A stretch of 64,000 nucleotides of DNA from Natronomonas gomsonensis (GTDB lineage Archaea > Halobacteriota > Halobacteria > Halobacteriales > Haloarculaceae), in NCBI RefSeq assembly GCF_024300825.1, contig NZ_CP101323.1:1550001-1614000 (forward strand), given 5' to 3'. Shown one piece after another: positions 1 to 64,000 of the stretch. The notes beneath the pieces are model-generated. The model was not told the DNA's origin. It did no database searches and saw only the letters and a list, made by a program, of their open reading frames with translations. The first letter of the stretch is position 1. Each line of letters opens with the position of its first letter. The position numbers were made by a program, and so were the translations under genes.

Positions 1-5
1 CGTCG

Positions 6-386
6 ATGTCGGGAAGCGGCGGACCGACGCCGGAACCCGAACCAGAAACTGAACCAGAACCCGAACCAGAAACTGAACCAGAACCCGAACCAGAAACTGA
101 ACCAGAACCCGAACCAGAAACTGAACCAGAACCCGAACCAGAAACTGAACCAGCGACGATTCCGTGTCCGGTCTGTTCGACCGAGGTTTCGGAGGACCGC
201 CAGTACTGTCCGGCCTGTGGGCAGTCACTCCACGAGCAGTGTCCGGTGTGTGGGACTGGCGTCGAAGGGGAGGTGTACTGTCCGGAGTGTGGCAGCCGCC
301 TCGAAGAGGCCTGCCCGGTCTGTGATGCGACCCGGGTCGACGACGAGCGATTCTGTGAGCGATGCGGGCACGACTTCGAGGCGTGA
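6..386 (+). CDS. Zinc-ribbon protein with Pro-Glu repeat stalk (start may lie upstream)
   Basis: The C-terminal ~75 residues hold repeated CPxC/CxxCG knuckles (CPVC, CPAC, CPVCG, CPECG, CPVC, CERCG), enough for about three zinc ribbons. The N-terminal part is five exact copies of an eight-residue EPEPETEP unit that would form an extended acidic stalk. The first ATG is at 6, but the frame stays open to the window edge, so the gene may start earlier and carry another domain. It reads into dnaJ 43 bp downstream on the same strand. Double zinc ribbons of this kind usually mediate protein or nucleic-acid contacts; the partner is unknown. Confidence 0.7.
33..152 (+). repeat. Five perfect 24-bp tandem repeats
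   Basis: The unit gaacccgaaccagaaactga+acca is repeated five times with no mismatch (33-56, 57-80, 81-104, 105-128, 129-152). It is in frame and encodes EPEPETEP. Perfect identity at synonymous positions, in a genome that otherwise prefers G/C third positions, suggests recent expansion by slippage or unequal exchange. Confidence 0.95.
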
Positions 387-429
387 CCCGTTCTTTTGAA
401 GTGTCTCAACCGATTACCCCCTACAACGA

Positions 430-1575
430 ATGAGCGAGGACTTCTACTCGGTGCTGGGCGTCGACCGCGACGCCAGCGAAGACGAAATCAAGAGCGCATT
501 CAGGGAGAAAGCCTCGGAGTACCATCCGGACGTTTCGGACGACCCGAACGCCGAGGAGAAGTTCAAGAAAGCCAAGAAGGCAAAGGAGGTGCTGTTGGAC
601 GACGAGAAGCGCCAGATGTACGACCAGATGGGCCACGAGCGCTTCGAGCAGGCCGACAAGCGCGGCGCGACGGATTCGGGCGCCGGCGGCATGGGCGGTA
701 TGGGTGGCCCGTTCGGTGGCGGCGGTGGCGGAGCAGGCGGGATGAACGACATCTTCGAGCAGTTCTTCGGCGGTGGCGGCTCTCAGTCCGGCCCCCGACA
801 GGGTGCGGACCTGAAGACGCGGCTCACCGTCGAACTGGCGGAGGCCTACGAGGGCGTCACGAAGCAACTCACCATCACGCGCCCGGAGACGTGTCCGGAC
901 TGTGACGGCGCGGGCCACCCGCCGGACGCCGACGCTCGCACCTGTTCGGCGTGTAACGGCCAGGGCCAGCGGACGACGGTCCGCCAGACGCCCCTGGGAC
1001 GAGTTCAGCAGACTCAGACCTGCCAGCAGTGCGACGGCGAGGGGACGATTTATTCCGAGACGTGTTCGACCTGCCGCGGCGAGGGGCAAATCCGAAACGA
1101 GACGACCCTACAGGTCGAAGTGCCCGCGGGCATCCGAAGCGGCCAGACGCTCCGGATGGAGCGGGAGGGCGCCCCCGGAGAGAACGGCGGGCCGAAGGGC
1201 GACCTGCTCGTCGAAATCGAAGTCGAGGAAGGCGAGGAGTTCGAACGCGACGGCGACGACCTCCGGTATCGACACCCCATCTCCTTCCCGCAGGCCGTCT
1301 TCGGCGACACCGTCGAAGTGCCAACGATGGACGGCACCGTCGAGATGGACGTTCCGGCCGGCACCCAAAGCGGCGAGACGTTCCGCCTACGCGATAAGGG
1401 GATGCCGCGACTCCAGCGCCGTGGCCACGGCGACCTCTACGTGAAGGTGCAAATCGTCACGCCCGACAACCTCAACGACGAACAGCGGGAGGCTCTGGAG
1501 GCCTTCGCCGAGGCTGGTGGCGAGGAGATAGACGTAGAACAGGGCTTCTTCGAGAAGTTGAAGAACTCTTTCTAG
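430..1575 (+). CDS. dnaJ: Chaperone DnaJ (Hsp40)
   Basis: DnaJ stimulates the DnaK ATPase and delivers unfolded clients. The 381-residue product has the full type-I layout: a J domain with HPD at residues 32-34, a Gly/Phe-rich linker at about 85-120, and four CxxCxGxG zinc motifs (CPDCDGAG, CSACNGQG, CQQCDGEG, CSTCRGEG) at about 155-218. The C-terminal substrate-binding beta domains follow. Length is normal for the family. It ends in a 4-bp convergent overlap with the next gene. dnaK is not visible and may lie left of the window. Confidence 0.97.
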   Translation: MSEDFYSVLGVDRDASEDEIKSAFREKASEYHPDVSDDPNAEEKFKKAKKAKEVLLDDEKRQMYDQMGHERFEQADKRGATDSGAGGMGGMGGPFGGGGGGAGGMNDIFEQFFGGGGSQSGPRQGADLKTRLTVELAEAYEGVTKQLTITRPETCPDCDGAGHPPDADARTCSACNGQGQRTTVRQTPLGRVQQTQTCQQCDGEGTIYSETCSTCRGEGQIRNETTLQVEVPAGIRSGQTLRMEREGAPGENGGPKGDLLVEIEVEEGEEFERDGDDLRYRHPISFPQAVFGDTVEVPTMDGTVEMDVPAGTQSGETFRLRDKGMPRLQRRGHGDLYVKVQIVTPDNLNDEQREALEAFAEAGGEEIDVEQGFFEKLKNSF

Positions 1576-2306
1576 TCGTCGCCGGACCTCGGACGAACGA
1601 GGTCCGCGAGCGTAACCGTACAGCCGAGCAACCACCCCAGCGGCGTGGCGATGCCGACCCACATCAACACGACCCCGATGCCTTCGAGACTGTAGTTGTT
1701 CCGGAGGAACTCGTTGAGACCACCGACGAACAGAATGTTGTCCAGCAGGTAGATGGCGAGTTCCTCGCTGCCTTCGAGGACGCCGCTCAGCGAGGGGTCG
1801 TACAGCGCCGCGACGACCGGCGGCAGGAAGATGGCGTTCATCGCGAAGGGGTAGGCGAAGACGACGGTCGTCCCGCGGCCACCGAGGCGAGTGAATCCGG
1901 CCGCCAAACCGGCAGAGACGACAGCGACGACGCTGGCGGCGCCGACGGCGACGAAGCCGTCGAAGGAGAGCCGTACGCGGGCGAGTGCGGTCAGCAGTCC
2001 CCACAGCACCGCCGCGAGGACGACCACGCCGATGACGCCCAGTCGCGTCGTCGCGCTGTCGAATCGGCTGGCGTTGAATCGGGCGGCGAAGCCGACGAGC
2101 AACAGCGGATACAGCAGGGCGACGATGGGGACGCCCAACGCCATCCACAGCCGGTATTTGATTTTGTCACCCTGCGTCCGGGGTTGCCACTTGCCGAGCA
2201 CGCTGTGGACGGCGGTTCGCTGTCGCGGGAACACCAACTCCATCCACGTCTCGTGGAGCCGTACAACGTCAATCTTGATTCCCTCGACGAGACCGCCGTC
2301 TGACAT
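1572..2306 (-). CDS. Haloarchaeal multi-span membrane protein
   Basis: The 244-residue product has a soluble N-terminus of about 50 residues. About five hydrophobic segments follow (near 55-75, 87-108, 118-138, 150-170 and 205-228). The general plan resembles Yip1/DUF-type integral membrane proteins, but I see no diagnostic motif and do not assign a family. Its stop overlaps the dnaJ stop. The start is the ATG 26 bp after a short AT-rich stretch (reverse strand, about 2326-2335), consistent with a leaderless mRNA. Confidence 0.85.
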   Translation of the reverse strand: MSDGGLVEGIKIDVVRLHETWMELVFPRQRTAVHSVLGKWQPRTQGDKIKYRLWMALGVPIVALLYPLLLVGFAARFNASRFDSATTRLGVIGVVVLAAVLWGLLTALARVRLSFDGFVAVGAASVVAVVSAGLAAGFTRLGGRGTTVVFAYPFAMNAIFLPPVVAALYDPSLSGVLEGSEELAIYLLDNILFVGGLNEFLRNNYSLEGIGVVLMWVGIATPLGWLLGCTVTLADLVRPRSGDD

Positions 2307-2365
2307 ACCCGCACCGTCCCGGCGCGATTAAAAATAGGTTCCGGCTATCGGGGGCCGGCCGAGGC

Positions 2366-3196
2366 TTACCAGCCGTCGGGGCCGAAGTCGGGGTCGATGA
2401 GTCGCCGTTGTTCGTCGATGTCGTCGATGCGCTCGATATCGGCCGCCGAGAGGTCGACGCCGAGCGACGACCAGTTGTCGCGGATGTGGGCCTCGCTGGT
2501 CGCCTTCGGAATCGCGGTGACGCCCTTCTCACGGAGCCACGCGAGACTCACCGCCGCCTCGCTGACGCCGTGGTCGTCGGCGATGTCCGAGAGCACGTCG
2601 ACGTCGAAGACGTCGCCTCTGGCCAGCGGCGAGTACGCGACGAGTTCGATGCCCGCATCCTCGCAGTACTCCCGCAGTTCTCGCTGCTGGAGCAGCGGGT
2701 GCATCTCGACCTGGTTGGCGAAGATGGGTGCGTCGATGGCCTCGCGAGCGACGTCGAGATGTTCGGGTTCGAAATTCGAGACGCCGATGCGCTCGATGGT
2801 GCCGGCATCGTACAGTTCCTCGAAGGCCGACAGCGTCCCCTCGGGGTCGTAGGCGTCGGCCGGCCAGTGGACGTACAGCAAGTCGAGATAGTCGGTGCCG
2901 AGGCGGTCGAGGCTCGCCTCCGTCGAAGCGAGTACGTCGTCGTGGGCCAGTTGGTCTATCCACACTTTCGTCGCGAGGAACACGTCCTCGCGGTCGACGG
3001 ACGCGGCGTCGATACCCGCACCGACGGCCGCCTCGTTGCCGTAGGCCTGTGCGGTGTCGACGTGTCGATAACCGGCTTCGAGGGCGGTACGGACCGATTC
3101 GGTACACTGTTCGGGGTCGTCGTTCTGCCACGTGCCGAAGCCGAGCGCCGGCATGCCGCTGTGGTCGGGAACGCTGTTGCTCTCCTGTTGTGACAT
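2366..3196 (-). CDS. Aldo/keto reductase
   Basis: This is a 276-residue NAD(P)H-dependent aldo/keto reductase of (beta/alpha)8 fold. Visible landmarks are GFGTWQ near the N-terminus, GYRHVDTAQAYGNE with the catalytic Asp and Tyr, a Lys in FLATKVW, and the active-site His in LYVHWP. IGVSNFEP and a late AIPKAT segment of the cofactor site follow. Length is normal. The physiological substrate cannot be read from sequence; haloarchaeal relatives are annotated as general oxidoreductases or 2,5-diketogluconate reductase-like. It is transcribed divergently from the MFS gene. Confidence 0.95.
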   Translation of the reverse strand: MSQQESNSVPDHSGMPALGFGTWQNDDPEQCTESVRTALEAGYRHVDTAQAYGNEAAVGAGIDAASVDREDVFLATKVWIDQLAHDDVLASTEASLDRLGTDYLDLLYVHWPADAYDPEGTLSAFEELYDAGTIERIGVSNFEPEHLDVAREAIDAPIFANQVEMHPLLQQRELREYCEDAGIELVAYSPLARGDVFDVDVLSDIADDHGVSEAAVSLAWLREKGVTAIPKATSEAHIRDNWSSLGVDLSAADIERIDDIDEQRRLIDPDFGPDGW

Positions 3197-3307
3197 ACCG
3201 TTGGCTTCGAGGGTGTCGCCGAAAACCGTTGCGACACCGGCGAGGGTCCCCTCGATTCAACGACGGGAAACCGCAAGGGTGTTGTCGGCGGATACTGAAG
3301 CGCGTTC

Positions 3308-4489
3308 GTGGCCGTTCAGTACCGATACGTCGCTCTCGCGCTGTGTACGCTCGCGTTCACTGCGACGATGGTCGCACGGCTGGCTATCAGCCCGTTGGTG
3401 CCCGACATCACCGCCGATTTCACGGTGTCGAAGGGTGCCGTCGGCCTCGCCCTCTCTGGAATGTGGGCCGCCTACGCCCTCTCGCAGTTTCCGAGCGGCA
3501 TCCTCGCCGACCGCTTCGGGGAGCGGGGCGTCATCCTCACGGCCGTCGGTATCACTGCCGGGGCGAGCCTCCTGCTGTCGCTGTCGCCGACGTTCGCCGT
3601 CTTCGCGTTGACCGTCGTCGCGCTCGGTGCGGGGGCTGGCCTCCACTACAGCGTTGCGACCTCGTTTCTCGCCCGCCACTTCGAACAGGTCGGTCGCGCA
3701 ATCGGCGTCCACGTCTCCGGCGGGCCGTTGGCCGGCCTCGCGACCCCCGTCGCCGCCGCAGCGGTCGGCGCACGCTACGGGTGGCGGACAGCGATGCTGC
3801 TTGGTGCCGCCGTCGCCGTCCCCGTCTTCGTACTGTTTTACTGGCAGATACGGCGGACACCGCCAGCCCGCCCCGACCTCACCATGCGGTCGCGGCTCGA
3901 AGTCGAACCCCTTCGCGAGTTGCTCTCGCGGCCGGAGATACGGTACACGACGGTGATGGCCGTCGGCGGCGCCTTCTGCTGGCAGGCGACGGCGTCGTTC
4001 CTGCCGGCGTTCCTCATCGAACACCACGGGCGGTCGGTCTCGACCGCCAGTGTCCTGTTTTCGGTGTACTTCGTCGTCCACGGCGCCACTCAGCCGATTT
4101 TGGGCGCGCTCTCGGACCGCGTGGGGCGGGACGGCACCGCCGCCATCGCCTTCGGCACCGGCGTCGTCGGCTACGGCGCGCTCGTCGCCGTTCCCGAGGG
4201 TCCGACCGTCTTCGCCGCCGTGCCGCTCGTCGGCGTCGCGATGTCGTGGGGCGCACCCGTCCAATCGCGGTTCATCGACAACCTCGCCGAAACCGAACGC
4301 GCTGCAGGGTTCGGACTCGTTCGCACGGTCTACATGCTGCTCGGTGCACTCGGGAGCGTCGTCGTCGGTGGCCTCGCCGGTTTTACGGGGTGGACCGTCG
4401 CCTTCGGCCTGCTCGTCGCGATTTTGGCCGGCGAGTTCCTGCTCGCAGTCGGGCCGACCGTCCGAGGGCAACTCGCTCCGTCGGTGTGA
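3308..4489 (+). CDS. MFS transporter
   Basis: The 393-residue product is a 12-helix major facilitator. The motif-A-like loop DRFGERG follows helix 2, and a second copy, DRVGRDG, follows helix 8, as expected for the internal duplication. The GTG at 3308 is chosen because the hydrophobic first helix starts ten residues later. Substrate is unknown. It faces the aldo/keto reductase across a 111-bp divergent region and precedes the geranylgeranyl reductase. Confidence 0.93.
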   Translation: MAVQYRYVALALCTLAFTATMVARLAISPLVPDITADFTVSKGAVGLALSGMWAAYALSQFPSGILADRFGERGVILTAVGITAGASLLLSLSPTFAVFALTVVALGAGAGLHYSVATSFLARHFEQVGRAIGVHVSGGPLAGLATPVAAAAVGARYGWRTAMLLGAAVAVPVFVLFYWQIRRTPPARPDLTMRSRLEVEPLRELLSRPEIRYTTVMAVGGAFCWQATASFLPAFLIEHHGRSVSTASVLFSVYFVVHGATQPILGALSDRVGRDGTAAIAFGTGVVGYGALVAVPEGPTVFAAVPLVGVAMSWGAPVQSRFIDNLAETERAAGFGLVRTVYMLLGALGSVVVGGLAGFTGWTVAFGLLVAILAGEFLLAVGPTVRGQLAPSV

Positions 4490-4516
4490 GCGTTCGACTG
4501 CCACTTGACGGCTAGG

Positions 4517-4525
4517 TTATTTATA
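4517..4525 (+). promoter_or_regulatory. TATA element of the 4548 gene
   Basis: TTATTTATA is centred 27 nt before the ATG at 4548. That spacing puts the transcription start at or next to the A of the ATG, so it supports 4548 over the in-frame GTG at 4533. Confidence 0.75.
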
Positions 4526-4547
4526 CGGGAGCGTGGAACGCCCCGGT

Positions 4548-5918
4548 ATGCCTCCAGAAACGTACGACATCGCCGTCGTGGGGGGCGGAACGGCCGGCTG
4601 TTTCGCCGCCGCGGCCGCCGCCCGGGACGGACTCGATGTCGCCCTCCTCGAACGCAAATCCGCGTCCGACGGCGGCCATATCGCCTGTGGCGACGCCATC
4701 AAGGGGACCAGTACGTTCCCCGACGTCATCGACCTCGAGTACCTCCGCGAGGAGTCGTTCACAAACGAGAACATCCAGCGCGCTCGCTTCGAGAACCCGA
4801 AAACCGACGAGAACCTCGACATCGGATTCGGGGATTCGAGCGGCGCCGTCGTCGACCGGAAGCGCTACGGAGAGGTGCTGCTGGAAGAGGCCGACCGCGC
4901 CGGCGCGGACGTCCACTACGACACCGTCGTCCAAGATGTCGTCCAGAACGGCGCCGTCACGGGCGTGACCGCGACGACTCGCGGGTCGGTCCGGGAGTTC
5001 GACGCCGACATCGTCGTCGACGCCGCCGGGTCCCTGTCGCTGCTACAGGACCGCGCGAGCTTCGAGGGGACGACGTTCGACACCAACGTCAACTACCAGC
5101 AGTTCTGTTCGGCCTACCGCGAAATCGTCGAGGTGCCCGAACCCGTCGAGTGGCACGACGCCATCGTGTTCAAGCCGGCGTCGGAACTCGGCTACCTCTG
5201 GTACTTCCCGCGGACCCCCACCGAAATCAACGTCGGGTTAGGCTTTCAGATGAACAAGTCCCCGATGAAGCTCGTCAAGGAACTGAAACGAGACCTGCGG
5301 AACCGCCCGGAGTTCGAGGGCGCGACGGTGAAGGACAAACTCGGCGCCGCCCTCCCCACCCGTCGCCCCTACGACTCGGCGGTTGCGCCGGGCTACATCG
5401 CCGTCGGCGACGCGGCCGGCCACGTCAACCCCTGTACCGGCGGCGGCATCCCCGGGGCGGCGAAGGCCGGCGTGTGGGCCGCCGAAGTCGCCGCCGAAGC
5501 CATCGCCGACGGAACCACCGACGAGACCGCCCTCTGGGAGTACAACCGCCGCGTCCAGACCGATTTCGGCAAGCGCTTCGCCGCGATGGACCTCTACAAC
5601 ATCTGGGGTGGCACCCACGACGTGGACGAACTCGTCGACATCGTCAGCGCGATGCCCGGCCAACAGCTCGTCGACGCCCTCGGGGCGGAGGGCACCACCT
5701 CGATGAGTTGGCCGCTCAAAATCCGAACCGCACTCGAGACGTTCGGCCACTGGCGGACGCTGTTCAGGGTAAAGAAACTCAACGACCTCGCGGGAGAATT
5801 GAAGACCATCTACGACGACTACCCCGCCACACCAGACGGCTTCGCCGACTGGCAATCACGACGGGACGACCTCATGGAGACGGTCTACGAAGTGACCGGA
5901 GCCGACCCCAAATACTGA
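4548..5918 (+). CDS. Geranylgeranyl reductase family flavoprotein (copy 1)
   Basis: These FAD-dependent reductases saturate geranylgeranyl chains, for example in archaeal digeranylgeranyl lipids or isoprenoid quinones. The 456-residue product has an N-terminal Rossmann FAD site (VVGGGTAG), the CGDAIKG segment, and a second FAD-contact region GDAAGHVNPCTGGGIPGA. A paralogue of exactly the same length is encoded at 17760-19130, and most segments align without gaps (GDALKG, PRTPTEINVGLGFQMN, KDKLGAALPTRRPYDSAVAPGY). The start is set by the TATA element 27 nt upstream and by this length match. Which copy acts on membrane lipids is not decidable here. Confidence 0.93.
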   Translation: MPPETYDIAVVGGGTAGCFAAAAAARDGLDVALLERKSASDGGHIACGDAIKGTSTFPDVIDLEYLREESFTNENIQRARFENPKTDENLDIGFGDSSGAVVDRKRYGEVLLEEADRAGADVHYDTVVQDVVQNGAVTGVTATTRGSVREFDADIVVDAAGSLSLLQDRASFEGTTFDTNVNYQQFCSAYREIVEVPEPVEWHDAIVFKPASELGYLWYFPRTPTEINVGLGFQMNKSPMKLVKELKRDLRNRPEFEGATVKDKLGAALPTRRPYDSAVAPGYIAVGDAAGHVNPCTGGGIPGAAKAGVWAAEVAAEAIADGTTDETALWEYNRRVQTDFGKRFAAMDLYNIWGGTHDVDELVDIVSAMPGQQLVDALGAEGTTSMSWPLKIRTALETFGHWRTLFRVKKLNDLAGELKTIYDDYPATPDGFADWQSRRDDLMETVYEVTGADPKY

Positions 5919-6009
5919 CCGCTTGCCGTGTGGGCGAGCGCCGCAGGCACACACCACCCGTTTACTGACGGCACAATGCTTAGTTCACCCCCGTGAGACG
6001 GACGGACAC

Positions 6010-7449
6010 ATGAGTCGCTACTTCGCGTCCGCAGTCGACATCGCCGAGGGCGTCAACTCGGGGGAGTACGACCCCGTCGAAATCGTCGACCGCTTCGTGG
6101 ACCGAATCGAGGAGCGCAACGACGTGACCAACGCCTACGTGAACGTCCTCGCCGATGATGCCCGCGAGCGTGCCCGCGAGGTGCGCGAACGAGTCGAAGC
6201 CGGCGAGGACCTCCCGCTTGCCGGCGTCCCGCTGGCGATGAAGGACCTCTCGGAGACGAAAGCCGGCGTGCCGAACACGAAGGGACTGAAACCGCTGGAA
6301 AGCCACGTCGCCGAGGAGACGAGCGTCACTATCCGGCGGCTGGAGGAAGCCGGCGCCGTCGTCGTCGGGACGACGAACACGCCCGAACTCGGCCACACCG
6401 TCCGGACGGACAACATGCTACAGGGGCCGACGGGGACGCCGTTCGACCCCGAACGCAACGCCGGCGGCTCTTCGGGTGGGTCCGCAGCGGCGCTGGCCGA
6501 CGGCCTCTGTGCGCTGGCGACCGGCTCGGACGTGGGCGGCTCGCTCCGAAATCCAGCGTCCTGCTGCGGTGTCGTCTCGGTAAAGCCGAGTCACGGCCTC
6601 GTCCCGCGCGGCAATCGGACGAACGGCTACCGCGGCCACACCCCAGTCGGCGTGTTGGGACCGATGGCCCGCGACGTCGAAAGCCTCGCCGTGATGCTCG
6701 ACGTGATGGCCGGACAGGACCGCATCGACCCCTTCAGCGTCCCGACGCCCGACGACTACCGCGGGGCCGTCGAGGCGGCACCCGATGCGTCGGAACTCTC
6801 CATCGCCTACTCGCCGGACCTCGATATCTTCGCGGTCGACCCCCGCGTCGAGGAGGCAATCGAGTCGACGCTTTCGGACTTCGAATCGGCCGGGGGAACC
6901 GTCGAGGAGGTACCCCTCGATACGCCATCGAAGGGCGACCTCACCCACGCCTACAGCGTCGCCGTGACGACGTTCTTCGCCACCTCGGTCGCCGAAATCG
7001 ACGAATCGCTGGGGATGGACCTCCTCGGCGACCACGCCGACGAGGTGCCCGTCGAACTCCAGACACTCGTCTCGATGGGCGAAAGCAACGACATCTCCGA
7101 GTACACTACGGTCGATTTTCCCCGAACCGACCTGTATCACGCCGTCGAGGGCGCCCTAGAGGAATACGACGCCCTCGTCTGTCCGACGCTTGCGACGCCG
7201 CCGCTGACCCACGGCGAACCGATGCCGACAGAAATCGGCGGCGAGTCCACGAGCGGCATGCCCACCGACTGGACGATGGCGTGGCCGTTCAACATGACCG
7301 GCCACCCGGTCGTGAACGTCCCCGCAGACACCACGGAGGGACTCCCCGTCGGTATGCAGGTGGTCGGCGAACCCTACTCGGAGGCACGGCTCCTCGGCGT
7401 CGCTGCGGCCCTCGAAGAAGCGAGTCCGTGGAGTTATCCGGGCGTCTGA
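6010..7449 (+). CDS. Amidase (amidase-signature family)
   Basis: The product is a 479-residue amidase-signature hydrolase with the Ser-cisSer-Lys triad visible: Lys78 in LAMKDLSE, Ser154 in GGSSGGSA and Ser178 in DVGGSLRNPA. It resembles GatA in layout. The flanking genes are not gatB/gatC, so a stand-alone amidase is more likely than the Glu-tRNA amidotransferase subunit. The ATG at 6010 begins the conserved helical N-terminus; an upstream in-frame extension looks non-coding. Substrate unknown. Confidence 0.93.
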   Translation: MSRYFASAVDIAEGVNSGEYDPVEIVDRFVDRIEERNDVTNAYVNVLADDARERAREVRERVEAGEDLPLAGVPLAMKDLSETKAGVPNTKGLKPLESHVAEETSVTIRRLEEAGAVVVGTTNTPELGHTVRTDNMLQGPTGTPFDPERNAGGSSGGSAAALADGLCALATGSDVGGSLRNPASCCGVVSVKPSHGLVPRGNRTNGYRGHTPVGVLGPMARDVESLAVMLDVMAGQDRIDPFSVPTPDDYRGAVEAAPDASELSIAYSPDLDIFAVDPRVEEAIESTLSDFESAGGTVEEVPLDTPSKGDLTHAYSVAVTTFFATSVAEIDESLGMDLLGDHADEVPVELQTLVSMGESNDISEYTTVDFPRTDLYHAVEGALEEYDALVCPTLATPPLTHGEPMPTEIGGESTSGMPTDWTMAWPFNMTGHPVVNVPADTTEGLPVGMQVVGEPYSEARLLGVAAALEEASPWSYPGV

Positions 7450-7455
7450 GTCGAG

Positions 7456-7791
7456 TCAGTCGTCCGCGGCGGCCGCGTCCCCGCCGTCGGCGTCAGCGGC
7501 GGCGTCCTCGATGCTCGGCGGATACTTCCCGCGGTCGAGTTTCAAATCCGACAGCGGCCGTGCCATACACGTCAGCGCGTACTCCTCGGCTTCCTCGTCG
7601 GTGAGGCCGCGGGCGGCCGGTTGGGTGACCTCACCCGCCTCGATTTTGGCCGAACACGCCAGACACATCCCGACACGGCAGGAGTACTCCTGTGCGATGC
7701 CTTCGTCGATGCACCGCTTCAGGATGGTCTCCTTGTCGGAGACGGTAATCTCTTCGCCCGTCCCGACGAACTCGACGGTGTAATCGGTCAT
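7456..7791 (-). CDS. Plant-type [2Fe-2S] ferredoxin
   Basis: The 111-residue product has cluster ligands Cys38, Cys43, Cys46 and Cys75 (CX4CX2CX28C, in YSCRVGMCLACS and LTCMARP), the classic plant-type ferredoxin spacing. An acidic, Ala/Asp-rich tail of about 20 residues follows and fits a high-salt cytoplasm. It is probably a general one-electron carrier. It converges on the amidase with a 6-bp gap. Confidence 0.95.
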   Translation of the reverse strand: MTDYTVEFVGTGEEITVSDKETILKRCIDEGIAQEYSCRVGMCLACSAKIEAGEVTQPAARGLTDEEAEEYALTCMARPLSDLKLDRGKYPPSIEDAAADADGGDAAAADD

Positions 7792-7850
7792 GCCCGCCCG
7801 TAGGGCGAAGTTCGTGAAAACTCTTTACCAAGACGGGCCGCCCGTGGCCG

Positions 7851-8402
7851 TCAGCCACACCGGCCGTCGGACGGCCGACGCTCCAACCGCTCGCCCGAAT
7901 CGAGATAGCCAACTAACTCCGAGACAGCAATCGGTTCGTATCCGAGGAGTTCGACGGAGACGTTCACGCGCCGGGACGTCGGGTCGACGAAGGGGTACGT
8001 TTCGGGGCGGATGTCGTGGTGGTGGCCGTGGACGACCCACCCCTCGTGGTCGGCCGGGGCCGCCTCGGGGTCGTGAACGCAGTAGAAGCGATGGCCGCCG
8101 GTCTCGAACTCGACGGCCGACTGTGTGGTGACGGCGTAGCCGCGGCGGACGCCCGAATCGTGGTCGCCGGCGACGAACGTGATGTCGCCGTTCAGGCGGC
8201 CGAGCCACCGACGGACCGTCGTCGGTTCCGACGGTTCCGCGAAGTCGCCGACGAATAGCACCTCGTCGTCCGACTCAACGACGCGGTTCCAGTTCTCCAC
8301 GAGCGTCCGGTTCATCTCGGCGACGGAGGCGAAGGGGCGGCCGGTGTAGGACAGCACCTCCTCGTCGTCGAAGTGCGTGTCCGAGAGGAGAAATCGGGTC
8401 AC
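7851..8402 (-). CDS. Calcineurin-like metallophosphoesterase
   Basis: The 183-residue product starts at a GTG overlapping the stop of the upstream gene (GTGA). Metal-binding motifs typical of the fold are visible: SDTHF at residues ~7-11, VGDFAE, AGDHD in place of the usual GNHD, and the late pair CVHDPE and VHGHHHD. Length fits the small YfcE/MJ0936-like phosphodiesterases. It is the last gene of a coupled three-gene operon with an RNA methyltransferase, so a role in nucleotide or RNA metabolism is possible but unproven. Confidence 0.9.
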   Translation of the reverse strand: MTRFLLSDTHFDDEEVLSYTGRPFASVAEMNRTLVENWNRVVESDDEVLFVGDFAEPSEPTTVRRWLGRLNGDITFVAGDHDSGVRRGYAVTTQSAVEFETGGHRFYCVHDPEAAPADHEGWVVHGHHHDIRPETYPFVDPTSRRVNVSVELLGYEPIAVSELVGYLDSGERLERRPSDGRCG

Positions 8403-8923
8403 AGCTCTCGTTGTCGGCCCTTCGGCATCTGCGAGCGCAGTTCGTCGTACAGGTACAGGCCGACGCCGATGGGTTCGACGCCTCCCGCGATGTCGTGGGC
8501 GGCGATGAGATACCCCCAGTCGCCGTCCCACTCGGGGTCGGTGTCCTCCCCGCGAAGGAAGGCTCGGGCGTCGTCTGCGTCGAGAACGACGACGTTCTTC
8601 GTCGCCTCGCGTCCGAACCGCTGGACGGCATCGGTCGTCGGCTTCCAGTGTTCCTGTCGCGTCCGCAGGAACGTCATTCCGAGACCCTCCACGTCCGCCG
8701 GCGATTCGAGGTCCGAAGCGAACGCCCACACCTTCCCGGCGCCCTTCTCCCAGAAGGTGTAGTTCTCGAACGTCTCGGGGTCGAGGCCGAACCGGTCGAC
8801 CCACCACTCGACGACCTCCTTGCGGGTCGCCCGACCCTCGTCGTCGCGTTCGGCAGCGGTCGCCGGCAGGCGGTTGAACACCTGTCCGTCGTTCTTCCGA
8901 GAACTGTCGTTCTCGCTGGTCAT
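8399..8923 (-). CDS. Stand-alone RsmF-like PUA domain protein (DUF7122-like)
   Basis: The 174-residue product overlaps its neighbours by four bases on both sides, so it is translationally coupled. The C-terminal part (FLRGEDTDPEW, GYLIAAHD, GVGLYLYDELRSQMPKGRQR) resembles the RNA-binding PUA-like tail of RsmF-type methyltransferases. In bacteria that tail is covalently attached to the catalytic domain. Here the catalytic protein is the upstream gene, which lacks the tail. I infer that it is the detached RNA-binding subunit. The family name is from memory. Confidence 0.75.
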   Translation of the reverse strand: MTSENDSSRKNDGQVFNRLPATAAERDDEGRATRKEVVEWWVDRFGLDPETFENYTFWEKGAGKVWAFASDLESPADVEGLGMTFLRTRQEHWKPTTDAVQRFGREATKNVVVLDADDARAFLRGEDTDPEWDGDWGYLIAAHDIAGGVEPIGVGLYLYDELRSQMPKGRQREL

Positions 8924-9831
8924 GCCCCCACCTCCAGTTTCGCACAGAAGAACCCGCCCGTGTCGTTGTGATGTGGGTAGATGCGCTTCGCTCTCGTCAT
9001 CGATTCGTCGTAGGTGTCGCCGTCCCACTCGGTGATACCCGGGGTGTGTTCGAGTTCGAGGTCGTACTCGAGGAGTCGGCAGTCGTACTCATCGAGGGCG
9101 TACTGGAGGACGGCCTCGTTCTCCTCGGGGGCGAACGTACACGTCGAGTAGACGACGGTGCCGCCCTCGCGGGTGACTTCCAGCGACCGGCCGAGGATGG
9201 CCTTCTGGACGCCCGCGATGCCCTCGATGTGGTCCAACGACCAGTCGTCGACGGCGTCGGGGTTCTTCCGGACGGTCCCCTCACACGAGCAGGGCACGTC
9301 GACGAGCGTCCGGTCGAACGGTTCGCCGGAGAACGGTTTCAGCGAGAAGTTCCGGGCGTCGGCTCTGGTGACGACGAGATTCGAGACGCCACAGCGCTCG
9401 GCGTTCGACCGCAGCGCCGACAACCGTCCGAGGTTGTTGTCGTTGGCGACGAGCAGGCCACGGTCGTCCATCAGCGCCGCGAGTTGGGTCGTCTTGCTCC
9501 CCGGCGCCGCACAGCAATCGAGGACGCGCTCGCCCGGTTGGGGGTCGACCGCAAGCGCCGGCACCGCCGACACCTCCTCTTGGCCGTACACCCAGCCGTG
9601 GACGAACGGCCACGTGTTTCCCGGTTTCACGTCGTCTGCGAGTCGAAAGAGACCGTCGTGCCAGCCGACGCTCTCGTAACCGATGCCCGCTTCATCGAAC
9701 GCTTGACGGACGCGGTCGGGCGTCGCCTTGATGTCATTGACGCGGACGACCGACGGCAGCGGTCGCTCGCAGGCCGCGTGAAACGCCGCCGAATCGTCGA
9801 CGAGCGAGTCGTATCTGGCGAGCGGGTCCAT
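8920..9831 (-). CDS. RNA (cytosine-C5) methyltransferase, RsmB/NSUN family
   Basis: The product is a 303-residue SAM-dependent m5C methyltransferase. Landmarks are the SAM loop DCCAAPGSKTTQLAA, motif IV DVPCSCEG with its Pro-Cys, and motif VI STCTFAPEENE carrying the catalytic Cys. The N-terminal RsmF-type segment ends in RVNDIK. The start is the ATG at 9831, just after a short spacer from the divergent 9932 gene. Substrate, rRNA or tRNA, is not decidable. The next gene appears to supply the missing PUA domain. Confidence 0.93.
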   Translation of the reverse strand: MDPLARYDSLVDDSAAFHAACERPLPSVVRVNDIKATPDRVRQAFDEAGIGYESVGWHDGLFRLADDVKPGNTWPFVHGWVYGQEEVSAVPALAVDPQPGERVLDCCAAPGSKTTQLAALMDDRGLLVANDNNLGRLSALRSNAERCGVSNLVVTRADARNFSLKPFSGEPFDRTLVDVPCSCEGTVRKNPDAVDDWSLDHIEGIAGVQKAILGRSLEVTREGGTVVYSTCTFAPEENEAVLQYALDEYDCRLLEYDLELEHTPGITEWDGDTYDESMTRAKRIYPHHNDTGGFFCAKLEVGA

Positions 9832-9898
9832 ATCCGCCGTGGGACGCCCGCGGGTTTGTCGGTGTCGGTTCCGGGCCACCGGAGCGCTTCCGGCGGCC

Positions 9899-9907
9899 AG
9901 TATTAAG
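9899..9907 (+). promoter_or_regulatory. TATA element of the PAC2 gene
   Basis: AGTATTAAG is centred about 28 nt before the ATG at 9932, which implies a leaderless transcript. Confidence 0.65.
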
Positions 9908-9931
9908 ACGCGGCCGGCCGTTCGCTACGGT

Positions 9932-10672
9932 ATGGCACACGTTCAGGTCGAAGCCGAAGACATCGAGTTGGATTCGCCAACGCTGGTCGAGGGGCTTCCG
10001 GGGGCCGGCCTCGTCGGGAAAATCGCCGCCGACCACCTCGTCGAGGAGTTCGAGATGACCTACTACGGCGCCCTTCACTGTGATGGATTGCCGAAGGTCG
10101 CCGTCTACCGCGGCGAGAGTTCCGACGTCCGTCCGCCCGTCCGACTGTACGCCGACGAGGAACGTGACCTCGTCGTCCTCCAGAGCGACGTGCCCGTCTC
10201 GCCGACCCAATCCTCGGATTTCGCCGGGTGTGTTACGGGCTGGATAGACGAACACGACGTACTCCCGCTGTATCTCAGCGGCCTCGGCGAGGAGAAAGAC
10301 GGCGTCCCCGAGATGTACGGCGTCGCCACCGGTGGCGCGGACGACGTACTCGACGCGGAGGGCATCGTCCCACCACGAGAGAACGGCCTCGTCAGCGGGC
10401 CGACCGGCGCGTTGCTCCACCGGGCCGGCGAAGCCGGCATCGATGCGGTCGGCCTCATCGTCCAGACGGAACCGCAGTTCCCCGACCCCGAATCCGCCCG
10501 CGTCCTCCTGGAACACGGCATCGGTCCAATCGCCGACATCGAGGTCGAAACCGACGCCTTACTGGAGCGCGCCGACGAGATACAGGAGGCCCGCAAACAA
10601 CTCGCCGAACGACTGCAGGAGGCCGACCGCGACGAGAGCACGCAAGCCCAGTCGATTCGCGGGTTCCAGTAG
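9932..10672 (+). CDS. PAC2 family (proteasome-assembly-chaperone-like) protein
   Basis: The 246-residue product shows the archaeal PAC2/COG2047 pattern: LVEGLPGAGLVGKIAADHL near the N-terminus, the FAGCV and LYLSGLG segments, GATG-like turns, and GPTGALL in the middle. The C-terminus is helical and charged. Archaeal relatives are thought to be ATP-grasp-superfamily or proteasome-assembly-related proteins; the exact role is unsettled. The start is set by the TATA element. Confidence 0.88.
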   Translation: MAHVQVEAEDIELDSPTLVEGLPGAGLVGKIAADHLVEEFEMTYYGALHCDGLPKVAVYRGESSDVRPPVRLYADEERDLVVLQSDVPVSPTQSSDFAGCVTGWIDEHDVLPLYLSGLGEEKDGVPEMYGVATGGADDVLDAEGIVPPRENGLVSGPTGALLHRAGEAGIDAVGLIVQTEPQFPDPESARVLLEHGIGPIADIEVETDALLERADEIQEARKQLAERLQEADRDESTQAQSIRGFQ

Positions 10673-10720
10673 CGGAACCGCGCCAGAACTATTAGGCCGG
10701 TCGTATGACAACAAACAACA

Positions 10721-11422
10721 ATGTCATCGACACGAAACGACGTGTCGGCCGACCGGCCGCCCGCACCCTCCGTCGACGCCGTGAACCGACTGCGCCGTCG
10801 AATCGATGCCGTCCGGATACGCGAACACCTCCGGCGGACCGAGGCGGCGCTCCGAGACGCCGAACACGACCATCTCACGAACACCCAGCGCCGCCGTCGA
10901 CAGCGACATCTCGACCGACTGGCAGCGTACCGCCGCCGCGGCGAGTTCCCGACGAACCGAACCGAGGCCGAACGAACGCCGCTGTTCGTCGGCTTCGACG
11001 GAACGCCCTGTGCCGTGGCGCACCTCCTGCTCGAAGCCGGCCGTGAGGACCTCGTCGAGTCGGTGCAGGCGGCCGACCCGACGGTCCGAATCGAGGACCT
11101 CCCCGACGGGCATCCGGTCGTCGAGTGGGTCGAAGCGAACGGCCTGACGAAAGCCGAGGCCGCCCGCATCCAACCCACGTATCCCGAAGGCGTCCAGTTC
11201 GCGACGACCTGCGGCCCGGTGCCCTGCTGGCTCGCGGGCGCTTTCGTCACGCTCGTCGGGGCGGCCGTCTTCGCCGCCTCCGAGTACGTCGGCTACCGGT
11301 TCGCAAGCGAGGCCTTCCCCGACAACGCGCTCAAGCGACGGGGCGTCCTCGGCTACGTGACGGTGTTGAACCTCTTTCTGGCACCGCTTCTCGCGTTGGT
11401 GCTGTTCGCGCTGTTCCCATGA
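10721..11422 (+). CDS. Membrane-anchored protein of unknown function
   Basis: The 233-residue product begins with about 85 Arg-rich helical residues. A distinctive block follows: FDGTPCAVAHLL, then RVEDLPDGHP-like text, VVEWVEANGLT and EAARIQPTYP. I recall similar blocks in uncharacterised bacterial exported proteins. Two C-terminal membrane helices lie at about 165-190 and 208-232. A Cys pair, CGPVPC, sits just before the first helix. Its stop overlaps the ATG of the next membrane protein (ATGA), so the two are probably co-translated. The ATG at 10721 lies 29 nt from CTATTA; an earlier ATG at 10705 is in another frame. Confidence 0.82.
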   Translation: MSSTRNDVSADRPPAPSVDAVNRLRRRIDAVRIREHLRRTEAALRDAEHDHLTNTQRRRRQRHLDRLAAYRRRGEFPTNRTEAERTPLFVGFDGTPCAVAHLLLEAGREDLVESVQAADPTVRIEDLPDGHPVVEWVEANGLTKAEAARIQPTYPEGVQFATTCGPVPCWLAGAFVTLVGAAVFAASEYVGYRFASEAFPDNALKRRGVLGYVTVLNLFLAPLLALVLFALFP

Positions 11423-12288
11423 CGGGGCCGCGAAAGCGGCTGCTGGCGTACGCTGCAGCCCTGACGTTCGCGGTCGGCATCGTCGGTGGGGTCGTCGCAG
11501 CGATGACGGTGTTCGTGCCAATCGAGCCATCGCTCTCGGGTATCGGTGCACGAGTCGGCTCGGCTGTCGTAAAATCGCTCGTTCTCGCGCTTGCAGTCCT
11601 CTACGCTGCTATTCCGATTGGGGTTGCTATCGTCCGAACGAAAGAGGACGGACAGCGTCTCTATCACGGAATCATCGCAACCGTCGCGATACTCGGCCCA
11701 CTGGTGGCGTTTATTGCGGTGCTGTACACCCTCGACTACATGAACATTGGTGTTGGAAGTCTGTTCATTCTCGGTATCCTCTATGCGCTCGTCGCGTTCT
11801 TCGTCGGCACCGGCGCCACAGCCTACTGGGTGCTCTCGAATCGCGACACGATACGACCGGCGTGGCCGGTCGCCCTCAACCTCGCTCTCGTGGTTCTCTT
11901 CGCAGTCGGCTTCGTCGGAGGGTCACCAATCGCCACCGATTTCGCCGACGAGGAAACGGAACGGTACAGCACGACCGGTCCGAATTTGCTCGTCCAATTC
12001 GAGACACAGACCACGGAAGGGAACGAAACGATGCTCAACATCACCCACGGTGGTGGAGATTCGGTCAAGGCAGAACACCTCTACATCCGTGGGAAAGGAT
12101 TCGCTGCCGCCGAGAGCGCCAACCAAACGGCACCCGGACCGTGGCTTGGAGAGCGAAGTGACAACGGTGTCGTAGGGTTCGGCGACTCTACCTACGTAGG
12201 TATCAACGACGATTGTCGGATTCGGCTCGTGTATTCCCGAGACGAGGTGGCTACGACGCTCGGAATCCACGACTGCACCGAGTCCTGA
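11419..12288 (+). CDS. Membrane protein with pilin-like C-terminal domain
   Basis: The 289-residue product is coupled to the previous gene by ATGA. Five or so hydrophobic helices occupy residues ~10-185. A ~105-residue extracytoplasmic domain follows with LNITHGGGDSVKAEHLYIRGKG. That segment resembles the C-terminal core of archaeal type IV pilins (HxGGD followed by a strand and RG). Two late Cys residues could form a disulfide. Codon choice is less G/C-biased than in flanking genes. The pilin resemblance is pattern recognition and needs a profile search. Confidence 0.8.
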   Translation: MTGPRKRLLAYAAALTFAVGIVGGVVAAMTVFVPIEPSLSGIGARVGSAVVKSLVLALAVLYAAIPIGVAIVRTKEDGQRLYHGIIATVAILGPLVAFIAVLYTLDYMNIGVGSLFILGILYALVAFFVGTGATAYWVLSNRDTIRPAWPVALNLALVVLFAVGFVGGSPIATDFADEETERYSTTGPNLLVQFETQTTEGNETMLNITHGGGDSVKAEHLYIRGKGFAAAESANQTAPGPWLGERSDNGVVGFGDSTYVGINDDCRIRLVYSRDEVATTLGIHDCTES

Positions 12289-12332
12289 CGACCGATACGA
12301 AAACCTATCCGGCAGGCCGAACGACTTCGGAT

Positions 12333-12830
12333 ATGCCGCCGATTCACGACAGCCAGCGGGTCGCGATTATCGCCGACTCCCAGAACCTCTATCACACTGC
12401 CCACAGCCTCTACTCCCGAAATATCGACTACACCGAACTGCTTGAGGCCGCCGTCGAGGACCGAGAACTCGTCCGTGCCATCGCCTACGTCATCCGCGCC
12501 GATTCGCCGAGCGAAGAGGAGTTCTTCGAGGCGCTGCGGGACATCGGCTTCGAGACGAAAATCAAGGACATCAAGACCTTCGCCGACGGGTCGAAGAAGG
12601 CCAACTGGGATTTGGGGATGTGTCTCGACTCGGTGACGCTCGCGCCGAAAGTCGACGTGGTCGTGCTGTGTAGCGGCGACGGCGACTTCGCGCGACTGTG
12701 TACCCACCTGCGCCATGAGGGCGTCCGCACCGAGGTGTTCGGCTTCGGCTCCTCGACGGCCGAAGAGCTTCGGGATGCCGCCGACTCCTTCGTCGACATG
12801 AGCGAAGACGAAGAGCGGTTCCTCCTCTAA
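12333..12830 (+). CDS. NYN/LabA-like PIN-fold nuclease
   Basis: The 165-residue product has the NYN acidic constellation: IIADSQNLYH at the N-terminus (Asp, Asn), KKANWDLGMCLD in the middle, and VVLCSGDGDFARLC towards the C-terminus. These are the metal-binding Asp residues of PIN-like RNases. Homologues are annotated as LabA-like or NYN-domain nucleases of unknown substrate. The ATG at 12333 lies about 28 nt after an AT-rich AAACCTAT element. Confidence 0.9.
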   Translation: MPPIHDSQRVAIIADSQNLYHTAHSLYSRNIDYTELLEAAVEDRELVRAIAYVIRADSPSEEEFFEALRDIGFETKIKDIKTFADGSKKANWDLGMCLDSVTLAPKVDVVVLCSGDGDFARLCTHLRHEGVRTEVFGFGSSTAEELRDAADSFVDMSEDEERFLL

Positions 12831-12882
12831 CGGGTCGAGAGAACAGCAAAACAGCGAGCCGTGCGGCGTTAGATAGCGTCGA

Positions 12883-13773
12883 TTACAGTTTGCCGGCCTT
12901 CTGCAGCTTCATCAGGTCCTCGGTGTCGAGGGTTTCGCCTTCCTTGAACTTCTGGTAGATTTCCTCGGCTTCCTCCTTTGCGGCCTCGCGCTTCTCTTCG
13001 CGCTCGCCCTTGCGCTCCTGTTCTTCTTCCTTGTCGAGTTCGCGCAGGCGCTTCTGGACGCGGACGAAGTCCTCGTGGTGGCGGTCGGCCGCCTCCTGGG
13101 CGTCGACGAACTTCTCGTGCCACTCGTCGGCCTCGTCGCGGATGTCGTCGGCCTCCCGATAGGCCTCAATCATCTGGTTGTGGTGTTCCTGGGCCTTGTC
13201 GGCGAGCTCGGTCACCTTCTGGTGGTGGTTGGAGGCTTCCGCGCGGACCTCCTGGGCTTCCTCTTTGAGCTCTTCGAGTTCGCCGTCCTGGTTCAGTTTC
13301 CCTTTCCGGTCGGCGAGTTTCTCGCGTTTCTCCTCGATTTTCTCGATGAGTTCGCGCTCGTCTTCCGTCGAGAGCACTTCGGTCTGCTGTTTGAACTCCA
13401 GCTCTTCGATTTCCTCTTTGAGCTGGTCGACGCTCTTGCCCTCGGAGAGTTCGAGGTCGTCTTTGAGGTCGTCGACCTTGTCGAAGAGCTCGTTGGCCTT
13501 GGCGTTGAGCTCGTTTCGCTTCTCTTTGTGCTCTTGGACCTGCTCGTTGAGCTCGTCGCGCTTCTCGCGGTGCTGTTGGGCCTCGTCGACCTTCTCGCGA
13601 GTTTTCGCGTTGAGTTCGTCGCGCTTGGAAGCGCGCTCGGAGGCCATCTGATTGAGCTCGTTTCGCCGGTCGCGAAGCTGGCCGGCGCGTTTGATGAGTT
13701 GACCTTTAGAATCGTTTTCGAGGTCGTCGTCTGTCAGTTCTACGTTCTGGGATTCGTCGATTGACTCTACCAT
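12883..13773 (-). CDS. Long archaeal coiled-coil protein (COG1340-like)
   Basis: The 296-residue product is almost wholly charged alpha-helix (Lys/Glu/Asp/Arg/Gln heptads), with breaks near residues 105-112 and 135-140. It shows the RNELN and KRDEL repeats of the archaeal COG1340 coiled-coil family. Some relatives are wrongly annotated as phosphoserine phosphatase; there is no catalytic motif here. The low-complexity C-terminus ends in ETLDTEDLMKLQKAGKL. Role unknown; a structural or chromosome-associated scaffold is possible. Confidence 0.88.
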   Translation of the reverse strand: MVESIDESQNVELTDDDLENDSKGQLIKRAGQLRDRRNELNQMASERASKRDELNAKTREKVDEAQQHREKRDELNEQVQEHKEKRNELNAKANELFDKVDDLKDDLELSEGKSVDQLKEEIEELEFKQQTEVLSTEDERELIEKIEEKREKLADRKGKLNQDGELEELKEEAQEVRAEASNHHQKVTELADKAQEHHNQMIEAYREADDIRDEADEWHEKFVDAQEAADRHHEDFVRVQKRLRELDKEEEQERKGEREEKREAAKEEAEEIYQKFKEGETLDTEDLMKLQKAGKL

Positions 13774-14090
13774 GGTTATCGTTCTACTCCATTACCGCTC
13801 CGGGTGCGGACAGCTAACGCTCGGAGAGCCGCTGTCGCCGTACAAGGAATCGTACCTATCATTCTGGTCGGCTGACGATGCTGCCGAACGCCGGATGCGT
13901 TCTGGTGTCTGTTACTACTGTGTTTCGCTATTTAAAAATTTCGGAGGTCGAGACACGTGAAAACGGCTACCACACGCCTGAAGGTGCCGCGTTAGCTGTT
14001 CGCACACGTTTCGGAGAGTATATAAACAGGGCACGAGCGCCCAACGAGCGAACGGACGCCCTGAAGTACCGGCCTCGTTTTCTCAAGAGT
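13774..14090 (+). other. 317-bp intergenic region with two TATA-like elements
   Basis: This lies between the coiled-coil gene and the DUF371 gene. Plus-strand TATA candidates are TTTAAAAATTT at about 13931-13941 and TATATAAAC at about 14020-14028. The second would give a leader of about 45 nt before 14091, so the downstream gene may not be leaderless, or a small RNA starts here. I see no tRNA fold and no convincing small gene. Confidence 0.5.
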
Positions 14091-14507
14091 ATGGAACAAC
14101 GCGTGCACGCGAGCGGCCACGAGCACGTCAGCGCCGAACACACGAGTACGTTCGAGTTGACGAGCGACGACTGGCTCACACCCGCGGGTGATTGCATCCT
14201 CGGTATCGAAGCCGACACCGTTCCCGCCGACTTCGACGATGCGTTCGTCGAGGCCTGCCGGTCCCACGACGCGACCATCACGGTCACCCTCCGGGCCGAG
14301 GACCACGAGCAGGTCATCGAGGGACGGGGCCACCCCGACCTCACCTTCGAGAACGACCGCAGCATGGTCGGCCGAACCAGCGACTACGTCGACGACCGGA
14401 CCATCGTCGTCGGATGCGACGCCGCCGCGGCGGACCTCGACCGGGACTTCGTCGAGGCGCTCGCCTCGGGCGCCAACCTCGAATGCGTCCTCACGGTCGA
14501 CGCCTGA
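14091..14507 (+). CDS. DUF371 family protein
   Basis: This 138-residue protein matches the archaeal DUF371 pattern: GHEHVSAEHTSTFELT, then WLTPAGDCILGIEAD and the later DRTIVVGCDAAAADL. It is small, beta-rich and acidic, with no known function. An earlier in-frame start exists, but the family begins with the Gly-His-x-His segment, so 14091 is preferred. Confidence 0.88.
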   Translation: MEQRVHASGHEHVSAEHTSTFELTSDDWLTPAGDCILGIEADTVPADFDDAFVEACRSHDATITVTLRAEDHEQVIEGRGHPDLTFENDRSMVGRTSDYVDDRTIVVGCDAAAADLDRDFVEALASGANLECVLTVDA

Positions 14508-14567
14508 ACCGCAGACCGATTCGCCGCCTCGGCTAGGGTTTTGGGGGTCGACGGCCTACGTGGTCAC

Positions 14568-15380
14568 ATGGACGACGAACCCGCCGAGAACATCTCCGGA
14601 GGCGAATCCGGCGGCGGTACGATATCGGAGTTCGACCCTACGGCGGCCGACACTCGCGCCGAAGGCATCGTCGACCGACTCGGCGAATTGTACTGGCAGA
14701 AGACCTACGGCGGACAGGACGCCTTCGAGTGTCTCGTCCGCACCGTATTGAGCCAAAACACCTCCGACAAGGCGAGTCAACCGGCACACGACGCGCTGAT
14801 GGAACGGTACGGCCGCGACAACCCCGGCGACCTCGCGGTGGCCCTCGCCGACGCCGCCCAAGACGAACTCGCCGAGACAATCTCCTCTGCGGGACTGTAC
14901 AACCAGAAATCGGAGACGCTCATCCGACTCGCCGAGCGCGTCATCGCCGAGTACGGCGGGGCTGCGGGCTTCGACGGGTTCGTCAAGGACGAAGCACCCA
15001 CAGAAGTCCGTGGCGCCCTACTCGATTTGAAAGGCGTCGGGCCGAAAACCGCCGACTGCGTGTTGCTGTTCTCGGGGGGGCGCGGGGGTGTTTTTCCGGT
15101 CGATACCCACGTCCACCGCATCGCCCGCCGGATGGGACTGGCTCCGGCCGATGCCGACCACGAGGAAGTTCGCGAATACCTCGAACGGGACGTTCCGGCC
15201 GGGAAATGTGGGTTCGGTCACACCGCGATGATTCAGTTCGGTCGGGAGTACTGCTCGGCGCGCAAGCCGGCGTGCTTGGAGGACCCCGACGCCTGCCCGC
15301 TGGCCGACGACTGTGACCAACTCGGGGTTTACCCGGAGACGGGCGAGGTAATCGACCCGAGTGAAGCCCCCGAGCGGTGA
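14568..15380 (+). CDS. nth: Endonuclease III-type DNA glycosylase/AP lyase
   Basis: The 270-residue product removes oxidised pyrimidines and nicks the abasic site. The helix-hairpin-helix is LLDLKGVGPKTADC with the catalytic Lys, followed by PVDTHVHRIARRMGL with the catalytic Asp. The C-terminal [4Fe-4S] ligands follow as Cys-x6-Cys-x6-Cys-x5-Cys (CSARKPAC...CPLADDC). The middle spacing is longer than the x2 of E. coli Nth, so this is a variant loop. It converges with a DUF2071 gene, 1 bp apart. Confidence 0.93.
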   Translation: MDDEPAENISGGESGGGTISEFDPTAADTRAEGIVDRLGELYWQKTYGGQDAFECLVRTVLSQNTSDKASQPAHDALMERYGRDNPGDLAVALADAAQDELAETISSAGLYNQKSETLIRLAERVIAEYGGAAGFDGFVKDEAPTEVRGALLDLKGVGPKTADCVLLFSGGRGGVFPVDTHVHRIARRMGLAPADADHEEVREYLERDVPAGKCGFGHTAMIQFGREYCSARKPACLEDPDACPLADDCDQLGVYPETGEVIDPSEAPER

Positions 15381-15381
15381 G

Positions 15382-16098
15382 TTACGCTGGCGACGAACAG
15401 AGCGATTCACCCTCGTGCCACTCGTGGTCGATATCCTCCATCAACAGCGCGTGGTCGAACGCGACGGCGTCCGTCGACATGGTATCGAAATAACTCGACG
15501 CGACGTTGCTCACCGAAAGTGGCGTGACATCCCACTCGAGGGTCTGAAGGTCGAGTCGTTCGTACTCCGCACCACTCCTGTCCGGCGAGTAGCCGACAGA
15601 CCCGGCCTCGAAAAACCTCGAAGCCGCCGCCACGGAGTCGAACACCGAACCCTCGGGCAGGGTATCGGTCCGCCGGCCGTCCACCCGCACGTGGGTTTCG
15701 CCATCATCGCTTTGCATCTCGACTGCGTACCTGCCGTCTCCTTCCACGACATCGAACGTGGCGTGGTGGTGGACGCCCGGGAACGCCCGTCCACCGAGGA
15801 GAGTCACAATCCGGGAGTTCGTATCCCGCCGTGGGACGAACACGGCGCGTTCGCCCTCGTTGCCGTCGACCTCGACCGCGATGCGGTGGGCGGCGTTCTC
15901 CGAGCCCGCGCCGACGAACCGCGGACCCCACCTCGGACGTAAATCCCGGAGGCGGATGAGACAGATGCCGCCGATGGCGTAGCCCTCGACGGTGTGGGGA
16001 CTGAATCGGTCGGGAAGCACCGCATCCAACGCTGCGGGGTTGACCCGGTAGTTGACGAGGATGCGGCGGTCGATAACCCCCCTGAGCGTGGGCAGCAT
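15382..16098 (-). CDS. DUF2071 (YqjF-like) protein
   Basis: The 238-residue product fits DUF2071, an acetoacetate-decarboxylase-like beta-barrel fold. Its N-terminus, RRILVNYRVNPAALDAVLPD, is followed by a run of barrel strands. Function is unknown. The start at 16098 begins the domain; an extended upstream frame overlaps the divergent nuclease gene and is rejected. It converges on nth and diverges from Bax1. Confidence 0.85.
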   Translation of the reverse strand: MLPTLRGVIDRRILVNYRVNPAALDAVLPDRFSPHTVEGYAIGGICLIRLRDLRPRWGPRFVGAGSENAAHRIAVEVDGNEGERAVFVPRRDTNSRIVTLLGGRAFPGVHHHATFDVVEGDGRYAVEMQSDDGETHVRVDGRRTDTLPEGSVFDSVAAASRFFEAGSVGYSPDRSGAEYERLDLQTLEWDVTPLSVSNVASSYFDTMSTDAVAFDHALLMEDIDHEWHEGESLCSSPA

Positions 16099-16168
16099 AC
16101 CCCGAAAATCGGCCGGACCCGACAAAACGGTGGGTGTCGGTTCATCGCCCGAGCCGACTGCCGTGGCG

Positions 16169-16176
16169 CTTTTAGC
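16169..16176 (+). promoter_or_regulatory. TATA element of the Bax1-like gene
   Basis: CTTTTAGC is centred about 26 nt before the GTG at 16198, which supports that start and a leaderless mRNA. Confidence 0.6.
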
Positions 16177-16197
16177 CCCCGGAGTCGCAGTTCCCCT

Positions 16198-17697
16198 GTG
16201 CTCACGAAGGACCTCCTGCGGGTCTCCCGTGCTGGCGGCGGCTACCACCCGCAGTTCACCGACGCCGACGACGAGGCGCTCGCCGCGCGCGTCCTCGGTT
16301 CCTACCAGGGCCATGTCGGCGAGCGACGCGAGACGCTGGAGGCCGCCCTCACCGACCTCGAAGGAGAGGCGTCGGATTTCAAACTCGTCAGGGGGTTCGC
16401 CAAACTGCTCGAACGCGAGGCGACCTTCGAAACGCGGGCGCCGCTGAACCCGATTCGCGCCCGAACGACCGCCTTCGAGGCCGCCGAGTCAGTCGGCGTC
16501 GTCACCGAGGCCGAACGCGAGACGGCGTTGGAGCGGGCCGCAGAGCGTCTCGACACCACACCGGAGGACATCGAGGCGTCGCTGTTCGCCGACCGGGAGA
16601 CGGAGGAAGTCCTCGTTGCCGTCGAATCGGACTACGACCCCGAGAGCCTCCGAGACCAGTACGACCTCTCCCTTGCACAGACCGCGCTGTTCGACGCCAT
16701 TGAGGTCCGCGTCCGCTCGTCGGACCCGAAGGCGCTCGTCTCGGCGGTCAAACGGCTCCGCCTGATGTACGAGATTCGCCGCACCGACGACGGACGCGAA
16801 GTGGTCGTCACCGGCCCCGACGCGCTGTTCAAGCGCTCCCGTCGCTACGGGACGCGCTTTGCCCGCCTGCTGCGGACGGTCGCCAAAGCCGAGGAGTGGC
16901 ACCTCGACGCCACCATCGACGACCGCGGCACCGAACGCCGCCTGACCCTCGGCGACGGCGACGTGACGGTACCGGGAACCGACCCCGTCGCCGAACCGAC
17001 CTTCGACAGCGGCGTCGAATCGGATTTTTACGCCAGATTCGACGCGCTGGACCTCGATTGGGACCTCGTTCGGGAACCCGAACCGCTGGCCGCCGGCGAG
17101 CACGTCGCCATCCCCGATTTCACCTTCGAGTGGAAACACGGCGATTTCAGGGTGTTCTTCGAGATAATGGGCTTCTGGACGCCCGAGTACGTCGAAAAGA
17201 AGCTCTCGCAGTTCGCCGCCCTCGAAGACGTGGCGTTTCTGGTCGCCTACGACGAGTCACTCGGCGTCGGCGAGGCCATCGAAGCGGAGGGCCACCGCGC
17301 GATACCGTACTCGAAGACGGTTCGACTGAAAGACGTTCGTGACGCGCTTCGGCCCTACGAAGAGGAGTTGCGCGCCGAAAGCGCCGAATCGGTTCCCGAC
17401 GAGTTGGGTCCCGACTCCGACGTGACGACCATCGCCGCCCTCGCCGACTGCCACGGCGTCCCCGAATCGGCCATCGAGGAAGCGACGTTCCCGGAACACG
17501 AACGCGTCGGGCGCACGCTCGTCCGGCCGGCGGTGCTGGAGACGCTGGCCGACCGCATCGAGGCAGGGATGGACCTCGCCACCGTCGAAGACTTGCTGTC
17601 GGAGCACGACATCAACGATGCGAGTGCGGTGCTGTCCCGACTCGGCTATCGCGTGGAGTGGGAGGGCCTCGGCGGCGGCACGGTTCGAGAGAAGTGA
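16198..17697 (+). CDS. Bax1-like nuclease (DUF790)
   Basis: The 499-residue product belongs to DUF790. Archaeal members (Bax1) are structure-specific endonucleases that partner the XPB helicase in a nucleotide-excision-repair-like step. The PD-(D/E)XK-like core is visible as IPDFTFEWK, then FFEIMGFWTPEYVEKKL, with FLVAYDES behind it. The N-terminal ~280 residues are helical. XPB is not adjacent here, although the two genes are often paired. The GTG start follows the TATA element. Confidence 0.88.
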   Translation: MLTKDLLRVSRAGGGYHPQFTDADDEALAARVLGSYQGHVGERRETLEAALTDLEGEASDFKLVRGFAKLLEREATFETRAPLNPIRARTTAFEAAESVGVVTEAERETALERAAERLDTTPEDIEASLFADRETEEVLVAVESDYDPESLRDQYDLSLAQTALFDAIEVRVRSSDPKALVSAVKRLRLMYEIRRTDDGREVVVTGPDALFKRSRRYGTRFARLLRTVAKAEEWHLDATIDDRGTERRLTLGDGDVTVPGTDPVAEPTFDSGVESDFYARFDALDLDWDLVREPEPLAAGEHVAIPDFTFEWKHGDFRVFFEIMGFWTPEYVEKKLSQFAALEDVAFLVAYDESLGVGEAIEAEGHRAIPYSKTVRLKDVRDALRPYEEELRAESAESVPDELGPDSDVTTIAALADCHGVPESAIEEATFPEHERVGRTLVRPAVLETLADRIEAGMDLATVEDLLSEHDINDASAVLSRLGYRVEWEGLGGGTVREK

Positions 17698-17759
17698 GCG
17701 GTGATGGTCAACCGTGACTGTTGGCAAGAGTTTTGCCGCCCGGGTGTTGAGAGGCGGAC

Positions 17760-19130
17760 ATGACCACCTTCGAGTACGACGTCGTCATCGTCGGGGCCGG
17801 AACCGCCGGCTGTTACGCCGGCGCGACGCTTTCGGATGCGGGCTACGACGTCGTCATCGTCGAACGGAAGGACGCCGAGGAGGCGGGCCACATCGCCTGC
17901 GGCGACGCGCTGAAGGGCGCCGACAACTTCCCCGAGTCCATTCCGAAATCCGACATCGCCGACGCCTTCACCAACACCGAGGTCGACCACGGTCAGTTCG
18001 AGATTCCACAGGAGGACGCCGTCCTCGACATTCCCGTTCCGGGCGAGCTCGCCGTCATCGACCGCTGGGAGTACGGCCGACTCGTCATCGACGGCGCCGA
18101 ACGCGCCGGCGTCGAGTTCCACTACGACACCGTCGTCCAAGACGTGATGCAGGACGACGACGGCCGCGTCCGCGGCGTCAAAGCCAAACACAAAGGCGAC
18201 CCCCGAACCTACGAGGCGACGATTACCCTCGACGGCGCCGGCGCACTGTCGCTGCTACAGGACAAGGCCGATTTCGAGGACGCCACCTTCGACACCAACG
18301 TCCGCTACTCGCAGTTCGCCTCCGCCTACCGGGAGGTCATCGAGGTCGACGAACCCGTCGAGTGGTCCGACGCCCTCGTGTTCAAACCGACCAAGCGCTC
18401 GGCGGGGTATCTCTGGTACTTCCCGCGAACCCCCACCGAAATCAACGTCGGCCTGGGCTTCCAGATGAACGAGGAGCCGATGAAGCTCGTCAAGGACCTC
18501 CGGGAGGACATCAGCCAGCGACCCGAATTGAAAAACGCCACCGTCAAGGACAAACTCGGCGCCGCACTCCCGACTCGTCGACCGTACGACTCGGCGGTCG
18601 CACCCGGATACATGGCCATCGGCGACTCGGCGGCCCACGTCAACCCCATTAGCGGCGGCGGCATCGCCGGCGCTGCCTACGCCGGCCAGTACGCCGGCGA
18701 GCAGGCCATCCAGGCCATCGAGGAAGGCGACGTGAGCGAGTCGAGTCTCTGGCGGTACAACGAGCGTGTGATGGACCACTACGGCGGCCGGTACGCCGCC
18801 CTCGACATTTACAACATCTTCTCGACGGCCTATGACCTCGACGACCTCTTGGCGCTTCTGGCCGCGATGCCCGCCGAAAAACTCTCGGATGCGCTGTATT
18901 CGGGGTCGGCGAACGTCAGCCTCAAACTCAAACTGCAGGTGCTGTACAAGTCCATCGGCCACTGGGGGACGCTGAAGAACCTCTACGACACGAAGAACCT
19001 CGCCGACCGCCTGCTCGACCACTACGAAACCTACCCCTCCAGCCCCGACGGCTTCGAGTCCTGGCGTCGCGAGCGCGACCACATCATGGACGACATCTAC
19101 GCGGAGACGGGCGCGGAACCGAAGTACTGA
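17760..19130 (+). CDS. Geranylgeranyl reductase family flavoprotein (copy 2)
   Basis: The 456-residue product is a full-length, same-size paralogue of the 4548 protein. The FAD loop is VIVGAGTAG, followed by CGDALKGADNFPES and GDSAAHVNPISGGGIAGA. The second FAD region differs from copy 1: Asp-Ser replaces Asp-Ala, and Ile-Ser replaces Cys-Thr before the GGG. Such differences could reflect substrate choice (lipid versus quinone side chain). It lies 62 bp after the Bax1 gene. Role by family: prenyl-chain saturation at the membrane. Confidence 0.93.
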   Translation: MTTFEYDVVIVGAGTAGCYAGATLSDAGYDVVIVERKDAEEAGHIACGDALKGADNFPESIPKSDIADAFTNTEVDHGQFEIPQEDAVLDIPVPGELAVIDRWEYGRLVIDGAERAGVEFHYDTVVQDVMQDDDGRVRGVKAKHKGDPRTYEATITLDGAGALSLLQDKADFEDATFDTNVRYSQFASAYREVIEVDEPVEWSDALVFKPTKRSAGYLWYFPRTPTEINVGLGFQMNEEPMKLVKDLREDISQRPELKNATVKDKLGAALPTRRPYDSAVAPGYMAIGDSAAHVNPISGGGIAGAAYAGQYAGEQAIQAIEEGDVSESSLWRYNERVMDHYGGRYAALDIYNIFSTAYDLDDLLALLAAMPAEKLSDALYSGSANVSLKLKLQVLYKSIGHWGTLKNLYDTKNLADRLLDHYETYPSSPDGFESWRRERDHIMDDIYAETGAEPKY

Positions 19131-19178
19131 GCGCCGGTTTCGAGTCGTTTAATCCGCGAGAACACGAACCGAGTCAGT

Positions 19179-19553
19179 ATGGCCGAGGAGACGCTGTACG
19201 AGCGACTCGGAGGACACGATGGAATCCGCGCCGTCGTCGACGATTTCTACGACCGATTGCAGGCAGACGACGAACTCGGACCGTTCTTCGAGGACGCCGA
19301 CATGGAGAGACTCCGGAAGACACAGACGGACTTCCTCTGTGAAGCGGCAGGCGGTCCGGAAACGTACGATGCGGCACCCGTGCGTGAGGCACACCTCCAC
19401 GTGCCGTTCACGTCGGCCCACATCCAGCGCGCAGTCGACCTCCTGTCCGAATCGCTCGAGGAGTTCGACGTGCCGGAGGACGACGCCGAGAAAGTCATCG
19501 GGGCGATAGCCGCATACGAAGAGGACCTCCTGGCGTCGCCGGACGGCGAGTGA
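19179..19553 (+). CDS. Truncated (2/2) globin, group I-like
   Basis: The 124-residue product fits truncated haemoglobins: LYERLGGHDGIRAVVDDFY at the A/B helices, the GPFFEDADM turn, and a putative proximal His72 in REAHLHVPFT. It probably binds O2 or NO. It lies 48 bp after the reductase, but co-transcription is uncertain. Confidence 0.88.
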   Translation: MAEETLYERLGGHDGIRAVVDDFYDRLQADDELGPFFEDADMERLRKTQTDFLCEAAGGPETYDAAPVREAHLHVPFTSAHIQRAVDLLSESLEEFDVPEDDAEKVIGAIAAYEEDLLASPDGE

Positions 19554-19629
19554 GACGCGTTCGGGGGTGTATTCGGACAGCGGTCCCAATGGCGCGTACA
19601 ATGAAGGCCCTTCAGTCCGTTTTTAGGGT

Positions 19630-20208
19630 ATGTCGAACACCGGAACGCAGCCGGCGGTTCCCGACTCGGTGCGGTCCGATAGCCGGTGGAAACGCACCGA
19701 GGAGACGGCGGAGACGGTGTTCAGTCTCCCGAACGTCGAGGTGACTGGCCACACCGTCGTCTACGAGGACGCCGACCTCCGGGAACGCATCGTCGCCGCG
19801 GGCGGTCCCGACCGCATCTGGCGGTTCGTCTTCGCCACGCAACTCGAGTTCTCTCCGTCGCTACCGTTCGGAACCACCTCGCTCGTGAAACCGCGCATCG
19901 TCACCGAGTCCAAACGGGAGTTCGCCGAGGAACTCCGCGAGCGCGGCTTCGAAGCCGTCGAGGTCGGCGACACCGAGAGCGTCCGCACCGACAACCGAAA
20001 GCGGGCACGGCTCACCCGCTATCGGGCGCAACTCACCCTCGACGGTGAGACACTGCCGGTCGCAGGGCGGGTCGCCGCGTGGTACGACGGGGCGTTCTAC
20101 GTCGCCGGCGGCGCCTATCCGACCGACGGTCTCGACCGGTGGGTCAACGACGCCGAGACGGAGCGTTACGAAAAGGAACTGCTCGATATCATTCGAGCTG
20201 TGGGGTAA
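19630..20208 (+). CDS. Conserved haloarchaeal protein (DUF6517-like)
   Basis: The 192-residue product has no membrane segment or catalytic motif that I recognise. It has alternating strands and an Arg-rich middle, with PVAGRVAAWYDGAFYVAGGAY near the end. It looks like the haloarchaeal DUF6517 family, a moderate-confidence recollection. Its last 20 bp overlap the end of trmI on the other strand. Confidence 0.75.
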   Translation: MSNTGTQPAVPDSVRSDSRWKRTEETAETVFSLPNVEVTGHTVVYEDADLRERIVAAGGPDRIWRFVFATQLEFSPSLPFGTTSLVKPRIVTESKREFAEELRERGFEAVEVGDTESVRTDNRKRARLTRYRAQLTLDGETLPVAGRVAAWYDGAFYVAGGAYPTDGLDRWVNDAETERYEKELLDIIRAVG

Positions 20209-20935
20209 AGCGGGCGAAACAGAGATACCCCGTGTGGCCGACGCCCGCAGTCGATGGCCGAGAGCCGCGGTCGTCGAAGTCCATCCGTCGCTGGATGGTT
20301 TCGAGCGTCTCGATTTCCGAAAGACCCGCTTCGCGGGCGGCCTCGACGCAGCCGCGGGCGGACTCGACGAAGGGAGTGTAGGCGGCGACGAACCCACCGG
20401 GAGCGAGCAGCTCCGGGGCGCGCTCGACGACCGCGGGCGCATCGCCCGTATCGAGCGTCAGCAAATCGAAGGACCCCTCGATGTCGTCGAGGTCCTCCAG
20501 CAGGTCGCCGGACCGGACCTCGACGGTGTCGGTGACGCCCGCGAGGTCCATGTTCTCGCGAGCCACCTCGGCGAACTCCGGGTCGCGTTCGTAAGTCGTC
20601 ACATCGACACCAAGTCTGCCGAGATAGGCGGCGAGAACGCCGGTTCCGGTACCGGCGTCGAGCGTGCGGTCGCCCGAAGCGACGCCGGTGTGGCCGACGA
20701 CCAAGCCGATGTCGCGTGGCATCATCGGCGCGCCGGTGCGTTCGAGGTGGTCGAAGAGGTCCGGACCGCGGAGTCGTCGGACCTCGAAGGCCTCCCCGAG
20801 ATGCGTCTCGAGGGTCGTCCCGGTGGTTACGTCCTCGGGGACTTCGAGAATACCGAGGTCGGACTCCATCGTCTCGCCGGGGCGAACGAGGAACTCCCGG
20901 TTGCCACGAACGACGAGAACGCGTCGCTCGCTCAC
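20189..20935 (-). CDS. trmI: tRNA (adenine-N1)-methyltransferase TrmI
   Basis: The 248-residue product makes m1A in tRNA (positions 57/58 in archaea). The N-terminal beta domain is followed by [15 protein letters not shown] and the SAM site [15 protein letters not shown]. The acidic residue YERDPEF and the catalytic [10 protein letters not shown] segment come next, and the product ends in GYLCFARF. It overlaps the NAC gene by four bases (ATGA); this coupling is common in haloarchaea. Confidence 0.93.
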
Positions 20936-21330
20936 TCTACTTCGAGCTTCTGGACGGCCGCCGCGAGGTCGCCGGTCTCCTCGAGGACTTCACGGGCGCG
21001 CTCCTCGGAGACACCGGCCCGGCGAGCGACGATTTCGACGTCCTCGTCGGAGAACTCGCTGCTGCCGGTGTCGTCGCTCTCGGATTCCGACTCACCCTCG
21101 ATGGCCTCGGTGCCCTCGCCGCGTGGCCGCGTGTCGGGGTCGCCGACGATTTGATACGTTTGCTGGCCCTGGGCGTCCATCCGCTGGACCTCGGCGTCGT
21201 GGAAGACGAGTTCCTCGTCGGCCGTGCGGATGATGACCTCCTCGGCGTCGATGTCGGTGAGGTCGATACCCATCTGGCTCATCATCTGTTCCATCTTGCG
21301 CGGATTCATGCCGCCGCCTCCTCCAAACAT
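20932..21330 (-). CDS. nac: Nascent polypeptide-associated complex protein
   Basis: The 132-residue archaeal homodimeric NAC binds nascent chains at the ribosome exit. The N-terminus is Gly/Met-rich ([15 protein letters not shown]). The NAC beta domain ([12 protein letters not shown]) follows, then an acidic linker and a C-terminal UBA helix bundle ([16 protein letters not shown]). The ATG at 21330 begins the family's usual N-terminus. Confidence 0.95.
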
Positions 21331-21385
21331 ACCCGAAGTGAGGGCGCGACGGGGCAAAAAGCCTGATGTTACGCCGTGGGCGAAC

Positions 21386-21844
21386 TCACGCCTCGATGCC
21401 GTCGCGGACTTTCACCGCCATGCCCGTCTCGAAATCGAGCATGGCGTCGGCCGAGAGTTCGGCTCGACCGACCGCCAAGAGGTCGCCGTCGTAGTGTTCG
21501 ACCAACACCTCGTCGCCCGGACGGACGGCGGGGTCGACCTCCCGGACGAACTTCGCGAAGACGTTCTTCTCCTCGCGGACGAACGGTTCGCTGTCGTCGC
21601 CGACGACGACCCGGTAGGCCGGCGCATCGAGGGCGGCCTGCAACCGCCGTCCGCCGGCCGCGCCGAGCGTGAACCGGCCGTCGACGCCGTAGGAGAGTAT
21701 CCGGTCGTCGTCGGCGAGAATCTGCTGTGGCCGGCCGGAACTGGTTCGCTGGACGGTGATGTCGCCGTCGAACAGCGCGGCGCCGGCGCCCGCCCCGAAC
21801 TGGTAGTCCGCGACGGTCCGCAACGAATCGAGACTGCTACCCAT
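21386..21844 (-). CDS. PUA domain protein
   Basis: The 152-residue product carries a C-terminal PUA domain: [23 protein letters not shown], then [16 protein letters not shown] and [11 protein letters not shown]. The N-terminal half matches the region that precedes PUA in archaeal tRNA-guanine transglycosylase-type proteins ([13 protein letters not shown]). It is probably an RNA-binding factor; the catalytic partner is unknown. Confidence 0.88.
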
Positions 21845-21958
21845 ACCATCGCTGGGTGCCGCACCCGCAAAACCCCTGTGAGTCGGTCATCGACGACGGA
21901 ACCCCCCCGCTCAGGACAATCGGTGAGTTTTAACTGCCGGGTTCACATACCGACAGGT

Positions 21959-22147
21959 ATGGCAACCAACACGGGCAGGCTCGTCGTCGGCGCCGCGCTC
22001 CTCGTCGTCTGCAGTATCGTCGTCCTCGTCGCAGGGTTCCTCGACACGCCGATTCCGTACGCCCCGGGCGTCGCCGCAGTCGCCACGCTGGGAATGGTCG
22101 TCGGAACCCTTCTCGTCGGACTCTCCGAGAAGGACGCCGCCGTCTGA
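21959..22147 (+). CDS. Small two-helix membrane protein
   Basis: The 62-residue product has two hydrophobic helices (about 6-28 and 34-55) joined by DTPIPYAPG and ending in SEKDAAV. The ATG is 28 nt after a GTTTTAAC element at 21927-21934, so it is probably leaderless. Family unknown. It lies 55 bp upstream of the S49 protease gene on the same strand. Confidence 0.7.
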   Translation: MATNTGRLVVGAALLVVCSIVVLVAGFLDTPIPYAPGVAAVATLGMVVGTLLVGLSEKDAAV

Positions 22148-22202
22148 ACCGTCGATACCCTTCTCACCCACACTTAACAGTCAGACGGCCCTCACTCCGG
22201 GC

Positions 22203-23201
22203 ATGAACGGATTCGAGAGGCTCGGACGGGTCGTCATCGGACTCTTCGTCGCCGCCGTCGCCGCCGTCGCCGCGTGGTTGCTGTTCGTCGCAACACCCGC
22301 GGATACGGCCGAACTGATTGGTGTGTTGCTCGTCGTCGCGACCGTCGCCGCTGGACTCCGCGTCGGAAGCAACATCGCTGCTAACGTGTTTCCGGCGTAC
22401 AACGTCGCGGAGGTAGCCGTCGAGGGACCGATTACCCGTGACGGCGGCGGTGGGTTCCCCCCATCAACTCCAGGCACTCCCGGCGCGGACAAAATCGTCG
22501 ACCTCATCGAGAACGCTGACACAGACGACAACGCGGAAGCGTTGTTGTTGCGGTTGAACACGCCCGGCGGCGCCGTCGTCCCGAGCGACGATATCCGGCT
22601 GGCGGCGAAACGTTTCGACGGCCCGACCGTCGCCTACACGACCGACGTGTGTGCCAGCGGCGGCTACTGGATTGCCTCCGGCTGTGACGAGTTGTGGGCC
22701 CGCGACGGCAGCGTCGTCGGCTCCATCGGCGTCCGTGGGTCGCGGATGACCGCCGCCGACCTCTTGGAGAAGGCTGGCCTCGAATACGAACAGCTCACTG
22801 CCGGGGAGTTCAAAGAGGCTGGCGTCCCCTTCGATGACCTCGAACCGGAGGAACGGGAGTACCTGCAGGGCATCATCGACGACTACTACGACCAGTTCGT
22901 CGAGACGGTCGCCGAGGGCAGAGGGATGGACGAAACCGAGATTCGCGACACCGAAGCGAAGGTCTTTCTCGGAAGCGAGGCCCACGAGATGGGGCTGGTC
23001 GACTCCATCGGCACCCGCAAAGACGTAGAGGAGCGCCTCGAAGACCTCCTCGACGAGGAGGTGTCGACGACGGAACTGGAGCCACGACTCGGCGTCGCCG
23101 AACGGCTCCGCGGCGGTGCCGAATCCGTCGCCTACGCCGTCGGCGCCGGTATCGCCAGTCAGTTCACCGACGCCAGCGGCGAGTTCCGGTTTCGGGTATA
23201 A
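22203..23201 (+). CDS. S49 family (SppA-type) membrane serine protease
   Basis: The 332-residue product has two N-terminal membrane helices (about 10-30 and 36-58) and then a ClpP-fold S49 domain. The Ser-Lys dyad is Ser152 in CASGGYWIAS and Lys204 in AGEFKEAG. It has the size of the small archaeal signal-peptide peptidase, which degrades cleaved signal peptides in the membrane. It is close to the small membrane protein upstream. Confidence 0.92.
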   Translation: MNGFERLGRVVIGLFVAAVAAVAAWLLFVATPADTAELIGVLLVVATVAAGLRVGSNIAANVFPAYNVAEVAVEGPITRDGGGGFPPSTPGTPGADKIVDLIENADTDDNAEALLLRLNTPGGAVVPSDDIRLAAKRFDGPTVAYTTDVCASGGYWIASGCDELWARDGSVVGSIGVRGSRMTAADLLEKAGLEYEQLTAGEFKEAGVPFDDLEPEEREYLQGIIDDYYDQFVETVAEGRGMDETEIRDTEAKVFLGSEAHEMGLVDSIGTRKDVEERLEDLLDEEVSTTELEPRLGVAERLRGGAESVAYAVGAGIASQFTDASGEFRFRV

Positions 23202-23225
23202 CGCCGCCGGGATAGTTGAGCATCC

Positions 23226-23375
23226 GCGAGGCGCGAAGCGCCGAGCGGTTCGCCGGCGGCGAAGCCGCCGGTAGCGACGAAGTGACCACCGCGCGCCCTC
23301 GGCGCGCGACGGGAACGAGTCGCTATTTTTCATCGAAGTTTTTGCCGGTCGCCGCAGGCGACCGTGCAAAAAGTT
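23226..23375 (+). repeat. Cluster of four perfect hairpins, one nested in a longer stem
   Basis: Perfect inverted repeats with three-base loops lie at 23230-23242 (5-bp arms), 23253-23271 (8-bp arms, GAA loop), 23290-23308 (8-bp arms, CTC loop) and 23346-23364 (8-bp arms, GCA loop). TAGCGAC at 23272-23278 pairs with GTCGCTA at 23319-23325 and encloses the third hairpin. TTTTTGC/GCAAAAA extends the fourth. The element fills the gap between the S49 gene and the DUF373 gene. It resembles intergenic palindromic repeat elements that I recall from other haloarchaeal genomes. Confidence 0.85.
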
Positions 23376-23416
23376 CGTCCTGAAAGCTTTTGTCCGCCCA
23401 CTGGCAACGGACCACC

Positions 23417-24547
23417 GTGAGCACGCTGGTCGTGTGCGTCGACCGCGACGGGACCCTCGGGCCGAACGGCCCAATCGTTGGCTGGGAGGCCGTCCAAGCG
23501 CTCGTCACCGACGTGGGCATCGACGACCCCGAGGATAGCCGTGTCAACTGCCTGTTGGAGACGCTCAGCGTCGCCCGGGACCTCCGCGACGAGGGCGAAG
23601 ACCCCCTCGTCGCCGTCATTTCCGGCGGTGGCGGCGACGGCATCAACGGCGACCGCGCCGTCGCCCGCGGTATCGACACTCTCGTCGCGGACAACGACAT
23701 CGAGGCCGCAATCGTCGTCACGGATTCAGCCAGCGACGAGCGACTCGTCCCCATCATCGAGAGTCGCGTCCAAGTCGATGCGGTCGACCGCGTAGTCGTC
23801 CGACAGTCCCACGACATCCAATCGACGTACTACCTCCTGAAGCAGTTCCTCGGCGACGAGGAGTTACGCGGAACGGTGTTGGTCCCCATCGGCGCCGCAT
23901 TGCTCGCGTTTCCGGTGTTGCTGCTGTTGGCCGACGACGTGGCCATCGCGCTGTCGGCCATCGCCGCAGTCATCGGGACGTTCCTTCTGTACAAGGGTCT
24001 CGGCATCGACGACTTCGTGGCGACGCTTCCTCGGCGGGTTCGGGACGCCTTCTACTCCGGACAGGTGTCGCTCGTCACCTACGTCGTCGGAACCGGGTTG
24101 GCGTTCGTCGGCATCTTCGCCGGCGGCATCAGCGCGACGAACATGACCGTGACGAGCGAACTGCTGGTCGGCTTGCGGTTCATTTTCGACAGCGTTCCGT
24201 GGTTCGCGGCGGCGGCACTGGCGGCCGCGACCGGCCGCCTCATCGACGAGTTGCTGGCCGAAGAGGGTGTCTCCGCGGCGCTGATGAACCTCCCGTTCGG
24301 CGTCGTTGCCGTCGGTTTGGTCGTCCGTGGCTTCACGGGGTATTTCCTCGAACGCGCCGACGTGCTCGGCCCCTTCAACGTGCCGGCGACCGAACTCGGT
24401 CCCGTGAGTATCGAGGGGTTCGTTCTCGGAATCTGGGGGCGACTCGCGCTGTACGTCGCCGCCGGCATCCTCGCGAGTTTCCTCGGGGTCGCCTTCGCCT
24501 CGCGGATGAGCGAGGGTGATTCGCCGCTCGAAGAGGTCCCCGAGTAG
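23417..24547 (+). CDS. DUF373 family membrane protein
   Basis: The 376-residue product belongs to the archaeal DUF373 family. A soluble N-terminal ~150-residue domain (LVVCVDRDGTLGPN, VISGGGGDGI, VVRQSHDIQSTYY) is followed by about six membrane helices. The GTG at 23417 is chosen because it starts the conserved domain and lies about 27 nt after AAAGCTTTTG. Function unknown; the cytosolic Asp-rich loops suggest ligand or metal binding. Confidence 0.88.
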   Translation: MSTLVVCVDRDGTLGPNGPIVGWEAVQALVTDVGIDDPEDSRVNCLLETLSVARDLRDEGEDPLVAVISGGGGDGINGDRAVARGIDTLVADNDIEAAIVVTDSASDERLVPIIESRVQVDAVDRVVVRQSHDIQSTYYLLKQFLGDEELRGTVLVPIGAALLAFPVLLLLADDVAIALSAIAAVIGTFLLYKGLGIDDFVATLPRRVRDAFYSGQVSLVTYVVGTGLAFVGIFAGGISATNMTVTSELLVGLRFIFDSVPWFAAAALAAATGRLIDELLAEEGVSAALMNLPFGVVAVGLVVRGFTGYFLERADVLGPFNVPATELGPVSIEGFVLGIWGRLALYVAAGILASFLGVAFASRMSEGDSPLEEVPE

Positions 24548-24589
24548 CGGAACCGACGCCCATTTAGCCGCCGCTCGGTTACTCCGGGT

Positions 24590-25309
24590 ATGAATCCGTG
24601 GGTGAGCCTCTTTTCGGGCGGGAAGGACTCCTCGTGGGCGCTGTATCGAGCGCTCGAACGCGGTTTGCCGGTCGAGCGACTGGTGACGGTCCACCCCGAG
24701 GGCGACTCCTTCATGTACCACGTTCCCGCGACCGAGTTGGCGTCGCTGGCCGCCGAGAGCATCGGTATTCCGCTCGTCGACGTTCGCCCCGAGGACTTCG
24801 AGGCAGGTGCCGACCCGACCGAAGACAGCGGCGAGCGCGGCGACCGGGAGTTGGAACCGCTGGAGGCGGCGCTGGCCGAGTTGGCCGACGACCTCGGCGG
24901 CATCGACGGCGTCACCGCGGGCGCCGTCGAAAGTAGTTATCAGACCGACCGCATCGAGGCGATGTGTGAGCGCCTCGATGCCGAGTTGTTCGCCCCGCTG
25001 TGGCAGGAAGAGCCCCGCGAGTTGGCCGACGCGATGTTGGACGCCGGCTTCGAAATCAAAATCGTCCGCGTGGCGGCGTACGGACTCGACGAGTCGTGGC
25101 TCGGACGGACGCTGGATGCCGATGCCCTCGCCGACCTCGAAGCGCTCAACGACGAGTACGGCGTCCACATCCTCGGGGAGGGCGGAGAGTTCGAGACGCT
25201 CGTCACCGACGGCCCCCACATGGAGCGTCCCATCGAGTTGGCATACGAGACGTCCTTCGACGGTTCGCGTGGCTCCCTGCGGGTTACCGATGCGTGGCTC
25301 GGCGAGTAG
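24590..25309 (+). CDS. Dph6-type ATP-pyrophosphatase (diphthine-ammonia ligase-like)
   Basis: The 239-residue product has the N-type PP-loop SLFSGGKDSSWA at residues ~6-17 and the family-specific GEGGEFETLVTDGP near residue 190. Archaeal homologues carry out the last step of diphthamide synthesis on elongation factor 2. Length fits the single-domain archaeal form. It follows the DUF373 gene by 42 bp. Confidence 0.9.
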   Translation: MNPWVSLFSGGKDSSWALYRALERGLPVERLVTVHPEGDSFMYHVPATELASLAAESIGIPLVDVRPEDFEAGADPTEDSGERGDRELEPLEAALAELADDLGGIDGVTAGAVESSYQTDRIEAMCERLDAELFAPLWQEEPRELADAMLDAGFEIKIVRVAAYGLDESWLGRTLDADALADLEALNDEYGVHILGEGGEFETLVTDGPHMERPIELAYETSFDGSRGSLRVTDAWLGE

Positions 25310-25379
25310 CGGGTCGCTTCGGTCGGCCCGTTCGTCGTAACAAAAGACACTTGTCCGCGGCATCTGTCGTCATCGGACA

Positions 25380-26351
25380 ATGAAAGCCGTCGTTCTCGCT
25401 GGCGGGTACGCGACGCGTCTGTGGCCCATCACGAAACACCGTCCGAAGATGTTCCTCCCGGTGGGTGAATCCACCGTTATCGACCGGATTTTCGAAGCGC
25501 TGGAAGGCGACGACCGAATCGAAGAGGTGTACGTCTCGACGAACGAGCGCTTCGCCGAGGAGTTCGAACGCTACATCGCCGAGAGCGACTTCGAGAAGCC
25601 GACGCTCTCCGTCGAGGACACCACCGAGGAATCGGAGAAGTTCGGTGTCGTCGGCGCACTCGGGCAGTTGGTCGACCGCGAGGGCATCGACGACGACTTG
25701 GTCGTCGTCGCCGGCGACAACCTCATCGGTTTCGACCTCACCGACTTCGTCGACTACTTCGAGGAGAAAGGAACGGCCGCCCTCGCCGCCTACGACGTCG
25801 GCGACCGCGAGAAGGCCAAATCGTACGGCCTCGTCGAGTTGGACGGCGAGCGAATCGTCGACTTCCAGGAGAAACCCGACGAGCCGAAGAGCACGCTCGT
25901 CTCCATCGCCTGTTATGCCTTCCCCGCGGAGTCGCTGCGGTTCGAGGAGTACCTCGAAGGCGGCAACAACCCCGACGAACCGGGATGGTTCCTGCAGTGG
26001 CTACAATCGAGGGAGGCGGTCCACGCCTTCGTCTTCGAGGAGCCGTGGTTCGACATCGGCACGCCGGAGTCGTATCTGGAGGCAATCGCGTGGTCGCTGG
26101 ACGGCGACAGCGTCATCGCCGAATCGGCGACCGTCGAGAACTCCACTATCGGCGAGAACGTCCACGTCATGCCGGGGGCGAAAATCGTCGACTCGACGCT
26201 GGACCGCTCGGTCGTCTTCGGCGACGCAACCGTCTCGGACTGTGAAATCCACGAGACCATCATCGACGAAGGCACGCACATCGAGAACGTCGACCTCGCG
26301 GGCGCGCTCATCGGCGCCCACACCCGACTCACGAACGGTTCCGGGGAGTAA
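25380..26351 (+). CDS. Sugar-phosphate nucleotidyltransferase
   Basis: The 323-residue product begins with the nucleotide-binding signature MKAVVLAGGYATRLWPIT and KPMFLPV-like text (RPKMFLPVGES). GDNLIGFDL and YGLVELDGE follow, then a C-terminal left-handed beta-helix of about 90 residues (TIGENVHVMPGAKI). It makes an NDP-sugar for glycoprotein or polysaccharide synthesis; the sugar is unknown. A glycosyltransferase is encoded 20 kb away. Confidence 0.92.
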   Translation: MKAVVLAGGYATRLWPITKHRPKMFLPVGESTVIDRIFEALEGDDRIEEVYVSTNERFAEEFERYIAESDFEKPTLSVEDTTEESEKFGVVGALGQLVDREGIDDDLVVVAGDNLIGFDLTDFVDYFEEKGTAALAAYDVGDREKAKSYGLVELDGERIVDFQEKPDEPKSTLVSIACYAFPAESLRFEEYLEGGNNPDEPGWFLQWLQSREAVHAFVFEEPWFDIGTPESYLEAIAWSLDGDSVIAESATVENSTIGENVHVMPGAKIVDSTLDRSVVFGDATVSDCEIHETIIDEGTHIENVDLAGALIGAHTRLTNGSGE

Positions 26352-26381
26352 GTTTTAGCCTTCGGGACCCAGAGTAGCGGT

Positions 26382-26672
26382 ATGCAGGGTGCAGAGCAGA
26401 CCACCCGGCAGCGCATCGCCGAGTTCCTCCGAACCGACAGCGCCGAAGCGGGCGCGCTGGCGAACGAATTCGAAATTACCACCGCCGCGGCGTTGTCACA
26501 CGTCGAACACATCGCGCGGTCGCTCGACGACACCGACGAGCAGTTGCTCGCAGCGCCGCCGGAGTGTCGCGACTGTGGCTTCTCGTCGTTCGACGACCTG
26601 ACGAACCGCCCCTCGCGGTGTCCGGAGTGCAAAAGCGAGAACGTGACCGAACCGGCGTTTACGATACAGTAG
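26382..26672 (+). CDS. Small HTH/zinc-ribbon transcription regulator
   Basis: The 96-residue product has a winged-helix-like N-terminus (RQRIAEFLRT, then LANEFEITTAAALSHVEHIA). A zinc ribbon follows with ligands in CRDCGF and CPECKS. The layout matches COG3357-type predicted archaeal regulators. It lies 30 bp after the nucleotidyltransferase, and its 3' end converges on purNH with an 18-bp gap. Confidence 0.87.
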   Translation: MQGAEQTTRQRIAEFLRTDSAEAGALANEFEITTAAALSHVEHIARSLDDTDEQLLAAPPECRDCGFSSFDDLTNRPSRCPECKSENVTEPAFTIQ

Positions 26673-26690
26673 CGGGCGGACGACTCGCTG

Positions 26691-28262
<1,572 letters not shown>

Positions 28263-28466
28263 GGTTGAAACGGACTGCCGCGCGGGCAAAGTAGTTGCGG
28301 TTGCAGTTCCCTCGAATATACACATATGCGTATATAATGTCAACAGCAGCGGCTCCGACTGCCGTTGTTATACACATTCGTGCCCACAAAACTCAATTTA
28401 ACGCGTTGAGTATGTGTTCGCTGTTCGACGAACAATGTTAACAGCACGCGGAGAGAGCGTCGTCCC

Positions 28467-30041
28467 ATGTCGGAGGAAACGCGAATGGAGGACCTTCTCG
28501 AAGAACTGCGGGAGGCAAAACGGGCCGTCGCCGACGAGGGGCGGCCGGATGCCGTCGAGAGCCAGCACGCACAGGACAAACTCACTGCCCGCGAGCGCGT
28601 CGAGTACCTCTGTGAGGAGTTCGACGAAATCGGCCAACTCGCCGCCCCGGCGCCGACGACGCCCGAGACCGCCGACTGGGACCGGGAGGATGCCCCCGCC
28701 GACGGCGTCGTCGCTGGCGTCGGCGACATCGACGGCCGCCCCGTCGCCATCGCCGCCACCGACTTCACGGTTAAAGGTGGCTCCATCGGCCACACCGGCG
28801 GCGAGAAACTGAAGCGAGTCATGGAGTTGGCGCTCGAACGCGGCTTCCCCACCGTCCTCCTCCACGACGGCGGCGGCCACCGCATTCAGGAGGGACTGGA
28901 CGCCCGCCCCACGGCACAGGGCGACGGCGGCATCTTTCGGTTGCAGACGAAACTCTCCGGGTGGGTTCCCATCGTCTCGTCGATGATGGGCCCCGGGTTC
29001 GCCGCCCCGACGAACTTCTCGGCGATGGCCGACTTCGTGCCGATGGTCGAAGGGTCGACGCTCGGCGTTGCCGGCCCCTCGCTGGTGAAAGCCGCCCTCG
29101 GCGTCGACCTCTCGAAGGAGGAGTTGGGCGGCGCTGGGTTCCAGACGGCCGAGACGGGCATGGCCGACCGAGCATACGAAGACGACGAGGCCTGTCTCGA
29201 CGGTATTCGTGAGTTCCTCTCGTATCTACCGCGGAACGCTCGTCGCGACCCGCCGACTGCCGACGCGCGTCCGCCCTCCGAGACCGCCCGCGAACGCCTG
29301 TTGGATGTGATGCCCGCCGACCCGAAGAAGGGCTACGACATCTACGCCATCGTCGAGGGCGTCACCGACGAGGGGACGTTCTTCGAGACGAAACCGGAGT
29401 TCGCCCGCAACATCGTCACCGGGTTCGCCCGCATCGACGGCCGACCGGTCGGCGTCGTCGCCAACAACCCCCGGGTGATGGCCGGGACCATCGACGCCGA
29501 CGCCTCCACCGCGGCCGCGCGGTTCGTCTCGCTGTGTGATGCTTTCGGCCTCCCCATCGTCGCCCTCGAAGACGTGCCCGGCATCCTCCCCGGGCCGGAT
29601 TCCGAACGCGACGGTGTCGCCCGCGCGGCCGGCAAACTCCCCTTCGAACTCAATGGCGCGACGGTGCCGGTCGTCAATCTCGTTCTCCGGCGCGGTTACG
29701 GCTTCGGCCACGTCGCCATGGGCGGCGGCGAATCCGTCCAGAACGTCCTCACGGCCGTCTGGCCGACCGCGGAGGTCGCCGCGATGGGTATCGAGGGCGC
29801 CGTCGACGTCGTCCACGGACGGGAAATCGAGGCGGCCGACGACCCCGAGACCAAACGGCGGGAACTCGTCGAGTTCTACAAGGACCGCACCGACGCCATC
29901 CGGTCGGTCGAGGGCGTCGGGATGGACGCCGTCATCGAACCCACCGAAACCTACGGCTGGGTGAAACGCGCGTTGAATCGCTACGACGAACCCCGCGAAG
30001 AGGAGTGGCCGCCGAAGAAACACGCAATCAATCCGTGGTAG
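28467..30041 (+). CDS. Acyl-CoA carboxylase, carboxyltransferase subunit
   Basis: The 524-residue product belongs to the biotin-dependent carboxyltransferase family (PccB/MmdA). It has the two crotonase-like halves with the oxyanion segments GGGHRIQEG, MMGPGFAAPTNFS and GGGESVQNV. LEDVPGILPGPD replaces the usual DVPGFLPG. Partners (biotin carboxylase, carrier protein) are not adjacent. Substrate could be propionyl- or acetyl-CoA, or a longer acid. The 204-bp divergent region to purNH is AT-rich. Confidence 0.88.
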   Translation: MSEETRMEDLLEELREAKRAVADEGRPDAVESQHAQDKLTARERVEYLCEEFDEIGQLAAPAPTTPETADWDREDAPADGVVAGVGDIDGRPVAIAATDFTVKGGSIGHTGGEKLKRVMELALERGFPTVLLHDGGGHRIQEGLDARPTAQGDGGIFRLQTKLSGWVPIVSSMMGPGFAAPTNFSAMADFVPMVEGSTLGVAGPSLVKAALGVDLSKEELGGAGFQTAETGMADRAYEDDEACLDGIREFLSYLPRNARRDPPTADARPPSETARERLLDVMPADPKKGYDIYAIVEGVTDEGTFFETKPEFARNIVTGFARIDGRPVGVVANNPRVMAGTIDADASTAAARFVSLCDAFGLPIVALEDVPGILPGPDSERDGVARAAGKLPFELNGATVPVVNLVLRRGYGFGHVAMGGGESVQNVLTAVWPTAEVAAMGIEGAVDVVHGREIEAADDPETKRRELVEFYKDRTDAIRSVEGVGMDAVIEPTETYGWVKRALNRYDEPREEEWPPKKHAINPW

Positions 30042-30050
30042 TGGTGACCG

Positions 30051-30977
30051 TTACAACAACGCCTCCAGTCGGTTTTGGTGGAAGGCGACGGCGTCGTCGC
30101 CGGTACGTTCGGGATACCCCGGCCGCGTGACTTCGCCGTCGGCGTCGACCGCCGAGCGGAGAACGGCTATCAGTCGCTCCCGTCGCGTCGGTTCCGGAAC
30201 CGGCCGAACGGAACTGTAGCCCTCTCGGAACGCCGCCCGAATCCGTGTCGGGTCATCGACGTACCAGTCGGCGACGAGGCGTTCGGTCTTGGCGACCGAG
30301 AGGCCGGCTGTCGCCGCGAGCGGTTCACCCCAATCGAGGACGGCGACGAGTTCTCCCGACTCGACGAGTGCGTTGCCGGGGCGCAGGTCCCACGGATACA
30401 GTCGAGGCCGGGGATTCTTCCGGCCCGTTGTCTCCCGTATCGCTTCACGTAGCGGCGCTTCGAGGTCGGCAAACGCGGCCGGTAAGGCACGAACGCCGGC
30501 CTCGCCGTGACCGACCAGCCACGGTTCGTATTCGTCCGGTCCGTTCGCCCGTAGCGTTCCGTTTTCGGCACGGACGGTGCCGAACTCCTCGAAGGGGAAC
30601 GCCTCGTGTAACTCGGCGAGCGCGTGGCCGAACCGCCGTGCGATTCGCGCTTGCTGGCCAGGTGAGAGAGACACGAACCGCTCGTGGAGGTTGTCTCCCT
30701 CGATGTACTCGGTGACGCAGTAGCCCCGCACGTCGATGCGGCCGACATCGAGGACGGCGGGGACCGGAATCGTCGTTCGAGTCGCGACTTCCTGTGTCAC
30801 CCGCATCTCCGTCCGGAGTGTCTCGGCGTCGGGCGACTGTTGGACGACGACCGTGCGGCCGTCGTCAAGGTCGACGACAGCCGTTCGCTTTCGGTTCCCC
30901 TCTGGCGGCGTCGTGACCGACTGGACGGACACCCCCGGAAACGCCTCCGCGAGGACGGTCTGCGGCGGGTCAGTCAC
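30051..30977 (-). CDS. APH-like kinase with altered catalytic loop
   Basis: The 308-residue product has the aminoglycoside/choline-kinase-like fold: N-lobe strand RTAVVDLDDGRTVVVQQ, then LAELHEAFPFEEF. The catalytic loop reads LYPWDLRPGNALV, so the usual HGDxxxxN has Pro-Trp in place of His-Gly, while Asp and Asn are kept. AVLDWGEP supplies the second metal Asp. The start is a GTG that overlaps the HAD gene stop (GTGA), so they are co-translated. A small-molecule or sugar kinase is plausible. Confidence 0.85.
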   Translation of the reverse strand: MTDPPQTVLAEAFPGVSVQSVTTPPEGNRKRTAVVDLDDGRTVVVQQSPDAETLRTEMRVTQEVATRTTIPVPAVLDVGRIDVRGYCVTEYIEGDNLHERFVSLSPGQQARIARRFGHALAELHEAFPFEEFGTVRAENGTLRANGPDEYEPWLVGHGEAGVRALPAAFADLEAPLREAIRETTGRKNPRPRLYPWDLRPGNALVESGELVAVLDWGEPLAATAGLSVAKTERLVADWYVDDPTRIRAAFREGYSSVRPVPEPTRRERLIAVLRSAVDADGEVTRPGYPERTGDDAVAFHQNRLEALL

Positions 30978-31642
30978 GGTTCGACCACACTGGCGAGGTC
31001 GGACAGCGAACCGAGGACGTGTTCGGGTCGGTACGGTTCGGGGTCGACCTCCGTCGGCGAGTACCACGCGCTCGCCAGCCCCGCGTTCTGTGCGCCGGCA
31101 ACGTCGTACTCCAGTGAATCACCGACGTAGAGCGCATCGCTCGGCGCGGCATCGAGCGCATTGAGTGCGGCATCGAAGGGGTCGCGATGCGGTTTCCGGC
31201 GCGGAAGGTCGCCCGCGTAAACGACCGTCTCGAAGCAGTCGCCGAACGCGAGCGCGTCCAGTTTCTGGGCCTGCCTCGATTCGGGGCCGTTGGTGACGAC
31301 GCCGACCCGAGCGTGGTTCCGGGCCGTCTCGACGGCTGTCTGCGCACCCGGCGACGGCGTCACTCGGGCGTAGTCCACGACCTCCAAAAACCCCTCACTG
31401 AGGGCTGTCGCGTCAACCGGCGCCCGGCCGTGTTGGGCAGCTACCTTCGTGAATCCGGCCGCCAGATAACTCGCTTGGTCGTCCGGTGGCGGCGAGTCAC
31501 CGAGCGCCGCCCACAGGTCGTCGGGGTCACCGAACGGTTCGATGCCGGCCGCCTCGAAGGCTCCACGGTACACTGCCTCCGGCGATTGGGCCTGCTCACA
31601 GAGGGTTCCGTCAAGGTCGAACAGGACGGCGCTGTAGGTCAC
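30974..31642 (-). CDS. HAD-superfamily hydrolase
   Basis: The 222-residue HAD phosphatase has motif I DLDGTL near the N-terminus, motif II VVTNGPE, a Lys/Arg in RRKPHRDPFD and motif III LYVGDSLEYDV. The helical cap between motifs I and II marks subclass I. It is translationally coupled to the APH-like kinase, which suggests that the two act on related phosphorylated compounds. Confidence 0.92.
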   Translation of the reverse strand: MTYSAVLFDLDGTLCEQAQSPEAVYRGAFEAAGIEPFGDPDDLWAALGDSPPPDDQASYLAAGFTKVAAQHGRAPVDATALSEGFLEVVDYARVTPSPGAQTAVETARNHARVGVVTNGPESRQAQKLDALAFGDCFETVVYAGDLPRRKPHRDPFDAALNALDAAPSDALYVGDSLEYDVAGAQNAGLASAWYSPTEVDPEPYRPEHVLGSLSDLASVVEP

Positions 31643-31693
31643 GGTTTCAGTAGGCGTCGCTCCGGCAAAATCCTCGCGGTGGCGGCGGGCGTC

Positions 31694-32764
31694 TCAGTCC
31701 GACCCGGCGTACACCGTCCCATCGACCACGAGCGGGTCGGTCCGAATCCAATCCGGCATCGAGTACGTCCACTGGCGTACGCCATCGGTGTCGAAGGCGT
31801 ACAGCGTCTTGTCGTCGCTGCCGACGTACACCATGCCGTCGGCAACCGCGGGTGCGGAGTAGGCTTCGCCTCCGAGACCGACCTCCCATCGTGGCGCGCC
31901 GTCGGTGTCCATCGCATAGAGTCGGCCCTCCGACGTGCTCACGTAGAGGGCGCCGTCGGCCAGCGTCGCTCGCCGGTACACGCCGCTGTCGTCGAGGGTT
32001 CGGTCCCATTGGACCGTCCCGCTGTCGACGCCGAGTGCGTACATCCGTCCGTCGGTGTTGCCGATGTAGACTCTCTCGTCGGCGACGGCCGGGCCAGCGA
32101 CGAACTCCTCGCCCGTGGCCGCCTGCCACCGGTCAGTTCCGGATTCGATGTCGACGGCGTGAACGCCGCTTTCGCGTGACCCGACGTAGACGGTTCCGTC
32201 GGCGACGGCTGGTGTGCCCTCGATGGCATCGTCGGTTCGGTACCGCCAGCGGACCGTCCCGGAATCGGCCCCGACCGCATATAGCACGCCGGATTCGTCG
32301 CCGACGTACACCGTTCCCTCGGCGACCGTCGGCGAGGAACGCACCCAGTCTTCAGTCTCGATTGACCACTCTTCGGACCCATCGTCCGTATCCAGCGCGT
32401 AGAGGTGGCTGCTGTCGCTGCCGACGTACACCGTCCCGTCTACGACCGTCGGCGCCGAGCGGACCCAGTCTTCGGACCCCGCTCCGAGGGAGGCTCGCCA
32501 CCGCTCTGTCCCGTCGCCGGCGTCGACCGCATAGCAGTAGGTGTCGTCGCTCCCGACGTAGACGGTCCCGTCGGCGAACGCCGGCGAGGAGCGTATCCAG
32601 TCGTTGGCTTCGAAGGTCCATCGCTCGGTGCCGTCAGAGGCATCGACGGCCGCCAGAACCCCGTCGTTGGCGCCGCCGAGTTCGTCGAGGCCCGTACATC
32701 CCGCCAGGACCCCGCCGACGGCAGCGGCACCGACACTCCGGAGGAGGCGTCTGCGTGTTGGCAT
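31694..32764 (-). CDS. Tat lipoprotein with PQQ-type beta-propeller repeats
   Basis: The 356-residue product has a twin-Arg signal (PTRRRLLRSVGAAAVGG) ending in lipobox LAGC, so it is probably an exported lipoprotein. The mature part is about eight repeats of [AVxDGTVYVGSxD...YAVD...GTxRW], the PQQ-dehydrogenase-like propeller blade. No dehydrogenase active-site Asp is recognisable, so this is more likely a structural or binding propeller. It lies 52 bp downstream of the HAD gene start. Confidence 0.9.
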   Translation of the reverse strand: MPTRRRLLRSVGAAAVGGVLAGCTGLDELGGANDGVLAAVDASDGTERWTFEANDWIRSSPAFADGTVYVGSDDTYCYAVDAGDGTERWRASLGAGSEDWVRSAPTVVDGTVYVGSDSSHLYALDTDDGSEEWSIETEDWVRSSPTVAEGTVYVGDESGVLYAVGADSGTVRWRYRTDDAIEGTPAVADGTVYVGSRESGVHAVDIESGTDRWQAATGEEFVAGPAVADERVYIGNTDGRMYALGVDSGTVQWDRTLDDSGVYRRATLADGALYVSTSEGRLYAMDTDGAPRWEVGLGGEAYSAPAVADGMVYVGSDDKTLYAFDTDGVRQWTYSMPDWIRTDPLVVDGTVYAGSD

Positions 32765-32910
32765 CACGCTCCGCGGCACGAAGAGCAGTGGGAAAATACT
32801 TCCGCGCATAACGGTTCACCGACTCCTATCGATACACGTACGTGTTCATTTTCTCCGCCGGCGGTTCGATTATCGACACCCTTTTTCAACGCCTCGTCGC
32901 AGGTACGACC

Positions 32911-34293
32911 ATGACCGACCGGGGCCCGCTGTACGCCGTCTCGCCGCTGGACGGCCGCTACGCCCGTTACACCGAACCGCTCACAGAGTACGTCAGCGAG
33001 GCCGCGCTCATGCGTGCCCGCGTCGAGGTCGAAGTCGAGTACCTCATCGCCCTGGCCGACCTCGAGGCGACGCCGCTGTCGCTGGACGAAGAGACACGCG
33101 AGACGCTCCGGAACCGATACGAATCCTTCGACGCCGACGACGCCGCCGTCGTCAAACAGCTCGAAACCGAGGGGTACGCCGGCTACAGCGCGACGAACCA
33201 CGACGTGAAGGCCATCGAGTACTTCGTCCGGATGGCCCTACCGCAGGAGGACGAACAGGGGCCGTGGGTCCACTTCGGTCTCACGAGCGAGGACGTGAAC
33301 AACCTCGCCCACCGCCTGCTCGTGAAACCCGCCGTCGAGGAGGTGTTGATTCCCGAGATTCGAGACCTGCGAGACACTCTGGCCGTCGAGGCCCGGCAGT
33401 ACCGCGAGTTGCCGATGCTCGCACGCACCCACGGCCAGCCGGCGACGCCGACCACCTACGGCAAGGAGTTGGCGGTGTATGCCTCGCGACTCGGCCGGAC
33501 GCTCGGACGCGTCGAGGCGGCCGCCGCCAACCTCTCGGGGAAACTCGCCGGCGCCTCCGGCACCTACGCCGCCCACCACGTTGCCTACCCCGACGTCGAC
33601 TGGCGAGCGTTCTCGAAATCCTTCGTCGAGTCCCTCGGTCTCGAACACACCGAACTGTCGACGCAGGTCAACCCCTGTGACGACCTCGCAGCGGTGTTCG
33701 ACGCGCTGCGTGGGGTCAACAACGTCCTCCGAGACCTCGATTTGGACATGTGGCTGTACGTTTCGGACCGCTATCTCGGCCAGGAAACCGTTGAGGGCGA
33801 AACTGGGTCCTCGACGATGCCACACAAGGTCAATCCCATCGACTTCGAGAACAGCGAGGGCAACCTCACGAAGGCCAACTCTGATTTGACGTTCCTTGCC
33901 GACTACGTCACCACCTCACGCCTCCAGCGGGATCTCTCGGATTCGACCGTCAAGCGCAACATCGGCGCGGCATTCGCTCACTGTCTCATCGGCTACGGCA
34001 AGACCGCCAAAGGGCTCTCGAAGGTCGAACCGAACGAGGCGGTGATGCGGGAGGAACTGGAAGCCAACCCCGAAATCATCGGCGAAGCCGTCCAGACCAT
34101 CCTCCGTCGGGAGGGCGACACCGAGGCCTACGAGCGCATCAAGGCACTCACACGCGGCCAGCGGGCGACGCTGGAAGACTTCCGTGAGTTGTTCGACGAA
34201 CTCGACGTCGAGGAGTCCGTTCGCGAGGAACTGCACGACCTCACTCCCGCCGGCTACACCGGACTGGGAAGCGAGTTGGTCGAGGAGGTTTGA
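32911..34293 (+). CDS. purB: Adenylosuccinate lyase
   Basis: The 460-residue product cleaves SAICAR and adenylosuccinate in purine synthesis. The signature GSSTMPHKVNPIDFEN near residues ~301-316 holds the catalytic Ser loop. LARTHGQPATPTTYGKE holds the general His, and LSPLDGRYARYTEPL-like text starts the protein. The ATG is 27 nt after CTTTTTCAAC, so it is probably leaderless. purNH is 5 kb away but not in the same operon. Confidence 0.96.
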   Translation: MTDRGPLYAVSPLDGRYARYTEPLTEYVSEAALMRARVEVEVEYLIALADLEATPLSLDEETRETLRNRYESFDADDAAVVKQLETEGYAGYSATNHDVKAIEYFVRMALPQEDEQGPWVHFGLTSEDVNNLAHRLLVKPAVEEVLIPEIRDLRDTLAVEARQYRELPMLARTHGQPATPTTYGKELAVYASRLGRTLGRVEAAAANLSGKLAGASGTYAAHHVAYPDVDWRAFSKSFVESLGLEHTELSTQVNPCDDLAAVFDALRGVNNVLRDLDLDMWLYVSDRYLGQETVEGETGSSTMPHKVNPIDFENSEGNLTKANSDLTFLADYVTTSRLQRDLSDSTVKRNIGAAFAHCLIGYGKTAKGLSKVEPNEAVMREELEANPEIIGEAVQTILRREGDTEAYERIKALTRGQRATLEDFRELFDELDVEESVREELHDLTPAGYTGLGSELVEEV

Positions 34294-34360
34294 CATCCGG
34301 CCGCTCATCACGGATGGAACGGAGCGTAACGCTTGACAACACGGGGGAAAACATCAGCAT

Positions 34361-35443
34361 ATGAACGGGGTGGAACTAACGCTTCGCCTGCTCGCGGGGG
34401 TCTTGCTCATTTTGGCGAACGGCTTTTTCGTTGCAATCGAGTTCGCGCTGACCCGTGTCCGTCAGTATCCACACGCCGAATTCGACACCCCGGGTCTCCG
34501 GCGGGCTTGGGAGATGACGGAGGACCTCGAAATCTATCTCACGAGTTGTCAGGTCGGAATTTCCGCGACCAGTATCGCTGTCGGCATCGTCGCAGAGCCA
34601 GCGTTGGCTGCGTTAATCAATCCGATTTTCGAAAATACGCTCCTTACAGCGATTGGGGCGGGGGGCATTCTCGCGTTCGTCATCATCAATCTGCTCCACC
34701 TGACCCACGGCGAACAGACACCGACCTATCTCGGGGTCGAACGGACGAAGTTCGTCGCTCGGTACGGTGCGACTCCCCTCTATTGGTTTGCCAAACTGCT
34801 CTATCCGGTTATCGTACTCGGCGACAGCGTCGCCAAATGGACGCTCGGGCTTTTCGGCATCGAGATGACCGGTGCCTGGCTCGAAACCGAAACCGACCGT
34901 GTCGAATCGCGGGCAGACCTCCGTCACCGACTCGGGGCGTTACTCGACAACGGAGACCTCACCAACGAACGCAAAGAGGAGGTTATCAACGCGTTCAGCG
35001 TGGGCGAACTGCCGGTGAGTGAGGTCATGACCCATCGGTCGGACATCGTGTTCCTCTCGACGGCCGTCTCTGCACAAGAGAACCTCGACCGAATCGGAAC
35101 GAGTCCACACACACGATTTCCGTTGATTGGTGACGACCCCTCCGATTATCGAGGAATCGTCTACGTCCCCACAGTCGTCGACCAACTCGACGACCTCAGA
35201 CGCGGCGAGAGTTCGTTCGAGGACATCGCCGCCCCGCCGATGACGCTTTCCACAGACACCCCCATCAGCGACGCCGTCGATTTGTTTCAGGACGAACATC
35301 AGGAACTCGCGCTCGTGACTGACGACACAGACGGAACCGTCGTGGGATTGATTACCGCGACGGACGCCTTCGAGGCGGTGATGGGTGAAATCGAAGACCC
35401 GCTGGATATCGAACTCCAAGACCGAACGACCGCTCCACAGTAA
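34361..35443 (+). CDS. CNNM/DUF21 membrane protein with CBS pair
   Basis: The 360-residue product has about four membrane helices in an N-terminal DUF21 domain (NGFFVAIEFALTRVR, SCQVGISATSIAVGI) and then two CBS domains (VSEVMTHRSDIVFL, VGLITATDAFEAVM). The CorC/HlyC tail is missing and it ends after the second CBS. CNNM relatives transport or sense Mg2+ with the CBS pair binding nucleotides. Codons are less GC-biased than in neighbours. Confidence 0.9.
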   Translation: MNGVELTLRLLAGVLLILANGFFVAIEFALTRVRQYPHAEFDTPGLRRAWEMTEDLEIYLTSCQVGISATSIAVGIVAEPALAALINPIFENTLLTAIGAGGILAFVIINLLHLTHGEQTPTYLGVERTKFVARYGATPLYWFAKLLYPVIVLGDSVAKWTLGLFGIEMTGAWLETETDRVESRADLRHRLGALLDNGDLTNERKEEVINAFSVGELPVSEVMTHRSDIVFLSTAVSAQENLDRIGTSPHTRFPLIGDDPSDYRGIVYVPTVVDQLDDLRRGESSFEDIAAPPMTLSTDTPISDAVDLFQDEHQELALVTDDTDGTVVGLITATDAFEAVMGEIEDPLDIELQDRTTAPQ

Positions 35444-35545
35444 CACCAGCGGACTTCGCGATTCGCCACCGGTACACTGAGCGATTCAGTTTGGAGTGGC
35501 CACGAGCGTCGATGCCCCCGTCGGCGGCGAAAGAAGCCCCAAGCG

Positions 35546-36790
35546 TTACTCGGTGCCGGGGGTCTCGTCTTCCAGTCGCGTCAGGTCGTCGAACGTCTCG
35601 CGGCGGCGCGTCAGGCGAACGTCGTCGCCCTCGATTGCGACTTCGGCGGGCTTGGGCTGGGAGTGGAACTGACTGGCGAGATTGATGCCGTAGGCGCCGA
35701 CGTTGCCGATGGCCAGCAAGTCCTCGGCCTCGGGCCGCGGGATCGGCCGGTCGGTACAGAACACGTCGGCGCTGGTACACAGCGGTCCGCCAACGCTCGA
35801 TTCGACGGCCTCGCGGTCGTCGCCGGTGACGTTGCGGATGTGGTGATAGGAGTCGAACATCGCGGGACGAATCATCGCCGTCAGGCCGGCATCGACGCCG
35901 ACGACGCGCGTCTCGGGGGTCTGTTTGATGGTGTTGACCCGCGTGAGAAGCGCCCCGGCGTCGGCGACGAGATACCGCCCGGGTTCCAGGGCGATGGTCG
36001 CATCGACGTCCTCCGTCACCTTCCGGACCATCTCGGCGGCGGCCTCGATGTCCAGCGGCGGTTCCTCGGGTCGGTAGGGGACGCCGAAGCCACCACCCAA
36101 ATCGAGGAATTCGATGTCGCCCACGCGTTCGGCGAGGTCGGCGACCTTCCCGAGCGCCCGTTGGTGGTCGGCCAGGTCGTCGGAGAGAACGCCACTGCCG
36201 ACGTGGGCGTGAAGCCCAACGAAGTCGAACCGGTCCCGAGCATCCTCGGCGACGCGTTCGACCTCGTCGTACGGCAGTCCGAACTTCGCGTCCTTGCCGG
36301 TGGCGACCTTCTCGTGGTGGCCGGTGCCGATACCGGGGTTGACACGCAAGGCGAGACGGCCGTCGAAGCCGCGTTCTTCGAGGCGGTCCAGCGTCATCTC
36401 GGCGCCTGCCGTAATCGTCAACTCGGGGGTATCCTCCCAGAGGTCGACGGCGTAATCGAGGTCGCCGTCGGGCGGATTGACGGCGGTGTACTGGAGGTCT
36501 TCGGGTGCGACGCCGGCTTTCAGCGCGCGGTCGAGTTCGCCGGCGGCAGCACACTCGATATCTGCCCCGGCATCGTACAGCGTCCGTATGACCGCTCGGC
36601 CGGTGTTTGCCTTCGCAGCGTACATGACATGGGCAAAGTCGAACGCGGCATCGAACCGCGCGAAGTTCTCCCGGATGCGGTCGTGGTCCATCACGTACAA
36701 CGGCGTACCGTGTTCGTCGGCCACCCGTCCGAGGCGGTCGGCGTCCCAGTCGGCGAGGCGCTTGACGAGCGGCGAGGCGGCGAGACTCAT
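35546..36790 (-). CDS. lysA: Diaminopimelate decarboxylase
   Basis: The 414-residue PLP enzyme performs the last step of lysine synthesis. The PLP Lys is in VMYAAKANT. HVGSGV and EPGRYLVADAG cap the barrel, and CTSADVF together with IGNVGAYGINLAS forms the active-site end. The start at 36790 is the family N-terminus; an upstream open frame overlaps the small gene at 36872 and looks like a shadow. It lies downstream of dapD across the 36872 gene. Confidence 0.95.
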   Translation of the reverse strand: MSLAASPLVKRLADWDADRLGRVADEHGTPLYVMDHDRIRENFARFDAAFDFAHVMYAAKANTGRAVIRTLYDAGADIECAAAGELDRALKAGVAPEDLQYTAVNPPDGDLDYAVDLWEDTPELTITAGAEMTLDRLEERGFDGRLALRVNPGIGTGHHEKVATGKDAKFGLPYDEVERVAEDARDRFDFVGLHAHVGSGVLSDDLADHQRALGKVADLAERVGDIEFLDLGGGFGVPYRPEEPPLDIEAAAEMVRKVTEDVDATIALEPGRYLVADAGALLTRVNTIKQTPETRVVGVDAGLTAMIRPAMFDSYHHIRNVTGDDREAVESSVGGPLCTSADVFCTDRPIPRPEAEDLLAIGNVGAYGINLASQFHSQPKPAEVAIEGDDVRLTRRRETFDDLTRLEDETPGTE

Positions 36791-36871
36791 TATCACAAGG
36801 GAGGGTCGACCGATAACAAGGGTTCCGCTTCGACCGAAAGGCTTGGCATACTCGACAACGAACCGAAGGGT

Positions 36872-37159
36872 ATGACAGACGAGACGCCACGCCGCCGCAC
36901 CGACCGCTCGAACCCCGTCGGCATCGCCATCGGTTCGACGCTCGGTCCGTTCAGCGCCGCCGTCGGCAGCGTCGTCAGCGAGAACCGCTTCGCGTTCAAA
37001 CTCGCCGTCGGCGCGGGCGCCAATGACGATGCCGATGACGGCTTCGACGAGGACAACGCCGCGACCATCGACATCCAAAACGCAGACGAGGAAACACTCG
37101 AAGAGACCGAAGACGGCGCGGAGTCGAGCAACGACGACCCCACCGAAGCCGACGACTGA
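36872..37159 (+). CDS. Small acidic hypothetical protein
   Basis: The 95-residue product has an Arg-rich N-terminus and a mildly hydrophobic Gly/Ala-rich middle (GIAIGSTLGPFSAAVGSVV). The tail is very acidic (DDADDGFDEDN). It is encoded opposite to the lysine genes, between lysA and dapD. There is no recognisable family. The strong codon bias and start context support coding, but expression is unproven. Confidence 0.55.
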   Translation: MTDETPRRRTDRSNPVGIAIGSTLGPFSAAVGSVVSENRFAFKLAVGAGANDDADDGFDEDNAATIDIQNADEETLEETEDGAESSNDDPTEADD

Positions 37160-37187
37160 CGGTTACAGAAGCGCCGTTTTCTCGCCT

Positions 37188-38024
37188 TCAGTTATCGCGC
37201 AGGGCGTCCTCGCGTTGGGTCGCCTCCAGGGTCTCTTCCTCTACGTCGGTGGCGACGACAGCGGGCTTGTAGGCGCCGCCCTCGAAGAGGTCGTGGTCGC
37301 CGACGCTGGATTCGACGAACCGGGTGAATGCGCGCCGCTCGGGCGGCAACTCGCCGTAGATGACCTCCTCCTTGACGAGGTCGTACACCGGGATGCGGGG
37401 CGTCAACAGCGTGTTCTCGCCGACGATACTTCCTTCGCCGACGACGAACCCACTCGTGACTCGACAGCCAGCGCCGAGGGAGACATCGTCCTCGACGACG
37501 ACGGGGGCGGCCTCGACGGGTTCGAGGACACCGCCGATGAGCGTGTTCGCGCCCAACTTCACGTTGTCACCGATTTGGGCCGCCGACCCGACCGTGTCAC
37601 AGGAGTCGACGAGCGTGCCGTCGCCGACGTGGGCGCCGATGTTGACGAACGCCGGACTCATCAGAATCGCGTCCGACCCGATGTAGGCGCCGCGGCGGAC
37701 GACGGTGCCGTCGGGCGTGTTCCGGGTGCCGCGCTCGGGGAGGTCGTCGGTCTCCCGCAGCGGCAACACGTCGTGGTAGTCGACGCCGCCGTAGGTGTGG
37801 GTCTCGATGTTCCGGAGGCCGAAGTTCAGCAGGATGCCCTGTTTGACCCACTCGTTGGCCTCCCACTCGCCGTCGTTTTTCTCTGCGGCCCGGACCTCGC
37901 CGGCCTCCAGCGCCGCGAGGAACTCCTCTAAGACGGCGATGTCCTCGGCGGTGGCATCGTCGGCAGTCAGTCCCTCGTCCTTCCGCTGTTGTAGGTCCTC
38001 GATGTCGTCTCGGAGTACGCTCAT
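37188..38024 (-). CDS. dapD: Tetrahydrodipicolinate N-succinyl/acetyltransferase
   Basis: The 278-residue product transfers an acyl group to tetrahydrodipicolinate. It has the left-handed beta-helix typical of DapD (VRRGAYIGSDAILM, FVNIGAHVGDGTLVDSCDTV, IGDNVKLGANTLIGG) and the DapD-like tail PERRAFTRFVESS. It is part of the lysine cluster, between dapB and the lysA region. Confidence 0.93.
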   Translation of the reverse strand: MSVLRDDIEDLQQRKDEGLTADDATAEDIAVLEEFLAALEAGEVRAAEKNDGEWEANEWVKQGILLNFGLRNIETHTYGGVDYHDVLPLRETDDLPERGTRNTPDGTVVRRGAYIGSDAILMSPAFVNIGAHVGDGTLVDSCDTVGSAAQIGDNVKLGANTLIGGVLEPVEAAPVVVEDDVSLGAGCRVTSGFVVGEGSIVGENTLLTPRIPVYDLVKEEVIYGELPPERRAFTRFVESSVGDHDLFEGGAYKPAVVATDVEEETLEATQREDALRDN

Positions 38025-38105
38025 TACCCCGACGGACGGAAACGCGGGACTTGGCTCTGTTGGAATCCGGTTAAAATAGTCGGCCAACTCGGCGACGCTC
38101 GCGCC

Positions 38106-38846
38106 CTACAGCACGTCCTCGAAGTCGTACCAGCCGGCCTCCCGACCGAGGAGCCACTCGGCGGCGTCGACGGCGCCGGCCGCAAACACCCGACGCGATT
38201 CCGCACGGTGGGTCAGCGTCAGCACCTCATCGTTGTCGGCGAGCAGCACCTCGTGTTCCCCGCGGACGTTGCCGGCCCGGCGGACGTGGACGCCGACCTC
38301 GCTGTCTTCTCGCTCGTGTTCGCCTTCCCGGCCGTGGACGCGGTCGAGGGCGTCCTCGCGGGCGGAATCGATGACATCGAGGAGGGTCTTCGCCGTTCCG
38401 CTGGGGGCGTCGCGTTTGCCGTTGTGATGCGTCTCGGTGAGTTCGATGTCGTAGTCCGGCAGCGCCTCGGCGCCGGCCTCGACGACCCGGAGCAGCGCCT
38501 GCACGCCGCGGGCGAAGTTCGACGCCTTCAGCACCGGCGTCGACTCGCTGGCCGCACGGAGCGCATCGAGGCCGTCCTCGTCGAACCCCGTCGTTCCGAC
38601 GACGTAGGGGACGCCGGCCTCGGCGGCGAGGGCGGCGTACTCGTGGCTGGCCGACGGGACGGTAAAGTCGATGGCGACGTCGGCGTCTGCCAGCAGTTCC
38701 GGCAGTTCGTCGTCAGGGTAGACGCGGACGTCCTCGATGGTGTCCGACGAGGTGGCGACGCCGGTTACGTCGTGGCCGCGGCCGCTGGCCTCGGCGACGA
38801 TTTCGCTGCCGGTCCGTCCGGTCGCACCGATGACGAGCAGGTTCAT
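38106..38846 (-). CDS. dapB: 4-hydroxy-tetrahydrodipicolinate reductase
   Basis: The 246-residue product has the NAD(P) Rossmann loop LLVIGATGRTGSEIV, the catalytic pair THHNGKRDAPSGTA with the Lys, and the GTTGF turn. Four-base overlap with dapA (ATGA) indicates co-translation. The length is typical. Confidence 0.95.
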   Translation of the reverse strand: MNLLVIGATGRTGSEIVAEASGRGHDVTGVATSSDTIEDVRVYPDDELPELLADADVAIDFTVPSASHEYAALAAEAGVPYVVGTTGFDEDGLDALRAASESTPVLKASNFARGVQALLRVVEAGAEALPDYDIELTETHHNGKRDAPSGTAKTLLDVIDSAREDALDRVHGREGEHEREDSEVGVHVRRAGNVRGEHEVLLADNDEVLTLTHRAESRRVFAAGAVDAAEWLLGREAGWYDFEDVL

Positions 38847-39724
38847 TCGAGGTCGTCGAGCACGCGGCGCAGTCGGTCGCGATTCTCGGGCTGCAGCGGG
38901 TTGAGCGGCGAGCGCATCGTATCGGAGTGGATGCCCCGCATCGCCATCGCCTCGTTGATGGGGATGGGGTTGGTCTCGACGAACAGCGTCCGGAAGAGGT
39001 CCCCTAACTCGTATTGGAGTTCGCGGGCGCGGTCGAAGTCGTTTTCGAGGGCGGCGCCGACGAGGGCGACGGTGCGCTCGGGTTCGACGTTCGCCGCCAC
39101 GCTGATACAGCCGGTGCCACCCTGTGCGATGATGGGCAGCGTCAGGGCATCATCGCCCGACAGCACCGAGAAGTTCTCCTCGCGGGTGCGCTCGATGACC
39201 TCGTTGGTCCGGTTGAGGTCGCCGCTTGCGGCCTTATACCCGACGACGTTCTCGTGTTCGGCAAGCGAGACGGCGGTCTCGACGGCGATGTTCCGGCCGG
39301 TGCGGCCGGGGACGTTGTAGATAATCTGTGGGAGGTCGACCGCATCTGCGATTTGCCGGAAGTGGTGTTCCATCCCGTCCGGTTCGGGGATGTTGTAGTA
39401 CGGCGAGATGAGGAGCAGACCGTCGGCGCCCGCGGCGGCGGCCCGTTCGGAGAGGTCCAATGCCTCGCGGGTGTTGTTCGAGCCGCTGCCGGCGATGACC
39501 GGCACGTCATCGACCGCGTCGACGACCGTCTCGACGACCTCGATGTGTTCGTCGTGGGTCATCGTCGCCGATTCGCCGGTCGTGCCGACCGGCACGAGGC
39601 CGTCGACGCCGGCGGCTTCGAGTCGCTGGGCGTGGGCCCGGAGGGTGTCGTGGTCGATGCTCTCGTCGTCGTGGAACGGCGTCGTCATCGCAGGGAAGAC
39701 GCCGTCGAATGTGTCGTGTGTCAT
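38843..39724 (-). CDS. dapA: 4-hydroxy-tetrahydrodipicolinate synthase
   Basis: The 293-residue (beta/alpha)8 class-I aldolase condenses pyruvate with aspartate semialdehyde. The Schiff-base Lys is in VVGYKAASGD, the Tyr in IIYNVPGRTG, and the GTTGESATM loop binds pyruvate. It heads the dapA-dapB-dapD run, with a 286-bp region upstream shared with htpX. Confidence 0.95.
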   Translation of the reverse strand: MTHDTFDGVFPAMTTPFHDDESIDHDTLRAHAQRLEAAGVDGLVPVGTTGESATMTHDEHIEVVETVVDAVDDVPVIAGSGSNNTREALDLSERAAAAGADGLLLISPYYNIPEPDGMEHHFRQIADAVDLPQIIYNVPGRTGRNIAVETAVSLAEHENVVGYKAASGDLNRTNEVIERTREENFSVLSGDDALTLPIIAQGGTGCISVAANVEPERTVALVGAALENDFDRARELQYELGDLFRTLFVETNPIPINEAMAMRGIHSDTMRSPLNPLQPENRDRLRRVLDDLE

Positions 39725-40010
39725 GGTGTCTTGGGTGTCGTACGTTCAGAGGCTGTGCGTTCGGTTTCGACCTGCGACGGGGGTGCCAGACCCGCCGGAG
39801 ACCGGTCTAGGAACGTTTGCCTTTGGAGAAAGCGACTGAGACGGCGGACTCGGTGGGGTTCGTCCGTGGCCGACCGACGAGTACGCCATCTCGCATACAT
39901 CAGAGACTTTCGCGGACGGACTTAGGCGTTTTGAGTCCGACACACTACCGTGCCGTGTGTTACCATCCACGCCAGAAGCCATTTCAGCGTAAACTCCCAA
40001 CTCGGGGTAC
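39725..40010 (-). other. 286-bp divergent region between dapA and htpX
   Basis: I see no gene or tRNA here. AT-rich motifs near both ends are candidate promoters. It could hold a regulatory leader for lysine genes, but no riboswitch fold is recognisable. Confidence 0.4.
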
Positions 40011-40850
40011 ATGAGACACGTAGGACTCAAAGCCCGCATGGCGGTCGTGGGGAGCATTCTCTTCGCCTTCTATGCGATGCTCGCCATCGTCGCCTTCGAG
40101 GTGTTCGGGGTCGGCATTCCCGTCATCCTGCTGGGGACGGTCGCCTTCGCCGGCTTCCAGTACGTCGTCGGCAAGAAGATGGCGCTGTGGAGTACCGGCG
40201 CCGAGGACATGCCCGAAGACCGCTACCCCGAGGTTCACCGCTCCGTCGAGCGAATCAGCGAGGAGATGGACCTCGAAAAGCCGCGCCTGATGGTCGCCGA
40301 CATGGGCGTCCCCAACGCCTTCGCGGTCGGCCGCCGCAGCGCCGGCGTGGTCGTCGTCTCCACGGAGTTGATGCACCTCTTGAGCCACGAGGAACTCGAA
40401 GCCGTCCTCGCTCACGAACTCGCCCACATCGACAACCGCGACGTGATTACGATGGTGATGGGGCAGTCCATCGCCTCGATGCTCGGGTTAGCGGCGTACT
40501 TCGTCGTCGCCTTCGCCGGCGAGGACGGCATCGCGGGCATCATCCTCGGCTACATCGCCTCCATCCTCGTCCAGTCGGTTGCGATGGTGTTCGTGTTGGC
40601 CATCTCCCGATACCGGGAGTACGTCGCCGACTCCGATGCGGCAGAACACGTCGGCGGCGATGCGATGGCTCGTGCGCTCCAGAAAATCAGTTCGGCCGGC
40701 CAGCGCGGCAACGCCGAGTTGGACGACAACGTCAGCGCGCTATGTATCTTCGGCGGCGAGCGCTCGGCGCTGGCGAAACTGTTCGCCACCCACCCGCCCA
40801 TCGAGAAGCGCATCGAAGCGGTTCGGGACGTAGAGCGGTCGTACTACTGA
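40011..40850 (+). CDS. htpX: HtpX-type membrane zinc metalloprotease (M48)
   Basis: The 279-residue product has an HELAH zinc motif at residues 135-139 and the third ligand Glu in SRYREYVADSDAA. Two N-terminal and two central membrane helices surround them. HtpX degrades misfolded membrane proteins. Length is normal. It converges on the CBS protein gene. Confidence 0.93.
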   Translation: MRHVGLKARMAVVGSILFAFYAMLAIVAFEVFGVGIPVILLGTVAFAGFQYVVGKKMALWSTGAEDMPEDRYPEVHRSVERISEEMDLEKPRLMVADMGVPNAFAVGRRSAGVVVVSTELMHLLSHEELEAVLAHELAHIDNRDVITMVMGQSIASMLGLAAYFVVAFAGEDGIAGIILGYIASILVQSVAMVFVLAISRYREYVADSDAAEHVGGDAMARALQKISSAGQRGNAELDDNVSALCIFGGERSALAKLFATHPPIEKRIEAVRDVERSYY

Positions 40851-40856
40851 GTTCTC

Positions 40857-41261
40857 TCATTCGCTCGGATCTCGGACTGCCATTCCGGAGATGTACTCGG
40901 TGAGGTCCGTCGCCGAGATGATGCCGATGGCCTCGCCGTCCTCGTCGACGACCGGGAAGTGACTGATTTCGTACTCGACCATCCGTTCGGCGATTTCCGG
41001 AATCGCTACGTCGGGTTGCGTCGTCGCGATGTCCTCGGTCATGTGGTCGCCGACGGTGGTGGTCGATTTGGGTGTTCCCTCGGCGACGATGCGGACGAAG
41101 TCCGTCGACGTGAGAATGCCGATTGGGCGGCCCTCGTCGTCGACGGCGACGACGGATTTGATGCCCTCTCCGAGCATCGAGTCCGCGATCTCTTCGACCG
41201 GTGTTTCGGGGTCAGCCGTCAATACGGGCGCGGTCATGAGGTGTCCGACTTCCGTGTTCAT
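40857..41261 (-). CDS. CBS-pair protein
   Basis: The 134-residue product is two CBS domains and nothing more: VGHLMTAPVLTADPETP, then GILTSTDFVRIV, and a second copy VGDHMTEDIATTQPDVAI with IGIISATDLTEYI. Such stand-alone modules bind adenine nucleotides and regulate other proteins. The ATG at 41261 starts the first domain; a longer frame adds non-conserved residues. Confidence 0.9.
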   Translation of the reverse strand: MNTEVGHLMTAPVLTADPETPVEEIADSMLGEGIKSVVAVDDEGRPIGILTSTDFVRIVAEGTPKSTTTVGDHMTEDIATTQPDVAIPEIAERMVEYEISHFPVVDEDGEAIGIISATDLTEYISGMAVRDPSE

Positions 41262-41386
41262 GGCGGTCCGTTGCGCGCTCCCATGTATAAGCATCCGGTT
41301 CTCGGCGCGTTCCGCCACCGCCGGCCATAGAGGGACCTCCCGCCCGTGTTCGACACGCTAAAGCGGCCGCCGGAACTCCCTAGGGT

Positions 41387-43831
41387 ATGGAGTACCACGA
41401 GGCGGCGAACTTCCTGTTCGACCTCCGCCGGTACTCGCCGACGACCGGTGTCGAGTCGACCCGGCGGCTCCTCGATTTCCTCGGGGGGCCCGGCGAGGAC
41501 CTCCGGGTCGTCCGCATCGCGGGGTCGAACGGGAAGGGCAGCACCGCCCGAATGGTCGAATCCGTCCTCCGGGAAGCCGGCTACGACGTGGGGCTGTACA
41601 CTTCCCCACACCTCGACGACGTTCGCGAGCGCGTCCGCATCGACGGCCGGAAGGTCTCGAAGGCCGCAGTCCGTGAGTTCGTCGAACAGGTCGAACCGTA
41701 CGTCACGGAGCAGGCCGCCGAGGGCGCCTCGCCGACGTTCTTCGAGACGACGACGGCGCTTGCGGTGTGGGCCTTCGCCCGCGCCGACGTGGACGTGGCG
41801 GTACTGGAGGTCGGCATCGGCGGCCGCTACGACGCGACCGGCGCCGTCGACAGCGAGGCTGCGGCGGTCACGAGCGTCACGCTCGAACACGCCGACATCC
41901 TCGGCGACACGATACCCGAAATCGCCCGCGACAAGGCCGCCGTCGCGCCGGATTCGAACCCGCTCGTCACCGCCACCGAGGGCGAGGCGCTTGAGGCCGT
42001 CAGGGACGTGGCTGGCGACGTACGCCGCGTCGGAACCGACGACGACGCCGATATCCGCGTCCGCGACGGCGGTCGGGTGGGCGTCGAGCAGGCCGTCGCA
42101 CTCGACGGCGACGGCTGGGCAGTCGAAACGCGTCTCCCGCTTTTGGGGACGTATCAGGCCCGAAACGCCGGCGTCGCGGCGGCATTAGCCCGACAACTGG
42201 GTGGCGTCTCGACCGACGACATCGAACGCGGCCTCCGGAACGCCCACTGGCCCGGCCGTTTCGAGGTGATGGAGCGAGAGCCACTCGTCGTCCTCGACGG
42301 CGCACACAACCCCGGCAGTTGTGCCGGCGTCGCCGAGACGCTGTCGACGTTCGAGTACGACGACCTGCATCTGGTTTTCGGCGCGATGTGCGACAAGGAC
42401 CACGCGGGCATGGTCGAAGCGCTGCCCGACCCCGACTACGTCTACACCTGCCGGCCGGACTTCGAGCGCGCCGAAACGCCCGAGGCGCTCGCGGCGGCGT
42501 TCGAGGCCGCCGGGTCGGACGCCAAGGGACGGACGAAGGCGGCTGTCGAAGACGCCGTCGAGGCCGCCACCGACGCGGCCGGCGACGGCGACGCAGTCCT
42601 CGTCTGTGGGTCGCTGTTCGTCGTCGGCGAAGCCAGGCGGCGCTGGACCCGACTCCGCGTCGAAAAGCGCGTGCCGGACCTCGACGCCGCACGAGAGGTC
42701 CTCGCAAGCGCCGACGTGACCGAGGGCGGCATCCACCGAATGCGAGCGAAGGGCGTCCACCGCGTCGTCGCCACCCGCGTCCAACCCCGCCAGGCCGAAT
42801 ACCTCAAACAGGAGTCGCTGTCGCTCGGCGCCGAGTGTGCCACTTCGGGACTGTCCGCCCAGGACCGGGAACTCGTCGACGTGGTGTTGATGGGGACGCT
42901 CGCGCAGTTCAAACGCCTCGCGGAGACGCTCGACGGACAGCCCTACGGCCTCTCGCGGTTCGCCGACGAACTCAGGGAGACCCTCGAAATCGGCTATCGG
43001 CCCGAACCCCACGGCTACCCGTGGGACGATGGAACGGCCGTCATGGGTATTCTGAACGTGACGCCCGACTCCTTCCACGACGGCGGCCGCTACGAGGACG
43101 TCGACGACGCCGTCGCACAGGGTCGACGCCTCGTCGAGGCCGGCGCCGACATCGTCGACGTGGGCGGGGAATCCACCCGCCCGGGCGCCGACCCCGTAGC
43201 AGTCGAAGCGGAGAAAGAGCGCGTCGTCCCCGTCGTCGAGGCGCTTTCCGACGCCGACGCCCTCGTCTCCGTCGACACGCGGAAGGCCGAGGTGGCACGG
43301 GCCGCCCTCGATGCTGGCGCCGACATCCTCAACGACGTGTCGGGGCTGGAGGACCCCGAAATGCGGCTGGTGGCGGCCGAACACGACGTGCCCGTCGTCG
43401 TGATGCACTCGATTCACACCCCGGTCGACCCCGAGGCCGACATCGAGTACGACGACGTGGTCTCCGATACGCTCGATGCGCTGGTCGAACGCGTCCTGCT
43501 GGCCGAGAAGGCCGGTCTCGACCGCTCGCAAATCATCGTCGACCCCGGTCTCGGGTTCGGGAAGGCACCCGAGGAGGACTTCGAGATACTCGGCCGCCTC
43601 GCGGAGTTCCGCGCGCTCGGCTGTCCGGTTCTCCTCGGCCACTCACACAAGTCGATGTTCGGAATCCTCGACCGCGAGGCGGACGAACGGCTGTCGGCGA
43701 CCGTCGCCGCAAGCGCGCTGGCCGCCGAACGGGGCGCCGACATCGTCCGGGTTCACGACGTCGAAGAGAACGTGGCGGCGGTGAAGACGGCCGCCGCCGC
43801 GATGGACCCCGGGGCGTTCACAGAGGAGTAG
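41387..43831 (+). CDS. folCP: Fused folylpolyglutamate synthase / dihydropteroate synthase
   Basis: The 814-residue product joins two folate enzymes. Residues ~1-425 are FolC/MurC-ligase-like (SNGKGST P-loop at ~47-53, VGIGGRYDATG, VLDGAHNPGSC). Residues ~548-800 are FolP (MGILNVTPDSFHDGG from 553, DVGGESTRPGADPV, LLGHSHKSMFG). The ~120 residues between them are a separate helical block also seen before DHPS in other archaea. The fusion is known in haloarchaea. It begins 125 bp after the divergent CBS gene. Confidence 0.94.
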   Translation: MEYHEAANFLFDLRRYSPTTGVESTRRLLDFLGGPGEDLRVVRIAGSNGKGSTARMVESVLREAGYDVGLYTSPHLDDVRERVRIDGRKVSKAAVREFVEQVEPYVTEQAAEGASPTFFETTTALAVWAFARADVDVAVLEVGIGGRYDATGAVDSEAAAVTSVTLEHADILGDTIPEIARDKAAVAPDSNPLVTATEGEALEAVRDVAGDVRRVGTDDDADIRVRDGGRVGVEQAVALDGDGWAVETRLPLLGTYQARNAGVAAALARQLGGVSTDDIERGLRNAHWPGRFEVMEREPLVVLDGAHNPGSCAGVAETLSTFEYDDLHLVFGAMCDKDHAGMVEALPDPDYVYTCRPDFERAETPEALAAAFEAAGSDAKGRTKAAVEDAVEAATDAAGDGDAVLVCGSLFVVGEARRRWTRLRVEKRVPDLDAAREVLASADVTEGGIHRMRAKGVHRVVATRVQPRQAEYLKQESLSLGAECATSGLSAQDRELVDVVLMGTLAQFKRLAETLDGQPYGLSRFADELRETLEIGYRPEPHGYPWDDGTAVMGILNVTPDSFHDGGRYEDVDDAVAQGRRLVEAGADIVDVGGESTRPGADPVAVEAEKERVVPVVEALSDADALVSVDTRKAEVARAALDAGADILNDVSGLEDPEMRLVAAEHDVPVVVMHSIHTPVDPEADIEYDDVVSDTLDALVERVLLAEKAGLDRSQIIVDPGLGFGKAPEEDFEILGRLAEFRALGCPVLLGHSHKSMFGILDREADERLSATVAASALAAERGADIVRVHDVEENVAAVKTAAAAMDPGAFTEE

Positions 43832-43856
43832 CCGACACGTTCGGCCGATTGGAGAA

Positions 43857-43863
43857 GATATAT
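43857..43863 (+). promoter_or_regulatory. TATA element of the J-ferredoxin gene
   Basis: GATATAT is centred about 28 nt before the GTG at 43889, which supports GTG as the first codon of a leaderless mRNA. Confidence 0.7.
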
Positions 43864-43888
43864 CCTCGCCGTTCGACTACACGTAGCC

Positions 43889-44578
43889 GTGGCGTCCCCG
43901 TTCGAGGTTCTGGGTGTCGAGCCGGATGCTGACCAGCGAGAGATAGAGCAGGCCTACCGCGACCGAATCAAGGAAGCCCACCCCGACCACGGCGGCTCCC
44001 CACGGGAGTTCAAGCGGGTCCGAGAGGCCTACGAGGACATCAAAGCCGGCCGCGCCCGGAGCGTATCCGACGCCGACGACGGAGTCGACGCACCGGGTGA
44101 ACCGGAACCCGGGACCGACGAGTCGAGAGAACGCACCGACGAACCCGAGGAGTCGGCCACGCGCGTCGAGTATCTTAACTACGACGTCCTCGCCGACCAC
44201 GGCTGGAGTCTCGAAGACGACGACCTCTTCGATAAGGCGTCGGCGGCGAACCTCGACCACGAGGACTACGGCCGGTTTCTGGCCGAACCGCAGGAATCAT
44301 TGCTTGAAGCCGCCGAGAACCGCGGATTCGCGTGGCCCTACGCCTGCCGCGGCGGGGCGTGTGCGAACTGCGCCGTCGCCATCAAAGACGGCGAACTGTC
44401 GATGCCGGTCGACCACATCCTCCCTGAGGAGATGCTCGACCGCGGCATCCGACTCTCCTGTATGGCACGGCCGGCGACCGACCGACTCCAGGTCATCTAC
44501 AATGTCAAACACCTGCCCGACCTCGACGACCTCCTGTTGCCGCCGAGTCCCTTCGAGAAAGCGCAAGCCGACGACTGA
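43889..44578 (+). CDS. J-domain / [2Fe-2S] ferredoxin fusion
   Basis: The 229-residue product starts with a DnaJ-type J domain (HPD at 31-33; AYRDRIKEAHPDHGG). It passes through an acidic linker of about 60 residues and ends in a plant-type ferredoxin with ligands Cys153, Cys158, Cys161 and Cys191 (CX4CX2CX29C). A helical insertion sits at ~108-140. J domains recruit Hsp70, so the protein could couple cluster assembly or redox work to DnaK. It follows folCP closely but has its own TATA element. Confidence 0.92.
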   Translation: MASPFEVLGVEPDADQREIEQAYRDRIKEAHPDHGGSPREFKRVREAYEDIKAGRARSVSDADDGVDAPGEPEPGTDESRERTDEPEESATRVEYLNYDVLADHGWSLEDDDLFDKASAANLDHEDYGRFLAEPQESLLEAAENRGFAWPYACRGGACANCAVAIKDGELSMPVDHILPEEMLDRGIRLSCMARPATDRLQVIYNVKHLPDLDDLLLPPSPFEKAQADD

Positions 44579-44596
44579 GGGCGGACGCTTGGCGGT

Positions 44597-46582
44597 TCAG
44601 TCGTCCGTCGGAGCCGCTTCCGCCTGTTGTTCTTCGGTGTCGTCGCCGTAGATGTTCTCGATGGCCTCCTCGTAGGCCGCCCGGATGTTGCGTCGTTTCT
44701 TCTTCATCGACGGCGTCAGGAGGTCGTTGTCGGCAGTCCACTCCTCGGGAACGAGGCGGAACTCCTTGATAGTCTCGTGGCTCGACAGCACCTCGTTGAC
44801 GCGGTCGACCTCCTCGGCGACCCACTCGTGGACGCGGTCGTCGGCGACGGCCGCCGCGGGGTCGTCCGGAAGGTCGATGTCTTCCTCGTCGGCCCACTCC
44901 CACAACTCCTCGAAGTTGGGAGCGATGACGGCGCCGATGAACTTCCGGTCGTCGCCGACGACCATAATCTGGTCGACGCGGGCGGAGGTGGCGAACTCGT
45001 CTTCGATTGGCTCGGGGGCGACGTTCTTGCCCGTATCGAGGACGATGAGGTTCTTCCGTCGGTCGACGAAGCGGACGTAGCCGTCACCGTCGATGGAGAC
45101 GATGTCGCCGGTCCGGAAGTAGCCGTCATCGGTGAAGGCCGCCTCGGTTTTGTCGGGTTTGTTCCAGTAGGCCTCGAAGACGTTCGGTCCCTTCGCGAGC
45201 AGTTCGCCGACCTCGCCTTTCTCGGAGGCTTTCGTCTCCTCGCTGACCACGTCGGGGTCCAACTTGAGGTCCACGTCACACAGCGCGATGCCCATCGTCC
45301 CAACACGGATGTCTTCGGGCGGATTCGTCGTCAGGGCGGGGGCCGTCTCGGTGAGGCCGTACCCCTCCAGAATCGTCAGCCCCATCGCCCGGTAGAGTTT
45401 CGCGAGGTCCTCCGAGAGCGACCCACCACCGGAGACGAACAACTGGACGTTGCCGCCGAGCGCCTCCCGCACCTGCGAGAAGACGAGTTTGTCGGCGATT
45501 TTCAGTTTCGTCTCCAGGACGACGCCGGGGTCGTCGGCGTCATCGTAGGTCTGGGCGGTGTCGACGGCCCACTCGAAGATGCGCTTTTTCACCGGCGACT
45601 CGGAGGCCTGTTCGCGCATCTGGTTGTAGATGCGCTCGTAGACGCGCGGCACCGACGCCGCGGCGTCGGGCCCGACCTGCTGGAGGTCGTCACCGACCGT
45701 GTCGGGGTTTTCGGCGTAGGCGACGGTCATGCCGATGCCCAACTCGTGGAAGTGGTTGATTCGCTCGAAGGCGTGGGCAAGCGGCAGGAACGAAAGCGCC
45801 GTCATCCCGGCCTCCATCGCCGGAATGTCCTCGTCTTTGTCGGGACGGGGCCCGATACGCCGTCGGAGTTGATTGAAGCAGGTCCGCCAGTTCTTGTGGG
45901 TCAACTCGACGCCCTTCGGGTCGCCCGTCGTCCCCGAGGTGTAGACGAGCGAACAGAGGTCCGTCCACTCGCGGTTCTCGAGCCACGACTGGAAGGTCTC
46001 CTCGTCGTGGTTGTCAGCCCCGAGTTCGTACACGTCAGCCAGCGTGTGGATATCCTCGCGGTCGGCGTACCGCTCGGAGACCTCGTCGATGACGACGACG
46101 AACTCCAACTCGAGGTCGTCTTCGACGGACAAAAGCGTCTCCAGCAGGTCCTCGTTTTCGACGACACAACCCATCGCGTCGTTGTCGTCCAGCAGGTACT
46201 GGACCTTCGGCGCCGAAGACTCGGTGTAGACGGTCGTGACGACGCCTTCGGCGGACTGAATCGCGTAGTCGGCTTGCGACCACTCCATTCGGGTGTTCGC
46301 GTAGATGCCGACACGGTCGTCAGGACCGACACCGAGTTCCCGAAAGCCCGTCGCGAGATACCGCACGATGTCGCCGGTTTCCTCGTAGGTGAGGGCACCG
46401 TACTCCCCTGCAGGCGGGGCCGGAACCACGTCGCCGGTCAACGACCGGTCGTAGACGCCTCCCTTGTACATCTGTGCGTCCCGACTGCCGTTCCGTGCCA
46501 CAGAATCGAAGAACAGCTCCGGGATGGTCGTCTCGCCTATTACCTCGTCCGTGTACTCGCGCTCGACCGCTCTCCAATCCAT
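44597..46582 (-). CDS. Long-chain acyl-CoA synthetase (AMP-forming)
   Basis: The 661-residue ANL-superfamily enzyme has the phosphate loop LVYTSGTTGDPKGVEL, the adenine motif YGLTETAPAL, the hinge DRRKNLIVLDTGKNVAPEP and the DIVSIDGDGYV segment. It resembles FadD15/long-chain synthetases with the long C-terminal insert. It activates fatty or other carboxylic acids. It is oriented away from the glycosyltransferase. Confidence 0.93.
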   Translation of the reverse strand: MDWRAVEREYTDEVIGETTIPELFFDSVARNGSRDAQMYKGGVYDRSLTGDVVPAPPAGEYGALTYEETGDIVRYLATGFRELGVGPDDRVGIYANTRMEWSQADYAIQSAEGVVTTVYTESSAPKVQYLLDDNDAMGCVVENEDLLETLLSVEDDLELEFVVVIDEVSERYADREDIHTLADVYELGADNHDEETFQSWLENREWTDLCSLVYTSGTTGDPKGVELTHKNWRTCFNQLRRRIGPRPDKDEDIPAMEAGMTALSFLPLAHAFERINHFHELGIGMTVAYAENPDTVGDDLQQVGPDAAASVPRVYERIYNQMREQASESPVKKRIFEWAVDTAQTYDDADDPGVVLETKLKIADKLVFSQVREALGGNVQLFVSGGGSLSEDLAKLYRAMGLTILEGYGLTETAPALTTNPPEDIRVGTMGIALCDVDLKLDPDVVSEETKASEKGEVGELLAKGPNVFEAYWNKPDKTEAAFTDDGYFRTGDIVSIDGDGYVRFVDRRKNLIVLDTGKNVAPEPIEDEFATSARVDQIMVVGDDRKFIGAVIAPNFEELWEWADEEDIDLPDDPAAAVADDRVHEWVAEEVDRVNEVLSSHETIKEFRLVPEEWTADNDLLTPSMKKKRRNIRAAYEEAIENIYGDDTEEQQAEAAPTDD

Positions 46583-46663
46583 AGCGATTGATAATCACAC
46601 ACGTACTTGAAGCTATCCGCGTGTTGACCACTTCACTGCGTCCGGAAAACGGTTCGGCGGAGT

Positions 46664-47719
46664 TCAGCGCGCCTCGGCGCCACAGGAACGGAACAACTCG
46701 AGATAGTCGTCGACGACCGCGGTGTGGTCGAACGACCGGAAAGACTCGTCGATGTCCTGAAAACCGTAGCTCCAGGCCTCCTCGATGGCGTCGTCGAGGG
46801 CTTCCATGTCGGTGACGCGGATGCCGCGCTCGCGGCGCTCGACGAGTTCGTGGGCGCTGGAGTCGCCCTGATATTCGACGATGCCGACACAGCCGGCGGC
46901 GAGTGCCCACAGCAACTCCTCGGCGAACAACTCCCGCCGTGCGGTCTGGACGAAGGCGTGGGCACCCCGGTAGATGGCGACGCGCTCCTCGCGGTCGCAC
47001 TCGCCGACGAACTCGACGCGGTCGGCCAATCCGAGGTCACGGGCCTGTCGCTCGTAGTCGGTTCGTTGGGGGCCGTCACCGATGACCGTTGCCGTCCAGC
47101 CGTCCTCGCCGCGGAGTTCGGCCAGCCCCAACAGCAGGCTCTCGAGGTTGGCGTCCTCGTCGAGTCGGCGGGCGTACACCACGTCGCGGCGCTCGGCGGG
47201 GTCGGTGTCGGCGACGAGCGAGAAATCGATGCTCTGGGGAACGACCGTCGTGTTCGCCTCCGTCGCGCCGGACTCCCGGACGCGCGTCCGCTGGAGTTCC
47301 GAGGGGGAGACGACGCGGGTCGGAACCCGGGCGGCGGTCGTGGTCCACGGGGACGCCTCGACTTCCGGTTCGTCGCCGAACCACTCACAGACGAGCGGCG
47401 CACGTGCGAGCGTGGCGCCGATTCGAGCGGAGACGACGGCGCCGGGCGGCGACGCCGAGGCGAGAACGACATCGGGGCGGTACCGAGCGAGCAGTCCCGG
47501 TACCCGCGTGTAGAACAGCGGCGGCGTATCGAAGGTGACCGACTCGTAGACCACGTCGTCGAGTTCGAACTGTCGGGTGTCGCTGCCCCACCAGCCGAGA
47601 CAGTATACCCGGACCTCGTGGCCGCGGGCCGCGAAGCGGCGGGCGAACCGCCGGAGGCGCAACGCGCCGTCGCGGTCGGACTGTGGCGGAGGTCTTCTGA
47701 ACACGACCGCGATTCGCAT
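46664..47719 (-). CDS. Glycosyltransferase, GT4-like
   Basis: The 351-residue GT-B enzyme has an N-terminal MRIAVVFRRPP strand. The GT4-type sugar-nucleotide region reads VIGDGPQRTDYER, then AHAFVQTARRELFAEELLWALAAG with the acidic pair. It may be retaining and sugar-nucleotide dependent. No other glycan genes are next to it. The ATG at 47719 starts the first strand. Confidence 0.9.
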   Translation of the reverse strand: MRIAVVFRRPPPQSDRDGALRLRRFARRFAARGHEVRVYCLGWWGSDTRQFELDDVVYESVTFDTPPLFYTRVPGLLARYRPDVVLASASPPGAVVSARIGATLARAPLVCEWFGDEPEVEASPWTTTAARVPTRVVSPSELQRTRVRESGATEANTTVVPQSIDFSLVADTDPAERRDVVYARRLDEDANLESLLLGLAELRGEDGWTATVIGDGPQRTDYERQARDLGLADRVEFVGECDREERVAIYRGAHAFVQTARRELFAEELLWALAAGCVGIVEYQGDSSAHELVERRERGIRVTDMEALDDAIEEAWSYGFQDIDESFRSFDHTAVVDDYLELFRSCGAEAR

Positions 47720-47820
47720 GCGACCGACGACGAAGCGGGGTGGCAAAAAGGAAGGGGAATCCGTGCCGGGGTCATCGTCTGAGCCGAATCGCTATTACCC
47801 GCCCGCTCCACAACGGGGAC

Positions 47821-49614
47821 GTGTACGACATCGAGCGCTATCTGAACGTCCGAAGCGCCTTCGGGGCGAGTTTCGCTCCCGACGGCACGCTCGCGTTCCG
47901 GATGGACACCACCGGGACGCCGCAGGTGTGGACCGTCGAGAAGCCGGGTGCGTGGCCGACACAGCGCACCTTCTACGACGAGCGAGTCACCTTCGCCACC
48001 TGGTCACCCGAACGGAACGAACTCGTCTTCGGGAAAGACGAGGGGGGCAACGAACGCCAGCAGTTGTTCCGACTCGACGCCGACGGGACGGTGACGAACC
48101 TCACCGCGACGGACGCGAAACACCGCTGGGGTGGCTGGAGCCACGACGGCGACCGTATCGCCTTCGCCTCGAACCGACGCGATGAATCCGTCTTCGACAT
48201 CTACGTCCAGGGGCGCGAGGAGACCGGCGACGACGCCGAACTGATACGCGAAGGCGACGGCTGGCTGTCGCTCGGCGGGTGGAGTCCCGACGACTCACGG
48301 CTGCTCGTCCACGAAGCCTATTCCAGTTTCGACCACGACGCCTACGTCCTCGACGTGGCGTCGGGGGAGTTAACCCACCTGACGGACCACTCAGACGACG
48401 CCATCCGGTATTCGAGTCTCTCGTGGTCGCCCGACGGAACCGGCGTCTACTGCTGTACTGACCTCGACGCCGACACGCTGTATCTCGCGCGACTCGACGC
48501 CGAGACGGGCGACATCGAGACGGTCGAGGAGGGTGGTGAGTGGAACCTCGACGGCATCGCGTTGGACGACGAGACGGGTCGACTCGCCTACTCGCGGAAC
48601 GTCGACGGCTACACTGAGTTGACCGTCGGCGAACTCACCGGCGAGACGACAATCGAGACGTTCCCTGACCCTGAGATTCCGGCGGGCGTCGCCGGTGGCG
48701 TCGCCTTCGACGACGACGCCGACCGCTTCGCCGTGACGGTCACCGCCGACACCGAGAACACAAACGTCTACGTCGTCGACGCCGAGACGGGCACCGCCGA
48801 ACGGTGGACACACGCTTCGACGGCGGGCATTCCCGAAGAGACGTTCCGGGAAAGCGAGTTGGTGCGCTACGAGACGTTCGACGGCCGCGAGATTCCGGGC
48901 TACCTTTCGCTTCCGGACTCGGCGCCGGAAGAGGGCGCGCCTGTCGTCGTCGACATCCACGGCGGCCCCGAGAGCCAGCGCCGGCCCTCCTTCTCGCCGG
49001 TCAAGCAGTACCTCCTCGCCCACGGCTACGCCGTCTTCGAGCCGAATGTCCGCGGGTCGACCGGCTACGGCCGGGCTTACACCCATCTAGACGACGTCGA
49101 AAAGCGGATGGATTCGGTGGCCGACATCGAGGCGACCGTCGAATGGCTCGCCGACCGCCCCGACATCGACGACGACCGGGTCGTCGCCAAGGGCGGTTCC
49201 TACGGCGGGTTCATGGTGCTCGCGGCGCTCACCGAGTACCCCGAGTTGTGGGCTGCCGGCATCGACACCGTCGGCATCGCCAACTTCGTGACGTTCCTCG
49301 AAAACACCGGGTCGTGGCGCCGCGAGCTACGAGAGGCCGAGTACGGTTCGCTGGCCGACGACCGTGAGTTCCTCGAAGCCATCTCACCTATCAACAACAT
49401 CGAAAGCATCGAGGCGCCGCTTTTCGTCCTCCACGGCGCGAACGACCCCCGCGTCCCGGTGGGTGAGGCCGAACAGATAGTCGAGAAAGCCAGAGCACAG
49501 GGCGTCCCGGTCAGAAAACTAATCTTCGAAGACGAAGGCCACGGCTTCTCGAAGTTGGAAAACCGCATCGAAGCCTACACCGAAATCGTCGATTTCCTCG
49601 ACGAACACGTCTAA
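47821..49614 (+). CDS. S9 prolyl-oligopeptidase-family peptidase
   Basis: The 597-residue product has an N-terminal seven-bladed propeller (WSPERNELVFG, WSHDGDRIAFAS, WSPDGTGVYCC repeats). A C-terminal alpha/beta hydrolase follows with Ser460 in GGSYGGFM, Asp542 in GANDPRVPV and His574 in DEGHGF. No signal peptide is seen, so it is cytosolic. The GTG at 47821 follows the TATA-like GCTATTA at 47791-47797 by 26 nt. Confidence 0.93.
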   Translation: MYDIERYLNVRSAFGASFAPDGTLAFRMDTTGTPQVWTVEKPGAWPTQRTFYDERVTFATWSPERNELVFGKDEGGNERQQLFRLDADGTVTNLTATDAKHRWGGWSHDGDRIAFASNRRDESVFDIYVQGREETGDDAELIREGDGWLSLGGWSPDDSRLLVHEAYSSFDHDAYVLDVASGELTHLTDHSDDAIRYSSLSWSPDGTGVYCCTDLDADTLYLARLDAETGDIETVEEGGEWNLDGIALDDETGRLAYSRNVDGYTELTVGELTGETTIETFPDPEIPAGVAGGVAFDDDADRFAVTVTADTENTNVYVVDAETGTAERWTHASTAGIPEETFRESELVRYETFDGREIPGYLSLPDSAPEEGAPVVVDIHGGPESQRRPSFSPVKQYLLAHGYAVFEPNVRGSTGYGRAYTHLDDVEKRMDSVADIEATVEWLADRPDIDDDRVVAKGGSYGGFMVLAALTEYPELWAAGIDTVGIANFVTFLENTGSWRRELREAEYGSLADDREFLEAISPINNIESIEAPLFVLHGANDPRVPVGEAEQIVEKARAQGVPVRKLIFEDEGHGFSKLENRIEAYTEIVDFLDEHV

Positions 49615-49986
49615 CGGCGGCTCTCGAAGTCGGATTCGTGGGTAAACGGTAGCAGATTTCGGGCACAAGTCTTTTGGTACGTCAACACATACCTAGTGTA
49701 AGAGGTGGTGACCAGTCTACGGGGAAACACACCAGCAATCGACCGGACGAATCGCCATCGAACGACTGCTGTAGTGGTATCACGGCGAGAACTCCCGACC
49801 CAGAGGGCCGACGCACTGCATCGAATCGATTCACAACCCACGTTTGAACCGGGTACAGCGGGTTCCGGACCCCGTCCCAGGCACCGAACCGAAACTGACG
49901 CGAATCGAACGAATCGAGAAACGAACCGAGAAACCGACGGACCGAGCAAAACACACGACCGAATATTTTTTCGAGCGCCGATACCG
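49615..49986. other. 372-bp intergenic region with purine-rich degenerate repeats
   Basis: This lies between the S9 peptidase and the acs 3' end, which is convergent. The part at about 49885-49940 contains degenerate repeats of CGAA(T/C)CGA with GAGAAAC spacers. No credible gene is present; the open frame that covers it has an unlikely Arg/Thr-rich composition. A 3' UTR or small RNA cannot be excluded. Confidence 0.5.
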
Positions 49987-51963
49987 CTACCGTGCGTTTT
50001 CCAGTTTGTCCATCGCTTCGGGGTTCTCGATGGATGACATGTCACCCAAGTCCTCGCCGGTGTAGGTGGCCTGAATCGCCCGGCGGATGATTTTCCCGGA
50101 CTGAGTTTTGGGGAACTCGTCGACGAACAGCACCTCCCGCGGCCGGAACGGTTTGCCGTGTTCCTCGCCGACCTTCGCCCGGAGCTCCTCTTTGAGGTCC
50201 TCGCTTTCCTCGTAGCCCGGCTCGAGGACGACGTAGGTGACGACGGCGGTGCCGGTGGTGTCGTCTGGGACGCCGACGGCGGCGGCCTGATTGACCGCCT
50301 CGTGTTCGATGAGCGCGCCCTCGATTTCGGCGGGTCCGACCTTCCGGCCGGCGACGTTGAGCGCGTCGTCGGCCCGACCGTGCAGGAACCAGAAGCCGTC
50401 CTCGTCCTTCTGAGCCCAGTCGCCGTGGTCCCACATCGGCGGGTCCTGGAAACTCGACCAGTACTCGTGGAGATAGCGGTCGTCGCCCTGCCACAGCGAT
50501 TTCGTCATCGACGGACAGGAATCACGCGCGACGAGATAGCCACGTTCGTGGTCCTCGGCGATGGACTCGCCGGATTCGTCGACGATGTCGATGTCCATCC
50601 CGAGACCCGGGCCACCGAGCGTACAGGGCTTCAGCGAGTTGATGGGCATCGGCATCAGGAAACAACCGAAGATTTCGGTCCCGCCCGAGATGTTGATGAT
50701 GGGTGCCTCGCTGCCGCCGATCTCCTCGTAGAACCACAGCCACGATTCGGGGTCCCACGGTTCGCCGGTCGAACCAAGCAGGCGCAGACTGGAGAGGTCG
50801 TGGCCCTCGACCCACTCGTCGCCCTGCTTGCGGAGCGCCCGAATCGCTGTCGGCGAGATGCCGAACTGGGTGACGTCGTGGCGGTCTATCATCTCCCAGA
50901 AGCGGTCGGGTTGGGGGTGGTCCGGTGCGCCCTCGTACATCACCATCGTCCCGCCGAAGGTGTGGGTGCCGATGAGCGTCCACGGCCCCATCATCCAGCC
51001 GATGTCCGACACCCAGAAGAACCGGTCGGAGGGCTTGAGGTCGAACCCGAAGTACACCTCCTTTGCGGCCTGTAGTTGGGCGCCGGCATGCGTGTGGACG
51101 ATGCCCTTCGGCTTGCCCGTCGTCCCCGAGGAGTACAGCAGCATCGACTCATCTGAGGCGTCGAGTTCCGCCGTCTCGTAGTCGTCGGCCTGCGTGGCGA
51201 CCGACTCGCTCCAGTAGACGTCTCGGCCCTCGGTCATCTCGGGGTCGCTGTCTGGGAAGCGCCGGTAGACGACCACGTCGGTCACGTCGTGGTCGGCTTC
51301 CTCGATGGCTTCGTCGGCGGGCGCTTTCAGCGGTATCTCCGACCCCCGCCGGTAGAAGCCGTCGGCGGTGAACAGCACGTCGGCTTCGGGGTCCTCGATG
51401 CGGGTGGCGGTGGCCTCGACGCCGAAACCCGAGAAGATGGGGACGGCGATGGCGCCGATCTTGAAACAGCCGTACAGGATGGAGATGACCTCCGGCACCA
51501 TCGGCATGTACAGCGCGACGGTGTCGCCTTTCTCGACGCCGACGGATTCGAGGTAGTTCGCTACCTGATTCGACGTTCGGGAGAGTTCGTGGTACGTGAA
51601 GTTCCGGACGTCGCCGTCCTCGCCCTCCCAGATGCAGGCGACCTTGTTCCGGCGCTCGGAATCGGCCGCCGCATAGCGGTCGACGGTGTTGTGGGCGACG
51701 TTCAGTTTCCCGCCAGGGTACCAGTCGGTGAACTGCGGCCCCTCCGAGTCGTCACGGACGCTGTCGTATTCCTCGTACCACTCGATGTCGAGATAATCGG
51801 GCAGTTCGTCCCAGAACCACTCTACCTCACTCGTGGTGCGTTCTATCAGTTCCTCGTAGTCGTCGATGCCGTACTTCTCCATGAACGCGTACACGTTCGT
51901 CGACTCGACGAACGCGTCGTCGGGTTCGTGTACCACCTCGTCGAACTCCTCGAGAGACTCCAT
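49987..51963 (-). CDS. acs: Acetyl-CoA synthetase (AMP-forming)
   Basis: The 658-residue product converts acetate, ATP and CoA to acetyl-CoA. It has the phosphate loop LYSSGTTGKPKGIVHTH, the NISGGTEIFG adenine region, the hinge HGRADDALNVAGRKV and the C-terminal Lys in PKTQSGKIIRRAI (acetylated in bacterial Acs). The N-terminal ACAS segment is full. The 118-bp divergent region to the GNAT is unusually AT-rich near 52000-52030. Confidence 0.94.
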   Translation of the reverse strand: MESLEEFDEVVHEPDDAFVESTNVYAFMEKYGIDDYEELIERTTSEVEWFWDELPDYLDIEWYEEYDSVRDDSEGPQFTDWYPGGKLNVAHNTVDRYAAADSERRNKVACIWEGEDGDVRNFTYHELSRTSNQVANYLESVGVEKGDTVALYMPMVPEVISILYGCFKIGAIAVPIFSGFGVEATATRIEDPEADVLFTADGFYRRGSEIPLKAPADEAIEEADHDVTDVVVYRRFPDSDPEMTEGRDVYWSESVATQADDYETAELDASDESMLLYSSGTTGKPKGIVHTHAGAQLQAAKEVYFGFDLKPSDRFFWVSDIGWMMGPWTLIGTHTFGGTMVMYEGAPDHPQPDRFWEMIDRHDVTQFGISPTAIRALRKQGDEWVEGHDLSSLRLLGSTGEPWDPESWLWFYEEIGGSEAPIINISGGTEIFGCFLMPMPINSLKPCTLGGPGLGMDIDIVDESGESIAEDHERGYLVARDSCPSMTKSLWQGDDRYLHEYWSSFQDPPMWDHGDWAQKDEDGFWFLHGRADDALNVAGRKVGPAEIEGALIEHEAVNQAAAVGVPDDTTGTAVVTYVVLEPGYEESEDLKEELRAKVGEEHGKPFRPREVLFVDEFPKTQSGKIIRRAIQATYTGEDLGDMSSIENPEAMDKLENAR

Positions 51964-52081
51964 ACTGTGATGTGTTCGCACCCGCCGTCAAGTAGTTTTC
52001 TTCCTTGAAAAAACAAAAAATGAATTTCATGTTGTCCAAGGAGGGGGAACGGTTTTGCGTCGGCCGCTCCAACGCAACGCT

Positions 52082-52660
52082 ATGTACGTCCGGGACGCAC
52101 GAAACCGCGATGAGGCCTGGCTGTTAGACCACATCGAGGCGATGGGCCTGGACGAGACGGCCTTCCGGTCGCGGGACTACGTCATCGCCGTCGACGAGGA
52201 GTCGAACACCCGCGCGGGATTCGGCCGGATTCGAGTCCACAGCGGCGACGACGGAGAAGTGTGTGAACTCACCTCCATCGGCGTCCTCGACGGCTGGGAA
52301 CGACAGGGCGTCGGCGCCCATGTCGTCGAGCGCCTCGTCGACAGCGCCGAAGCCGAGGGGTTCGACCACGTCTACTCGCTGACGAGTTCCCACGACTACC
52401 TCACCCAGTTCGGCTTCGAAGGCGTTTCCTCGGACGCGCTTCCGGCGGTGTTACAGGAACGACTCGAATCCAAGCGGGAGTCGCTGGACCCCGAAGCCGT
52501 CCCCATGCGCATCGACACCGAGCGGTTCCGGATGCCCGAGCGCCTCCGCGAGCGGTTCAAGGTCGCAGCCGAGGCCCAACCCGAGCCCGAACCCGAGGAA
52601 TCCGCCGAGGACTTCGGTATCGACCCCGACGAAGCGACCTACAAGTACGATACCAGCTGA
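52082..52660 (+). CDS. GNAT-family N-acetyltransferase
   Basis: The 192-residue product has a GNAT core: VCELTSIGVLDGWERQGVGAHVVERLV, with the acetyl-CoA Q-x-x-G-x-G/A loop in RQGVGAHV. An acidic C-terminal extension with Glu-Pro repeats (PEPEPEE) follows. It diverges from acs. In bacteria a GNAT (Pat) acetylates Acs; here the link is only positional. Its 3' end nearly touches the DUF5305 gene. Confidence 0.87.
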   Translation: MYVRDARNRDEAWLLDHIEAMGLDETAFRSRDYVIAVDEESNTRAGFGRIRVHSGDDGEVCELTSIGVLDGWERQGVGAHVVERLVDSAEAEGFDHVYSLTSSHDYLTQFGFEGVSSDALPAVLQERLESKRESLDPEAVPMRIDTERFRMPERLRERFKVAAEAQPEPEPEESAEDFGIDPDEATYKYDTS

Positions 52661-52661
52661 T

Positions 52662-53741
52662 TCACTCCGCCAGACCGCGGAGGTCGACCTCTCCCGGCGG
52701 TTCGAACTCGTAACACAGCGATTCACCGAGTACGTAGTACCGGTGTTTGCCCACGTCCTCGATGACGCGTGCGTCGGTGTCGATGGCGATATCGACGAGG
52801 TCCTCGAGGTTATCGATGCGGACACGCGGTTTGTCGTCGGCGGCGGTCGACACCGCACCCCGGGAAATCCACTGGTCGAACTCCTTCCGTTCGGCGGCAA
52901 ACGACAGGCTTCGGCGTTCGGTGTCGGTCACCTCGAACGCCCCGCGATGCCGACCGACCGCGACACCGGCGAGTCCAACGAGCGAGAGGACGACGAGCAG
53001 CGGGCCGAGGACGCTCCGAACCGGGCCGTAGCTCTGTTCGACCGTCACCGTCTCCGTTCGCGGATGGGGTTCGGTTTTCCCAGAGGGCCCGCTTACGCTG
53101 TAGGTGTCCGAACCGGGGGCGAGCGTGAGCGTGTAGGTGGCTTCGTCCGTAGCCTCGCCCCCCGCCGCGGTGCCGGTGGCCTCGACAGCCGAGACGACGC
53201 TGACCGAAGTCTCACCGGGCGAGGCGCCGAGGTCCTCACGGACGCCCTCGATGTCCGCGAGCACCTCTGTCACGTTGACGGTGAACGATGTCGTCGCCAG
53301 TTCTCCGGGCGCGACCGTCTCGGAGGTCGTTCCGAGCGGTTCCTCGATGCGCCAGAGTTCTTCGGTATTGCCGTCGTCGCCCTCCGACACCGACCGGATG
53401 ACGAGCGTCGTCGTCGTTTCGACCGTCAACTCCCCGTTGGGAGCCTCGAACCCGTATCTGAACTGCCCGTCGAGTTCCGGGCCGAGTTGCGTGTAGTACA
53501 GCGAGCGGTCCTCCAGCGTCTCGCCGACATCGAACACCCTGTTTTCGGTCTGAATCGTCGAGGAGTGAGTGTACCCGCCGACGGAGCGCCACTCGCTTAC
53601 GGTCCGCTGTTCGGTCTCCGTACCCGGTTCGATTTGCGTCGTGTAGGTCAGCGCTCCGCCGACGAGCAGCGCGACGACGAGTGCCGCCGCGATAACCACC
53701 GCGTAGTCGGCGACCACCACCTTCGCCCGTTTCCCCCACAT
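52662..53741 (-). CDS. DUF5305-like exported/membrane protein
   Basis: The 359-residue product has an N-terminal membrane helix (about 11-31) and a large extracellular beta-rich domain. A second helix (about 228-247) and a cytosolic tail of about 105 residues follow. This layout and the ETVTVEQSYGPVRSVLGPLL segment match the archaeal DUF5305 family, which I recall next to signal-peptidase and camelysin-like genes. It lies downstream of the signal peptidase, 60 bp apart, and has its own TATA element (AATAAAAG, reverse strand, 53767-53774). Confidence 0.85.
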   Translation of the reverse strand: MWGKRAKVVVADYAVVIAAALVVALLVGGALTYTTQIEPGTETEQRTVSEWRSVGGYTHSSTIQTENRVFDVGETLEDRSLYYTQLGPELDGQFRYGFEAPNGELTVETTTTLVIRSVSEGDDGNTEELWRIEEPLGTTSETVAPGELATTSFTVNVTEVLADIEGVREDLGASPGETSVSVVSAVEATGTAAGGEATDEATYTLTLAPGSDTYSVSGPSGKTEPHPRTETVTVEQSYGPVRSVLGPLLVVLSLVGLAGVAVGRHRGAFEVTDTERRSLSFAAERKEFDQWISRGAVSTAADDKPRVRIDNLEDLVDIAIDTDARVIEDVGKHRYYVLGESLCYEFEPPGEVDLRGLAE

Positions 53742-53801
53742 TTCGTCCCGGCAAACGCAAGGCCACAATAAAAGGGTTATCACGGCACCATTCGCTGGGC
53801 T

Positions 53802-54932
53802 TCAGAGCCACGACTCCCGTGAACGCGAGCGCGTCCGCACCGGCGAGGCCCCGACCACGAGCAACCCGACGAGGAGGAACGACCCACCCATCAGCAGGCT
53901 CGTGACGAGCGTCGGCAACCACGGATGGACCGCGTACAGCCCCGCGACGACGCCGAAGGGCAACACGGCGAAGTAGCGGTGTTCGGCGACGTACTGCGGG
54001 TAGTAACCGGTCTCCGGCGGCGCCTGTAAGGTGACCGTGACGTTTCGCGATTCACCGCGGTCCATCCGCACCGACGTCGGCTCCACGTCAACGTTGCTGC
54101 TCGCAGGCGAATAGAAGGCGTACACCGGCAGTTGGCCGCCGTTGAGCGCCGGATACGTCAGATTCGAAGTCTCGTCCGTCGGCACCGTCGTCGGGTTCTC
54201 CGAGTCGAACGACGCGCTCACCATGCCGTACTCCTGGGTGTTCGACATCGCGGCCATCGTGCCGCCGCTGACCAACGCGACGAACAGCGCCATCGCGAGC
54301 ACGAGGCGACGGGGGTCATAGATGCCCTTCCGGCGTCGGGTTCGGTTGACGACGCGCTGTCGCCGCTCGTCGTCGAAGAGGAACCCGAAGAGAAGCACTG
54401 CCAACCCACCGCCGGCGATGAGGAGCGCCAGCCCCTGCGTGCCGAGGAACGCCCGCGTGCCGAACGTCTGTGCCAGCGTTCGCTGGACGGAGTCGAGCAT
54501 CCCGCGGGCGGCCTCGGTCAGCAGTCCCAACCCTGGAATCGCGACCACCTCGCCGTTTACTTGCCAGACCTTCGCGACGACCTGTGCGTCGGTGACCGGC
54601 GGCTCTTGGCCGTCCTGATCGGTGAAGGGGTTTGCATCACCGCGGGTGATATACCCCGATTCGGTCTCCCCGACGACGCGGTGGGTCGTCAGTCCGCCGC
54701 CCTGGAGGTTCTGGGCGTTGAAGACGATGACATCGCCCTCCTCGATGTCGCCGGCGACGGGCGAGGGAATCGCGACGAAGCCGTCACCGGGTTCCAGCGT
54801 CGGCTCCATGCTCCCGGTTTCGACGAACCCCAACAGCACGGGCTGGCCGAGTGCGGCCCCCGCGATGAGCGCGACGAGCACCAACACCAACAGCAGTTCC
54901 ACCCCCCGGGTGGCGTAGCCTCGAAGCGACAC
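53802..54932 (-). CDS. Ser-His (ER/SipW-type) signal peptidase with C-terminal extension
   Basis: The 376-residue product starts at GTG. A first helix (about 10-32) leads to the S26 catalytic domain: Ser41 in TGSMEPTLEPGD, His84 in GLTTHRVVG (His instead of bacterial Lys) and Asp99 in GYITRGDAN. This is the Sec11/SipW type. After residue 140 there is an extra module: a helix, an Arg-rich cytosolic loop, another helix near 210-230, an extracellular beta segment and two terminal helices. Its own TATA-like CTTTTCC lies about 28 nt upstream. The neighbouring substrates make it a candidate dedicated peptidase. Confidence 0.9.
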   Translation of the reverse strand: MSLRGYATRGVELLLVLVLVALIAGAALGQPVLLGFVETGSMEPTLEPGDGFVAIPSPVAGDIEEGDVIVFNAQNLQGGGLTTHRVVGETESGYITRGDANPFTDQDGQEPPVTDAQVVAKVWQVNGEVVAIPGLGLLTEAARGMLDSVQRTLAQTFGTRAFLGTQGLALLIAGGGLAVLLFGFLFDDERRQRVVNRTRRRKGIYDPRRLVLAMALFVALVSGGTMAAMSNTQEYGMVSASFDSENPTTVPTDETSNLTYPALNGGQLPVYAFYSPASSNVDVEPTSVRMDRGESRNVTVTLQAPPETGYYPQYVAEHRYFAVLPFGVVAGLYAVHPWLPTLVTSLLMGGSFLLVGLLVVGASPVRTRSRSRESWL

Positions 54933-55030
54933 GTACTGTTTCTCTCGGCGGCGATTGGGAAAAGCGTTTCACCGGAACGCGAGTTCTAAAGAATAGGCCG
55001 TTTTGTAATCTGTGCCGTTCAGTACCCCGA

Positions 55031-55846
55031 CTAGTCCGTGTATGACGCAGCCTTGTTGGCGTTGATGACGAGATTGCCACTCAGATCTTGGACACCGCTT
55101 GTGTCGGCGTCCGTCGTGTCAACCTGCAGGGAAACGTACACTGCTTCGCCCGAAGGGATCGATTCATCCGGATCGTTCGCCCGGTGGAAACTGAGTGCTT
55201 GGTGTGTCTGGGTCTGTTGGTCGCTCAGGTCGTCGAGGTCAAGCGCCGATGTTCGAACCGCAGTTGCGCCGTCCAGTTCGCTGTCATCCTCGTCCGATCC
55301 GGACCCACTGATGTCCGATGCCGCGCCCTGCAGGTAAATCGTTGCCCCGGGGGATGCCGGCGCTTGATTACCCAGCTGGTACCCAATCTGCAGGTCGATC
55401 GTCATGTCGCTGTTATTGAGCACGATGAACGCCGATTGGTCCTTCTCATCGTCGTACGGCCGCCCTTCCCCTGCAGCCGAGGTGGGATTGGTGTCGTCGT
55501 CGTAAATGCTCTCGAAGTCAATTCCATCCCCACGTGGGTCGTCATCGTCCATCGCACCGACCTGGTACTTCGCCATGTCGTTGACGCCAGTCCTACCCTT
55601 AACACCGTGTGGATTACTCGACTGGAAGTCGATTTCGAGTTCACCGTTTCCATCGGTGCCGACAACCTCACCAGCACCGAGAGCTCCGCCGACCTGCAGC
55701 CCGACGAGCCCATTGCTGTCGCTGACGACCTCCAAGTTCGCGTTCCTGCTGGCCGTGAAGGAGGTAAACGCACCGGTTCCTGTTGCAGCCGCCCCGCCGG
55801 CGGCGAGCGCTCCGAGTCCGATCAACATCTTGCGTCGGTTCACCAT
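55031..55846 (-). CDS. SipW-type exported protein (camelysin/TasA/DUF1102-like) 1
   Basis: The 271-residue product has an N-terminal signal MVNRRKMLIGLGALAAGG ending in ATGTGAFTSFTASRNANLEV, the pattern of SipW-dependent substrates and DUF1102. The mature part is beta-rich and acidic, with an insertion near 150-185, and it ends in VINANKAASYTD. An SD-like AAGGTGA precedes the ATG by 8 nt. It is transcribed towards the signal peptidase gene. Function by analogy: secreted fibre or matrix protein (inference). Confidence 0.87.
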   Translation of the reverse strand: MVNRRKMLIGLGALAAGGAAATGTGAFTSFTASRNANLEVVSDSNGLVGLQVGGALGAGEVVGTDGNGELEIDFQSSNPHGVKGRTGVNDMAKYQVGAMDDDDPRGDGIDFESIYDDDTNPTSAAGEGRPYDDEKDQSAFIVLNNSDMTIDLQIGYQLGNQAPASPGATIYLQGAASDISGSGSDEDDSELDGATAVRTSALDLDDLSDQQTQTHQALSFHRANDPDESIPSGEAVYVSLQVDTTDADTSGVQDLSGNLVINANKAASYTD

Positions 55847-55854
55847 AGTTGGTC

Positions 55855-55909
55855 TCACCTTGGTTGTCACGCCCCCCACATGAGGTGCGCTTACACGGCC
55901 CAAGGAGAC
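55855..55909 (-). promoter_or_regulatory. Conserved 5' leader of the 55846 gene
   Basis: Three blocks match the leader of the 62511 gene in the same order. They are an SD block AACCAAGGTGA (55855-55865), ATGTGGGGGGCGTG (55868-55881) and a block around GTGTAAGCGC (55887-55909, sense reverse strand). A leader of this size is unusual where most genes are leaderless. Confidence 0.7.
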
Positions 55910-55932
55910 GTAGGGGCATTGTATTGAGTCGT

Positions 55933-55947
55933 CTGAACGCCGTTCAG
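55933..55947. promoter_or_regulatory. 15-bp perfect palindrome, possible operator
   Basis: CTGAAC-GCC-GTTCAG has 6-bp arms and lies in the divergent region between the exported-protein gene (start 55846) and the winged-helix gene (start 56127). A partial half-site (GTTCTGAAG) follows at about 55952-55960. It is next to the AT-rich promoter stretch of the leftward gene. It is a good candidate for the product of one of the adjacent regulators. Confidence 0.55.
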
Positions 55948-56126
55948 AGTCGTTCTGAAGGTTACAAACGAGATGTTACTCCGGTTCGAGTGTGAGACCG
56001 TTGACCGAACAGTTAGCCACTCGTCCGACGGTGATTTTCGCCGGCACAACGGTCGATTACCGAAACACAGGGACCTCAATACTTTATTCCGTGGTATTGT
56101 CTCACGTGGTGGGCAATAGGGGATCT

Positions 56127-56723
56127 ATGTCAGCCACAACATCACGGGGGCACGGGGACGACTCGGGCGGCCCCACTGTCGAGTCAGGGGAACCGACACG
56201 CGACGAGATCTACGAAATTCTGTCGAACCCGCGGCGCAGATACGCGGTTCACTACCTCCAGTTTCACGAGGAACCCGTCGAACTGGGGACGCTCGCCGAA
56301 CAGCTCGCCGCTTGGGAGTGTGACACTACAGTTCGGAACGTAACGTCCACCCAGCGAAAGCGGACCTACACCGCGCTCCAACAGGAGCATCTGCCGAAGA
56401 TGGACCGGGTGGGAATCGTGGAGTTCCAACGGCGAGACGGCGTGGTCAAACCCGCGGAGCCGCTTTCGGATATCGAAATATACACCGAAGTCGTCTCGGG
56501 GTGGAACTTTCCGTGGAGCGACTACTATCTCGGTCTCTCCGCTGTCGCCGCCGCGTTGCTGTCGGCGGCGGCGCTAGATATCGTCCCGTTCGGACTGTTT
56601 CCCGACATCGGCTGGGCAGTGTTCTGCGTCACCGCCTTCGCCGTCTCGGCGCTCGCACACGCCTATATCACTCGGCGCATGAAACTCGGCAAATCACCGA
56701 ATCCACCGGAATTGAGAAGCTAA
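56127..56723 (+). CDS. DUF7344-like winged-helix membrane regulator 1
   Basis: The 198-residue product has a winged-helix domain (DEIYEILSNPRRRYAVHYLQ, then QRKRTYTALQQEHLPKMDRVG). Two C-terminal membrane helices follow (about 130-150 and 155-178). Two closely related paralogues lie at 58017 and 63146. The stop is one base from the ATG of the exported-protein gene 56725, so the pair is an operon. Upstream in-frame GTGs at 56106/56109 could be a leaderless start; the G-rich segment before the ATG also resembles an SD. Confidence 0.85.
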   Translation: MSATTSRGHGDDSGGPTVESGEPTRDEIYEILSNPRRRYAVHYLQFHEEPVELGTLAEQLAAWECDTTVRNVTSTQRKRTYTALQQEHLPKMDRVGIVEFQRRDGVVKPAEPLSDIEIYTEVVSGWNFPWSDYYLGLSAVAAALLSAAALDIVPFGLFPDIGWAVFCVTAFAVSALAHAYITRRMKLGKSPNPPELRS

Positions 56724-56724
56724 C

Positions 56725-57738
56725 ATGAACACTCTCAAAGTCCTCGGCGTTCTCGCGGTCGCCACGTCGGTCGTATTGCTCGCGTCCGGAACCGGGAGTT
56801 TCACCGCCGCCAACGCCGACCGGACGACTGCGCTATCGGTTGCCGACGACGAGTCTGCGCTCGTCGGCTTTGAGGTGTCCTGTGAGGAGAAGACAGTGCG
56901 GCACGGTCCACGCGATAAGGGACCGGATAACCACCTCGTCGACGCGGACCTAGGAGGCAACGAATCCGCAGGGAACGACGACGACGGCGTGGATGCGGAC
57001 ATCTTCTCGGAGAGTTCGGCCGGCAGCGACAACGACCTTGTCGACGCCAACGTCTTTGCGAACGAGTCAGCTGAAAGCGACAACGACCTCGTCGGTGTCG
57101 ATATCGGCTCAAAAGGGATTACAGTCGACAGTTCTCCGAGCGTGTCGACGCGCGCCGAACTCACGGTGACGGTCACCAACCGATTCGCTCGGCCACTGGA
57201 GGGGACGGTCACGGTCGATGGCACCACGAAGGATGTTGGCCCGATTTTACCGGGTAGGACGGACGAAGCCACCTTCGAGGGGTCGTTCGAAGCCGGTGAC
57301 CCGATTACGATTAACGTGACGAAGCCGATTACTGCGACGCTCAACCGAAGCGTCCCGGAGGACTGCAAGCACGCGACCGACGACCCAAAGAAGGGAATCA
57401 GTTTCGTCGCACTCTGTGGCGTGTCGCTCGATGCGGACCTGAACGTCTCCGTCGTCAACTGGGACGGCGGCGACCCCACCGCCATACGCTGGGAGAGCAA
57501 CGGGTCGGTCGAGGTAGTCGTCACGAAAGCCGGGTCAAGGACTGGAACCAGCACTGCATCAGGGCCGGGAATCCAAAACCACCCGGTTGGCGATTCTCTC
57601 AGTGGAATCGTCGACGCCTTCGGGACGGACTCACAGCCCGAACAAACTCCTCAATCGCCATGCCCCGACGGCATCGTCGGCGTGAAGTTCGATTTCAGTG
57701 GGGCGAGCTCCGACGACGGAGAGAAAGTGGGTAGCTAA
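56725..57738 (+). CDS. Divergent exported DUF1102-like protein with acidic repeats
   Basis: The 337-residue product starts with a plain hydrophobic signal (MNTLKVLGVLAVATSVVLLA) and SGTGSFTAANADRTTALSV, a variant of the GxGAFTS pattern without twin Arg. Near residues 70-130 are three imperfect acidic repeats around NESA(G/E)(N/S)D(D/N)D and LVDA. Beta-rich sequence with four or more Cys residues follows (CKHATDD, ALCGV, SPCPDG). It is coupled to the regulator gene upstream. Probably secreted or surface-bound. Confidence 0.8.
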   Translation: MNTLKVLGVLAVATSVVLLASGTGSFTAANADRTTALSVADDESALVGFEVSCEEKTVRHGPRDKGPDNHLVDADLGGNESAGNDDDGVDADIFSESSAGSDNDLVDANVFANESAESDNDLVGVDIGSKGITVDSSPSVSTRAELTVTVTNRFARPLEGTVTVDGTTKDVGPILPGRTDEATFEGSFEAGDPITINVTKPITATLNRSVPEDCKHATDDPKKGISFVALCGVSLDADLNVSVVNWDGGDPTAIRWESNGSVEVVVTKAGSRTGTSTASGPGIQNHPVGDSLSGIVDAFGTDSQPEQTPQSPCPDGIVGVKFDFSGASSDDGEKVGS

Positions 57739-58016
57739 CCGACGCCGAGGGCGACGAACTCGAAACGCGTGACGAGTAGGGTGGTCCGCGGGCGACCGGC
57801 GACACGCCGTGTGGTTTATAAACAAAGGCGATTCACCATCTCAGTTTCTCGCTCCGTGTTGGTAATCAGCGGTTACTAACATCAAGAACATGTAATAGTA
57901 TAGGGGGGAACCACCGGACATCTCTGGTATTTTATTACCTGCCTCTAGAACTATCAAAATCTACTTGTTCGGATATCTCCGTGTTACATACCCACACGGT
58001 TGTGGGGAGGGGAACG

Positions 58017-58607
58017 ATGTACGACAAACTACCAAGAGTGGGACACATCGGTACAGACAGTGGGGGTCGCGAGTTGGCGTGCGACGACATCTTCGACATC
58101 CTCAGCAACGACCGACGACGGTGTATCGTTCATTATCTGAAAAAGCACGACGACCGGCGCGTTGACCTTGGAGAACTCGTCGACTACGTCGCCGCGTGGG
58201 AGACGGATACGCCTATCGATAAACTGGATGGCGACAAACGCAAGAGCGTCTACGCCGCGATTCGACAGACACACCTCCCGAAGATGGAGAAGGCAGGCAT
58301 CATCGAGTACGAACACATGCGTGGGGAAGTAGAGTTGACCGACTGCGCCCGCGAGGTGCAACTGTATCTTGAGTACGTCCCCGGAAACGACATTCCGTGG
58401 AGCGAGCTGTATCTCGGTCAGTCGGCTGTCGCAATCTCGCTCATCGCCGTCGCGTGGACTGGTATCTACCCGTTCGGGCTCCTCTCGGCGTGGTGGCTCG
58501 CTTTGGGTGTTGCAACCGTCTTCACCGTCACTGCAGCGACTCACACCTACCAATCGAGACAACGCCGGCTTGGGACCGGCGAGTACGAAATCGAAACGCC
58601 GGGATAG
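58017..58607 (+). CDS. DUF7344-like winged-helix membrane regulator 2
   Basis: The 196-residue product is closely related to the 63146 protein (SNDRRRCIVHYLKKHDDRR, HLPKMEKAGIIEYEHMRGEVELT) and also to the 56127 protein. The winged helix spans ~25-100, with two helices at ~130-150 and ~155-175. A GGAGG-containing leader precedes the ATG. An in-frame GTG at 57981 is a possible leaderless start. Unlike the other two it is not directly followed by an exported-protein gene on the same strand; the next gene is a convergent rhomboid. Confidence 0.87.
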   Translation: MYDKLPRVGHIGTDSGGRELACDDIFDILSNDRRRCIVHYLKKHDDRRVDLGELVDYVAAWETDTPIDKLDGDKRKSVYAAIRQTHLPKMEKAGIIEYEHMRGEVELTDCAREVQLYLEYVPGNDIPWSELYLGQSAVAISLIAVAWTGIYPFGLLSAWWLALGVATVFTVTAATHTYQSRQRRLGTGEYEIETPG

Positions 58608-58619
58608 GGGCCCGTTCGT

Positions 58620-59471
58620 TCACACCCACGCCTCCGACCCGGGGAGTCGAAGCCCGGCCTCGACGCTCGCGTACGTCGCGACGAACGCCAACGCGTAGCC
58701 GAGCAGGTGCGCGTAGAGGTTGACGACGCTTCCGCCGCCCGTCGGGTCCGTGGGGAAGGCGACGAAGACGAACGCGAGGAACGCGAGCAGTCCGGCGGCG
58801 AACAGCTCGAAGTGGCCGGCCATCCCCGCGGCCGCCCGAACGTTCGAGCGGAGTCGACCCGGGTGCTCAAACGCCGGCAGGGCGTACAGCAGCGCCGACA
58901 GCACCGACGCCGCCGCCAGCCCGTAGGTCACCGGCGACCGAACGCTCAACAGCGCCGACAGCGCCAACCCGACGAAGAAGAAGGCAGGGGCGAGCGAGCG
59001 GCGGGAGCCGATGTCGAACTGCGCGTCGAGGTAATCGGCGAGCGCGATGGGCAGGTAGCCGACGAAGGCCAACAGCACCCCCGAGAAGCCGTAGCCCACG
59101 CTCGGCCGGATAACGGCGAGGTTCAGATACGACAGCGCAATCGGAAACGCCGCGAGGAAGACGGCGAAGGCGACGAAGAACCGCCGCCGGTGGCCGCTCA
59201 GTGTGCTCAACAGATACGCCAGCGGCGCGACGAGCAGGTAGCCGCCCACGTTCACCAGCAGGTGCGCCGAATCGAGGTGGACGAACGCCGACGTGTAGGC
59301 AGTGAGTAGCGAGGGGTCGGTGTAGGCGAAGGTCAGCGACTCCCGAGTCTCAAGCGGGAGCGCAAAAACGGCGACGAGGACAAGCGGGACCGAAAACAGG
59401 AGCGCGAGGTCGCCAGCGCGGACGCTCTTTCGGAGAATTCCGAAAAACGACTTCGCCGTCTCATCGCTCAT
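58620..59471 (-). CDS. Rhomboid-family intramembrane serine protease
   Basis: The 283-residue product has about seven membrane helices. Motifs fit rhomboid: FVHLDSAHLLVN with His70/Asn74 of the oxyanion site, Ser130 in GYGFSG, and His255 in NLYAHLLG. The nucleophile motif is GFSG rather than the common GxSG with Ala/Ser. It sits inside the exported-protein locus, 12 bp from a convergent regulator gene, and might process surface proteins (inference). Catalysis has not been shown for this branch. Confidence 0.83.
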   Translation of the reverse strand: MSDETAKSFFGILRKSVRAGDLALLFSVPLVLVAVFALPLETRESLTFAYTDPSLLTAYTSAFVHLDSAHLLVNVGGYLLVAPLAYLLSTLSGHRRRFFVAFAVFLAAFPIALSYLNLAVIRPSVGYGFSGVLLAFVGYLPIALADYLDAQFDIGSRRSLAPAFFFVGLALSALLSVRSPVTYGLAAASVLSALLYALPAFEHPGRLRSNVRAAAGMAGHFELFAAGLLAFLAFVFVAFPTDPTGGGSVVNLYAHLLGYALAFVATYASVEAGLRLPGSEAWV

Positions 59472-59537
59472 TACACCTCAATTCGCTTTCGAGACGGTAA
59501 AAAGAACGGCCGGTATCGAGAACTGAAACGCCGGGAA

Positions 59538-60368
59538 TTATTCTCCGCTTCGGCGGCGCCGAGCGAGAGCGAACAGAAGCAGCAGCCCCGCGAGCGCGCT
59601 GAGAAGCCCCAGTAGCGACGATGGGTCGAGGCCTGCTTGCTCTCCGGTCGGGTCGTCGGTGGGCGTCGGCGTGGGTGCGGCCGTCGGTGTCGACGTCCCG
59701 GTTCTGGCTTCCGAGCCTCCGCTCTCGGTTGCGGTGGCCGTTGCCGATGGGGTCTCCGTTTCGGTATCCCCTCCCGAGGGCGTCTTCGTTTCAGGGGTTT
59801 CGGTGTCAGCCGATCCGCCATACCCGAGGGATTCGAACGATCCGTCGTCGGACTCGGTCTCCACTTCGGGGTCGAGGACCGCCATCACGTTAATGGAGTC
59901 GAGCGTGATTTCGTCGGTCTCACGGGTGTCGACGCGCATCGCTATCGTCTCCGAATCGCCGGGCTGTAGCAACACACCGTCGGCTTGGCTCTCGGCTGTT
60001 CCCTCGCCAGGGACGTAGAACTCGACGGCATCGCTTTCGTGTTCGACCCAGACGGTGGCATTGCTCCCCTGTTCGAGAACGTTCTTGACCGTGAATACCG
60101 GACCGATGTTAGTCACGGCATCGTCGTTGACACCACCGGCGTTGAGGTTCGGGTTCTCCTCGGTGAGGATGATTTGGATTTCGCCAGTCTCGTCGTCGAT
60201 TTGGGTGTACGTTCCGTCTCCACCTGCGGGTTCGAGTTCGAGAACGTTGGTCTCATCGTGGGAGACCACGTCAGCACCGCTGGTCGAAACAAGAAACGGA
60301 ATCAACAATAGCGTAAATACTAGGAGAACGCGTCGTAGCGTTATACGACCGGCGAGAGGTTTTTTCAT
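59538..60368 (-). CDS. C-terminally anchored DUF1102-like surface protein
   Basis: The 276-residue product has an N-terminal signal helix (RRVLLVFTLLLIPFLVSTSG). A beta-rich domain of DUF1102 type follows (DETGEIQIILTEENPNLNAGG, VFTVKNVLEQGSNATVWVEH). A Thr/Pro/Glu-rich stalk of about 55 residues leads to a C-terminal helix and RRRRSGE. It lacks the twin-Arg GAFTS signal of its neighbours. The stalk and anchor suggest a cell-bound member, perhaps an anchor for the soluble ones. Confidence 0.83.
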   Translation of the reverse strand: MKKPLAGRITLRRVLLVFTLLLIPFLVSTSGADVVSHDETNVLELEPAGGDGTYTQIDDETGEIQIILTEENPNLNAGGVNDDAVTNIGPVFTVKNVLEQGSNATVWVEHESDAVEFYVPGEGTAESQADGVLLQPGDSETIAMRVDTRETDEITLDSINVMAVLDPEVETESDDGSFESLGYGGSADTETPETKTPSGGDTETETPSATATATESGGSEARTGTSTPTAAPTPTPTDDPTGEQAGLDPSSLLGLLSALAGLLLLFALARRRRSGE

Positions 60369-60402
60369 TTAGCAATCACTTATATTACACTAAAGACCCA
60401 CG

Positions 60403-61725
60403 TCAGGCGATATCGGTGAACGTTTCGGTAGTTTCGTCCAACTGGGATGCTCCGCCGTCAAGTTCGATTTCGAACCAAGCACCGCTGTTGGCATCGTGTC
60501 CGTACAGCACCTTTCCGTCGTCTCCGACACCGAAGGCAATCTGTTTGCCAACCGCTTCACCCGATGTGGTGATGGTCTCTACGTCGTCACTGTTGACATC
60601 GTCGGTGTTCTCGGAGAGTACGACTTTGAAGAACTCCGAGCTCGAACTACCATACAGTACACTGTTTTCGTGGTCGATAGCGAGGTCACCGAGCGTCATG
60701 TTCGAGCCAACATCGACGACATCGTTGACGCTTCCGACGCTTCCATCGCTCTCGTCAATCTCGGCCCGTTTCAGCTTGCTGGTACCTTGGGGGATAAAGT
60801 AGTAGTTACCGTCGTCCCATGTCGCACCGGCAAGGTCATTTCCATCGGCAATTTGCTGGAGTTCAGTCACGCTTCCATCGTAGAGATGAAGCACACCGTC
60901 CCCATCATCGGTCGTGTCACCGTAGTACCAACGCTCGTTTTCGGGGTCGTATGCAAGCCCGTTCGGGAAGTTCTGCTGGCCGAAGTCATCGAAGTCGATT
61001 ATTTCGGAGTCGACAGAGGGGTTCGGAACGGTAATCGACTTCAGTTCGCCCGCACCGTTACCTCGAGTGACCCCCCACAGTGTATCAGGAGTTGGCTCTG
61101 ATGACCCCTCACTACCCTCGACAGGACACTCGCCGGCCATCGCGTTGATGACCATCTCGTGGTCGCTGTCGCCGAGTTTCTTCATGAGGTTGTTCACCCC
61201 ATCCTCGTTCGTGAAGTCAGAGCCGAGCCCGCGCGTGTCGATGTCCAAGCTCACACAGACGGAGTCACCGACATCGAGGCAGACCCGATTATCGTAGCCG
61301 ATTATCTTCGCGTTCTCGTTCTCGTCGAGTTCCTGTTCGTGGAGATAAAATTCGACTCGGTCCTCGCCGTCGTCCTCGACTGGGTCGACATCAATCCAGA
61401 CGGCTGCTTCCTGTGTTCCCTGGTTTTTGATTTGGAACACGTCACGGATGACGGTGAGTGCGTCGGGATTAACTCCCTCGCCGAGGATGTTTTCGTTCGA
61501 GTCCGACAGGTCAATGGCCATCGTGCCATTGTCTCGAATCCGGGCGTACTGCCCATTCGGGCTACCGTTACAGCCGTCAAGGCCGAGTAGTGCATCTGGG
61601 TCGTCGACGACCGCAACGGCAACAGTTCGATTAGCTTGAACACTCGTAAATGCGCCTGAGCCAACGAGTGCACCGCTGCCCGCCGCGAGTCCGCCCATCC
61701 CCATCAGTATGTTACGTCGTTTCAT
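60403..61725 (-). CDS. DUF1102-type exported protein fused to a beta-propeller-like domain
   Basis: The 440-residue product has the SipW-type signal MKRRNILMGMGGLAAGSG and GSGAFTSVQANRTVAV. It continues through a DUF1102 domain (ALLGLDGCNG, FQIKNQGTQEAAVWIDV, CVSLDIDTRG) to about residue 190. The second half (about 205-440) has short repeats such as NGLAYDPENERWYYGDT and LAIDHENSVLYGSS, like a small beta-propeller. The gene has lower GC than the window average. It is 34 bp from the anchored gene on the same strand. Confidence 0.85.
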   Translation of the reverse strand: MKRRNILMGMGGLAAGSGALVGSGAFTSVQANRTVAVAVVDDPDALLGLDGCNGSPNGQYARIRDNGTMAIDLSDSNENILGEGVNPDALTVIRDVFQIKNQGTQEAAVWIDVDPVEDDGEDRVEFYLHEQELDENENAKIIGYDNRVCLDVGDSVCVSLDIDTRGLGSDFTNEDGVNNLMKKLGDSDHEMVINAMAGECPVEGSEGSSEPTPDTLWGVTRGNGAGELKSITVPNPSVDSEIIDFDDFGQQNFPNGLAYDPENERWYYGDTTDDGDGVLHLYDGSVTELQQIADGNDLAGATWDDGNYYFIPQGTSKLKRAEIDESDGSVGSVNDVVDVGSNMTLGDLAIDHENSVLYGSSSSEFFKVVLSENTDDVNSDDVETITTSGEAVGKQIAFGVGDDGKVLYGHDANSGAWFEIELDGGASQLDETTETFTDIA

Positions 61726-61745
61726 GTTCACACCCCGTTTCGGTA

Positions 61746-61770
61746 GGCCCACCGCCGGAATCGAACCGGC
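61746..61770 (-). other. tRNA 3'-end-like fragment (T arm plus acceptor strand)
   Basis: On the minus strand GCCGG-TTCGATT-CCGGC forms a perfect T arm with the TTCGATT loop (61754-61770). It is followed by GGTGGGC, the expected length of an acceptor 3' strand, with C as discriminator position. No matching 5' acceptor strand (GCCCACC), D arm or anticodon arm is found in the next 200 bases. It therefore looks like a remnant and may be an attachment-site scar. Confidence 0.55.
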
Positions 61771-61830
61771 GTTCACCAGTGTAGGCTGATTATGAATTTC
61801 GCGTCGGTCAACTATGCTTATTTAGTACGT

Positions 61831-62511
61831 TCAGATCATTGTAGTGTCAGCAGCCAGCGTGAGCTTAACATCACCAAACGAAGCATCGGTATCGTCAGCA
61901 CTTTCATCAACTACTAGACCGAAGCTGAACGAATCACCTGGAAGAAGCTTGAAATTATTTAAGCTGCCGTAGATGCTCGTCGCTGCTTCTTCCCAAGAAG
62001 TAGAATCACCGTCATAATATTCACCGAAAATAGCGGTCAAGCTGACTTCGTCTTCGATTTGATTGTTATTAGAAAAGCTTCCGTATGGTCGATTAGTTGC
62101 CTGCGGGTCAATATAGTCGTTAGTCTGGATGGTACCGTTAATTCCGCTCAAGACTTGTGTTCCGCCGATAGTGACACTAGTCGGAGGAACGTACACAATA
62201 GCTCCTTCAGTGCCCTGGTTTTTGACCTCGAATAGCTCGTGGACCTTCGTCTTAGCATCCTGATTAATTCCCTGACCACCTTCACCACTATTGTCGAGAG
62301 TTACTGAAACTTCACCGGAGTCAGATTTGTCCGCGAACACACTATTTTTTCCAGTTGTGGGATCAAGCGCCAAGTATGCATTATTATCGTCCGCAACGTT
62401 CACAGACACAGTACGCTCGGCACTCACACTCGTAAACGCGCCCGAGCCGACGAGCGCACTCGCACCCACTGCTGCACTACCCGCACCGATCAAGAATTTG
62501 CGTCGTTCCAT
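61831..62511 (-). CDS. SipW-type exported protein (DUF1102) with low GC
   Basis: The 226-residue product has the signal MERRKFLIGAGSAAVGASA then GSGAFTSVSAERTVSVNV, and a beta-rich DUF1102 mature part (ELFEVKNQGTEGAIVYV, FSFGLVVDES). Base composition is markedly lower than around it: 26 of 60 bases at 61921-61980 are G or C. An SD-like AAGGTGA precedes the ATG by 7 nt. It shares its leader with the 55846 gene. Confidence 0.87.
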   Translation of the reverse strand: MERRKFLIGAGSAAVGASALVGSGAFTSVSAERTVSVNVADDNNAYLALDPTTGKNSVFADKSDSGEVSVTLDNSGEGGQGINQDAKTKVHELFEVKNQGTEGAIVYVPPTSVTIGGTQVLSGINGTIQTNDYIDPQATNRPYGSFSNNNQIEDEVSLTAIFGEYYDGDSTSWEEAATSIYGSLNNFKLLPGDSFSFGLVVDESADDTDASFGDVKLTLAADTTMI

Positions 62512-62518
62512 GTTGTTT

Positions 62519-62612
62519 TCACCTTGGTTTCCGCGCGGCCCCACGCCCCCACATTTCGCGTCGACCGACCGGGCGTCAGTGGCTCCGCGCTTACTCACCC
62601 CAAAGGGAGGAC
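62519..62612 (-). promoter_or_regulatory. Conserved 5' leader of the 62511 gene
   Basis: On the reverse strand, AACCAAGGTGA (62519-62529), ATGTGGGGGCGTG (62542-62554) and the GTAAGCGC block (62587-62612) recur in the order seen before the 55846 gene. The gap between the first two blocks is longer by about 10 nt. Confidence 0.65.
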
Positions 62613-62630
62613 ACCCCTTCTGTATGCACC

Positions 62631-63145
62631 GGCAGAACCGAACACAGCCCCGACCTGCGAATAGACACGAGAGGGGTGAATCGCTCACAGCCCTATCCTG
62701 AACCAACCCTGAGAGACGCTTAATCGGCCATTAATTGCGGTATCACCGAGGAATAGAGCAATATCTAGGCCGTTTCGGCGTGGTTTTACCGGTCGTGCCG
62801 TAGCTCGAAGCCGAATCAGCGCCTAACAGACGCCCGTGAAAAGTAGAAACCGACCGCACTCGGTCGGTTTTACCAGAGCGCGCGCGAGAATCAGCGGGAT
62901 TATTTCACAGTGACATCTGTAGATTTTCGAATCCAGTCACTTGTTCGAAGCTGCGGTTCGAAAGGCACAAACAGGCCCTTATAAACGACCTCTCCCTAAT
63001 CGCCGTCCAATTATATACCAACTATACAAAACCGCCATACTACAGCCGGATTTACACCATAATTTCAGCTCAAACCGCAAAACCATCGCCGGGCTTAATT
63101 AGTGCGACCCGCGTCAGACAACATGTAGTCCTCTGGTGGGGGAAC
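62631..63145. other. Divergent intergenic region with one perfect hairpin
   Basis: This is part of a 634-bp gene-free stretch between the 62511 and 63146 starts. A perfect 9-bp stem (AAACCGACC/GGTCGGTTT, 62847-62870) with a 6-base loop is followed by T residues. TTCGAA occurs twice at 62944-62961. AT-rich stretches lie at about 63010-63030 and 63090-63100, the latter a likely promoter for 63146. No gene recognised. Confidence 0.5.
62847..62870 (+). repeat. Perfect 9-bp inverted repeat followed by T tract
   Basis: The arms AAACCGACC and GGTCGGTTT are separated by GCACTC and followed by T. It looks like a terminator or structured RNA end, but no annotated gene ends here. Confidence 0.6.
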
Positions 63146-63736
63146 ATGAGTCTGAAAGGAACCACAATCTCCGATTCGGTGTCGCCCTCTGAGAACGGTT
63201 CGTCGCTACCGCGCGACGAGGTCTTCGAGGTACTCAGTAACGCCCGGCGCCGCTGTGCGCTGCAGTATCTGAAACAACAGGACGACCGACGGGTCGAGCT
63301 ACGCGAGCTCGTCGACCACGTCACCGCGTGGGAAAACGACACCACGACGGCCGAAATCGACAGCGCCGAGCGTAAACGCGTCTACACCGCGCTGCGGCAG
63401 AATCACCTGCCGAAGCTCGACGACGCCGGTATCATCGAGTACGAACACATGCGCGGGGAAGTGGAGTTGACCGAGGATGCACGCGAAGTCCAGATGTATC
63501 TGGAGTTCGTCCCGCACAACGACATCCCGTGGAGCGAGTACTATCTCGGCCTGTCGGCGGTGGGGGCGGCGCTCGTCGCCGCCGTGTGGGTGGGGGTGTA
63601 CCCCTTCGGTGAACTGTCCGGTCTTGGACTCTCTGTGATTCTCATCGCGCTGTTCGCCGTTTCTGCTGCGGTTCACACCTACGACGCCGCACGGAACCGT
63701 ATCGGCTCCGAGAAATACGAGGTGTGTGACGAATGA
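63146..63736 (+). CDS. DUF7344-like winged-helix membrane regulator 3
   Basis: The 196-residue product has a winged helix (DEVFEVLSNARRRCALQYLK, RKRVYTALRQNHLPKLDDAG) and two terminal helices. It is close to the 58017 protein: both share IIEYEHMRGEVELT. Its stop overlaps the ATG of the following exported-protein gene (ATGA), so the two are co-translated. A G-rich leader (GGTGGGGGAAC) precedes the ATG. Confidence 0.88.
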   Translation: MSLKGTTISDSVSPSENGSSLPRDEVFEVLSNARRRCALQYLKQQDDRRVELRELVDHVTAWENDTTTAEIDSAERKRVYTALRQNHLPKLDDAGIIEYEHMRGEVELTEDAREVQMYLEFVPHNDIPWSEYYLGLSAVGAALVAAVWVGVYPFGELSGLGLSVILIALFAVSAAVHTYDAARNRIGSEKYEVCDE

Positions 63737-64000
63737 AGCGCCGCAGCGTTCTCGCCTCGATGGGCGCGTTCACGGCGAGTGGAAGTCTGGTGATGGGGTC
63801 GGGGGCGTTCACGTCGGCGGAGGTCGAACGAGACGTGAATATCGACGTAGTTGGGGACCCGTATGCGTTTCTTGGGTTGCGATACCCAAACGAGGACGGG
63901 ACGTATCCGCCTGAAGACGAACCGAATGGGACGCCGCCGGAGACCCTGTCGGTCAACGGCGAAACGAATCTATTCCGAGCGACACATAATTTTGCTACTA
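63733..64000 (+). CDS. SipW-type exported protein (DUF1102), cut by window end
   Basis: The 89 visible codons begin MKRRSVLASMGAFTASGS, then GSGAFTSAEVERDVNIDVV and DPYAFLGL. This matches the SipW-type signal and the start of DUF1102. The gene overlaps the preceding regulator stop by four bases. The 3' end lies beyond 64000. Confidence 0.85.
   Translation, partial: MKRRSVLASMGAFTASGSLVMGSGAFTSAEVERDVNIDVVGDPYAFLGLRYPNEDGTYPPEDEPNGTPPETLSVNGETNLFRATHNFAT

Follow-up and report, generated by a model that had tools for sequence, protein, structure and literature searches.

The 64,000-nucleotide stretch of DNA analysed here (the window) encodes an S26-type archaeal signal peptidase with predicted cleavage activity, in which the catalytic half is followed by a C-terminal module of ~240 residues comprising membrane helices and a putative extracellular beta-sandwich. 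This extended peptidase is very probably dedicated to a donor-strand-type (Tafi-type) pilus, since extended genes are linked to DUF5305 and TafE genes and the linked subunits are kin to the Tafi pilin. On balance we favor a reading in which the dedicated enzyme carries its module on the outer side of the membrane, where it would receive newly cut subunits for assembly. The locus type itself is already known (Tafi; NCBIfam TafA, C, E and F; a solved pilus), and some of the genes annotated simply as 'signal peptidase I' belong to a separate class tied to pili.

The extended signal peptidase and its C-terminal module

The peptidase gene product scores 25.7 bits with Pfam Peptidase_S26 (PF10502; cut-off 22.9). 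Its residues 12–134 are covered by the NCBIfam family for archaeal signal peptidase I, TIGR02228 (64.1 bits versus a cut-off of 51.85). The features of the gene are as follows.

53802..54932, minus strand: extended signal peptidase I (376 aa, GTG start)
54852..54926, minus strand: N-terminal membrane helix, residues 3–27 (AlphaFold2 model and hydropathy)
54531..54845, minus strand: S26 catalytic domain, residues 30–134 (family matches, model and conservation)
54810–54812, 54681–54683 and 54636–54638, minus strand: codons for Ser41, His84 and Asp99, respectively
54375..54443, minus strand: second membrane helix, residues 164–186 (model and hydropathy)
54315..54374, minus strand: Arg-rich loop, residues 187–206, presumably cytosolic (model)
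54246..54314, minus strand: third membrane helix, residues 207–229 (model and hydropathy)
53967..54242, minus strand: predicted extracellular beta-sandwich, residues 231–322, resembling ASH/MSP/PapD domains (AlphaFold2, Foldseek, VIA-align and Pfam)
53853..53957, minus strand: short helix and last membrane helix, residues 326–360 (model and hydropathy)

Ser41, His84 and Asp99, the catalytic residues by analogy with Sec11, are invariant in all 81 aligned sequences, the window protein included, confirming the complete catalytic set reported in the first-pass annotation. For the S26 half, VIA-align puts Streptococcus pyogenes SipA first (4n31; Z 11.0), in a tie that also takes in SEC11C (Z 10.3) and the E. 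coli signal peptidase (Z 10.2); Foldseek returns the SEC11-like 7p2q at E 2.0e-4, and both SEC11A and SEC11C are matched.

An AlphaFold2 model built on the 81-sequence alignment (mean pLDDT 83) has a membrane helix at residues 3–27, the S26 fold to ~134, a helix at 135–157 and a membrane helix at 164–186, followed beyond the Arg-rich loop by a membrane helix at 207–229, the beta-sandwich at 231–321, a short helix at 326–335 and a membrane helix at 339–360. The third membrane helix continues directly into the first beta strand. The beta-sandwich blocks are modeled at pLDDT 92–98 and the Arg-rich loop is disordered (pLDDT < 50 at residues 188–203), and with a pTM of 0.54 the position of the module relative to the active site is unsure. 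Taking the N-terminus as inside, the beta-sandwich and the active site would lie on the same outer face of the membrane. A reading of the third helix and first strand as a captured SipW-type signal was considered and rejected: TIGR04088 matches the window protein at E 0.047, but just one of the 81 members matches it.

The 80 named relatives in this alignment are the best 80 of 299 and are hence biased toward close ones; they bear haloarchaeal titles, bar a few such as 'uncultured archaeon A07HR67'. They span 354–406 aa, using starts chosen in this analysis, and the segment aligned to residues 229–323 is 94–97 residues long in all 80 (95 in all but three); these lengths argue that the extension is beyond chance. 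The best-conserved strands are 231–240, 309–321 and the three-residue 249–251 (mean top-residue frequency 0.77–0.78), the first two of which each adjoin membrane helices, and conservation is lowest in the Arg-rich loop, the C-tail excepted. The extension is thus supported as a genuine added module: the helices and Arg-rich loop described at first reading recur in the AlphaFold2 model, whereas the beta segment, put there at ~70 residues, comprises ~92.

The pilus locus in the window

The peptidase gene lies among the following genes.

52662..53783, minus strand: DUF5305 protein, the next gene downstream and a near-constant partner (PF17231 E 3.9e-59; alternative ATG start at 53741)
55031..55846, minus strand: TafE-like subunit with an RR-containing signal, encoded immediately before the peptidase gene on its upstream side (NF052522 E 1.9e-11, 44 bits, cut-off 155)
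55992..56723, plus strand: DUF7344 regulator-like protein (PF24035 E 9.1e-29)
56725..57738, plus strand: TafC-like subunit, signal lacking RR (NF052521 E 2.2e-5, below cut-off)
57981..58607, plus strand: DUF7344 regulator-like protein (PF24035 E 2.2e-27)
58620..59471, minus strand: rhomboid-type protease, paired with the anchored TafF (PF01694 E 0.016 and TIGR03902 E 0.0014, both below cut-off)
59538..60368, minus strand: TafF-like protein whose C-terminus has a hydrophobic stretch and an Arg tail (NF052523 E 5.3e-9, below cut-off)
60403..61725, minus strand: TafE/DUF1102 subunit (PF06510 E 6e-10; NF052522 E 2.1e-22, 79.7 bits, cut-off 155)
61831..62511, minus strand: TafE-like pilin, modeled, a relative of Tafi pilin 9p0a_C (profile and VIA-align)
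63146–63736, plus strand: third DUF7344-like gene (own profile)

All of the Taf subunits in the window fall below the NCBIfam TafA/C/E/F equivalog cut-offs, the best being the TafE match of 60403–61725. The three DUF7344-like genes are interspersed with the pilus genes, and two of them have a same-strand Taf-like gene next. The rhomboid and peptidase genes, which adjoin at many other loci, are here separated by a plus-strand unit and a Taf gene. The putative rhomboid (58620–59471) has visible GFSG and AHLLG sequences, and a rhomboid and an anchored Taf-like protein (with an Arg tail and often GG/AG-F before the anchor) occur as a pair in the named loci: among 67 loci with at least 4 kb upstream, 32 have both, 28 neither, five the anchored protein alone and two the rhomboid alone (Fisher p 1.4e-11). 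The pair looks like an archaeal rhombosortase/GlyGly-CTERM-type sorting pair.

The linked subunits are related to the Tafi pilin

A 38-sequence Taf profile matches chain C of PDB 9P0A (9p0a_C, 'Pilin') at E 1.5e-31, the entry being entitled 'Structure of Natrinema sp. J7-2 Tafi pilus', and the single window protein 61831–62511 matches the same chain at E 9.2e-12 across residues 1–130, a stretch that takes in the signal. A model of this Taf subunit (mean pLDDT 75) gives the 9p0a pilin as the top VIA-align match (Z 8.6, rmsd 3.1, 133 residues aligned), followed by bundling pili of Pyrobaculum calidifontis (8.1), the 0406 filament of S. acidocaldarius (7.6), FimA (6.5) and TasA (4.6). Foldseek of the same model against the PDB yields nothing at E ≤ 0.001, with 9p0a at 0.025, so that it is the sequence profile and VIA-align that identify the Taf protein. 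Of the 38 Taf alignment members, 15 match DUF1102, and the linked 'DUF1102' proteins of the first-pass annotation are by these comparisons relatives of the solved Tafi pilin.

A G-x-G-A-F-type motif is present in 142 of the 235 Taf-like ORFs at the named loci. Outside the letters searched for, 129 of these 142 have Arg at +7 and 115 have Ala at +5, and such a shared site would fit processing by one dedicated peptidase. The signals of 134 of the 142 motif-bearing haloarchaeal ORFs contain RR or RK.

Linkage of the extended peptidase to DUF5305 and Taf genes

A protein search over 60 genomes (that of the window and its relatives) matched 43, some in the peptidase half only, and we counted 58 extended genes in 40 of the 60. 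In 53 of them the match reaches the extension (one of these is truncated where its contig ends). The remaining five are shorter and divergent, and four of the five show both halves by profile; the fifth (G049 contig C224, locus L154, 264 aa) matches in the peptidase half only and is still counted. Left out is a gene in genome G044 (L118; 5173–6054 and 6992–7408, plus strand), an extended peptidase broken across two frames, next to a DUF5305 gene; the same genome also carries a full-length copy.

At least 56 of the 58 extended genes have a DUF5305 or TafE match within 10 kb, and taken separately DUF5305 is within this distance of 49 and TafE of at least 48. The two with no partner within 10 kb are in G047, on a 3.6-kb contig, and G059. 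As a control, 150 S26 family search rows from the 60 phylogeny-near genomes gave 92 non-extended rows that were merged into 89 genes, one of which has DUF5305 within 10 kb (Fisher p 1.6e-28 for 49/58 versus 1/89). At the genome level the extended peptidase is present in 40, DUF5305 in 40 and TafE in at least 39 of the 60, and DUF5305 is found in 39 of the 40 genomes with an extended peptidase. Of the 76 named loci with enough sequence, 68 have it immediately after the peptidase gene in the same orientation, four have it elsewhere or on the opposite strand, and four do not show it in the available DNA. At least one Taf-like gene is present at all 67 named loci with 4 kb or more upstream, 'Taf-like' being a broad label, as the profiles were built up iteratively from those very ORFs and coalesced into a single broad group. 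Linkage to the presumed substrates is accordingly very strong. The first-pass annotation had named, as grounds for refutation, an extension shared by general haloarchaeal signal peptidases and lacking linked substrates; at least 56 of 58 extended genes near DUF5305 or TafE, against one of 89 other S26 genes near DUF5305, does not refute it.

Plasmids carry the extended peptidase as well: in Haloferax larsenii (L167) the gene is ~4.6 kb from a DUF5305 gene and in Natrialba magadii (L168) it adjoins one.

Distribution and phylogeny

The module is common in haloarchaea yet is no feature of general signal peptidases. The other non-extended S26 genes examined match the family profile in the peptidase half and, in some, in short helix stretches, none of them over the beta-domain, and the housekeeping-type S26 enzyme of the same genome (L149) has a profile match in the peptidase half only. 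Another S26 gene of this genome (L135; 1390–2346, plus strand) bears a C-terminal extension of another kind, which contains hydrophobic helices and has no match to the beta-domain; the gene matches DUF7937 at E 7e-5, below cut-off.

Across the phylum, the beta-domain profile matched 22 of 148 sampled genomes, the matches in G025 and G126, which lie in very long frames, being left aside. Five of these matches (L161–L165), from one family outside the order, are signal peptidases of 327–352 aa with both halves, whereas L166 (G180) matches the profile but is a repeat protein with no peptidase. The five loci have the same peptidase architecture and operon as the haloarchaeal ones, with DUF5305 identified by profile in four and a look-alike by eye in the fifth, and at least two also have regulators resembling DUF7344 by eye. 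None of 19 Taf-like ORFs checked beside these peptidases has RR within its first 30 residues, and the lack of RR in these operon subunits suggests that the Tat signal is perhaps a later haloarchaeal change.

A tree of the peptidase half (55 rows) has unsettled bootstrap values, long end branches and poor inner support. A 99/91 branch sets apart fourteen other S26 rows and three housekeeping rows as one of its sides, and a single origin of the extended type may therefore be compatible with the tree; the main extended rows (2 changes) do not form a single clade, and nor does the shorter variant (3 changes).

A possible PapD-like resemblance of the beta-sandwich

The beta-sandwich resembles the ASH/MSP/PapD superfamily, in its modeled structure at middling scores and in sequence weakly; the PapD-like resemblance is new in this analysis. 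Foldseek matches, assigned to the beta-domain through VIA-align placement, are at E 4e-4 to 1e-3 to MSP/VAP chains and PapD-like chains of CEP192, and more weakly to the pilus chaperones Caf1M, CupB2 and YadV (E ~1e-2), at which level unrelated folds (the Ena2A fibre, a cupin and VP28) are also returned. VIA-align gives a ciliary central-pair chain (FAP81; Z 8.2), VAP-A (8.1), Caf1M (7.3), PapD (7.1) and an entry for FimC (7.0); these scores are tied or nearly so, and Z values of 7–8 are middling and perhaps reflect a common arrangement. Since ASH/MSP folds turn up among the matches of the Taf model too (Z ~5.6), the resemblance of the beta-domain is partly generic.

In Pfam searches of 61 domain segments, Cep192_D3 matches 13 (best 4.1e-6), ASH four, HYDIN four and DUF1573 two at E ≤ 0.1, rising at E ≤ 1 to 20, seven, four and four, respectively. 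These four families, members of the PapD-like clan, match none of 38 Taf and none of 67 DUF5305 proteins used as controls at E ≤ 0.1. Other Ig-like families matched at E ≤ 0.1 are fn3_5 (10/61), Ig_VWA7 (7/61), N_BRCA1_IG (6/61) and MalQ_N (5/61), and the beta-domain of the window protein itself has no Pfam match to Cep192 or ASH. A domain-only profile against PDB sequences returned designed armadillo repeats and other weak matches, and sequence alone therefore gives no domain identity. The peptidase contains one Ig-like beta-domain (residues 231–322), whereas pilus chaperones have two. ASH and MSP domains mostly have other jobs.

Proposed role and alternative explanations

An assembly role for the module is probable, and the suggestion of the first-pass annotation that the extra part could capture or pass on substrates is plausible because the beta-domain resembles PapD-like folds. 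The S26 half would remove the signal peptides of Taf subunits, its presumed substrates, as the translocase releases them, and the fused module, likewise placed outside the membrane, would take the newly cut subunits, acting after cleavage. We hypothesize a PapD-like holding role, in which the sandwich would bind subunits through strand pairing, transiently completing or shielding the open subunit groove, and would then hand the subunit to the growing pilus, perhaps aided by DUF5305 as the near-constant partner. In the fullest version of this scheme, which we offer tentatively, the peptidase brings its own chaperone: once the S26 half has cleaved the pilin, the tethered PapD-like domain would take hold of it through strand complementation and deliver it to the pilus.

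The main rival is a scaffold in cis, with the module serving as a peptidase accessory like SPC22/23 or SPC25 that shapes or positions the active site and does not hold cut subunits. In the eukaryotic complex SEC11 is accompanied by a subunit that has one TM helix and a beta domain in the lumen, the S26 half here is SEC11-like by both Foldseek and VIA-align, and fusion in a single chain suits a structural role. However, other haloarchaeal S26 genes do without the module and the extended type is bound to pilus loci; the fold matches listed for the beta-domain come from MSP and ciliary proteins and from chaperones. SPC22/23 is not among the matches listed from Foldseek, VIA-align or the domain profile against PDB sequences, which does not count against kinship with it. 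We consider a scaffold unlikely, if worth keeping in view. The constancy of DUF5305, the tightest partner both among genomes and in gene order and one that extends to the loci outside the order, also brings up a module with the sole job of binding this protein, DUF5305 itself being the true assembly platform. The eight named loci at which it is displaced or not seen in the available DNA speak against such a dock, to which we give little weight.

Recruitment of the peptidase by the added helices and Arg-rich loop to the Tat translocase exporting Taf subunits would suit the RR or RK of nearly all motif-bearing haloarchaeal signals, but is disfavored because L161–L165 keep the module and operon although none of the 19 Taf-like ORFs checked there has RR near its start; in addition, only the C-tail is less conserved than the Arg-rich loop, and we judge this role very improbable. 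From the same five loci, the module most likely acts after export. Plasmid-borne relatives are annotated just as 'signal peptidase I', as an ordinary housekeeping enzyme carrying neutral extra length would be, yet the beta-domain length is held constant across the 80 relatives, and the gene is linked to and co-occurs with DUF5305 and TafE. The linkage control, the separate L149 gene and the rough tree, with its 17 other S26 rows on one side of the 99/91 branch, effectively rule out the general-peptidase reading.

If the fullest version, a peptidase with its own chaperone, is correct, archaeal donor-strand pili would have an assembly chaperone, shared by at least two lineages, with RR-signal and non-RR subunits, respectively. 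The groove of TasA needs filling by a strand (PMC9674648), TapA acts as the donor-strand filler in Bacillus, like a chaperone of the chaperone-usher type, and is not conserved even within Bacillus (PMC10151520), and no protein of the archaeal thread gene cluster is assignable as a chaperone or usher (PMC9715654). For archaeal donor-strand pilus assembly the beta-sandwich is a named, deletable candidate of 92 residues that is pilus-linked in two lineages. Our literature search found no paper naming DUF1102, DUF5305 or their Pfam numbers, and an earlier description of the peptidase extension, for example in the Tafi papers, is possible.

Comparison with known systems

The closest known system is the Tafi (Tat-fimbriae) cluster of haloarchaea, to the pilin of which the window subunits are kin by profile and structure; the match to NCBIfam TafA, TafC, TafE and TafF is weak. 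The general signal peptidase of the same genome (L149) shares the S26 core and has an N-terminal extension, but lacks the C-terminal beta module, as do the general signal peptidases Sec11a and Sec11b of Haloferax, which share the same core. In the eukaryotic signal peptidase complex SEC11A and SEC11C match the S26 half, whereas here an extra beta-domain is in the same chain. S. pyogenes SipA, the top match of the S26 half, is linked to pili by its entry title ('essential for pilus polymerisation'); it has no sign of the module, and the kinship is through the S26 fold alone.

PapD, FimC and Caf1M of the chaperone-usher systems resemble the beta-domain in fold at middling scores (Z 7.0–7.3), and the Taf model resembles FimA (Z 6.5). 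The peptidase module differs from these chaperones in having one domain rather than two, in being tethered between membrane helices and in being fused to a peptidase. Haloarchaea are not known to have an outer membrane.

Bacillus SipW likewise is a dedicated S26 peptidase encoded alongside donor-strand fibre subunits, TasA and TapA, of which TasA is a weak match to the Taf model. The SipW model NF046067 matches all 81 members at E ≤ 1, the window protein scoring 36.1 bits against a cut-off of 190. This model has 189 positions only, and SipW therefore has no comparable module. In Bacillus the strand is donated by a separate protein, TapA (PMC10151520), whereas the module described here is fused to the peptidase.
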